Notes under the pieces: model-generated
Database searches by the model: none
The model's input: only the letters and a program-made list of their open reading frames with translations
Told to the model about the DNA's origin: nothing
Translations under genes and position numbers: made by a program
Origin: Actinomycetota bacterium
GTDB lineage: Bacteria > Actinomycetota > Thermoleophilia > RBG-16-64-13
Reading direction: 5' to 3'
DNA length: 34,165 bases
NCBI GenBank assembly: GCA_018830645.1
Contig: JAHJSA010000103.1
Span: 1-34,165 of the forward strand
In this document: one piece after another, positions 1-34,165 of the stretch
Position numbering within the stretch: position 1 is the stretch's first letter
Layout: each line of letters opens with the position of its first letter

Positions 1-55
1 CCTCCTCGGTTTGGTACATATCCATGAACTCCATCAGAGTCTCGGGGGCTTTCAC
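1..55 (-). CDS. Start of an unidentified protein, truncated by the window edge
   Basis: Reading leftward, a GTG codon at 55-53 is preceded by AGGAGGT (66-60 on the minus strand) at good spacing and opens a frame of 18 codons to the window edge: V-K-A-P-E-T-L-M-E-F-M-D-M-Y-Q-T-E-E. The strong Shine-Dalgarno makes a real start likely. Too little is present to name a family. It is divergent from the ABC importer operon, so the two may share a control region. Confidence 0.5.
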   Translation of the reverse strand, partial: MKAPETLMEFMDMYQTEE

Positions 56-165
56 GACCGCACCTCCTGTTTTTCAGATGCTTATCAACCAGAAGGTAGC
101 AGCCGGTTCGGACGGAACCTGAGCGAGTAGGATGGTCGTATTGTTCTTTAGAGGGGGGTTTTCGG
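56..165. promoter_or_regulatory. Divergent intergenic region with an inverted repeat
   Basis: This 110-base gap separates the divergent GTG-started gene from livK. It holds a perfect 5-bp inverted repeat GGTTC-N5-GAACC at 105-119, a possible operator or small hairpin. The GAGGGGGG stretch at 151-158 is the ribosome-binding site for livK. I see no convincing -35/-10 pair. Confidence 0.3.
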
Positions 166-1488
166 ATGAGCCGGAAGGCACGCTGGGGTAGTCTCACGTT
201 CATGTCCCTGTTGCTCGTTGCCCTAGTTGGTCTGGCCGTCTTGGCGGGCTGCGGCGACGGCACCACCACCACGACCGCCGGCACCACCGCGACCACTGCC
301 GGCACGGAAACCACCGACACCACCATGGCGCAGCCGGAACAGGACAAGATCGTCATCGGCGCGGCGCGGCCTGTCTCGGGCGTGAACGCGTTCTTCGAGG
401 AGAACGCCTTCGGTCCCGCTTACAAGCTGTGGGTGGAAGACGTCAATGCCGCCGGCGGCATTGACGTAGCCGGCAAGATGTTGCCGGTCGAGATGAAGAT
501 CTACGACGATCAGAGCGACCTCGACACGAGCCTGCGCCTCATGACGAAGCTCATGGAAGAGGACAAGGTCGACTTCATCTTCCCGCCCACCAGCACGGCC
601 TTCTTGTTCGCCGCGGCCGGCGTGGCCAACGCGCACAACTACATTTTGATGAGCGCCGAGGGTGGCGCTACGAGCCTCGAAAAGGAGATGGAGAAAGGCA
701 AGTTGCCGTACTTCTTCCAGGGGCTGAGCTACTCGAACCACAATCAGATGCCCGCATTCGCGGAAATCATGAAGGAAGCGGGGGCCAAGACGGCCGCGGT
801 CGTCTATCTGGATGACCTCCACGGCATCGAGTACCAGGCCCAGGCGGCGGTCTTCCTCTCCGCTGCGGGCATCGACATCGTGCAGAACATCGCAATCCCG
901 GGCGACATCAAAGACATGTCCAGCATCATCAAGCAGATCCAGGCGGACGATCCCGACGTCGTGTGCTTCTTCGCCTATCCGCCGCAGAACATCCTCGCCA
1001 TGCAGACCATGATGCAGCTGAACTACAACCCCAGGGGCGTGCTTCTCGGCCCAGGCGGGAGCTTCCAGTTCTTCGCGAACATCTTTGGTCCGGCCATGGA
1101 AGGCGTCATGTTCGAAGGCGCATGGAGCGTGAACAGCTCTCCCGAGGCGCAGGCCTACTACGACAAGCTCAAAGCCTTCTTGGGCTCGGGCGACAACATC
1201 GACTTCTGGGGCGCGATCATCTACCGGGCGCAACTGGAGTTCTTCCAGCAGGCCATCGAGGAGGCCGGGACCCTCGATCAGGACAAGATCGCAGAGGTCA
1301 TGAGGACGGCGCACTTCCCGACGGTCATGAGCCCCGATACGTTCTACGCCAACCAGAGGTTCGACGTCTCCTCCTACGCCGGGATGATCGGCCAGTGGCA
1401 GAATGGCGTTGCTGAAGTCATCGACGTGGGCGACAAGCGGACTGCGACCCCGATCTATCCCAAGCCGGCGTGGCCTGCGGCCCAGTGA
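166..1488 (+). CDS. livK: ABC-type branched-chain amino acid/amide substrate-binding lipoprotein (LivK family)
   Basis: A 440-residue extracytoplasmic binding protein that would deliver substrate to the permease encoded downstream. Residues 1-28 are a lipoprotein signal peptide (basic start, hydrophobic core, lipobox L-A-G-C with Cys29 as lipid anchor). A Thr-rich linker (about 33-53) follows, then the periplasmic-binding-protein type I fold, opening with an I-V-I-G-A-A-R-P-V-S-G segment typical of LivK/AmiC-like proteins. It is followed by livH, livM, livG and livF in the standard order. LivK-family proteins bind many ligands (branched amino acids, amides, urea, aromatic acids), and the sequence alone does not decide. 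The neighbouring molybdoenzyme operon makes an organic redox substrate conceivable, but that is inference. The start is set by the ATG with an upstream G-rich Shine-Dalgarno and the correct signal peptide. Confidence 0.93.
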   Translation: MSRKARWGSLTFMSLLLVALVGLAVLAGCGDGTTTTTAGTTATTAGTETTDTTMAQPEQDKIVIGAARPVSGVNAFFEENAFGPAYKLWVEDVNAAGGIDVAGKMLPVEMKIYDDQSDLDTSLRLMTKLMEEDKVDFIFPPTSTAFLFAAAGVANAHNYILMSAEGGATSLEKEMEKGKLPYFFQGLSYSNHNQMPAFAEIMKEAGAKTAAVVYLDDLHGIEYQAQAAVFLSAAGIDIVQNIAIPGDIKDMSSIIKQIQADDPDVVCFFAYPPQNILAMQTMMQLNYNPRGVLLGPGGSFQFFANIFGPAMEGVMFEGAWSVNSSPEAQAYYDKLKAFLGSGDNIDFWGAIIYRAQLEFFQQAIEEAGTLDQDKIAEVMRTAHFPTVMSPDTFYANQRFDVSSYAGMIGQWQNGVAEVIDVGDKRTATPIYPKPAWPAAQ

Positions 1489-1529
1489 TCGAGCGAACAG
1501 GGACGCGATAGTCGGTAACTGAACACAGC

Positions 1530-1570
1530 GGGCCATCGGCGGCAGCCTCTGGGCGAGCCGCCGATGGCCC
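1530..1570 (+). promoter_or_regulatory. Strong hairpin between livK and livH
   Basis: GGGCCATCGGCGG (1530-1542) is perfectly complementary to CCGCCGATGGCCC (1558-1570): 13 bp with a 15-nt loop. There is no T-tract, so it is better explained as an mRNA-stabilising or partial-termination element that lets the binding protein be made in excess over the permease, as is common in ABC operons. The in-frame ATG at 1564 lies inside its 3' arm, which argues against using that codon to start livH. Confidence 0.7.
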
Positions 1571-1602
1571 GGCCATGTTGCGGGCCAATCCAAAGGATCT
1601 CG

Positions 1603-2463
1603 ATGATTGCATTCAGGGATATCTTCATCACCGGTCTTCTGCTCGGTGGCATCTTCGCTCTCGTCTCCGTGGGCTTGACCCTGCAGTACGGAGTCGCGCG
1701 TGTGCTCAATGTCGCCCACGGCGAGTTCATCATGGTCGGGGCGTTCATGACCTTCTGGCTGCTCGGCAGCGCGAACCTCAACCCACTGCTATCCGTGGCG
1801 ATCACAGGGCCCGTCGCCTTCATCATGGGCTTCATACTCCACAAGACACTCTTCCGCCGGCTGATGGACACGTCGCCTTCGCTCGACATCTTCGAAGGCA
1901 AGTCGCTGCTCGCCTCCTTCGGACTACTCTACGTCGTGCAGAATCTGGCCAGGATCATCTGGGGATCCGACGTCGAGGGATACAACTTCCTGAATTCCAC
2001 CGTCACCGCCGCGCAGATCCCTCTCAACCGTCTGGTCGCGTTGGCGTTCGTCGTCGTGCTGGGCGGAGCCTTCTACTTCTTCTTGGCGCGCACACGCCTC
2101 GGGAAGGCCATCCGAGCTTCGGCTCAGAGTCCGACCACGGCCGAACTGATGGGTGTCGACATCCGCAACGTCCTGGCAATCTGCTTCGGACTCGGCCTAG
2201 GCCTGGCGGCCATCGCGGGCAGCCTGCTCAGCACGCTGTTCGCCATTCAGACGAGCATCGGCCTCGGGTACACGGTCATCGCCATGGTCGTGGTGGTGAT
2301 GGGAGGGCTGGGCAGCATCACCGGCGCCATGATCGGCGGGATCATCCTGGGTTTGGTCTCCAGCACCGTGACCTTTTTCCATCCGTCTCTCACGATGATC
2401 GCGTACTACGTGATCTTCATCGTGCTGCTTCTGGCCAGGCCCAAAGGGATTATGGGTAAGTAG
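1603..2463 (+). CDS. livH: ABC importer permease, LivH family
   Basis: A 286-residue integral membrane permease, about eight hydrophobic segments, of the branched-chain amino acid transport family. Typical family stretches are G-L-T-L-Q-Y-G near the N-terminus, N-V-A-H-G-E-F just after it, and the cytoplasmic loop with R-T-R-L-G-K-A-I-R-A, which contacts the ATPases. I place the start at ATG 1603 because AAAGGA (1592-1597) sits 5 nt upstream and the protein then begins at the first membrane helix. The frame is open back to 1564, but that extension lies in the hairpin. It pairs with LivM to form the translocation channel. The stop is directly followed by the livM ATG. Confidence 0.92.
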   Translation: MIAFRDIFITGLLLGGIFALVSVGLTLQYGVARVLNVAHGEFIMVGAFMTFWLLGSANLNPLLSVAITGPVAFIMGFILHKTLFRRLMDTSPSLDIFEGKSLLASFGLLYVVQNLARIIWGSDVEGYNFLNSTVTAAQIPLNRLVALAFVVVLGGAFYFFLARTRLGKAIRASAQSPTTAELMGVDIRNVLAICFGLGLGLAAIAGSLLSTLFAIQTSIGLGYTVIAMVVVVMGGLGSITGAMIGGIILGLVSSTVTFFHPSLTMIAYYVIFIVLLLARPKGIMGK

Positions 2464-3414
2464 ATGAAAGCGATACAAATGACACGAGACAAGAGCGTCA
2501 CCTTGGGACTGCTGATCGTCGCGTTCCTGATCCTGGCGTTGCTGCCGCAATTCACGAGCGGGTACCTCGTCACCCTGCTCATCGACATCCTGAAGTTCGC
2601 CGTCTTGACCGTCGCTTGGGTGGTCTTCTCAGGCCCGACCGGCTACATGTCCCTGGCGACGGCCGCCTTCTACGGCCTTGGCTTCTACATAGCCGCCGTG
2701 TTCAGCGGCACCGTCCCGTTCCCCTTGTTGATCATGCTGGCGGGGGCGAGCGCCTTCGTAGTGGCCCTGGGCGTCGGCGCACTCACCTTGAGGCTGAGAG
2801 GGGTCTACTTCGCCATATTCACCTTCGCTTTGGTGTTGCTCGTCCAGAACGTGGTCCTTGAGGTCGAGCGTGTGGTGACCCAGACGAGAGGCCGGTTCGT
2901 GGAGACGGTGAGCACCGAGGGGGTGTACTACGCCATCCTCATAGTCTTCTTCCTCACTATCCTCGCGGCGATGCTTATCCGCCGCTCCAGGTACGGGCTG
3001 GCCCTGCAGAGCATCGGAGAGTACGAGGAGGCGGCCGCGCACAGCGGCATCAACGTGGTCTGGACCAAGGTGCTCACGTTCGCCACGAGCGCAGTCTTCA
3101 TGGGCATGGCCGGAGCGATCATCGCCACCCGGCGTACGTACATCGATCCCTACATCGCCTTCAACCTGAATACTTCGTTCCTCCCCGTGCTCATGGCCAT
3201 GTTCGGCGGTATGGGCAACCTGGTGGGTCCGGTCCTCGGCGCCGCCCTGTTCACGTACATCGGTGAGATCCTGCTCACGCGGTTCCCCGATCTGTACATG
3301 CTCATCTTCGGTGTGGTGCTGATCGTCTCCATACTGTTCATGCCGAACGGCGTACTGGGGCTGGCGCAGGGAGTGTGGCGCAAGATGAGAGGGGGTGGAC
3401 ATGCACCTTCTTGA
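2464..3414 (+). CDS. livM: ABC importer permease, LivM family
   Basis: A 316-residue membrane protein with about nine to ten hydrophobic helices, the second permease of the LivHM pair. The segment G-P-T-G-Y-M-S-L-A-T-A-A-F-Y-G-L-G matches the LivM signature, and the R-R-S-R-Y-G-L-A-L-Q-S-I-G-E loop is the usual coupling region for the ATPases. The ATG abuts the livH stop (TAG-ATG), so translation is probably coupled. The C-terminal end overlaps the start of livG. Substrate is unknown, as for the rest of the operon. Confidence 0.92.
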   Translation: MKAIQMTRDKSVTLGLLIVAFLILALLPQFTSGYLVTLLIDILKFAVLTVAWVVFSGPTGYMSLATAAFYGLGFYIAAVFSGTVPFPLLIMLAGASAFVVALGVGALTLRLRGVYFAIFTFALVLLVQNVVLEVERVVTQTRGRFVETVSTEGVYYAILIVFFLTILAAMLIRRSRYGLALQSIGEYEEAAAHSGINVVWTKVLTFATSAVFMGMAGAIIATRRTYIDPYIAFNLNTSFLPVLMAMFGGMGNLVGPVLGAALFTYIGEILLTRFPDLYMLIFGVVLIVSILFMPNGVLGLAQGVWRKMRGGGHAPS

Positions 3415-4126
3415 GGGTGAAGGAGTGAGCCGAAACTTCGGGGGCCTCGTCGCGGTCGCAGGCGTGGACTTCTACGTCGACCAGGGGGAGATCCTGGGGT
3501 TGATCGGCCCGAACGGGGCCGGGAAGACGACGCTGTTCAATCTCATCTCGGCGGCGCTTCCGCCGTCTGCGGGAACGATCTCGTACGAGGGCAGCCCCAT
3601 TACCGGTCTCCCCCCCTACAAGATCTGCCGCCTCGGTATCGCTCGGACGTTCCAGACGGTCAAGATCTTCGCCCACCTTCCAACGGTGAGGAACGTGATG
3701 GTCGGTTCCCTCTTCGGGACGGGAAGCCGCAGCAGCGCGACGGAAGCCCTCCGCATAGCCGACGAAGAGCTGGAGTTCGTGGAACTGTCGAGTCTCCGCG
3801 ACGTTCCGGCCGGCGACCTGACGCTGGCCAGCCAGAAGCGCCTCGAGGTAGCGCGAGCGCTCGCGACGCAACCGAAGCTTCTCCTGCTCGACGAGATCAT
3901 GGCGGGTCTGACCCGCAACGAGGTGGAGGAGGCGATGGACCTCATCGCCCGAATCCGGGCGCGTGGGATCACCGTCGTCATGATCGAGCACGTGATGCAC
4001 GCCATCATGGGCATCTGCGATCGCATCATCGTGCTTGATTTCGGGGTCAAGATCGCCGAAGGCACTCCGGCGGAAGTGGCCGCCGACAAGAAGGTCATCG
4101 AGGTCTATCTTGGAGAAGAGATCTGA
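3401..4126 (+). CDS. livG: ABC importer ATPase, LivG family
   Basis: A 241-residue nucleotide-binding protein that powers the LivHM channel together with LivF. Walker A is G-P-N-G-A-G-K-T-T (36-44), Walker B is L-L-L-L-D-E, and the switch His is in M-I-E-H-V-M. The ABC signature is divergent: L-T-L-A-S-Q-K-R-L-E instead of L-S-G-G-Q. Relaxed signatures of this kind are common in the LivG branch, so it should not be read as a defect. ATG 3401 follows a GAGAGGGGG run; a GTG at 3395 in the same frame is a weaker alternative. The gene overlaps livM by 14 nt. Confidence 0.92.
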   Translation: MHLLEGEGVSRNFGGLVAVAGVDFYVDQGEILGLIGPNGAGKTTLFNLISAALPPSAGTISYEGSPITGLPPYKICRLGIARTFQTVKIFAHLPTVRNVMVGSLFGTGSRSSATEALRIADEELEFVELSSLRDVPAGDLTLASQKRLEVARALATQPKLLLLDEIMAGLTRNEVEEAMDLIARIRARGITVVMIEHVMHAIMGICDRIIVLDFGVKIAEGTPAEVAADKKVIEVYLGEEI

Positions 4127-4830
4127 TGCTGGAGATCAATGGTCTGAGTGCCTCATACGGGAATGTGCAGGTCCTGTGGGACGTATGTCTCCGTGTGGAC
4201 GAAGGTGAGTTCGTCGCCCTGGTGGGAGCCAACGGAGCAGGGAAGACGACCCTCTTGAACGCGGTCTCTGGTGTGATGAAGCCCGGTTCCGGCAGCGTCA
4301 CGTTCATGGGGCATAGGATCGATGGGTCCGCTCCGAACGCGATCGTGAACCTGGGGCTCTCCCACATCCCCGAGAGCCGGCAGGTCTTCACCGAGATGTC
4401 GGTACGTGAGAACCTCGAGATGGGAGCGTATCCCTCCCGTGCCTGGAAGAGCAGGCGCGAGACGATGAAGAAGGTGTTCGGTCTCTTCCCCCGACTCGAG
4501 GAACGTGCCGGACAGCTTGCGAGGAGCCTCAGCGGCGGCGAGCAACAGATGCTGGCGTTGGGCCGTGGCCTGATGAGCCTGCCGAAGATGTGCATGATCG
4601 ACGAGCCCTCGAATGGGCTGGCTCCGCTGATCGTGACCGAGATCTTCGAGATCTTGAAATCCCTGCACAAGGAGGGGATCACCATCCTCCTCGTCGAGCA
4701 GAACGTGCGCCAGACGCTTGCGATCGCCGACCGGGCCTACGTCCTCGAGAACGGCCACAACGCCCTCGACGGGGCCTGCTGCGACCTGGCCGAGAGCGAG
4801 CACGTGCGCAAGGCATACTTGGGACACTAG
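4126..4830 (+). CDS. livF: ABC importer ATPase, LivF family
   Basis: A 234-residue ATPase, the partner of LivG. Walker A is G-A-N-G-A-G-K-T-T (34-42), the signature is the canonical L-S-G-G-E-Q-Q-M-L, Walker B is M-C-M-I-D-E-P, and the family stretch S-N-G-L-A-P-L-I-V follows it. The ATG overlaps the livG stop by one base (TGATG), a translational-coupling arrangement. It is the last gene of the operon; a terminator hairpin starts 13 nt after the stop. Confidence 0.93.
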   Translation: MLEINGLSASYGNVQVLWDVCLRVDEGEFVALVGANGAGKTTLLNAVSGVMKPGSGSVTFMGHRIDGSAPNAIVNLGLSHIPESRQVFTEMSVRENLEMGAYPSRAWKSRRETMKKVFGLFPRLEERAGQLARSLSGGEQQMLALGRGLMSLPKMCMIDEPSNGLAPLIVTEIFEILKSLHKEGITILLVEQNVRQTLAIADRAYVLENGHNALDGACCDLAESEHVRKAYLGH

Positions 4831-4842
4831 CCGTACGGTGTC

Positions 4843-4875
4843 GTCGCCCGAGGCGGGACATCCGCCTCGGGCGAC
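4843..4875. terminator. Hairpin terminator between convergent operons
   Basis: GTCGCCCGAGGCGG (4843-4856) and CCGCCTCGGGCGAC (4862-4875) form a perfect 14-bp stem with a 5-nt loop. It lies between the convergent livF and nrfD-like genes and so could serve both strands. A U-tract is absent, as often in high-GC bacteria. Positions 4876-4979 show no further feature. Confidence 0.7.
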
Positions 4876-4979
4876 GCTGGTCATCACCGGCCGCCGGGAG
4901 CCGTTCGACCCGCCTCCAGCAGGCGCCGGATGAGAGGGTCGGGCACGGGGCTGCGGGGTGCAGTTGCGTACAGTGCGGA

Positions 4980-5888
4980 TCAAGTGTTCGGTATGGCGAA
5001 CTCGAAACGGCCCGCCCGCAGCGGCGCCTGGATCCCTCCGGAGAGTACGACCTGTCGCAGGCACAGTCCACCGATGATGCCGCTGATCGACGCGATCACG
5101 GTGGTCGCGCTGGAGCCGTCCAGAACGTAGTAGCCGAGCAGTTCGAGGGCCAGCGGCACCGCGAGCCCCAGAAGGGCCACCCCGAGCCAGAACAGCGGCG
5201 CGACGCTGCCGGCAAGCACGAGGCGGGCCGCGGCCCTCGACTCGGGCACCCGGTGCGTGGCCTGAAGATACATGGCCACGACGACGATCTCCAGCACGAG
5301 CAGGACCACGTCGATGCGCACAAGGGTCGAGATCGGGCCCGAATGGGCCGCGCCGTCGATGGTCGCGATGAGCATGACGGCCATTATCCCCGTCGAGAGC
5401 GCGGACACCAGGAACAGCACGGGCACCAGTGCGGTGCTCCAGAAAGCGATGGGTCGGTTGGCTCCGAGTAGGATGCCCGTGTACATCATCGTCCCGAAGG
5501 CGAAGATGGCGCCCACCACCCCTATGAACTGCCGCGCCCCCGCCGCGTCCTCCAGCACGCCGAACGGCCACAGCCACAAACCGATGTGGATGAAGCCGAC
5601 GACCATGAAGACCGAGATGATGATCGTGCCGCGGGCCACCCACGACGTGCCGGGCTTCCTGTAGGCCCGCCAGAAGTTGGCGGGCGTCCCCAGGTCGGCG
5701 ATCAGGAACGCGGTGCCCAGCAGGACACAGGGGAACCCGAGCGCTACGCCGATCTTCGACACCGACGCCCATTCCGCGCCCGCGAAATCGGCGATCACAC
5801 CGGTGACGTAGGCGCCCGCGCCGAGGCCGGCGAGGAACAGATAGGCCGCGATCATCCAACCCCACTTGGTCTGTGCTTTCAGTTGCAT
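4980..5888 (-). CDS. NrfD/PsrC-type membrane anchor of the molybdoenzyme
   Basis: A 302-residue polytopic protein with roughly eight to nine hydrophobic helices. The N-terminal W-G-W-M-I-A-A-Y-L-F-L-A-G-L-G-A-G-A-Y segment is characteristic of the NrfD/PsrC family, whose members carry no heme and exchange electrons between menaquinone and an Fe-S partner. The A-D-L-G-T-P-A-N-F-W-R-A-Y stretch is also typical. The ATG lies 4 nt after the stop of the four-cluster ferredoxin subunit, so this is the third gene of a catalytic-FeS-anchor operon. It would bind that complex to the membrane and connect it to the quinone pool. Confidence 0.88.
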   Translation of the reverse strand: MQLKAQTKWGWMIAAYLFLAGLGAGAYVTGVIADFAGAEWASVSKIGVALGFPCVLLGTAFLIADLGTPANFWRAYRKPGTSWVARGTIIISVFMVVGFIHIGLWLWPFGVLEDAAGARQFIGVVGAIFAFGTMMYTGILLGANRPIAFWSTALVPVLFLVSALSTGIMAVMLIATIDGAAHSGPISTLVRIDVVLLVLEIVVVAMYLQATHRVPESRAAARLVLAGSVAPLFWLGVALLGLAVPLALELLGYYVLDGSSATTVIASISGIIGGLCLRQVVLSGGIQAPLRAGRFEFAIPNT

Positions 5889-5892
5889 CTCG

Positions 5893-6522
5893 TCACCTCG
5901 GGGGTAGATAGAAGCAGGCCGGGTCGGTGCCGAACTCCGGGTTGAGCTGGAAGCCGTACTCGCGCCGGATCAGCATGGAGACTTCGCTCTCGGGGTCTTC
6001 AAGATCGCCGAAGGTGCGCGCCTTGGCCGGGCACGATTCCACGCAGGCCGGTTTGCGTCCTTCCGCTACGCGGTCTTTGCAGTAGTCGCACTTCGTGGCC
6101 ATGCCGTACCCGTTCTTCTTCTCCCACTGCTTCTTCGCGTACGCCTCGTAGGGGTCGAGTTCACCTTCGGCGTCGGGGAAGTAGGTCTGCCAATCGCCCA
6201 CCGTCTGCCGGGCTCCGTAGGGACAGGCCATGATGCAGGCCTTGCAGCCCATGCAGAGGTTCTTGTCCACGAGCACGATGCCGTTCTCGTCCTGCGTGGT
6301 CGCCCCCGTGGGGCAGACCTCCTTGCAGGCCGGCTCTTTGCACTGCTGGCACACGAGCGGCAGCATCTGCCTCAGGGCCGTCGGGAACGAGCCCGTCTCC
6401 GCGGGCACGCACTGCGCCCAGTCGATACCTCGCGGCGTGAAGTTCGCGGCCTTGCAGGACACTTGGCAGGAGTAGCATCCGTAGCATCTCTTCAGGTCGA
6501 TGACGAAGCCGTAGCGTGGCAT
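5893..6522 (-). CDS. Four-[4Fe-4S] ferredoxin subunit of the molybdoenzyme (DmsB/PsrB/NrfC type)
   Basis: A 209-residue electron-transfer subunit that wires the molybdenum subunit to the membrane anchor. Four Cys groups are visible: C-Y-G-C-Y-S-C-Q-V-S-C near the N-terminus, C-Q-Q-C-K-E-P-A-C-K-E-V-C-P, C-M-G-C-K-A-C-I-M-A-C-P, and C-D-Y-C with a distal C-V-E-S-C-P. This is the usual set for four [4Fe-4S] clusters. The ATG at 6522 is preceded on the minus strand by GGGAGGTGAT, a strong Shine-Dalgarno, and the longer open frame upstream is ignored. There is no Tat or Sec signal, consistent with the catalytic subunit. It starts 5 nt after the catalytic gene ends. Confidence 0.93.
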   Translation of the reverse strand: MPRYGFVIDLKRCYGCYSCQVSCKAANFTPRGIDWAQCVPAETGSFPTALRQMLPLVCQQCKEPACKEVCPTGATTQDENGIVLVDKNLCMGCKACIMACPYGARQTVGDWQTYFPDAEGELDPYEAYAKKQWEKKNGYGMATKCDYCKDRVAEGRKPACVESCPAKARTFGDLEDPESEVSMLIRREYGFQLNPEFGTDPACFYLPPR

Positions 6523-6527
6523 CCCGA

Positions 6528-9161
6528 TCACCTCCCCGCGACTTTGTAGATCTTGACCTTGGCGCATGCGTCCGAGCCCTGCGTGAGCGAGTCGGTGTGC
6601 GCGAGGTCGGGATTGATGAGGTCGTCGAAGAACTGACCTTTGCCCTTCGAGATCGGCGTCCCCCTCGCCCAATGGCCGTGACACCCGGCGATCCCGATGT
6701 GCTCGGGATGCATGCCTTCCACCAGCTTCACGGGGCCCTTGATCTTGTTCCCGTCCGGATTCTCCACCCAGACCATGTCGTTGTCCTTCAACCCCTTGCT
6801 CTTGCCTGTAGTGGCGTTGATCTGCATCAGGTAGACGAAGGGGTCGTTCACCGACACCTCGTCCAGCCAGGGGTTGTTCTGGGTGGACGACTGCGTATGG
6901 AAGGAAGGCCGCCAAGAGAACGCCCAGAGATCGAAGGTCGGGTCTTCCTCTTCGTGCGAAGGGCAGGGGAACCACTCAGCCAGCGGGGTGTAGAACCGGT
7001 AGTCGGCCATGTCCTCCCGGCCGAACGAGCTGAGGAGCTTCTGGAGCTTCTTACCGCTCTCGAGGAAGAACTCGAAGTAGATCGGCACCCGCACGGGCGT
7101 GAACCACCGCCAGTACATCTCTTCCACCTTGGTGGGCCACTTCTCGAGCCCCGTCTTCTTCAGGGCTTCGAGTCCCTTGTCCGGTCCCAACCTGTCCTTG
7201 AGGACGCGATCGCTGATGTCCTGCCACGAGTAGTCCCCGCTCGGATCGAGCTTGTACTCCTCGTCCATCTCCCCGCCGTAGCGCACCGGGATGAGATCGT
7301 TGATGGCCTGGAAGTACTTGTCCTGGACGCCGAGTCCCTTGGCGATCTCCAGCATCACCTCGTTGAAGTCGCGGCGCTCGTGGAGGGGCTCCACCACCGG
7401 CTGGCGGATCTGCCAGACCCAGTGGTCCATGCCGGTGGGGTGACAGAACGTCGAGGGGAAGGTGACGCAGGGGGTGTAGCGCTCCAGGAATGAGGCGTCG
7501 GGGAGGACGATGTCGGCCACCGCCTCGGTGAACTCGTTCTGGTAGATGTTGAACGACAGCACGAAATCGAACTGCTTGAGGAAGTTCTCGGTGACGCCCT
7601 CGGCGTTGGCCATGGTCATCACCGAGTTCGAGCCGAAGTTGATCATGATCTCTGGCTCGTAGTCGATGTTGAAGTCCTTGCGGTACTTCTCCCACTCGGG
7701 CGTGCAGATCGTGAAGGCGTTGTAGACCGAGCAGGGGTACAGGTCCTGCAGGTCGAGCCGCTGCGGCGGCGCGGGCTCCCGGAGCGGGTAGGGCTTGTGA
7801 TCGTACACCCAGCCCTTGACGGTCATGAGGCCGTCCGGGCAGGCGTACGGCACAGTCTCGGGCTTCCCGGTGTCGGGGTGGCCGAAGGAGACGGGCGGCC
7901 CGTGGCCCATCGAGCCACCGGGCACGTCGGCGGCCCCGACGATGTGATTGAGCAGGTCGATCTCCAGGCAGTTCCAGCCGGAGTTCACGTGACCTTGGCT
8001 TCCCCGGAAGAAGATGGCCGCAGCGGGTCGCAGCGGGATCTCCTTGCCGTCGATCGTTATCGTTCGGCCGATCTCGGCGGCTTCGGCGAACTCGGTGGCG
8101 ATGCGGCGGATGGTAGCGGCGGGCACGCTTGAGATCTTCTCCGCCTTCTCCAGGGGATAGTTCTCCTTCACGTGCTCCTTGAGGAGCTGGAAGGCGGGCG
8201 TACATGTGGTGCCGTCCACCTCAAATGTGCCCTCGAGCGCGTAGTCCTCGATGGTCGGGTCGTCGAAGGTCTTGGCCCGGCCGGCCTTCGGATCCCAGAT
8301 GAGAGGCTTGTTGGTCTCGGGATCCCTCTTGTAGTGCTGATCGGGCCGGATAAGGTACGGAGCGTTCGTCTTCAACTTGAGATAGGGGGCGTCCCAGATG
8401 CCGAGCTCGTTGAGGATCACGTTGATCATGCCGAGCGCGACGGCTCCGTCGGTACCGACGCGGATGGGCACCCATTCGTGCGCTTTGGAGGCCTGAGTGG
8501 AGAGGAACGGGTCGAACACCACCGCCTTCATCCCGCGGGCCCGGGCGTCGGCCGCCCACTGGGCGCTCTGCAGGGCCGCGTGCCCCGCGCCGTGTCCCTT
8601 CGAGCAGCCGAAGTACAGCGTGTACTTGTTGTAGTTCCAATCCGGGATGATCGACCAAGCGGCGTGCATGATGCCGTTCATGAAGTGGGCGCCGTTGCCG
8701 CACCAGAGGCCGCCGCCGGATACCCAGTAGTTCTTGAAGCCCCACGCCTTCATGAAAGCGGGGACGGCGAAGCGGATCTCGCTGGTCTGCACCGTGGTGG
8801 CCTGGAAGTAGGTGCCCCTCGGGTCCTTCATGTTCCTGAACTTCTCGAAGATCGTCTCGTAGGCCTCTTCCCACGAGATCCGCTCCCACTTGGGGTCGAC
8901 GCCCACCCCTTTCTCGGGGTTGGTGCGCTTGACCGGGTAGTTCACGCGATAGCGGTCGTAGAGCGTCATCAATTGCGCGGTGCCCTTCGCGCAGATCCGT
9001 CCGCTGCCGGCGGGGGTCTCGGGATTCCCCTCCAGCTCGACGATGACGCCGTCGACGCGGTGGGCCCGGATGCCGCACTGCGCGTAGCATCCCCCGCACG
9101 ATGTGTTGATCCACACATCTTCTTTCACGTTCGGTTCCTGCACGGTCGTCGTTGTGGCCAT
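6528..9161 (-). CDS. Molybdopterin oxidoreductase catalytic subunit, DMSO reductase superfamily
   Basis: An 877-residue Mo/W-bis-PGD enzyme. Near the N-terminus C22-x2-C25-x3-C29 and C57 form the [4Fe-4S] site of the family, with C-A-K-G after the last Cys. C154, in L-W-C-G-N-G-A-H, is a candidate metal ligand by position. The C-terminal segment has the molybdopterin dinucleotide-binding fold. No twin-arginine signal is present from the chosen ATG at 9161 (GGGAG 5 nt upstream), nor in the open frame further upstream, so the enzyme should face the cytoplasm. Cytoplasmic relatives with this three-subunit plan include sulfite-oxidising SoeABC. Polysulfide or thiosulfate reductases, acetylene-hydratase relatives and anaerobic dehydroxylases share the architecture. 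Substrate is not decidable here; TusA- and DsrE-like genes next door favour a sulfur compound. Confidence 0.9.
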   Translation of the reverse strand: MATTTTVQEPNVKEDVWINTSCGGCYAQCGIRAHRVDGVIVELEGNPETPAGSGRICAKGTAQLMTLYDRYRVNYPVKRTNPEKGVGVDPKWERISWEEAYETIFEKFRNMKDPRGTYFQATTVQTSEIRFAVPAFMKAWGFKNYWVSGGGLWCGNGAHFMNGIMHAAWSIIPDWNYNKYTLYFGCSKGHGAGHAALQSAQWAADARARGMKAVVFDPFLSTQASKAHEWVPIRVGTDGAVALGMINVILNELGIWDAPYLKLKTNAPYLIRPDQHYKRDPETNKPLIWDPKAGRAKTFDDPTIEDYALEGTFEVDGTTCTPAFQLLKEHVKENYPLEKAEKISSVPAATIRRIATEFAEAAEIGRTITIDGKEIPLRPAAAIFFRGSQGHVNSGWNCLEIDLLNHIVGAADVPGGSMGHGPPVSFGHPDTGKPETVPYACPDGLMTVKGWVYDHKPYPLREPAPPQRLDLQDLYPCSVYNAFTICTPEWEKYRKDFNIDYEPEIMINFGSNSVMTMANAEGVTENFLKQFDFVLSFNIYQNEFTEAVADIVLPDASFLERYTPCVTFPSTFCHPTGMDHWVWQIRQPVVEPLHERRDFNEVMLEIAKGLGVQDKYFQAINDLIPVRYGGEMDEEYKLDPSGDYSWQDISDRVLKDRLGPDKGLEALKKTGLEKWPTKVEEMYWRWFTPVRVPIYFEFFLESGKKLQKLLSSFGREDMADYRFYTPLAEWFPCPSHEEEDPTFDLWAFSWRPSFHTQSSTQNNPWLDEVSVNDPFVYLMQINATTGKSKGLKDNDMVWVENPDGNKIKGPVKLVEGMHPEHIGIAGCHGHWARGTPISKGKGQFFDDLINPDLAHTDSLTQGSDACAKVKIYKVAGR

Positions 9162-9423
9162 CTCGTCTCCCATCGCGTGCCTCGACACGCCTCGACACCA
9201 GAAGCGGGACCTGCGGACTGTTCGATGTTCGGTGGGACGATACCCGTGGAGGCGCGGCCGGGTGCCGGCGCCCGTGCTGACCCGCTCGACAGAGCGAAAA
9301 CGTATCATGATGCTGCCGCCAGGGGCAAGAATCCGGGGGCAGTGCTTCACAAGCGGCCAACCCGGGAACACTCCTAACCAACAAGGACAATCATCTTCCA
9401 CTTTCCCCCCTGTGAGGTCCACT
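9162..9423. promoter_or_regulatory. Divergent intergenic region, molybdoenzyme versus sulfur operon
   Basis: This 262-base gap must contain promoters for both directions. A GC-rich near-palindrome GGGTGCCGGCGCCC (9260-9273, one mismatch) lies centrally and may be an operator or hairpin. GAGGT at 9414-9418 is the likely ribosome-binding site of the TusA-like gene. I find no convincing -35/-10 pair. Confidence 0.3.
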
Positions 9424-9666
9424 ATGAGCAACGTACGGTCACCCGAGGAGTCCCTCGACTGCATAGGCCTGATGTGCCCCGAGCCGCTGTTCCAGACGCG
9501 TGAGGCGATGGACTCATTGCAGGTAGGGGAGGTCCTCGAGGTGCTTGCCGACGACCGGGCCGCGGAAGAAGACCTCACCCGGTTCGCGAAACGGGCCGGT
9601 CACGAGTTGATCTTGGTTGAAGACCAGGGAGACCACCAACGGTTCCTGATTCGCAAAGGACGCTAG
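9424..9666 (+). CDS. tusA: TusA/SirA-family sulfurtransferase
   Basis: An 80-residue sulfur carrier. The signature L-D-C-I-G-L-M-C-P-E-P-L-F places the catalytic persulfide Cys at residue 18 in the C-P-x-P motif, as in TusA. An additional Cys13 precedes it. TusA-like proteins accept persulfide sulfur from cysteine desulfurases and hand it to DsrE-type partners, tRNA-thiolation enzymes or sulfur-oxidation complexes. The start at ATG 9424 has GAGGT upstream and gives the family's normal length. A DsrE-family gene follows after 11 nt and an IscS-like gene after that, so it opens a sulfur-transfer operon divergent from the molybdoenzyme. Confidence 0.88.
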   Translation: MSNVRSPEESLDCIGLMCPEPLFQTREAMDSLQVGEVLEVLADDRAAEEDLTRFAKRAGHELILVEDQGDHQRFLIRKGR

Positions 9667-9677
9667 GAGACGATGTC

Positions 9678-10040
9678 ATGAAGGACGAGAACGCCATCCT
9701 GTACGTGCAGACCAGCAGCGACCCCGCGCGCCAGTACTCTCCACTGGTACTTGCGCAGGCGGCCAAGGCTATGGACCTCGATCCCACGGTGTACTACCTG
9801 GGCATGGGCCTGGTGACGCTTCGGCCCGGCGAGGCCGAGAAGATGCAGCTCGGCTCGTTTCCGAGCGTGCGCGAGATGATAGACAAGACCTTGGCGATGG
9901 GTATTCCGATCCTCGTGTGCGAGGCGTCGAAGCAGATGCTCGGATGGGATACCGTGGAGCTCATCGACGGAGTCAAGATCGTGGGAGCGGCAACGCTCAA
10001 CGACCTCGCGCTCGACGCCGGCGCGACGATGTGGTTCTAG
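9678..10040 (+). CDS. DsrE/DsrF-family sulfur carrier protein
   Basis: A 120-residue single-domain protein of the DsrE-like fold. The N-terminal I-L-Y-V-Q-T-S-S-D-P-A-R strand-and-turn, the central helix and the I-L-V-C-E-A-S-K segment with the conserved Cys81 match small DsrE/F-like proteins that carry sulfur as a persulfide. TusA followed by DsrE is a known pairing in sulfur-oxidising and sulfur-relay loci. A specific subfamily cannot be assigned by eye. It lies 11 nt from tusA and 11 nt from the iscS-like gene. Confidence 0.82.
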   Translation: MKDENAILYVQTSSDPARQYSPLVLAQAAKAMDLDPTVYYLGMGLVTLRPGEAEKMQLGSFPSVREMIDKTLAMGIPILVCEASKQMLGWDTVELIDGVKIVGAATLNDLALDAGATMWF

Positions 10041-10051
10041 GCGGGCCGCGT

Positions 10052-11278
10052 ATGGACTCCCCCGCCACCCGCGACGCCGCCATCGCCGACGCGGCGGCGG
10101 CCGGCCCCGCCACTTCCCGCGAGGTCTACCTCGACTATCAGTCGGCCAAGCCCGTCGACCCCCGGGTCGTCCAGACGATGCTGCCCTTCTTCACGGAGCG
10201 GTTCGGGAACCCGGCCGCGCTTCACACCGTGGGGGATCGTGCCACGGAAGCACTGGAGGAGAGCCGGGCCGCCGTCGCGTCCTTCATCGGGGCGCAGCCT
10301 GAGGAGATCGTGTTCACCTCGGGTGCGACCGAATCGAACAACCTGGCGCTCATCGGCTATGCGAACCGCAACAAGCGCACGGGCGACCATGTGATCATCT
10401 CCGAGGTCGAGCACATTTCGCTGCACAACATCGGGAAGCACTTGGAGAAGGAGGGCTTCCGGGTGACCAAGGTGCCGCCCGACCAGTACGGACGCATCAA
10501 CCCCCAGAAGCTCCGCGCCCGCATCACCGACGACACCATCTTGGTCTCTGTGGGGTGGGCGAGCAGCGAGATCGGAACCGTGCAACCTATCCTGGAGATC
10601 GCCGAGATGCTGCGCGGCACCGGGGTGGCGCTGCACGTGGACGCGGTGGCCGCCGAGGGCCTGCTGCCCATCGACATGGCGGCGGTCCCAGTGGACCTCC
10701 TGACGATCTCGAGCAACGACATCTACGGCCCGCCGGGGTTGGGAGTGCTCTACATCCGCAAGGGGACACGCCTGGCGGCTGTCACCATGGGCGGTGGACA
10801 AGAGCGGGGGCTGCGGTCGGGCACCGAGAACATGCCCGCCATCGTGGGTATGGCCGCCGCCGCCCGCATCGCCGGAGAGGAGCTGTCCGCGGACGCGGCG
10901 AGGCTCACCGCCATGCGTGATCGCCTCATCAGCGCCGTGCTCTCGACCATCCCCGACTCGCACCTCAACGGTCACCCGGTCGAGCGACTGCCGAACAACG
11001 CGCACTTCCGCTTCGAGGGCATCGAGGGCGAATCCCTGCTGCTCTCCATGAGAGACGAAGGCGTCTGGGTCTCGACGGGGTCGGCCTGCTCTTCGAAGAC
11101 CCTCGCCCCCTCGCACACACTCATCTCGTGCGGCCTGCTCCACGAAGAGGCCCACGGCTCGCTCGAGTTCACGTTCGGACGTTTCAGCCAAGAAGACGAT
11201 GTCGACCGCGTCATGGAGGTCCTGCCGGGGGTCGTCTCCCGCCTTCGACGTATGTCGCCGCTCTACCAGAAGATCTAG
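10052..11278 (+). CDS. iscS: IscS/NifS-like class V aminotransferase lacking the PLP lysine
   Basis: A 408-residue protein of the cysteine desulfurase family. The fold is well preserved: Y-L-D-Y-Q-S-A-K-P near the start, F-T-S-G-A-T-E-S-N-N-L-A, the E-V-E-H motif, H-V-D-A-V, the G-G-G-Q-E-R-G-L-R-S-G-T-E phosphate-binding loop, and the mobile sulfur loop S-T-G-S-A-C-S-S-K. However, where active enzymes read S-x-H-K-x-Y-G-P, this one reads S-S-N-D-I-Y-G-P, so the Schiff-base lysine is Asp223 (codon 10718-10720). A Lys-to-Asp change here is known to me from Archaeoglobus fulgidus IscS, which still works with IscU in cluster assembly. Here too an IscU gene follows directly. Ordinary cysteine desulfurase activity should be absent or very low. 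Confidence 0.92.
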   Translation: MDSPATRDAAIADAAAAGPATSREVYLDYQSAKPVDPRVVQTMLPFFTERFGNPAALHTVGDRATEALEESRAAVASFIGAQPEEIVFTSGATESNNLALIGYANRNKRTGDHVIISEVEHISLHNIGKHLEKEGFRVTKVPPDQYGRINPQKLRARITDDTILVSVGWASSEIGTVQPILEIAEMLRGTGVALHVDAVAAEGLLPIDMAAVPVDLLTISSNDIYGPPGLGVLYIRKGTRLAAVTMGGGQERGLRSGTENMPAIVGMAAAARIAGEELSADAARLTAMRDRLISAVLSTIPDSHLNGHPVERLPNNAHFRFEGIEGESLLLSMRDEGVWVSTGSACSSKTLAPSHTLISCGLLHEEAHGSLEFTFGRFSQEDDVDRVMEVLPGVVSRLRRMSPLYQKI

Positions 11279-11299
11279 ATCAAGGTCCAGGAGGCCCGT

Positions 11300-12115
11300 A
11301 TGAAGTCCACCCAGTATTCCGAGAAGACGCTCGACCACTTTCGCAATCCCCGCAATGTGGGTTCGCTCGAAGGAGACGACGTAGCCGTGGGACGGGTGGG
11401 CAACCCCGTGTGCGGCGATCTTATGGAGATGTACGTGCGGGTCAAGGATGATCGCGTCGACGAGATCAAGTTCCTCACCTTCGGATGCGGTTCCGCGGTG
11501 GCCACGTCAAGTATGGTGACCGAGCTGGTCATCGGGAAGACGCTCGACGAGGCGCTCGAGGTGACCCGAGCCGACGTGGCCGACGCGCTCGACGGACTCC
11601 CGCCGGTGAAGATGCACTGCTCGAACTTGGCCGCCGACGCCCTGCACGACGCCGTCAAGAACTGGCGTTCGGGCACGCGGCTCAAGCCGCTGGGCGAGGA
11701 AGAGATCGCGGCTGCGGGCGGGGGTTGCGGGGTGCGCGAGGTCACCGTCGTGGAAGGCGCCACGGAGTACGCCGGCACGGGAGTCTACACGGCCGTCGAT
11801 GACATCTCGGTCCTCGCGGATGCCCGCGTGCTCGTGCCCGACAAAGGGGTGGAGTCGGCCCGGCTTGCCCTCGCACTTACCGAAGTCACCCCTCGGGTGA
11901 TCTTCGTCACCGAGCTCAAGGCGCTCGATCTCCCCGAAGAGGTCGCTACGCAGGTGAAACGCTCCGACGTCAAGGTGCTGTTCCAATCACGCCTGCTTGC
12001 CGTGCGCGGTGAGGGTGAGGTCGAGAAGGTGCTCATCCGCGATCTAGATGAGGACGACGAGTACGAGCTGTTCGTCGACGCGGTGGTGCTGTTGGGCCGC
12101 CAGGGCTCTCAATGA
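11300..12115 (+). CDS. iscU: IscU/NifU-type scaffold fused to a thioredoxin-reductase-like domain
   Basis: A 271-residue protein. Residues 1-125 are a complete IscU domain: G-N-P-V-C38-G-D40, F-G-C63-G-S-A and P-P-V-K-M-H-C107-S supply the three Cys ligands and the conserved Asp. After a linker with G-G-G-C-G, residues of about 155-271 resemble the NAD(P)-binding half of thioredoxin reductase: the strand V-L-F-Q-S-R-L-L-A-V-R-G-E-G, then V-E-K-V-L-I-R and L-F-V-D-A-V-V-L-L-G. The nucleotide-binding glycine motif is degenerate (V-L-V-P-D-K-G). The domain may therefore be a structural or docking module rather than a reductase. It lies 21 nt after the iscS-like gene and is clearly its partner. 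The identity of the C-terminal part is by visual resemblance only. Confidence 0.88.
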   Translation: MKSTQYSEKTLDHFRNPRNVGSLEGDDVAVGRVGNPVCGDLMEMYVRVKDDRVDEIKFLTFGCGSAVATSSMVTELVIGKTLDEALEVTRADVADALDGLPPVKMHCSNLAADALHDAVKNWRSGTRLKPLGEEEIAAAGGGCGVREVTVVEGATEYAGTGVYTAVDDISVLADARVLVPDKGVESARLALALTEVTPRVIFVTELKALDLPEEVATQVKRSDVKVLFQSRLLAVRGEGEVEKVLIRDLDEDDEYELFVDAVVLLGRQGSQ

Positions 12116-12126
12116 AGGAGGGGGAC

Positions 12127-13314
12127 ATGTGGGTGCGTAGCAGGATGGGTGCTGCAGGAATGGTCGCGGTGGCGTGTGCGGTGGTGTTGGCGATAGGAGT
12201 GCTCGCCGGCTGTGGCTCGAGCGAGACCACCACCACCGCGGCGACGACCGAGACCACTGCGGCTCCATCAGAGTCGACCACCACGACGGAGGTGGATCCG
12301 TACGCGGACGTTCGTGGGAAGTTCGCGGGCGAGAAGCTGGTGGTGACCGCCTGGAGCGGCCCCTACGCCGAGAACTGGGCTTCGGTGTTCATCCCGGAGT
12401 TCGAGGAGATCACCGGGGCGACCGTGGAGATGATCCCGAGCTGGGTCGAGATCCCCAACAAGATCAAGGCGGCCCCGGCTGACGATCCGCCGTTCGACGT
12501 CACCATCGGGGACGGCTCGGTGTACTGGACGGCCAGGGACGACAAGCTGTTCGAGCCCATCCGCTGGGAGAATATCCCGAATTCCAAGGAGATCTTCCCG
12601 GCCCTCATGGAACAGACTCCGGCCGCCGAGGGCTACGGCGTACCGTTCGACGGCTCGTATGCTGCCATCATCCACAACCCAGACGTAGAGATGACCAAGT
12701 GGGCGGACTTCTGGCGCCCCGAACTCAAGCAGCGCATCTCGCTCGACATCAACTTCTACTACAGCATCTACGCCGCGATCTTCGCGCTCGGCATGGAACC
12801 GCGTGACGCGCTCACCGATCCGGCCAAGACCGATCAGGTGTTCGCCAAGATGAAGGAACTGGCTCCGAGTGTGCTCAAGTGGTACGAGTCGGGTGGGGAG
12901 TTCTACGGTCTCCTCGAGCGCGGCGAACTCGACGCCGGCTACTACTACGCCGACACCATCATCGGCGAGACCAGCGAGAGGCTGGGTCTGATCGGCGCCA
13001 TCCCCACCGACGGTCAGATCGGCTACATCGATTACTACTTCGTGGTGCGGGGCACCAAGCATCGGGATCTCGCTGAGGTGTTCATCAACTACATCATCTC
13101 GGCCGAGAAGCAGCAGCAGTGGCTCGAGAAGAACTGGTCGAGCGTTTCCAACAGCAACGTGGTGCTGCCCGAGGGCACCCCGCCTGAGCGGGAGCAGTTG
13201 GTGGCCGTTACCAACGAGCAGTGGGCTGCCTGGCACGACTACGATTGGGACATCTTCTTCCAGGATTGGGATATGTGGGATGCCCGCTGGAAGAAAGAGG
13301 TACTCGGTCAGTAG
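12127..13314 (+). CDS. PotD-like extracellular solute-binding lipoprotein without a permease
   Basis: A 395-residue periplasmic-binding-protein type II component. ATG 12127 is preceded by AAGGAGGGG, which makes it a better start than the ATG at 12112 overlapping the iscU stop. The signal peptide ends in L-A-G-C with Cys29 as lipid anchor, followed by a Thr/Ser-rich linker. The mature start (K-L-V-V-T-A-W-S-G-P-Y) and overall length fit the polyamine/ferric-ion/thiosulfate-type binding proteins grouped with PotD. No permease or ATPase for this class is in the window, so it is an orphan, apparently cotranscribed with the sulfur and Fe-S genes. The ligand is unknown. Confidence 0.85.
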   Translation: MWVRSRMGAAGMVAVACAVVLAIGVLAGCGSSETTTTAATTETTAAPSESTTTTEVDPYADVRGKFAGEKLVVTAWSGPYAENWASVFIPEFEEITGATVEMIPSWVEIPNKIKAAPADDPPFDVTIGDGSVYWTARDDKLFEPIRWENIPNSKEIFPALMEQTPAAEGYGVPFDGSYAAIIHNPDVEMTKWADFWRPELKQRISLDINFYYSIYAAIFALGMEPRDALTDPAKTDQVFAKMKELAPSVLKWYESGGEFYGLLERGELDAGYYYADTIIGETSERLGLIGAIPTDGQIGYIDYYFVVRGTKHRDLAEVFINYIISAEKQQQWLEKNWSSVSNSNVVLPEGTPPEREQLVAVTNEQWAAWHDYDWDIFFQDWDMWDARWKKEVLGQ

Positions 13315-13329
13315 GACAGAGCGACGCGT

Positions 13330-13359
13330 GCCATAGGAGGCCATAGGAGGCCATAGGAG
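13330..13359 (+). repeat. Three tandem copies of a 10-bp unit containing AGGAGG
   Basis: GCCATAGGAG is repeated perfectly three times in a row, with junctions that create AGGAGG twice. It lies between the PotD-like stop and the terminator hairpin, and no reading frame starts after it. Confidence 0.85.
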
Positions 13360-13364
13360 ACTAG

Positions 13365-13399
13365 CGCCCCGCCGGGTGCGTGAGATCCCGGCGGGGGCG
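13365..13399 (+). terminator. Hairpin terminator of the sulfur/Fe-S operon
   Basis: CGCCCCGCCGGG (13365-13376) pairs with CCCGGCGGGGGCG (13387-13399), a stem of 12 bp with one bulged G, a 10-nt loop and the T-containing tail TCTCTGTTC. It closes the tusA-to-potD-like operon before the hydrogenase operon. Confidence 0.65.
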
Positions 13400-13533
13400 T
13401 CTCTGTTCGGCGGGCGCTCGCCAGCTCCTGCCACTCCGCCTACGATCTGACCGGCGTCCGGGGCAAGCGCGGCTGGTGGCCCTGCGGGCCTCCAGTGTAG
13501 GCGCAGCGCTAGGGTGCGCACACGGCGCCGGGG

Positions 13534-13635
13534 TTGCGTTCGAATCGCCTGCGTGATAATGTTTTCACAAGTGTAGCAAGTCTGTCCGTGGTAGAGCAGG
13601 TATCGTGGTAGGACAGTTTGTGAAAACTCACGCAA
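13534..13635 (+). promoter_or_regulatory. Candidate promoter with two Rex-like boxes upstream of the Qmo-Mvh operon
   Basis: GATAAT (13555-13560) is a possible -10 with TTGCGT (13534-13539) as a weak -35 at 15 bp. Two 18-mers resemble the Rex consensus TTGTGAA-N4-TTCACAA: 13553-13570 has a perfect right half and 4/7 in the left, overlapping the -10; 13618-13635 has a perfect left half and 4/7 in the right. GTTTTCACAA (13561-13570) and TTGTGAAAAC (13618-13627) are also a perfect 10-bp inverted repeat, with CTGTCC/GGACAG nested inside. A transcript starting here would have a leader of about 200 nt. The rest of 13400-13777 shows no gene. Confidence 0.4.
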
Positions 13636-13777
13636 TACGCCGCACCGCGCCGGTCGCAACGGCCCGGGCAGTAGGCTGCCCCTATGCCTCCTGCCGCCTA
13701 TTCCGTCCTATCCCCGGCCAAGCTCTCCGAGCGCATCGTTCTCGGCGCGCGACTCGGCCATCCCAGGGGAGCGTGCT

Positions 13778-15592
13778 ATGAACGTCGCCGTCTACCTCTG
13801 CCAGGAGAACCCAGACGCCGGCGGGGGGGTGAATCTCGACTCTGTCGCCAAGTACGCGGCCAACCTCACCGAGGTGACGCAGGTAAGGTCGCTGGGCGTG
13901 CGGCCGAAGCTCCTGCCGGAATCACTGGCCGTCGAGATCGGTCAGCAGAGCTTTGACAGGCTGGTCATAGCCGGGGACACGCCGGGGTACTTCAAGCCCG
14001 CCTTCACCCGTGCCATGCTGCTCGCCGGCCGGGATCCGGGGGAGGTGCGGTTGGCGTCGTTCCGGCAGCACGGGGCCATCTCGTTGGACGAGACCGAGCG
14101 GGCGAAGGCCATCGTCGCCTGTGCGGTCAGCGGCGTCCCTTTCTGGCTCGCGGCCGTACCGAAGTTCACCACCGTCCACGCCGACACGCTTGTCATCGGC
14201 GGAGGGGTGGCGGGGATGCAGGCGGCCCTGGAGATCGCGGATGCGGGCAAGCATGTGTACCTGGTCGAACGGACCGGCACCATCGGGGGCCACATGGCTA
14301 TGTTCGATAAGACCTTCCCCACCCTGGATTGCGCCGCGTGCATCCTGACTCCGAAGATGGTGGCCGTCGCGCAGCACGAGATGATCGACCTTCTCACCTT
14401 GAGCGAGGTCGAGGCGGTGGCCGGGGTGCCGGGCGACTACCGGGTGACGATCCGTCGGCAGCCACGCCGCGTAGACCAGGATGCCTGCGTTACGTGTGGC
14501 GACTGCGCGGCGGCCTGTCCGGTGACGGTACCGAGTGAGTTCGATTGCGGCATCGCGTCGCGCACATCCATCTACATGCCTTTTCCCCAGGCGGTCCCCA
14601 ACACGTACCTCGTGGACGAAGCCTCCTGTAGGTACGTGCTGTCGGAAGGCACGAAGTGCGGGGTGTGTGCCCGCAAGTGTCCCAAGGAGTGCATCGATCT
14701 CGACGAGGTGGTGGAGAGGGCCGAGGTCGAGGTGGGCAGCATCGTTCTCGCTACGGGCTACGACGTCTACGACGCCGCCCTCATCGAGCGGTACGGCTAC
14801 GGGGTGTATCCCAACGTGCTGACCGCTCTTGAGTTCGAGCGGCTCACGAACGCCTCGGGACCCACCGGAGGTCGGATCGTGACCCAGACTCTGCAGCACG
14901 ACAAGCGCGCCAAGGCCGACGTTTGGGTGTTCGACCCGGCCGGTGAGGCGCCCCGCAGCGTGGCCATCGTGCATTGCGTCGGGTCCCGGGACCACAACCA
15001 CAACTCGTATTGCTCGCGGGTGTGCTGCATGTACTCCCTCAAGTTCGCCCATCTGGTGAAGGAGAAGCTTCCCGATGCGGAGTGCTACGAGTTCTACATC
15101 GACATGCGGGCCTTTGGGAAGGGCTACGAGGAGTTCGCGGAGCGAATCAAGCAGGAGGGGACCTTCGTGGTGCGGGGTCGGTCGGCCAAGGTCACCGGCG
15201 CCGATGGCCGCCTGTTGGTGCGGGGCGAGGACATCCTGAGCGAGACCCTGCTCGAGTTCCCGGTGGACATGGTGCTACTCGCTGTTGGACTGGTTCCGGC
15301 CCACGGGTCGGATCTGCTCGCCACGCTGCTGGGTGTGGACAGCGACTCGGACGGATGGTTCAGTGAGCTCGACTACAACGGTGATCCCACCGACACGGAG
15401 CGGGGCGGGGTGTTCGTCGCGGGTGCCTGTCAGGGACCCAAGGACATCCCCGACACAGTCGCCCAGGCCTCAGCTGCGGCCGCGGGGGTTCTGAAGAGCA
15501 TCGCGAGCGGGCGGGGCTACGGCAGCCTGAGCGGCCTTGTGTTGAGCGACATCGAGGCGCGGGCGCGGGAGCTGGCTGGGAAGGGGGTCTGA
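13778..15592 (+). CDS. HdrA/QmoA-like FAD and Fe-S flavoprotein
   Basis: A 604-residue member of the heterodisulfide reductase subunit A family. After an N-terminal domain of about 130 residues that I do not recognise, V-I-G-G-G-V-A-G (139-146) is the FAD-binding motif, followed by the family stretch F-P-T-L-D-C-A-A-C-I-L-T-P-K-M. An inserted ferredoxin part has C237, C240, C243, C247 and C284, C294, C297, C301, enough for two [4Fe-4S] clusters. H-C-V-G-S-R and Y-C-S-R-V-C-C-M match the conserved HdrA core, and the end has G-A-C-Q-G-P-K-D-I-P-D. HdrA proteins are the flavin hub of electron bifurcation, and QmoA is the quinone-linked relative. Start ATG 13778 has AGGGGAG upstream. It is the first gene of a seven-gene coupled operon. 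Confidence 0.9.
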   Translation: MNVAVYLCQENPDAGGGVNLDSVAKYAANLTEVTQVRSLGVRPKLLPESLAVEIGQQSFDRLVIAGDTPGYFKPAFTRAMLLAGRDPGEVRLASFRQHGAISLDETERAKAIVACAVSGVPFWLAAVPKFTTVHADTLVIGGGVAGMQAALEIADAGKHVYLVERTGTIGGHMAMFDKTFPTLDCAACILTPKMVAVAQHEMIDLLTLSEVEAVAGVPGDYRVTIRRQPRRVDQDACVTCGDCAAACPVTVPSEFDCGIASRTSIYMPFPQAVPNTYLVDEASCRYVLSEGTKCGVCARKCPKECIDLDEVVERAEVEVGSIVLATGYDVYDAALIERYGYGVYPNVLTALEFERLTNASGPTGGRIVTQTLQHDKRAKADVWVFDPAGEAPRSVAIVHCVGSRDHNHNSYCSRVCCMYSLKFAHLVKEKLPDAECYEFYIDMRAFGKGYEEFAERIKQEGTFVVRGRSAKVTGADGRLLVRGEDILSETLLEFPVDMVLLAVGLVPAHGSDLLATLLGVDSDSDGWFSELDYNGDPTDTERGGVFVAGACQGPKDIPDTVAQASAAAAGVLKSIASGRGYGSLSGLVLSDIEARARELAGKGV

Positions 15593-16743
15593 TGGCCACG
15601 CGGGTGAATCCCAAGCTCATCGACGACCTGGAGCAGTACGGCGCCGAGGACGTCTCGAAGTGCTACCACTGTGGTAATTGCTCGGCGGCGTGTCCCTTCT
15701 CTCAGGGGTCCCGCATCTTTCCGAGGAAGTCCATGCGCCACCTGCAGCTGGGCCTGGAGAAGCGGCTGGAGGGAGATCTTGAGCCCTGGCTCTGCTACTA
15801 CTGTGGGGAGTGCTCCGACGAGTGTCCCCGCGAAGCCGAGCCCGGTGAGACCATGATGAGCCTGCGGCGATGGCTGACCTCCCGGTACGACTTCACCGGC
15901 ATCTCCCGGCTCTTCTACCGCTCCTGGAAAGCGGAGCTCGCGGCCGTCTTGCTCGTGGCTCTCCTTACCGCGATCGGGTTCCTGCTGCTCGGTTTCTTAG
16001 GTGGGGACATCCGTATCTACGATGGCCCAGGCGCGTTTCTTCCGAGCCATGTGGTGCACTGGTTCGACTGGGCGATGGCCGGAGTGCTCGTGATCCTCTT
16101 GTCCATCAACTGCGTCCGCATGTGGTGGTTCACCCTGGGGAGGGAGGGGCGCGAGAGCGGCACCCATGTGCCCCTGCGCGAGTACATAGCCCGGGCGTAC
16201 CTGCTCCCGTTCCATTTCATCACCCAGGCGCGCTACAGTCGGTGTGAGCGCAAACGTCCATGGCTGGTACACCTGGTCCTGATGTTGAGCTACCTGACCA
16301 TGCTGGTGCTCATCATGTTCTTCCTCGAGTCCATGCAGTCGGGGCCGGAGATCGACTGGCGGGTGCACGCCTTCGGGTACGCCGCGGCCGTGGGGTTGGT
16401 GGCGACCACCGCCTACGCGATGTGGGGCCGCGCGAAGCGCGCGGAGGCGCAGTACAGGCACTCTCACGAGTCCGATTGGATCTTCCTCATCCTGCTCTTC
16501 GTTGTGGCCGGCACTGGAGTCCTCCAGCACATCCTACACCGCGCCGACCTCGAAGTGGCCGCGAACATCGCCTACGTGGTGCACTTGATGGGTGTCGTAC
16601 CCATGCTGGTGTTGGAGGTGCCCTTCAGCAAGTGGGCCCACCTGGCCTACCGCCCGCTGGCCATGTATTTCGCCGAACTGCAACTGCGTGCGGTCCCTTC
16701 GAGAGCGCCTGCCGAGACCGCGCGACCCGCCGCGACGAGCTGA
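15592..16743 (+). CDS. qmoC: QmoC-like membrane subunit: HdrC ferredoxin domain plus cytochrome-b-like domain
   Basis: A 383-residue protein. The cytoplasmic N-terminus carries two Cys sets, C24-x2-C-x2-C-x3-C34 and C68-x2-C-x2-C-x3-C78, like HdrC. From about residue 115 there are five to six hydrophobic helices with paired His residues (for example V-V-H-W-F-D-W, P-F-H-F-I-T-Q, W-L-V-H-L and V-V-H-L-M-G) of the HdrE/NarI type that can hold heme b. Fusion of the two parts in one chain is the hallmark of QmoC, which links the soluble flavoproteins to menaquinone. The ATG overlaps the upstream stop by one base. It is the only membrane protein of the operon and so decides where the complex sits. 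Confidence 0.9.
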   Translation: MATRVNPKLIDDLEQYGAEDVSKCYHCGNCSAACPFSQGSRIFPRKSMRHLQLGLEKRLEGDLEPWLCYYCGECSDECPREAEPGETMMSLRRWLTSRYDFTGISRLFYRSWKAELAAVLLVALLTAIGFLLLGFLGGDIRIYDGPGAFLPSHVVHWFDWAMAGVLVILLSINCVRMWWFTLGREGRESGTHVPLREYIARAYLLPFHFITQARYSRCERKRPWLVHLVLMLSYLTMLVLIMFFLESMQSGPEIDWRVHAFGYAAAVGLVATTAYAMWGRAKRAEAQYRHSHESDWIFLILLFVVAGTGVLQHILHRADLEVAANIAYVVHLMGVVPMLVLEVPFSKWAHLAYRPLAMYFAELQLRAVPSRAPAETARPAATS

Positions 16744-16754
16744 GGGAGGACGCC

Positions 16755-18533
16755 ATGGACCAGCCCAGAATCGGCGTCTACGTGTGTGCCTGCGGCACCA
16801 ATATCGCAAAGGTGGTGGACTGCGACGCAGTGGTGCGCGCGGCTGAAGGGCTCCCCGGGGTCGCGGTGGCCACCACCTACAAATACATGTGCTCCACGCC
16901 CGGACAGGAGATGATCGTCGCCGACATCGAGGAGAAGAAGCTGGATAGGGTCGTGGTGGCCTCGTGCTCGCCGCGTATGCACGAGCTCACCTTCCGGAAG
17001 GCCGTCAAGAAGGCCAGCATGAACCAATACTACCTGCAGATGGCCAACATCCGCGAGCACTGCAGCTGGGTGCACGGCGACGGCGTCGAGGCCACCCAGA
17101 AGGCCATCGGCCTGGTGCGCGCCGCCGTCAAGCGGGTCGCCTTCCACGAGCCCCTCGAAAGTCGCATGGTGGCCATGTGTCCGAACACCTTGGTGCTGGG
17201 TGGGGGCATCGCGGGCCTCACCGCGGCGTTGGAGCTGGCGGACGCGGGCTACCAGGTGTACCTGGTGGAGAAGGCGGACCATCTAGGCGGCAACCTGGCT
17301 CGGGTTGACCTCACGGCTCCGCACCTGGACTCGGCCCGGGATCTCTTGCGTGAGCGGATCCACCGGGTGATGGGTCACCCCCATGTCGAGCCGTTCCTCG
17401 GCGCCGAGGTGCAGTCGCTGGAGGGATACGTGGGGAACTTCACGGCCACGGTGGCCGTGCCGGGGGGCAACGGCGCCGGGCCTGCCGCGGCTGAGGGTGA
17501 CGACGGGCCGACGGACGGGGGAGGTGCCACGCGATCGCCACGGACCCTCGAGGTCGGGAGCGTCATCGTCGCCACCGGCTATCGCGAGTTCGACGCCTCG
17601 CGCATCACCCACTTCGGCTACGGCAAGCTGCCGAACGTCATCACGTCGTTCGAGTTCGAGCGGATGGTGCGGGAGGGGCGCATCGAGACGGTGGAGGGCC
17701 GGCAACCCCAGTACGTCGCCATCCTGCACTGCGTCGGCAGCCGGAGTCAGGAGTTCCACGCCTACTGCTCGCGGGTCTGCTGCATGACCGCCCTCAAGTA
17801 CGCTCACGAGTTGAAGTCCGCCGTCCCCGGCTGCTACGTCAGCGACGTGTACATCGACATGCACGCCTTCGGCAAGGGCTGCGAGGACTTCTACCGCCGG
17901 AGTTCCGAGGTGAAGACGCTCTTCCTCATGTATGGAAAGAACGACTACCCGGTGATCCGAAAGGCGGAGCCGGGGGACGACTGTGGGATGCTGATCGAGG
18001 TGAGCGAGCAGCTCTCGGGTGAGCTCATCGAGATCCCCGCCGACCTGGTTATCCTCATGGTGGGGATGGAGGCCCGGGAGGACTCCGCCGAGGTCGCCCG
18101 TCTGGTCGGCATCAGCCAGGACAAGGACGGATGGTTCATCGAGAGCCACCCGAAGCTCGATCCTGTGGCCACGACCACCGAGGGGGTCTTCATCGCCGGC
18201 ACGTGCGCGGCCCCCAAGGACATCCCCGACTCGGTGGCTCAGGCTCGGGCCGCCGCCGCCCGCATCCTGGGCAAGATCGCCAGGGGGAGCATCGAGGTGG
18301 ACGCCGTCTTCGCCGAGATCGACGAGGAGGCGTGCTCGGGGTGTCGCATCTGCAACGAGCTCTGCCCTTACAGCGCTATCGAGTACAAGGCAGACGAGAA
18401 ACGGAGCCGGGTCATCTCGGCTCTCTGCAAGGCGTGCGGCGCGTGTGTGGCGGCCTGTCCGTCCGGTGCGATCAGGGCTCGACACTTCACAGACGAGCAG
18501 ATCTTCGCCGAGATCGTGGGGGTGCTGGCATGA
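16755..18533 (+). CDS. Second HdrA-type flavoprotein, QmoB/HdrA-like
   Basis: A 592-residue protein. The N-terminal 130 residues have the HdrA-specific domain (G-V-Y-V-C-A-C-G-T-N, Y-K-Y-M-C-S-T-P-G-Q-E, A-S-C-S-P-R-M-H-E). L-G-G-G-I-A-G (148-154) binds FAD. At the C-terminus two ferredoxin motifs, C527/C530/C533/C537 and C558/C561/C564/C568, give two [4Fe-4S] clusters. Unlike the first HdrA paralogue, it lacks the ferredoxin insertion in the middle and instead has a Gly/Ala/Asp-rich linker around residues 236-258. QmoB proteins combine this architecture with a C-terminal MvhD-like part; here MvhD is a separate gene overlapping by 4 nt. Start ATG 16755 follows GAGGGAGG. Confidence 0.9.
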   Translation: MDQPRIGVYVCACGTNIAKVVDCDAVVRAAEGLPGVAVATTYKYMCSTPGQEMIVADIEEKKLDRVVVASCSPRMHELTFRKAVKKASMNQYYLQMANIREHCSWVHGDGVEATQKAIGLVRAAVKRVAFHEPLESRMVAMCPNTLVLGGGIAGLTAALELADAGYQVYLVEKADHLGGNLARVDLTAPHLDSARDLLRERIHRVMGHPHVEPFLGAEVQSLEGYVGNFTATVAVPGGNGAGPAAAEGDDGPTDGGGATRSPRTLEVGSVIVATGYREFDASRITHFGYGKLPNVITSFEFERMVREGRIETVEGRQPQYVAILHCVGSRSQEFHAYCSRVCCMTALKYAHELKSAVPGCYVSDVYIDMHAFGKGCEDFYRRSSEVKTLFLMYGKNDYPVIRKAEPGDDCGMLIEVSEQLSGELIEIPADLVILMVGMEAREDSAEVARLVGISQDKDGWFIESHPKLDPVATTTEGVFIAGTCAAPKDIPDSVAQARAAAARILGKIARGSIEVDAVFAEIDEEACSGCRICNELCPYSAIEYKADEKRSRVISALCKACGACVAACPSGAIRARHFTDEQIFAEIVGVLA

Positions 18534-19087
18534 ACGAGGATCGCCCGACCGTGGCGGACCTTCCGACCGTGGCGGACCTTCCGACCGTGGCCGACGACCA
18601 GACCGCCGCCAGGGTCGATCGGCCGGCCCGGCGTGCGCCGACGGGTGCCGCGGGGTCGTTCCAGCCGCGAATCGTCGGGTTCCTGTGCAACTGGTGCTCC
18701 TACGCCGGCGCCGACCTCGCCGGCACGAGCCGCACCCCCTACGCCGCTTCCGTTCGGGTGATACGGGTGATGTGCTCGGCCCGCATCGACCCGACGTTCG
18801 TGCTGAAGGCCCTCGCCGAGGGAGCGGACGGAGTGCTCATCTGCGGCTGCCATCCGGGCGACTGCCATTACTCCGAGGGCAACTACAAGACCATGCGCAG
18901 GTACCCTTTGCTCAAGCGGATGCTGGCCGATCTCGGCATCGAGGACGCGCGGGTGCGGCTCGAGTGGGTGAGCGCCAGCGAAGGGCAGCGCTTCGCCGAC
19001 CTGGTGGACGACATGACGCAACGACTGCGTGCCCTCGGCCCCAGCAGGATCAAGACCGCCCTGGCTACCGATCACGCGGAGAGGTGA
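18530..19087 (+). CDS. mvhD: MvhD-like iron-sulfur subunit linking hydrogenase to HdrA
   Basis: A 185-residue protein of the F420-non-reducing hydrogenase delta-subunit family, which carries a [2Fe-2S] cluster and bridges MvhG to HdrA. Conserved features are F-L-C-N-W-C-S-Y-A-G-A-D, V-M-C-S-A-R-I-D-P and I-C-G-C-H-P-G-D-C-H-Y. The first 45 residues are an extra low-complexity extension with a tandem repeat (P-T-V-A-D-L units) not typical of the family. The ATG overlaps the previous stop (ATGA), and the frame has an internal Shine-Dalgarno GGAGAGGTGAG at its end serving mvhG. Alternative starts inside the extension are possible. Confidence 0.9.
   Translation: MNEDRPTVADLPTVADLPTVADDQTAARVDRPARRAPTGAAGSFQPRIVGFLCNWCSYAGADLAGTSRTPYAASVRVIRVMCSARIDPTFVLKALAEGADGVLICGCHPGDCHYSEGNYKTMRRYPLLKRMLADLGIEDARVRLEWVSASEGQRFADLVDDMTQRLRALGPSRIKTALATDHAER
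18545..18594 (+). repeat. 18-bp tandem repeat within the mvhD 5' end
   Basis: The unit CCGACCGTGGCGGACCTT occurs twice exactly (18545-18562, 18563-18580) and a third time partially (18581-18594). It encodes P-T-V-A-D-L repeats and preserves frame, so copy number could vary without harming the gene. Confidence 0.9.
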
Positions 19088-19090
19088 GTC

Positions 19091-20056
19091 ATGGGCGGGC
19101 GGAAACTGCAGATAGCGCTGTACTGGGGAGCGGGGTGCGGTGGTTGCGACGTCGCCGTGCTGGACACCAACGAGTTCATCCTCGACGTGGCCGCGCTCGC
19201 CGACATACGGCTCTGGCCGATCGCTGTGGACGGCAAGTACCGAGATGTGGAGGAGATGGCCGACGGGGAGCTCGATCTCACTCTGTTCAACGGAGCCGTG
19301 CGCAACTCCGAGAACGAGCACATCGCCCGGCTTCTGCGCCGGAAGAGCAGGCTGCTGGTGGCCTTCGGCTCGTGCGCTCACATGGGGGGCATCCCGGGGC
19401 TGGCCAACTTGGCGACGAAGGAAGAGATCTACGATCGCGCCTACCTCCACAACCCTTCCATCGAGCCGGGCAACACTACGGTTCCCCTGGCGCAGACGTC
19501 GGTGAACGGCTACTCGCTCGAACTGCCTCGCTTCTACCAGCGGGTATTCAAGCTCGACGATGTCGTCGATGTGGATTACTACCTGCCGGGATGCCCTCCG
19601 GCGGCCGACCAGGTGCGGGCCGTCCTTGAGGTGATCGTCTCCGGGGTCCTTCCGCCGAAGGGGTCGGTGGTGGGCGCCGGGGACCGGGGCCTCTGTGACG
19701 AGTGCACGCGCACCAAGGCCGAGAAGAAGATCAAGGAGTTCAGGCGTCCTTGGCAGATCATGGCCGATCCGGAGGCCTGCCTCTTGGAGCAGGGGATCCT
19801 GTGCGCCGGGCCGGCCACGCGCTCGGGGTGCGGCGCGCGCTGCCCGACGAGCAGCATCCCCTGCCGGGGGTGCTACGGGCCCATGCCGGGGGTGGTCGAC
19901 CAAGGTGCGAAGCTGCTCTCGGCCGTGACCTCGGTCATCGACAGCAAAGACCCGGACGAGATCGATGCCATCCTCGCCGGCCTTCCCGACTTCACCGGCT
20001 ACGCTTATCGCTTCAGCCTCCCGGCCTCTCTTCTGCAAAGGAGCGTCCGGTCATGA
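19091..20056 (+). CDS. mvhG: [NiFe] hydrogenase small subunit, MvhG type
   Basis: A 321-residue electron-transfer subunit. The proximal-cluster Cys are C16 and C19 in Y-W-G-A-G-C-G-G-C-D, then F-G-S-C-A-H-M-G-G and L-P-G-C-P-P. A C-terminal Cys-rich region (L-C-D-E-C, E-A-C, G-I-L-C, S-G-C-G-A-R-C, P-C-R-G-C-Y-G-P) supplies the medial and distal clusters. Absence of a twin-arginine signal shows a cytoplasmic enzyme, as in group 3c. It starts 3 nt after mvhD and overlaps mvhA by 4 nt. It passes H2 electrons from the NiFe site in MvhA to MvhD. Confidence 0.93.
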   Translation: MGGRKLQIALYWGAGCGGCDVAVLDTNEFILDVAALADIRLWPIAVDGKYRDVEEMADGELDLTLFNGAVRNSENEHIARLLRRKSRLLVAFGSCAHMGGIPGLANLATKEEIYDRAYLHNPSIEPGNTTVPLAQTSVNGYSLELPRFYQRVFKLDDVVDVDYYLPGCPPAADQVRAVLEVIVSGVLPPKGSVVGAGDRGLCDECTRTKAEKKIKEFRRPWQIMADPEACLLEQGILCAGPATRSGCGARCPTSSIPCRGCYGPMPGVVDQGAKLLSAVTSVIDSKDPDEIDAILAGLPDFTGYAYRFSLPASLLQRSVRS

Positions 20057-21519
20057 CCAGAAAGATCACCATCGACCCCATCACCCGGCTCGAGGGCCAC
20101 GGCAAGATCGAGGTGTTCCTCGATGACGACGGGGCCGTCCAGGAGACGTTCTTCCAGATCCCCGAGCTGCGGGGCTTCGAGCGCTTCGTGGTGGGGAGAC
20201 CCATCGAGGAGCTGCCCCGCCTGGTGACCCGCATCTGCGGAGTCTGTCCGGCCAGCCACCACATGGCGAGCGCCAAGGCGGTCGACGGCTGCTTCGGTGG
20301 CGAGGTGGCGCCCCTCGCGGTGAAACTGCGCCGCATGTACTACAACGCCCACTACATGCACAGCCACATCGCCCACTTCTACGCGCTGGCGGCGCCGGAC
20401 TTCGTCATGGGCCCGGACTCCGATCCCGCCGAGCGCAACATCCTGGGGGTGGTGGGCAAGGTGGGCCTCGAGATCGGGGGCGCGGTCATCAAGGCCCGGG
20501 GCCAAGCGCAAGAGATCCAGCGCATCATCGGAGGGCGCAGTACCCAGGACATCTGGTGTATACCGGGCGGGGTGGCGAAGGGGCTGAAGCCCGAGGAGCT
20601 CGAGCAGATCAAGCCCATGACCCGGGAGCTCCACGACTTCGCCCTGTTCTCGCTCCAGCTCTTCCGCGACGTGGTGCTGGGCAATCCGGCCTACGTGGAG
20701 CTGATCGTGAACGGGCCATACACTCTGGACGTTCACAACATGGGTCTGGTGGACGAGTCGAATGCTCCCGACTTCTACGACGGCCAGGTGCGGGTGGTGG
20801 ATTTCGAGGGGACGGAGCTCTACCGCTACGAGCCACGGGAGTATGCCGACTATGTGGCCGAGCACGTGGAGTCGTGGTCGTACCTCAAGTTCCCGTACTT
20901 GAAGAAACGGGGTTGGAGGGGCTTCGCGGAGGGCATCGACTCCAGCTTGTACTGCGCCACCCCGCTGGCGCGGCTGAACGTAGCGGACCGCATGGCCACG
21001 CCCAAGGCCCAGGAAGCCTTCGAGGAGATGTTCTCGACGCTGGGCGGCCACCCGTGCCGGGCGCTGCTGGCCCAACACTGGGCTCGGCTCGTCGAGATGG
21101 TTCAGAACTCCGAGGCGCTACTCTCCTATTGCGATGATCCCGAGATCACGGGCGACGCTTTCCGGGTGATACCCCAGGAGATCACGGGGGAGGGCGTGGG
21201 GATCGTGGAAGCCATGCGCGGCACCCTCACGCACCACTACACCTGTGACGCCCGGGCCATCTGTACCAGCGCCAATCTCATCGTGGGCACCACCAACAAC
21301 AACGCACCCATCCAGATGGTTACGAAGAAGGTGGCCCAGGCGATGATCAAGCCCGGCGTGGAGCCTGACCAGGGCGTGCTCAACATGATCGAGATGGGGT
21401 TCCGGGCCTTCGACCCGTGTTACAGCTGCGCCACCCATGCCCTGCCCGGCGAGATGCCCCTGGAGCTGATCGTCTGGAGGGACGGTGAAGTGTGGCGCCG
21501 GGTGCGGCGGAACTGTTAG
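20053..21519 (+). CDS. mvhA: [NiFe] hydrogenase large subunit, MvhA type (group 3c)
   Basis: A 488-residue catalytic subunit. The N-terminal Ni ligands are C62 and C65 in R-I-C-G-V-C-P-A-S-H-H, and the C-terminal ligands are C456 and C459 in D-P-C-Y-S-C-A-T-H. Both pairs are intact, so an active NiFe site is predicted. The 26 residues after His462 form the tail that a maturation protease removes; that protease is encoded next. The start overlaps the mvhG stop (ATGA). The enzyme would oxidise H2, or evolve it in reverse, in the cytoplasm, with electrons leaving via MvhG and MvhD to the HdrA-like proteins. Confidence 0.95.
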   Translation: MTRKITIDPITRLEGHGKIEVFLDDDGAVQETFFQIPELRGFERFVVGRPIEELPRLVTRICGVCPASHHMASAKAVDGCFGGEVAPLAVKLRRMYYNAHYMHSHIAHFYALAAPDFVMGPDSDPAERNILGVVGKVGLEIGGAVIKARGQAQEIQRIIGGRSTQDIWCIPGGVAKGLKPEELEQIKPMTRELHDFALFSLQLFRDVVLGNPAYVELIVNGPYTLDVHNMGLVDESNAPDFYDGQVRVVDFEGTELYRYEPREYADYVAEHVESWSYLKFPYLKKRGWRGFAEGIDSSLYCATPLARLNVADRMATPKAQEAFEEMFSTLGGHPCRALLAQHWARLVEMVQNSEALLSYCDDPEITGDAFRVIPQEITGEGVGIVEAMRGTLTHHYTCDARAICTSANLIVGTTNNNAPIQMVTKKVAQAMIKPGVEPDQGVLNMIEMGFRAFDPCYSCATHALPGEMPLELIVWRDGEVWRRVRRNC

Positions 21520-22211
21520 GGTCGGGGCGCCCCTGGGACCCCGGGAGCGGCACGGGCCGGTGTGTGCCTGCCGGTCTGCGGACCGTCGTCCTCGGTATGG
21601 GCAACCCGATCGTGAGCGACGACGCTATCGGTATACGTCTGGCCACCGAGTTCGGGCGTCGACTCGCCGCGGCTCGGGCGGCCGCGCCTACATTGGCCCC
21701 GGCCGCCCACGGGAGGGCGGAGGAGTCCGCGACCGTAGGCGGACCGCTTGATGTGCCCGCGATCGCAGGCGGGCCGCCGCACGGCCCCGAGATAGGGCCG
21801 GTGCACGTGATCGAGGAGTGCGCCTGCGGGGGGCTCAGTATCTTGGACATGGTGGTCGGATACGACCGGCTGATCGTGCTCGACGCCATCAAGACACGGG
21901 GGGGCGCGCCGGGCACCTGGTACGAGCTCACCGCCGGCGATCTGCGCGAGACCCTGCATCTTCGCAACGTGCACGATGTCAACCTGGCCACCGCCCTCGC
22001 CCTCGGCCGGCGCTTGGGCTTGCACCTGCCCGCCGATGCGCGGGTCCACATTTTCGCCGTCGAGGTCGAGGACGTCTGCACCTTCGCCGAGACCATGACC
22101 CCGACGCTGGAAGCTGCGTACCCTGAACTGGCCGAGGAGATCTACCGCCGAGTCATGGCCCTTCTGGAGTCGGGGAGTGAGGCAGAGGGGGCGGGAGGTG
22201 CGGCGATCTGA
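21492..22211 (+). CDS. Hydrogenase maturation protease (HyaD/HycI family)
   Basis: A nickel-dependent endopeptidase, 239 residues from GTG 21492, that trims the MvhA C-terminus. T-V-V-L-G-M-G-N-P-I-V-S-D-D-A-I-G-I-R is the family signature, with the metal-binding acidic residue in S-D-D. The second site is I-E-E-C-A-C-G-G instead of the usual D-G-G-T, and a His lies in N-V-H-D-V-N-L. Family members are about 150-170 residues; this one has an Ala/Gly/Pro-rich insertion of about 50 residues after the first helix. GTG 21492 has GGAGGG upstream and overlaps mvhA by 28 nt. GTG 21564 would give a more usual N-terminus and is an alternative. Confidence 0.88.
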   Translation: MAPGAAELLGSGRPWDPGSGTGRCVPAGLRTVVLGMGNPIVSDDAIGIRLATEFGRRLAAARAAAPTLAPAAHGRAEESATVGGPLDVPAIAGGPPHGPEIGPVHVIEECACGGLSILDMVVGYDRLIVLDAIKTRGGAPGTWYELTAGDLRETLHLRNVHDVNLATALALGRRLGLHLPADARVHIFAVEVEDVCTFAETMTPTLEAAYPELAEEIYRRVMALLESGSEAEGAGGAAI

Positions 22212-22415
22212 AGCGGGCGCGGGCTCCGGCCTGATCGAGCCTCGGTCGAACCGAGCCCCTGCTCCGCTCCGCTCCACGAGGCTCGTGGAATAGTCGTGTA
22301 CCGCCTGCGTCGGCGCGGATGAATAGGCGGTCATTTTCGCTCTTTCCCATGGTATGCTCATCGATAGTATGGGTTCGATAGTAGTAGCCATTGGGTACTC
22401 AAGGGGGGCTTGGAG
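22212..22415 (+). promoter_or_regulatory. Intergenic region with palindromes and a direct repeat
   Basis: Several hairpins follow the maturation protease: CTCGGT-CGA-ACCGAG (22241-22255), TCCACGAG-G-CTCGTGGA (22273-22289), and the wider GAGCCTC/GAGGCTC pair (22237-22243 and 22278-22284). These could terminate the hydrogenase operon. Further down, TCGATAGTA is repeated directly at 22361-22369 and 22375-22383, 14 bp apart, a possible activator or repressor site for the next gene. AAGGGGGG (22401-22408) is its ribosome-binding site. Confidence 0.45.
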
Positions 22416-22826
22416 ATGAGCGCGGGCGCGGAGACGGCACAAGAGGGGCGGGAAGAGCGGGAGGCCGCGGTCGACCGTTCTCTGCTCGAGGGGTACGGAC
22501 TCCGGTGGGCGGTGCTGGCGGCCTGGGCCGATCAGCTCAGATGCCGGGGGGTGGGACTCCCTCCGGGGATGCGGTTGAAGCAGGAGGAGGCGCGCATCAA
22601 GATCTCGTCCGGTTGCTTCTCGAGCTGCGAGGTCGGTTGCATCCTCGGGGACATCGAAGCCAATCTCATCTCGGCCGACGGGTCCACCTCGGACACGCGG
22701 GCGGGCTTCTGGACGGAGCTCCTCGCTATGGCCATGTCGGACCGTACGGAGGCCGAGCAGCTGCTCCGGTTTCCCGCTGTGAAGGTGTACTACAGCGACT
22801 GCACAGCTCCATCCTGCCGCTGTTGA
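22416..22826 (+). CDS. Cys-rich protein of unknown function
   Basis: A 136-residue soluble protein that I do not recognise. An acidic N-terminus is followed by a helical part and a Cys cluster G-C-F-S-S-C-E-V-G-C; the protein ends in S-D-C-T-A-P-S-C-R-C. With the Cys in L-R-C-R-G there are at least seven Cys, enough for an Fe-S cluster or a zinc site. ATG 22416 is preceded by AAGGGGGG at 7 nt; a TTG at 22410 in frame is less likely. It lies downstream of the hydrogenase operon, separated by a probable terminator, so a role in hydrogenase or redox metabolism is only a positional guess. Confidence 0.7.
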   Translation: MSAGAETAQEGREEREAAVDRSLLEGYGLRWAVLAAWADQLRCRGVGLPPGMRLKQEEARIKISSGCFSSCEVGCILGDIEANLISADGSTSDTRAGFWTELLAMAMSDRTEAEQLLRFPAVKVYYSDCTAPSCRC

Positions 22827-22889
22827 GAGCGGACTCGGGGTTTCGCGCACGTCGCGCGCGCTGCGGCGGACGAGCGAAAGGAACTTGAC

Positions 22890-23042
22890 ATGACCGACGA
22901 ACCCACCCTCCGCGACGGCGAAGACGACGAGGAACCCGCCTACTGTTCGCTGTGCGGCGATCCGGTCACCAGCTCCGACGCGTTCTGCGCCGGATGCGGG
23001 GATCCCGTCGGCGAAGCGCACGACCACTCCGCAGGGGAGTAG
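22890..23042 (+). CDS. Small double zinc-ribbon protein
   Basis: A 50-residue protein starting at ATG 22890 with AAAGGA about 8 nt upstream. An acidic N-terminus (T-L-R-D-G-E-D-D-E-E-P) leads to Y-C-S-L-C-G-D-P-V and, nine residues on, F-C-A-G-C-G-D-P-V, a matched pair of C-x2-C knuckles that can bind one zinc. The tail is His-rich (E-A-H-D-H). Proteins of this size and pattern are common and usually of unknown function. It lies 63 nt downstream of the Cys-rich gene and may be cotranscribed. Confidence 0.7.
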   Translation: MTDEPTLRDGEDDEEPAYCSLCGDPVTSSDAFCAGCGDPVGEAHDHSAGE

Positions 23043-23083
23043 GCCCGTCGTCCCGGCCGTGCTCAGATGACAGCATGTAGGTA

Positions 23084-23105
23084 CATGGTGTTATCATGGT
23101 GTCAT
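23084..23105 (+). promoter_or_regulatory. Direct-repeat operator candidate of the toxin-antitoxin operon
   Basis: CATGGTGTTAT (23084-23094) and CATGGTGTCAT (23095-23105) are adjacent 11-bp direct repeats with one mismatch, 17 nt before the antitoxin start. Ribbon-helix-helix antitoxins commonly bind tandem sites in their own promoter, so autoregulation is likely. GGGAGG (23110-23115) is the ribosome-binding site. Confidence 0.55.
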
Positions 23106-23121
23106 CCAAGGGAGGCATGCC

Positions 23122-23370
23122 ATGATACGCACCCAGATTCAACTCCATGCCGATCAGGCGAGTCGGCTCCGGGAGGTCGCCGCGGCAGAGGGAGTCTCTC
23201 TCGCTGAGTTGATTCGTCGAGGTGTCGATCTTGTGCTGGACGAGGCGCAGGAGAGCCCGGGCCGCGATCGCCTCGACGCCCTACGGGTAGCGGGAGCGTT
23301 CGACTCCGGACTGCCCACGGTCGCCGAGCAGCACGACGAGGAACTCATCGAAGCGTACCTCGAGTGGTGA
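23122..23370 (+). CDS. Ribbon-helix-helix antitoxin, VapB/CopG-like
   Basis: An 82-residue protein. Residues 2-40 fit the ribbon-helix-helix DNA-binding fold: strand R-T-Q-I-Q-L, then helix A-S-R-L-R-E-V-A-A-A-E-G-V-S and L-A-E-L-I-R-R-G-V-D. The acidic, helical C-terminus (E-E-L-I-E-A-Y-L-E-W) would wrap the toxin. It overlaps the PIN-domain gene by 4 nt, the standard antitoxin-first order, and has tandem repeats in its promoter. The pair is a type II module of the VapBC type, although VapB proteins vary in fold. Confidence 0.88.
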   Translation: MIRTQIQLHADQASRLREVAAAEGVSLAELIRRGVDLVLDEAQESPGRDRLDALRVAGAFDSGLPTVAEQHDEELIEAYLEW

Positions 23371-23822
23371 CGGCGTCTGCCGAAGCGTCGCGGGCCGGCG
23401 TCTCGTGGCCGGGCGCCGGCGAACTCTGCTTCCTGGATACTTCAGCCCTGTACGCCGTATTCGACCGCTCGCAGACGCGGAGCGCCGACGCGGTGGCAGC
23501 GTGGGAACGGCTCGTGCGATCCGACGCCGCGCTCCTCACCAGCAGCTACATCCTCCTCGAACTCGTCGCTCTGTTGCAGCGTCGGCTGGGGTTAGACGCG
23601 GTGGTCGCCCTTCAGGACTTCGTGCTCCCCTGGGTCGAGGTCGAGTGGGTCGACGCCGCGAGGCATGATGGCGCTCTCGCCGTCGTGCTCGGAGCTCGTC
23701 GTCATGACGTTAGCCTGGTGGACGCCGTGAGCTTCGGGCACATGCGCTCGCGTCGTGTGCGCCATGCCTTCACACTCGACAAGCACTTCGCGGAACAGGG
23801 CTTCGTCTGCCTTCCGGAGTGA
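23367..23822 (+). CDS. vapC: PIN-domain ribonuclease toxin, VapC-like
   Basis: A 151-residue protein starting at GTG 23367, overlapping the antitoxin stop (GTGA); GTG 23364 is equally possible. About 20 extra residues precede the PIN fold, which opens with L-C-F-L-D24-T-S-A-L-Y. Acidic residues expected in the active site are visible: D24, E65 in I-L-L-E-L, and the D in S-L-V-D-A-V-S-F. PIN toxins cut tRNA or rRNA when the antitoxin is degraded. The target cannot be read from the sequence. Note the tRNA cluster starting 140 nt downstream. Confidence 0.88.
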   Translation: MTASAEASRAGVSWPGAGELCFLDTSALYAVFDRSQTRSADAVAAWERLVRSDAALLTSSYILLELVALLQRRLGLDAVVALQDFVLPWVEVEWVDAARHDGALAVVLGARRHDVSLVDAVSFGHMRSRRVRHAFTLDKHFAEQGFVCLPE

Positions 23823-23894
23823 GGCGGTCCTTGGTCGCGGTAGAGCTCTCAGGTCGGCGCTGTCTTTCGTGGGCCGATTTTTCGCCTACCCGGG

Positions 23895-23923
23895 TTGGCC
23901 GGGCGGGCGCCGTGTGCTAGCAT
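23895..23923 (+). promoter_or_regulatory. Promoter of the tRNA-Glu/Val genes
   Basis: TTGGCC (23895-23900) and TAGCAT (23918-23923) are separated by 17 bp and lie about 40 nt upstream of tRNA-Glu, a good match in spacing to a vegetative promoter. Confidence 0.5.
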
Positions 23924-23961
23924 CTCGCCTCGGTCGCTCGTCGGCCGCGGCAGCACTGCGT

Positions 23962-24034
23962 GCCCCCATCGTCTAGTGGCCTAGGACATCGCCCTTTCAA
24001 GGCGACGGCGGGGATTCGAATTCCCCTGGGGGCA
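23962..24034 (+). tRNA. tRNA-Glu (TTC)
   Basis: A 73-nt cloverleaf: acceptor stem GCCCCCA/TGGGGGC, D-arm, anticodon stem TCGCC/GGCGA with loop CTTTCAA (anticodon TTC), and T-arm GGGGA-TTCGAAT-TCCCC. The discriminator base is A and no CCA is encoded. First of three tRNA genes on this strand. Confidence 0.95.
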
Positions 24035-24060
24035 CCTTTTCTTTTCGCGAGTGAGCGCCG

Positions 24061-24132
24061 GGGCGCATAGCTCAGTGGGAGAGCACCTGCCTTACAAGCA
24101 GGGGGTCGCAGGTTCAAATCCTGCTGCGCCCA
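24061..24132 (+). tRNA. tRNA-Val (TAC)
   Basis: A 72-nt cloverleaf: acceptor GGGCGCA/TGCGCCC, D-stem GCTC/GAGC, anticodon stem CCTGC/GCAGG with loop CTTACAA (anticodon TAC), variable loop GGGTC, and T-arm GCAGG-TTCAAAT-CCTGC. Discriminator A, CCA not encoded. Confidence 0.96.
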
Positions 24133-24149
24133 CTAGGGTTCTTTCCCGG

Positions 24150-24178
24150 GAGACAAACTCGCGGGCGCGTGAGATAAT
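24150..24178 (+). promoter_or_regulatory. Possible separate promoter for tRNA-Asp
   Basis: GAGACA (24150-24155) and GATAAT (24173-24178) are 17 bp apart, with tRNA-Asp starting 15 nt later. The -10 is good; the -35 matches TTGACA in four positions. Confidence 0.4.
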
Positions 24179-24192
24179 CGCGCAGCTCTCGT

Positions 24193-24266
24193 GGGGGCGT
24201 AGTTCAGTTGGTTAGAATGCCGGCCTGTCACGCCGGAGGTCGCGGGTTCGAGTCCCGTCGCTCCCG
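24193..24266 (+). tRNA. tRNA-Asp (GTC)
   Basis: A 74-nt cloverleaf: acceptor GGGGGCG/CGCTCCC with one G-U pair, anticodon stem CCGGC/GCCGG with loop CTGTCAC (anticodon GTC), and T-arm GCGGG-TTCGAGT-CCCGT. Discriminator G as expected for tRNA-Asp, CCA not encoded. The 3' end is 2 nt from the end of the convergent P-type ATPase gene. Confidence 0.96.
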
Positions 24267-24268
24267 CC

Positions 24269-26845
24269 TCACGAAGCAGGGCCCTTCGCCGGGTGATCGG
24301 CGAGGGGCTTTTCGCCTTCCTGCACCCGCATCCCGCGCCAGCGCCCCGCCCACGCCTCCGGCGCGAGGGTCGAGCGCTCGTTGCCCACGGAGCAGGCGCA
24401 TCCACCCGTGGCGCACGCTGCCAGAGCGGGGGTCGGCTGTGCTTTCGGCCGCGCGGGCAGACCGACCGGCGAACCTCCGAGGTCGCGGCCGTGGCGCAGT
24501 AGACGCAGACCGTTGGCGATGACGATCAGCGAGCCGCCCGTGTCGGCCAATACGGCCATCCATAGGGTGAGCCACCCGGGGAACACCAGCAACAACGTCG
24601 CGATCTTCAGACCCAGCGCGAACCCGATGTTCTGACGCACGGTAGCTCTGGTCGCCCGCGAGAGGCGGATGGTGAACGGCACGCGGGAGAGATCGTCGGC
24701 CATGAGGGCGATGTCGGCGGTCTCGAGAGCCGTGTCGGTGCCGGCGGCGCCCATGGCGATGCCCACCGTGGCGGCTGCCAGGGCCGGGGCGTCGTTGATG
24801 CCGTCGCCCACCATGGCCACGGAGCCGTACGTCGCCTGGAGTTCGCGGATGGCGTCGACCTTCTGATCGGGCAGGAGCTCGGCCCGGTAGTCGTCGAGGC
24901 CGACTTGGGCGGCAACCGCGGCCGCCGTGGCCCGGTTGTCGCCGGTGAGCATGAGCACCTTCTCGACTCCCGCGGCATGCAGTTGCTCCACAGCCAGACG
25001 ACTCAGTGGACGCACCGTGTCGGCCACCCCGATCACGCCCACCACTTCAGCGTCGTGCGACACCAGCACCGCCGTCTCGCCGCGCCCCTCGCGGGAAGCC
25101 ACGTCGGCGAGCGCCTCGGCAGAGATCTCCGTACCAAGTTGGGCGAGGAGGCGGCTGTTGCCTACGTGCACGAGGGAGCCCTCCACCCAGGCTCGGGCGC
25201 CGAGCCCCGGGATCGCCTCGAAGCCCTCTGCCCGGGTCACCCGGCCGTCGAGCGCCGCCGCGGCGTGCGTGATGGCATCGGCCAGCGGGTGCTCCGAATC
25301 ACGCTCCACCGCTCCGGCCAACGCCAGCACGCGTTCTGACGTGTGCGGCGAGAGGGCGGTCACACTCGTCACTCGGGGAGTCCCTTGGGTCAGCGTGCCG
25401 GTCTTGTCGAAGGCCACGGCCTTCACGCCGCCGGCGGCTTCCAGATGCGTCCCACCCTTGATGAGCACTCCCTGACGCCCGGCCGCGCCGATAGCCGACA
25501 CGATGCTCACCGGCGTGGAGATCACCAGGGCGCAGGGGCAGGCCAAGATGAGCAGCGCCAGGGCCCGGTAGAGCCAGTCGGAGAACGAGGCGCCGAGCAA
25601 GAGGGGCGGCCCCACCGCCGTCAGCACCGCGAGCCCCATCACCACGGGAGTGTAGTAGGCGGCGAAGGAGTCCACCCAGCGTTGCGTGGGGGCCTTCTGC
25701 CCCTGAGCCTCCTCGACCAGGGCGATGAGACGGGCCAGGGTGGAGTCGCCCGCGGACGAGGTGACCCGCACCACCAGCGAGCCCCGCTGGTTGATTGTGC
25801 CGGCGTACACCTGGTCACCTGCGCCCTTCATCTGGGGGAACGACTCACCGGTGATCGGGGACTCGTTTACCGACGAGGAGCCCTCGGCCACGGTGCCGTC
25901 CATCGGGATGCGGGAGCCGGGCTTGACCAGGATGCTCGTGCCCAACGTCACCTGCTCGACTGGCACGCGCTCCTCGACGTCGCCACGCCGGACGAGGGCC
26001 TCATCTGGGGCCAGCTCCATCAGCTTCTGTATGGAGCCGCGGGTGCGCTCCACCGCCCAGCCCTCGAGCGTCTCGCCGAGACCGAACAGGGCCACGACGA
26101 GGGCCCCCTCGATCCACTCTCCCACGGCCACGGCACCGATCACGGCCACCGTCATGAGCACGTTCATGTCGACGTTGTGGGTGCGACGGATGACCGAGAA
26201 GCCGTTCCGCGCCACCACGTGCCCGCCGATCACGATACCCAGCCCGAGGATCACTTTGGCGGCCAGATGCGGTTCGTCTCCGAGGAGCCACACCGCGCTG
26301 CCGACAATCAGGAAGAGGAAGGCGGCCAGGGTGAAGAGCGCCCGGCGGTTACGCAGGTAGAAGGGGCGGGGAGTCGCCGCCTTCCGGTGCTGCTTGTACT
26401 CGTCGTCGGTCCACACCTCGTAGCCGAGCGAGCGCACGTCGCGCTTCACCGCGTCGAGGGGTATCTCGGCGCAGTCGAACTCCATGAACAGTCGGCTCGT
26501 GGCGAAGTTGACGGAGGCGTAGAGCACTCCATCCCGCCGCGAGACGGCGCGCTCGACCGAACGGGCGCAGTCGGCACAGTCGAGGCCGCCGAGCACCAGA
26601 CTCTGGTGGCAATAGGTATCGGCGAGGTGGCCGCAGGCGTCCTTGACGCGCTCCTCGAGGCTGCGCACCGTGAGCAGATCGGGGTCGAAGCGCACGGTCA
26701 TGGTGCCGCCGCGCTCGGCCATCTGTACCTCAGAGACACCTTTGGTGCCTTCCATGGTCTCCTTCAAGCGGACCGTGCAGTTGTGACACTCGTCCTGAGC
26801 CGGCAGGGACACCGGCACGGATACGGTACGGTGACCGTCAGGCAC
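24269..26845 (-). CDS. cadA: P1B-type heavy-metal-exporting ATPase, ZntA/CadA-like
   Basis: An 858-residue metal pump. Two N-terminal metal-binding domains carry C20-H-N-C23 and, near residue 85, C-A-D-C. Core motifs are intact: T-G-E-S phosphatase loop, C436-P-C438 in the transport helix followed by the CadA/ZntA-type A-L-V-I-S-T-P-V-S, phosphorylated D480 in D-K-T-G-T, S-E-H-P-L, and G-D-G-I-N-D-A-P. This points to Zn2+/Cd2+/Pb2+ rather than copper. GTG 26845 has GGGGGAG upstream and overlaps the repressor stop by 8 nt; an open frame further upstream is ignored. The C-terminal tail (C-A-T-G-G-C-A-C, then about 40 residues) is unusual and runs through the tRNA-Asp terminator on the other strand. 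Confidence 0.94.
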   Translation of the reverse strand: MPDGHRTVSVPVSLPAQDECHNCTVRLKETMEGTKGVSEVQMAERGGTMTVRFDPDLLTVRSLEERVKDACGHLADTYCHQSLVLGGLDCADCARSVERAVSRRDGVLYASVNFATSRLFMEFDCAEIPLDAVKRDVRSLGYEVWTDDEYKQHRKAATPRPFYLRNRRALFTLAAFLFLIVGSAVWLLGDEPHLAAKVILGLGIVIGGHVVARNGFSVIRRTHNVDMNVLMTVAVIGAVAVGEWIEGALVVALFGLGETLEGWAVERTRGSIQKLMELAPDEALVRRGDVEERVPVEQVTLGTSILVKPGSRIPMDGTVAEGSSSVNESPITGESFPQMKGAGDQVYAGTINQRGSLVVRVTSSAGDSTLARLIALVEEAQGQKAPTQRWVDSFAAYYTPVVMGLAVLTAVGPPLLLGASFSDWLYRALALLILACPCALVISTPVSIVSAIGAAGRQGVLIKGGTHLEAAGGVKAVAFDKTGTLTQGTPRVTSVTALSPHTSERVLALAGAVERDSEHPLADAITHAAAALDGRVTRAEGFEAIPGLGARAWVEGSLVHVGNSRLLAQLGTEISAEALADVASREGRGETAVLVSHDAEVVGVIGVADTVRPLSRLAVEQLHAAGVEKVLMLTGDNRATAAAVAAQVGLDDYRAELLPDQKVDAIRELQATYGSVAMVGDGINDAPALAAATVGIAMGAAGTDTALETADIALMADDLSRVPFTIRLSRATRATVRQNIGFALGLKIATLLLVFPGWLTLWMAVLADTGGSLIVIANGLRLLRHGRDLGGSPVGLPARPKAQPTPALAACATGGCACSVGNERSTLAPEAWAGRWRGMRVQEGEKPLADHPAKGPAS
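24281..24312 (+). terminator. Terminator of tRNA-Asp, inside the antisense ATPase gene
   Basis: GCCCTTCGCCG (24281-24291) and CGGCGAGGGGC (24298-24308) pair over 11 bp with one T-G wobble and a 6-nt loop, then TTTTC. It lies 15 nt after tRNA-Asp and within the last codons of the convergent ATPase gene. Confidence 0.75.
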
Positions 26846-27257
26846 GACTCCCCCTTCCACTGTGCGATACGTGCTCTGCGCACAGCCCAACGAGGTCGGT
26901 GACGTGGTCGTCGTCGGGGCGGTAGTAGGCGAGGCGCCCGTCACGCCGTTTCGCGACCAACCCGGCCTGCCGCAGCAGCCGCAGGTTGTGCGACACCGCC
27001 GACTGACTCATGCCAACCGAGTCTGCCAGGTGGAGCACGCAGAGTTCACCGGCCTCCTTGAGCGCCTCGAGGATCAGCACCCGGCTCGGGTCGGCCAGGA
27101 CTTTGAAGACGTCGGCCACCGCGTCGGCCTGCTCCCTGCTCATGGAGGGAGGAGCCGCAGGGGAGTGGTCGCAGGAGGTGGCTTCGGGGGCGTCACCATC
27201 GGCGACACCGGAGATGCCGGCGGTTTGTCGCCTCGGAGTGGTGTGCGTGGCCGTCAC
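26838..27257 (-). CDS. ArsR/SmtB-family metal-sensing repressor, CzrA-like site
   Basis: A 139-residue winged-helix repressor from GTG 27257 (AGAGGAG upstream; the internal ATG at 27143 is an alternative). The DNA-recognition helix is S-Q-S-A-V-S-H-N-L-R-L-L-R, followed by the wing G-R-L-A-Y-Y-R. The last helix has D-x-H-x10-H-x2-H (in D-D-D-H-V-T-D-L-V-G-L-C-A-E-H-V-S-H), the interfacial zinc site of CzrA/SmtB-type sensors. A Cys in E-L-C-V-L-H-L-A and another in A-T-S-C-D-H near the N-terminus recall the CadC cadmium site but only partly. It overlaps the ATPase start by 8 nt, giving a repressor-pump operon, and has an ArsR-type operator upstream. Confidence 0.92.
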   Translation of the reverse strand: MTATHTTPRRQTAGISGVADGDAPEATSCDHSPAAPPSMSREQADAVADVFKVLADPSRVLILEALKEAGELCVLHLADSVGMSQSAVSHNLRLLRQAGLVAKRRDGRLAYYRPDDDHVTDLVGLCAEHVSHSGRGSRA

Positions 27258-27296
27258 GGTCGTCTCTCCTCTTGGAGTGGTCGGTTTGTCTGCACA

Positions 27297-27314
27297 TATG
27301 AACAGTCGTTCATA
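27297..27314. promoter_or_regulatory. ArsR/SmtB-type operator
   Basis: TATGAAC-AGTC-GTTCATA is a perfect 7-bp inverted repeat with a 4-bp centre, of the TGAA-N-TTCA type bound by SmtB/CzrA/CadC repressors. It lies 40 nt upstream of the repressor GTG in an AT-rich stretch that should hold the promoter. Confidence 0.8.
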
Positions 27315-27357
27315 CTTTAGAATGAGATTGTACTCGGCGCGGGTCGTCAGAGCAAGT

Positions 27358-27403
27358 GGGGGGATGGGGGCGTCGGGGGAGGTCGTCGGGGGAGGCCAGG
27401 GGG
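27358..27403 (+). repeat. Array of five G-tracts, potential G-quadruplex
   Basis: Runs of six, five, five, five and five G occur at 27358-27363, 27366-27370, 27375-27379, 27388-27392 and 27399-27403 on the plus strand, separated by 2-8 bases. It lies in the ~400-nt gene-free stretch between the ArsR operator and tRNA-Phe. No gene is evident in that stretch. Confidence 0.7.
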
Positions 27404-27540
27404 CCCCGGTGATCAGGTCGCCGGGGGAGCGGCCACGAGGTCCAAACGTGTCACCCGGGGGTCCAGTCGGAGCGGAGGCCGCCATTGACGCTGTGAGCGC
27501 TCCCGCGGGCGTGGCCGCCCGCGACGCGCCGGACGCTCGC

Positions 27541-27569
27541 TTGAAATGAGCACCCCCCTCGGCTAGTAT
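27541..27569 (+). promoter_or_regulatory. Promoter of tRNA-Phe
   Basis: TTGAAA (27541-27546) and TAGTAT (27564-27569) with a 17-bp spacer, about 85 nt upstream of tRNA-Phe. Both boxes are close to the vegetative consensus. Confidence 0.65.
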
Positions 27570-27655
27570 TCCTCCGCACCAGACGGGCCGGCCGGCGACC
27601 AGTCGGCGCCGGGGGCGATCTGCTCCCCGACGGGCCTGGTGGTCGTCTATCCCGT

Positions 27656-27728
27656 GGCGGGATAGCTCAGTTGGTAGAGCACATGACTGAAAATCATGGT
27701 GTCCCCGGTTCAAGTCCGGGTCCCGCCA
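27656..27728 (+). tRNA. tRNA-Phe (GAA), likely integration site of the downstream element
   Basis: A 73-nt cloverleaf: acceptor GGCGGGA/TCCCGCC, D-stem GCTC/GAGC, anticodon stem CATGA/TCATG with loop CTGAAAA (anticodon GAA), and T-arm CCCGG-TTCAAGT-CCGGG. Discriminator A, CCA not encoded. A tyrosine integrase gene and phage-type replication genes follow immediately, so the 3' half of this gene is the probable attachment core. Confidence 0.96.
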
Positions 27729-27732
27729 CTTG

Positions 27733-27762
27733 AAGTCCCTGGAAACGGGGACTTTTTGTTTT
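27733..27762 (+). terminator. Terminator of tRNA-Phe
   Basis: AAGTCCC (27733-27739) and GGGACTT (27748-27754) pair perfectly around an 8-nt loop and run into TTTTTGTTTT, a classical intrinsic terminator 5 nt after the tRNA. Confidence 0.85.
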
Positions 27763-27796
27763 GAACCTTTGCGGCGGGGAACCCTGTTTGGGCAGA

Positions 27797-27817
27797 TTTG
27801 CCAACGGTTTGCCAACG
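27797..27817 (+). repeat. Two 10-bp direct repeats near the presumed attachment site
   Basis: TTTGCCAACG occurs at 27797-27806 and 27808-27817, an 11-bp period. The position, 70-90 nt inside the element from tRNA-Phe, suits arm-type integrase sites. The remainder of 27763-28265 has no convincing gene. Confidence 0.6.
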
Positions 27818-28265
27818 CCGGGGTTGTCCGTGGCTGTACGCGGTTGGACGTCGCTGACCTGATGGAGCGGCGTGCGCCGCTTTCTGAAGCGGCTCAAGCG
27901 CGTCTTGGTGTGCGGAAGCTCGAGGCGTCACAGCTCGTTCGGTGAATGTCTCTTCATTCGAGAGAGGAGGCGCTCCAGAAGGGAGTCCCATATCTCCGGT
28001 GGGGGCGTCTGAGCCCATGCAGGTCTCGAGGATTGGCTGGGGTCAGAATGAGCGCGTCCACGGCGGTATCGATGTCTGCTTCGGAGTTGGCGCTAATGAG
28101 GTGTCCGATTCGTCGGTGATCTTGGCGGCTGGAGAATCGTATGAAACACTGGAATCGGATCACGGCACATACGGTGAGCGTGGTAGAAAGAGCAGTCCGG
28201 TGGGAACGCTGCCCACTGGGCAGGCCGACGGCTGTGGGGACAATGAGCACGTGGGGGTTTCGACA

Positions 28266-28601
28266 ATGTCGAACAGACTGAAGTTGGTCGATCGCTTGGT
28301 CGGACGGGGCCAGCTTCTCAGGGAACCGAGCGCAGCAATCCCCGTCCACTATGACCTCGCGATTCGTCGCGAGATGTTGGCGGTAGGACGCACGGGTGAT
28401 GAGGTTGAGGGGCTGTTCCGCGTCGAAGGTAGCGTGAGTTCCGACGAACCCTCGGCCGGGCTTGAGTTGGGCGTGACATACGGGTTGGTGCTGGAGGACG
28501 GAGCAAAGCTCTCCGTGTTCCTTTCGAGCACGTCCCTTCCTGGAACTCACTGGAAGCTCGCTGTCCAAGATGCAGAGGATCTGGTTGGGCGCTACAACTA
28601 G
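28266..28601 (+). CDS. Hypothetical protein of the integrated element
   Basis: A 111-residue soluble protein starting at ATG 28266; the frame is open further upstream (to 27942), but that part is Gly/Ser-rich and looks non-coding. It has no membrane segment, Cys motif or recognisable domain. Alternating strands such as Y-G-L-V-L-E-D-G-A-K-L-S-V-F-L-S suggest a small beta-rich fold. It is convergent with the integrase gene and close to the attachment side, where accessory cargo genes often lie. The Shine-Dalgarno is weak, so whether it is a gene is not certain. Confidence 0.45.
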   Translation: MSNRLKLVDRLVGRGQLLREPSAAIPVHYDLAIRREMLAVGRTGDEVEGLFRVEGSVSSDEPSAGLELGVTYGLVLEDGAKLSVFLSSTSLPGTHWKLAVQDAEDLVGRYN

Positions 28602-28657
28602 AGCCTTGGGGGGGGGGGTTCGCGGCGGTTTCCGCTTGATCGGAAGAGGAGCTGAGA

Positions 28658-29890
28658 CTAGCCAGTCACCAGGGCCGCAATGCGACTGGCCGCTTCCTCC
28701 TCGAGTGCGGGAATCGCATGGGAGTAGACGTCGAGCGTGAGGGCCACCGTGCTGTGGCCGAGCCGGTCGGACACCACCCGAGGATGAACGCCGGCGGCCA
28801 GAGCAAGTGTCGCGTGAGTGTGCCGCAGCCCGTGCAGCGTGATCGGCGCCACCTTCACCTTCTTCACGAGCACGGCGAAGATCTGCGTGATCCTCTCCGG
28901 CCGCCACGCCGTCCCATCCTCCCGTGTGAACACCAAAGCGGTGTTCGTCCAGGCAGGACCCCACGCAAGACGCTCATCACGCTGCTGTTGCCGCCAGGCC
29001 TTGAGGACTGAGACGGTCACCGGGTCAAGCGTCACCGTGCGGTGTCCACGTCTCGTCTTCGGTTCGCTCACGACCACGTCTGCGTTCACAGGCACGAGGC
29101 TGCGCCTAACGACGAGTCGGCCCGTCTTCAGATCCACGTCCTGCCAGAGAAGCCCAAGCGCCTCTCCTCGCCTGAGTCCCGTGAGCGCCAGTGTGAGCCA
29201 GAGGGGATGAAGCCGGTCGTCGTGCACGCTTGCGAGGAACGTCTTCAGATCCCCGACCTGCCAGGCTTTGGCGGCTGCGAGCTCGCTGTCGACGGTTCGG
29301 GGTGGGTCGGCGTTGTCCACGGGGTTCCGCGAGAGGTACCCCCAGCGCACAGCATCCCTGAGCGCTCGGTGAAGAGTGGCGTGGATCCTTCGCACCGAGT
29401 TCGGGGAGAGACCGCCTGTCCCGCGGGCTCTGCCGTTCTTGCGGAGCTCCGCGTAGAGGCGGTTGATCTGCCCGGCGGAGAGCATTTGCAACGGCACGGT
29501 GCCGATCCTGGGGACGATGTGCGTGTTCACGTGAGTGGTGTAGGAGGCGAGTGTCGCTGGACGGATGGTGGCCTCAATCGCCGGGAGCCACTCGAGGCTC
29601 AAGAACTCCTTCACCGTCACCTTGGTGGGTTCGACGTAGGTGCCTTGCTGGAGTTCGCGTAGGACCTCGGTGAGACCGGCCTGCGCCTCTCTCTTGGTGG
29701 CATACCCGGTCTTCACCTGTTGTTTTCGTTCGATACGATCGACGAGCGGTCCGCCGCACTTGGTGCAGACTTTCAGGGGCTTGCGTCCCACCCAGTGGCG
29801 GCGGCGACATATGGTGCAGCGCCGTGTCGGCAGATCGCCGAGTTCGAGGATGTACTCCCAGGTGCTGCGCTTGCGGACGTGACCGCGCAT
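28658..29890 (-). CDS. int: Tyrosine integrase with N-terminal zinc ribbon
   Basis: A 410-residue site-specific recombinase. The C-terminal catalytic domain has the full set: Arg in T-G-L-R-R-G-E-A, H-x-x-R in H-G-L-R-H-T-H, the second His in L-G-H-S-T, and the nucleophile Tyr in D-V-Y-S-H. A core-binding SAM-like domain precedes it (from T-V-K-E-F-L). Residues of about 24-50 carry C-T-I-C and C-T-K-C separated by 15 residues, a zinc-ribbon insertion in the arm-binding region. It is encoded toward tRNA-Phe, 930 bp from it. The preceding gene's stop is 2 nt upstream of its ATG, so the two are cotranscribed. Confidence 0.95.
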   Translation of the reverse strand: MRGHVRKRSTWEYILELGDLPTRRCTICRRRHWVGRKPLKVCTKCGGPLVDRIERKQQVKTGYATKREAQAGLTEVLRELQQGTYVEPTKVTVKEFLSLEWLPAIEATIRPATLASYTTHVNTHIVPRIGTVPLQMLSAGQINRLYAELRKNGRARGTGGLSPNSVRRIHATLHRALRDAVRWGYLSRNPVDNADPPRTVDSELAAAKAWQVGDLKTFLASVHDDRLHPLWLTLALTGLRRGEALGLLWQDVDLKTGRLVVRRSLVPVNADVVVSEPKTRRGHRTVTLDPVTVSVLKAWRQQQRDERLAWGPAWTNTALVFTREDGTAWRPERITQIFAVLVKKVKVAPITLHGLRHTHATLALAAGVHPRVVSDRLGHSTVALTLDVYSHAIPALEEEAASRIAALVTG

Positions 29891-29892
29891 CC

Positions 29893-30930
29893 CTATCTCC
29901 CCTTCACCCAGCGGGCCACACTCTCGGCCTTGGCATCCAGGTGCTCGGCGATGGCCTCCACGCCCATGCCGTCTGCGTGGAGCCTGCGTGCTTCTACCTG
30001 CCGACGATAGAGATCACGCTGTGCTTGGGCCTTGGCGCAGGAACTCGAACAGAACTTGATCTCACCCTCCCTGCGGTTCTGCCCATACTTCGCCCGGCCC
30101 CGCTGGATGACGAATTGGCGCCCGCATTTGTGGCAGCGTCGATAGGGCTGCTTCTGCGCGATGTCGTTGGCCAGTTGGAGGCAGGCCGTGGCAAAGAGCG
30201 TGGGGTGCCATGGTTCGTAGAAGGGCCGGCCGTCAACCTGGAGGGAGAGGGCCACGTGAAAGGGGCTGAGCGCGTGACTGAGGTAGTCGACGAGTATCCC
30301 TTGGGCGGCGATCTCCTGCTCGGGGCGCGGAAGCCAGGCGGACTCCCAGTCGTCTTTGAGCTCGGCCACGTCGCGGCCATCCGCGAGGACGGCGTATATG
30401 CGCGTGAGGTCGCGGATCAGACGGGCATGGACGGAGATCTCCCGGAAGTGGACAAACTGCCGGTTTTCCCAAGACTCATTCTGCCTGGAGTGCGGGTCCA
30501 CCAGGCTGACGACTTCTTTCGTCAGTTCGGCTCTCTCAGGCAGAGAGGAGGACCTCGCCACGCGGAGATGCTCCATGTCGAAGAAGGGCTGCCCGATCTC
30601 CACCAGTCCGGGTTTGCCCAACAGGCCCCAGGTATTCGTGAAGGCGAGAATCTCCTCGGGGTCGTCAGCGTCCAGATCCCCGAGTTCGCGAAGGTAGAAC
30701 TCGGGAGGCAGCGTGACCTGTTTTCCAGGCGGAGGCAGTCTGTCTACGGACAGGTTGTCAATGAGGTGCTTCCCGCCACCCAACTCCTTCGCCTCCTCCT
30801 CATCAGTCAGATAGGAGCCGAAGTGGATGAACCCGCCATCCTCAATCCAGGCCTCGGATACGACGAGCTCGGGCACGGGGATCGGACCTCCCGGCCATGT
30901 TCCGATACGAAATGGGATGTCTTCGCCCAA
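29893..30930 (-). CDS. Zinc-finger and HTH protein cotranscribed with the integrase
   Basis: A 345-residue protein of unknown role. The C-terminal region has R-R-C-H-K-C-G-R-Q-F and, after a basic stretch, K-F-C-S-S-S-C-A-K-A, a C-x2-C...C-x3-C zinc finger like that of CGNR-type proteins. A short helix-turn-helix ends the protein (D-G-M-G-V-E-A-I-A-E-H-L-D-A-K). The first 250 residues are acidic and unassigned. I choose TTG 30930 because GGGGAGG lies 5 nt upstream; a TTG at 30969 would add 13 residues but has no such site. It is likely a regulator or DNA-binding partner of the element. Confidence 0.75.
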   Translation of the reverse strand: MGEDIPFRIGTWPGGPIPVPELVVSEAWIEDGGFIHFGSYLTDEEEAKELGGGKHLIDNLSVDRLPPPGKQVTLPPEFYLRELGDLDADDPEEILAFTNTWGLLGKPGLVEIGQPFFDMEHLRVARSSSLPERAELTKEVVSLVDPHSRQNESWENRQFVHFREISVHARLIRDLTRIYAVLADGRDVAELKDDWESAWLPRPEQEIAAQGILVDYLSHALSPFHVALSLQVDGRPFYEPWHPTLFATACLQLANDIAQKQPYRRCHKCGRQFVIQRGRAKYGQNRREGEIKFCSSSCAKAQAQRDLYRRQVEARRLHADGMGVEAIAEHLDAKAESVARWVKGR

Positions 30931-31001
30931 TTGAACCTCCCCATTAACTGATACTGTATACGGGGACAAGGTACCATACGGAGCGATCCGGGGGAAGCCA
31001 C
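30931..31001. promoter_or_regulatory. Divergent control region of the integrated element
   Basis: A 71-bp gap between the integrase-side operon and the replication-side operon, the position of a lysogeny-type switch. It holds the direct repeat ATACGG at 30958-30963 and 30976-30981, the palindromes GTATAC and GGTACC, and a weak rightward promoter TTGAAC-N18-TGTATA (30931-30960). GGGGGAA (30991-30997) is the ribosome-binding site of the HTH gene. Confidence 0.4.
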
Positions 31002-31346
31002 GTGACGACGGAAGAGCGCGAGCCAGCGTCGAGAATTGAGGGTCTCCTCGGGGAGATGTCTCACCGGAGTGACATCCTCCCCTCCTGGCTCCGGCAGATC
31101 CTCCACGAGGAGGGGCGCCTCACCCTCACCGACACTGAGGCGGGTCGACTCCTTGGAATCAGTCGCGGCAGTGTCCGCGCGGCGATCGCCGAGGACGAGA
31201 TCCAGATCGTGCGGCTGGGCAGGCGATTGCTCATACCGGTTGTGCCACTCTTGCACAGCATCGGCGTCGACCTCTTGTCAGAACGCGGATCTCAGGGGCC
31301 GGTTGCTGCAGGTGACTCCACGGGGAGCATGAATGGCCTGTCCTAA
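31002..31346 (+). CDS. Excisionase-like helix-turn-helix protein
   Basis: A 114-residue protein from GTG 31002. Residues of about 40-80 form a winged helix of the excisionase/MerR-like type: L-T-D-T-E-A-G-R-L-L-G-I-S-R-G-S-V-R-A-A-I, then the wing I-Q-I-V-R-L-G-R-R-L-L-I-P. Such proteins direct excision of integrated elements or regulate early genes. It overlaps the replication gene by 14 nt and faces away from the integrase. Assignment as excisionase rests on fold and position only. Confidence 0.7.
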   Translation: MTTEEREPASRIEGLLGEMSHRSDILPSWLRQILHEEGRLTLTDTEAGRLLGISRGSVRAAIAEDEIQIVRLGRRLLIPVVPLLHSIGVDLLSERGSQGPVAAGDSTGSMNGLS

Positions 31347-32001
31347 ACCCAAGCCATACGTTCAGCTCAGCTTGGAGCTCATGGAAGCTCTCATCCGAGC
31401 ACCGTTCTCGGGCACCCAGGCCCAGATTGTCTGGGCGGTCGTCCGCAAAACGCTCGGGGACTTCCAGAAGAACGAGGCACCGATCTCGCAGTCACTACTT
31501 AGGAAGATGACGGGCCGCTCAATCCGGGGCATACAACAATCCTTGGCGCAGCTCGTCGCGGAACGCGTGATCGACGTCGTCCACGAAGCGATCGGCTGCC
31601 GGCCTGCGGTGCTTCATCTCAATCAGGACTATGAGGCCTGGGGACGCTATTCGGTGAATCTCCGCCCGGTGGTCGGAGCAGGGCAAGAGTTGCCGGGGCA
31701 AGAGTTGCGGGAGGTGCATGCGGCTGCGCCCCTAGACACGCATCCTGCTACGACGCTAGACACGCACTCCGCTGCGTCCATTATAGATATAGACATAGAT
31801 TCTTCTTGGGGGGGACGTGTGAACCACGTCCCCCACTCATGGGATCCCGGTTCGCTCACGCCCTCGGAACTCGTGGATCTCAAGCCCCACATCGTGGCGG
31901 CCCTCCACGGTCAGGGATTCGGGCCCGAACTTTCAGCCGATGTGCGGGCGGCTATCAGGCGAGGGGAGATCACCGAAGAGATGGTGGGGAGCTGGCGATG
32001 A
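31333..32001 (+). CDS. Phage replication protein O-like
   Basis: A 222-residue protein. The N-terminal 100 residues match the phage O N-terminal winged-helix domain: Y-V-Q-L-S-L-E-L-M-E-A-L, then S-G-T-Q-A-Q-I-V-W-A-V-V-R-K-T-L and I-S-Q-S-L-L-R-K-M-T-G-R-S. O-type proteins bind the element's replication origin and recruit helicase; the helicase gene follows with an ATGA overlap. The middle is a repeat-like linker (L-D-T-H-P-A-T-T-L-D-T-H-S-A-A). O-type genes often contain the origin as iterons inside the coding sequence. The short near-repeats CTAGACACGC at 31732-31741 and 31755-31764 are in that position. Confidence 0.8.
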   Translation: MACPKPKPYVQLSLELMEALIRAPFSGTQAQIVWAVVRKTLGDFQKNEAPISQSLLRKMTGRSIRGIQQSLAQLVAERVIDVVHEAIGCRPAVLHLNQDYEAWGRYSVNLRPVVGAGQELPGQELREVHAAAPLDTHPATTLDTHSAASIIDIDIDSSWGGRVNHVPHSWDPGSLTPSELVDLKPHIVAALHGQGFGPELSADVRAAIRRGEITEEMVGSWR

Positions 32002-34165
32002 CGGCCGTCTCCGAACCCCTCGCGGGAAGACCCATCGAGAATGTGCTCGGTCGCCTGCAGCGGGTCCGCCGCTCGGGCGACAGCTGGCAGGCTCAATGCC
32101 CCGGTCACGACGACAGCACGCCGTCTCTCAGCGTCAAAGAGTTGGAAGACGGCGTGGTCCTTCTTTGCTGTCACGCCGGTTGCCCCCCCGAACGGGTGCT
32201 GCACACCATTGGACTCACCTTCACCGATCTTTACCCCGACAGGCATGAACATGGCACGGCACCTACGGCGGGGAGCGATGTCGTTGCGACCTACGACTAC
32301 GCCGACGAGTCGGGCAAGGTTCTCTTCCAGGTCAGGCGCACCAAGGAAAAGAAGTTCCTCCAATACCATCCCGACGACAACGGGGGCTGGGTCAAAGGGG
32401 TGCAGGGTGTTCGCCGAGTTCCGTATCGCCTGCCGTGGCTCCTCGGTGTTGCGAAGGCGGGCGGTCTCCTCTTTCTGGTGGAGGGCGAAAAAGACGTCCA
32501 CACCTTGGAGGGCATGGGATTTGTCGCCACCACGACGCCTGGAGGAGCGAACGCCTGGCGGGACGAGTACGCCCCCCACTTCCAAGGCGCCCGCGTCGTC
32601 GTTCTCCCTGACAACGATGATGCGGGCCAGGGCTACGCCGAGAAGGCCGCAGCCGCTCTGAGGGGGGTGGCGGCTGAGGTGTGCGTGGTCGCGTTGCCGG
32701 GGCTCAAAGCCAAGGGTGACGTCACTGATTGGGTGCGCGCCGGCGGGACCCGCGAGGTTCTCGAGAAACTGACCCAACCGCGCCGCCCCCGCCGCCCCGT
32801 CACCTCCGAGGAGGCGACTGCCCTCTTCCTCGCCGATCTTGATCGTCGCGCCCGCGGGGAAGTCCGCGGTCTGCCCTGGCCGCCTTCGTGGTCTCGACTG
32901 GGCGAGGCTATCGGCCCTTTGGAGCCCGGCACGCTCACCGTCATTGCCGCCCGACCCTCGATGGGCAAGACCATCTTCGCCCAGCAGTATCAGGCTTTTC
33001 TCTCCGACCGGGGCTTTCGTGTTCTCTACGTATCCCGCGAACTCACGCCGGAACGCCTGGTGCGCCGGCATCTAGTTCGCGAGGGGGCGAGCATACAGCG
33101 ACTGAAGATCGGCAAGCTGACAGAGGAGGATCTTCAGGCCAAGGAGCGCTACCTGGAGCGGCAACGTTCTTGGTCAGTGCTCTACGACCACGTGAGCCGG
33201 ACGACGGCGGAGATCGGGAAGGTGGCGAGCGAGCATCAAGCCGAGTGCATTATGGTCGACTACCTGCAACGGCTCGCCTACAACGAGGAAAAGGAGTACG
33301 CGGCGCTCACGCGCCTTGCCAACGAGTTTCAGGATCTGGCGCTGGACATGGACATCCCGGTGATCCTGGTGTCTCAGCTCTCCCGCCCGCTCAAGGGCCA
33401 GGATCACAAGCCTCCCACGATGAGCGATGTGAGAGGTTCGGGCGCAATTGAGGAGCGGGCAGCGACGATCGTTTTGCTTCATCGCGACTGGAAGACGACC
33501 AAGAACGACCAGGGTCGGGAAGTGGCCACGCTACGGCTTGAGACGGGCTCCTTCATCGTGGCCAAGAATGCCGACGGTGAGGCCGACTTGTGGCAACCCA
33601 TGGTAGTGCAGGGGGAGCGCATGAGGATCGTGGAGAGCACCGCCGAGCGCCCCAAGGCGTCCAACCAATGGCATGCGGACATCACCTGGCGCCAGCAACC
33701 GCCGCTGGGCACCAGCCTCTATGCACAGGTGATTCCTGCCAGCGGCGGCGACACGCTGTGGGCCAGCCTCACGGCCGCGTACGCCAGCCTGCCGCCCGCC
33801 TTCCAGGCCTACCTGGAAACGCTCACGGCCGTGCACACCTGGGAGATCAGCGGCTGGACGGAGTACCTGCTGCGCAAGGACGCCAGCGGCGAAGAACTGA
33901 AGGCCGCCCGCGCCAAGTACCCGCCCGTGGAGCACCCCGTGGTGCGCGTGCACCCCGTCACGGGCAAGAGGATCCTGTATGTGAACCCCACCTTCACCAG
34001 CCACATCAAGGGCCTGCACCGCACGCACAGCGATGCGCTGCTGACCCAGCTGTTTGCCCTGCCGCAGGTGGCCGAGTTCCAGGCCCGCCTGCGCTGGGCG
34101 CCGGGCACGCTGGCCGTGTGGGACAACCGCTCCACCCAGCACTACGCAGTGGGCGACTTCTTCCC
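31998..34165 (+). CDS. Primase-helicase of the element, joined in frame to a TauD-type fragment; no stop in window
   Basis: The open frame starts at ATG 31998 (overlapping the previous stop) and runs off the window end, 722 codons. The first part is a phage-type primase-helicase: zinc-binding C-P-G-H-D-D-S-T-P-S-L-S with C-C-H-A-G-C; TOPRIM motifs L-V-E-G-E-K-D and L-P-D-N-D-D-A-G; then a DnaB-like RecA fold with Walker A A-A-R-P-S-M-G-K-T (M322), Walker B C-I-M-V-D-Y-L-Q-R-L and V-S-Q-L-S-R. The helicase appears complete near residue 545 (M-R-I-V-E). From there the sequence is a TauD-family dioxygenase lacking its own N-terminus. The helicase call is firm; its fusion to TauD is doubtful. Confidence 0.85.
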   Translation, partial: MTAVSEPLAGRPIENVLGRLQRVRRSGDSWQAQCPGHDDSTPSLSVKELEDGVVLLCCHAGCPPERVLHTIGLTFTDLYPDRHEHGTAPTAGSDVVATYDYADESGKVLFQVRRTKEKKFLQYHPDDNGGWVKGVQGVRRVPYRLPWLLGVAKAGGLLFLVEGEKDVHTLEGMGFVATTTPGGANAWRDEYAPHFQGARVVVLPDNDDAGQGYAEKAAAALRGVAAEVCVVALPGLKAKGDVTDWVRAGGTREVLEKLTQPRRPRRPVTSEEATALFLADLDRRARGEVRGLPWPPSWSRLGEAIGPLEPGTLTVIAARPSMGKTIFAQQYQAFLSDRGFRVLYVSRELTPERLVRRHLVREGASIQRLKIGKLTEEDLQAKERYLERQRSWSVLYDHVSRTTAEIGKVASEHQAECIMVDYLQRLAYNEEKEYAALTRLANEFQDLALDMDIPVILVSQLSRPLKGQDHKPPTMSDVRGSGAIEERAATIVLLHRDWKTTKNDQGREVATLRLETGSFIVAKNADGEADLWQPMVVQGERMRIVESTAERPKASNQWHADITWRQQPPLGTSLYAQVIPASGGDTLWASLTAAYASLPPAFQAYLETLTAVHTWEISGWTEYLLRKDASGEELKAARAKYPPVEHPVVRVHPVTGKRILYVNPTFTSHIKGLHRTHSDALLTQLFALPQVAEFQARLRWAPGTLAVWDNRSTQHYAVGDFF
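33640..34165 (+). other. Foreign-looking terminal segment encoding a TauD/AtsK-type dioxygenase fragment
   Basis: This stretch encodes the middle and C-terminal part of an Fe(II)/2-oxoglutarate-dependent dioxygenase: W558-H559-A-D561 gives the H-x-D iron ligands, G-G-D-T-L-W-A-S is the family's conserved turn, and W-D-N-R-S-T-Q-H-Y-A-V-G-D contains the distal His. The final Arg lies beyond the window. The first third of a normal TauD is absent. Leu codons here are almost only CTG (15 CTG, 3 CTC by my count), whereas the helicase part uses CTC, CTG, CTT and TTG freely. The protein sequence recalls betaproteobacterial homologues. Confidence 0.75.

Follow-up and report, generated by a model that had tools for sequence, protein, structure and literature searches.

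The IscS/NifS homologue encoded in the window (the whole stretch of 34,165 nt that was analysed) carries aspartate at the position of the PLP-binding lysine, and it was found to belong to a clade whose genes lie, in many anaerobic bacteria and archaea, in a conserved cassette with genes for the sulfur carriers TusA and DsrE and for the scaffold IscU. These genes follow one another in the order TusA, DsrE, IscS(Asp) and IscU, one strand being used throughout, and comprise the following features:

9424–9666, + strand: TusA-family sulfur carrier with an LDCxGLxCPEP motif (Pfam TusA PF01206, E 1.1e−24); its start ATG at 9424 was picked by eye
9678–10040, + strand: DsrE/DsrE2-like sulfur carrier, 120 aa (Pfam DrsE_2, E 2.5e−13; DsrE, E 6e−12)
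10052–11278, + strand: Asp-form IscS/NifS homologue without the PLP lysine, 408 aa (TIGR03402; phmmer to 4eb5)
10649–10651, + strand: Ala200, at the position of a conserved Gln (E. coli Gln183; alignment)
10718–10720, + strand: codon GAC for Asp223, aligned with the PLP lysine (Lys206 in E. coli; codon read and alignments)
11087–11089, + strand: Cys346, retained in 44/44 Asp forms; the cysteine of persulfide formation and cluster ligation (Cys328 in E. coli, Cys321 in A. fulgidus)
11165–11167, + strand: Glu372, at the position of the substrate-carboxylate arginine (E. coli Arg354; alignment)
11300–11680, + strand: IscU/NifU scaffold domain (Pfam NifU_N, E 1.5e−45)
11681–12115, + strand: C-terminal extension of IscU with the fold of a thioredoxin-reductase NADPH subdomain (profile match, AlphaFold2, VIA-align)

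Active site of the Asp-form IscS

To begin with, the 408-aa open reading frame was intact, running from ATG at 10052 to the stop codon at 11276–11278, and its product showed full-length sequence and fold homology to the class I cysteine desulfurases (IscS/NifS), with 452.8 bits against the NCBIfam model FeS_nifS (TIGR03402), which is under the cut-off of 530.75, and with phmmer matches to IscS chains. The best structure match was A. fulgidus IscS (4eb5, E 2.1e−136, 55% identity), which likewise reads SSNDIYGP, and the second-best, 4r5f, was the same protein with SSNKIYGP. Residue 223 lies within ISSNDIYGPPGL, and its codon is GAC in the window sequence. When aligned to the solved IscS chains, Asp223 fell on the PLP lysine (SSNDIYGP in the query vs. 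SGHKIYGP in E. coli), so the Schiff-base lysine of class I cysteine desulfurases is missing, and no substitute lysine at the PLP site, as could have undermined the sequence-only reading, appeared in these alignments with active and A. fulgidus IscS. Both the aspartate at the lysine position and the same change in A. fulgidus IscS, as claimed by that reading, were thus confirmed, as was the retention of the phosphate-binding loop (TSGATES) and of the catalytic cysteine loop (GSACSSK). The C-terminal RLRxxSPLY end was also retained.

The loss was found to extend beyond the lysine when 44 Asp forms were aligned with 38 sequences of other forms, the two sets being cleanly split by four active-site positions (200, 222, 223 and 372). 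Position 200 was Ala in 44/44 Asp forms and Gln in 38/38 others, position 222 was Asn in 44/44 and His in 38/38 (E. coli IscS His205), position 223 was Asp in 43 of the 44 and Lys in 37 of the 38, with one His, and position 372 was Glu, Gln or Leu in 44/44 and Arg in 38/38. In particular, the conserved PLP-site Gln and the substrate-carboxylate Arg are replaced in the window protein by Ala200 and Glu372, the role of Arg354 being presumably that of a carboxylate binder, as in the SufS homologue. On the other hand, His121, Asp197 and Cys346 were retained in all 44 Asp forms, the last being the invariant, persulfide-forming cysteine of the flexible loop. Neither the cofactor linkage nor the substrate anchor thus survives in the Asp forms, with the sulfur-handling cysteine kept, and since the Schiff-base Lys, the PLP-site Gln and His and the carboxylate-holding Arg are all replaced, the Asp form is most likely unable to perform normal PLP desulfuration.

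A cysteine-retaining class of the A. fulgidus kind, as anticipated from the window alone, was borne out by these residues. The A. fulgidus IscS-IscU structures (4eb5, 4eb7 and 4hvk, and the Lys-restored 4r5f) share the Asp, the Ala for Gln, the lost substrate Arg, the kept Cys and the IscU partner, so that Asp for Lys, a kept Cys and an IscU neighbour are common to both proteins, which fall in the same clade. Owing to the Lys-to-Asp change, A. fulgidus IscS is reported to be without desulfurase activity, and its Cys is a ligand of the [2Fe-2S] cluster on IscU (PMC7585200, PMC9769115), in agreement with the complex described in the sequence-only reading. A continued role as a PLP-dependent enzyme, binding PLP without the lysine or via another residue and using different chemistry or another substrate, is considered very improbable. 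In its favour, Asp197, His121 and the phosphate loop (TSGAT) persist, and PLP is included in the drawing of the A. fulgidus complex in PMC9769115, by analogy with which PLP binding need not vanish with the Schiff-base lysine; against this, the loss also takes in the Gln and the substrate Arg, no conserved Lys occurs at the site, and A. fulgidus IscS is reportedly inactive (PMC7585200).

Distribution and phylogeny of the Asp clade

A search for close relatives yielded 14 genomes with orthologues of at least 65% identity, all of which read S[SA]ND, while the more distant paralogues examined all read [GA]HK. Furthermore, 80 loci were obtained in a single scan across 84,980 species genomes, with N-D in 79 and N-A in one. 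The latter (L079, 10001–11164) was the sole member of the Asp clade among the 80 with Ala for Asp (SSNAFYGP), and the aspartate at 223 may, given this sequence, be non-essential. The dN/dS values of the window gene against five relatives were 0.09–0.18, so the gene is not decaying, as had been asserted of its undamaged frame. Although the catalytic lysine is lost, a decaying pseudogene or a sequencing error can practically be dismissed, given that the change is common to 79/80 loci and that these dN/dS values are low.

The bacterial loci came from Actinomycetota, Deltaproteobacteria, Syntrophobacterales, WOR-3, Aminicenantes, Eisenbacteria and Aerophobetes, and the archaeal ones from two records titled Euryarchaeota and from Asgard lineages (Thor-, Loki-, Hel- and Sigynarchaeota). 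In maximum-likelihood trees, all the Asp forms appeared on one side of one branch, both with 44 sequences (support 99/97) and in an enlarged tree with 55 Asp forms including archaeal ones (98/90), from which the Asp form appears to be of single origin; by the dN/dS values it is under purifying selection. Moreover, the IscS sequences of bacteria and Asgard archaea with fused IscU formed one clade (100/100) with A. fulgidus outside, and bacterial and archaeal members were interleaved within it, as expected from transfer. The proposal of a distinct class was therefore supported by the conserved Asp clade, but its occurrence in a bacterium is nothing exceptional, as many bacterial phyla and archaea carry it. 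The Asp form as such is already known from A. fulgidus and reportedly from Methanosarcina acetivorans IscS1, which is described as likewise without the catalytic lysine (PMC7585200).

Two other sequences departed from His-Lys. A Thorarchaeota genome (L175, G085:C101) encodes an IscS homologue in which His replaces the PLP lysine (DAHHIHGPKG) and the Gln and the substrate Arg are kept; it sits on a long branch adjoining the Asp clade. A class-V aminotransferase-family protein (L239, G069:C54:48634–49746) has Asn-Ile at the His-Lys positions (FSGNIGLMGPP) and is possibly another lysine-less member.

The cassette and its partner proteins

Neighbours were counted only at loci with sufficient flanking DNA. 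Among these testable loci, TusA lay upstream of the Asp form in 76 of 77, DsrE accompanied it in 64 of 78 (absent from 14/78), IscU lay downstream in 76 of 79, and the fused IscU domain was present in 71 of 75. All four features occurred at 55 loci, DsrE alone was missing at 14, and L086 was the only locus with none of TusA, DsrE, IscU or the fused domain. As a control, 20 loci of the other forms were taken (19 Lys and one His), 18 of them from genomes that also have the Asp form. TusA, DsrE and the fused domain were found at none of these (0/20) within about 4 kb, contig permitting, and IscU was beside 18 of the 20. The link of the class to TusA and DsrE, suggested by the sequence-only reading, was upheld by these proportions.

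In addition, an unfused archaeal DsrE-IscS(Asp)-IscU arrangement was found in 14 genomes of the phylum to which the L075 record belongs, with an IscU of about 122–147 aa without the extra domain. TusA was present in 12 of these 14 loci, the contig ending too early in the other two, while neither TusA nor DsrE was found beside 13 loci of the Lys form from this phylum. The Asp form is thus associated with TusA and DsrE more widely than it is with the IscU fusion.

With regard to the carriers, TusA has the CPxP motif (CPEP in the window), whose Cys and both Pro were invariant in 76/76 neighbours, and an extra Cys five residues before the CPxP Cys was found in 72/76. The window TusA (9424–9666) shows Arg where all 76 aligned neighbours have Pro (DDRAAEED vs. 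DDPAAEED). For DsrE, the sulfur-carrying cysteine of the family corresponded to Cys81, found in 63/63 sequences. The modules of sulfur oxidisers (e.g. Metallosphaera cuprina) also have TusA and DsrE side by side with their cysteines conserved, but these modules are tied to Hdr-like oxidation genes and not, as here, to IscS(Asp) and IscU. Transfer of sulfur groups from DsrE-type proteins to TusA is documented (PMC4175335).

The scaffold part of IscU keeps Cys38, Asp40, Cys63 and Cys107, invariant in 50 sequences, and its residues 6–127 matched A. fulgidus IscU with Z 21.3 (VIA-align on the AlphaFold2 model). Unlike the window protein, A. fulgidus IscU (153 aa) has no C-terminal domain, and A. 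fulgidus IscS branches outside the fused clade. The additional domain was found in bacteria and Asgard archaea, and a profile built from 39 C-terminal extensions gave matches among the thioredoxin reductases and the type-2 ferredoxin-NADP reductases, of which 2zbw scored best (E 6.7e−16, hmmsearch). The AlphaFold2 model of the fused IscU had a mean pLDDT of 88.3, a pTM of 0.52 and a flexible linker, and residues 147–269 matched many thioredoxin reductases with Z of about 19 over about 122 residues (VIA-align). The NADPH-subdomain fold is therefore common to the extension and these reductases, but the extension lacks the FAD domain, and neither GxGxxG/A in the expected stretch, nor CxxC after the IscU part, nor HRR was found in any of the 71 fused proteins (0/71), so that the redox CxxC and the NADPH-binding GxGxxG that define a thioredoxin reductase are both missing. 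Given these missing motifs, a redox or NADPH role is unlikely, and we infer that the domain is most likely a docking module rather than a redox enzyme.

The wider neighbours of the cassette vary from lineage to lineage. The gene for a solute-binding protein, whose start overlaps the IscU stop codon in the window, was found elsewhere only at L043, non-adjacent there, and was not considered part of the unit. In the window, genes for an HdrA-like protein, a QmoC/HdrC-like protein, a second HdrA-like protein, FlpD, [NiFe]-hydrogenase-like small and large subunits and a HycI-type protease lie in a row at 13778–22211; by its gene content, this row would represent, in an actinobacterial relative, a bifurcation cluster of the Hdr-Mvh-like kind. 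On the minus strand at 5893–9200, divergently from the tusA operon, lie genes for a molybdopterin oxidoreductase and a ferredoxin-like partner, resembling the PhsA/DMSO-reductase type. As almost none of the molybdoenzyme or Hdr/Qmo/hydrogenase genes recur in the 80 loci, they were treated as chance neighbours, and a functional tie between them and the cassette was rejected.

At eight loci, mostly of WOR-3 (L078, L083, L089, L093, L097, L101, L113 and L114), the cassette lies in iron- and redox-stress surroundings, with flanking genes for rubrerythrin, ferritin-like, flavodiiron, ferredoxin-thioredoxin reductase, glutaredoxin and FeoB proteins. At two archaeal loci (L212 and L231), TusA lies beside IscS(Asp) with no neighbouring IscU, one adjoining a lipoyl-ligase-like gene and the other a radical-SAM gene; the small reverse frames near them gave no Pfam match. 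These two loci hint at a dedicated client, for example lipoyl synthesis. More generally, the cassette might not serve Fe-S assembly at large but a dedicated client (lipoyl synthesis or redox-stress enzymes) or a sulfide/persulfide buffer, to which both the lipoyl-ligase-like and radical-SAM neighbours and the stress genes around the WOR-3 loci would be suited; yet the near-constant partner is an IscU with all its cluster ligands and the wider surroundings depend on the lineage, and this explanation is considered improbable.

Sulfur source and significance

The conserved operon is most simply read as a relay in which sulfur would reach Cys346 via TusA and DsrE, not from cysteine, and pass on to IscU. 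We lean slightly towards a catalytically dead IscS/NifS-fold dimer that would act as a persulfide way-station and as a docking place for IscU, the direction and chemistry of the sulfur flow being what we infer from the observed operon. Sulfane sulfur would be mobilised elsewhere, from sulfide, polysulfide, thiosulfate or a separate desulfurase, and a Lys-form desulfurase, where the genome has one, could itself feed TusA. TusA, usually with DsrE, would then carry the sulfane sulfur to Cys346 of IscS(Asp), from which it would reach the fused IscU for formation of a [2Fe-2S] cluster there; Cys346 could also ligate this cluster. The four altered active-site positions, the invariant carrier cysteines, the single origin, the operon, its unfused archaeal version and the lack of TusA, DsrE and the fused domain at the 20 control loci count in favour of such a way-station, as do the reported properties of A. 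fulgidus IscS, the documented DsrE-to-TusA transfer and the docking of both TusA and IscU on E. coli IscS (PMC2854127), while the 14/78 loci without DsrE and the many genomes with a normal desulfurase, which is a possible real sulfur source, count against it. A flow from TusA to IscS is, moreover, the reverse of the direction in E. coli, which also speaks against a way-station. The carriers could instead serve IscU directly, bypassing Cys346.

A less probable but appreciable alternative is that IscS(Asp) merely holds IscU and lends Cys346 temporarily as a cluster ligand, with sulfur entering as HS−, and that the two carriers, TusA and DsrE, protect the site or else scavenge sulfur or deliver it for another use. 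A. fulgidus IscS has been viewed in this way in print (PMC7585200); under anaerobic conditions, Fe-S assembly on E. coli IscU can be fed by sulfide with no IscS present (PMC13015791), and the SMS system uses sulfide (PMC12192291). However, TusA at 76/77 Asp-form loci and at 0/20 control loci is left unexplained by a sulfide-fed scaffold.

With respect to the remainder of the genome, contig 71 of the organism of the window encodes a Lys-form NifS adjoining an unfused IscU, contig 76 encodes a SufS-like protein, and neither SufB nor SufD was found. The coexisting Lys-form NifS/IscU implies that this organism is not free of cysteine desulfurase. A second full-length IscS/NifS was found in 12/14 of the Asp-form relatives as well. 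SUF was present in 9/25 named genomes and absent from 16/25. Thus, neither a fixed pairing with SUF, absent here and from these 16, nor the Asp form as a marker of desulfurase-free genomes, contradicted here and in most of the 25 others, was retained. The Helarchaeal genome G077 showed no IscS-like protein other than the Asp form, in a metagenome assembly that may be incomplete. From this gene content, the cassette is, in most of these organisms, an addition to cysteine-based assembly and not its replacement.

For the SUF-like minimal system, use of sulfide has been shown, with no sulfur carrier known. Like the window cassette, MIS has a two-part core of IscS-like and IscU-like proteins (MisS/MisU), to which the cassette adds TusA, DsrE and the fused domain. 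MIS is described with a cysteine desulfurase (PMC12192291), an activity that should be absent here because the window protein lacks the required residues. Neither the TusA-DsrE-IscS(Asp)-IscU cassette nor the IscU fusion was found described in the full-text literature searched, most subscription journals lying outside the search.

Finally, these results bear on how Fe-S clusters are built without cysteine sulfur in sulfide-dwelling anaerobes, for which the conserved four-gene unit is a concrete and testable candidate for an ISC-type route. The A. fulgidus protein is no lone oddity, given this conserved class, and the annotation of Asp forms as cysteine desulfurases is very likely wrong. The Asp form shows what remains of IscS when selection keeps only sulfur handling and docking. 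The broader proposal, held with somewhat less than even confidence, is that of a cysteine-independent Fe-S machine of bacteria and archaea in which TusA and DsrE would load a dead IscS that passes sulfur to an adaptor-bearing IscU, reversing the flow from IscS to TusA. If true, it would stand alongside ISC, NIF, SUF, MIS and SMS as a parallel route, and its IscU adaptor domain would be a new one, derived from the NADPH subdomain of thioredoxin reductase.
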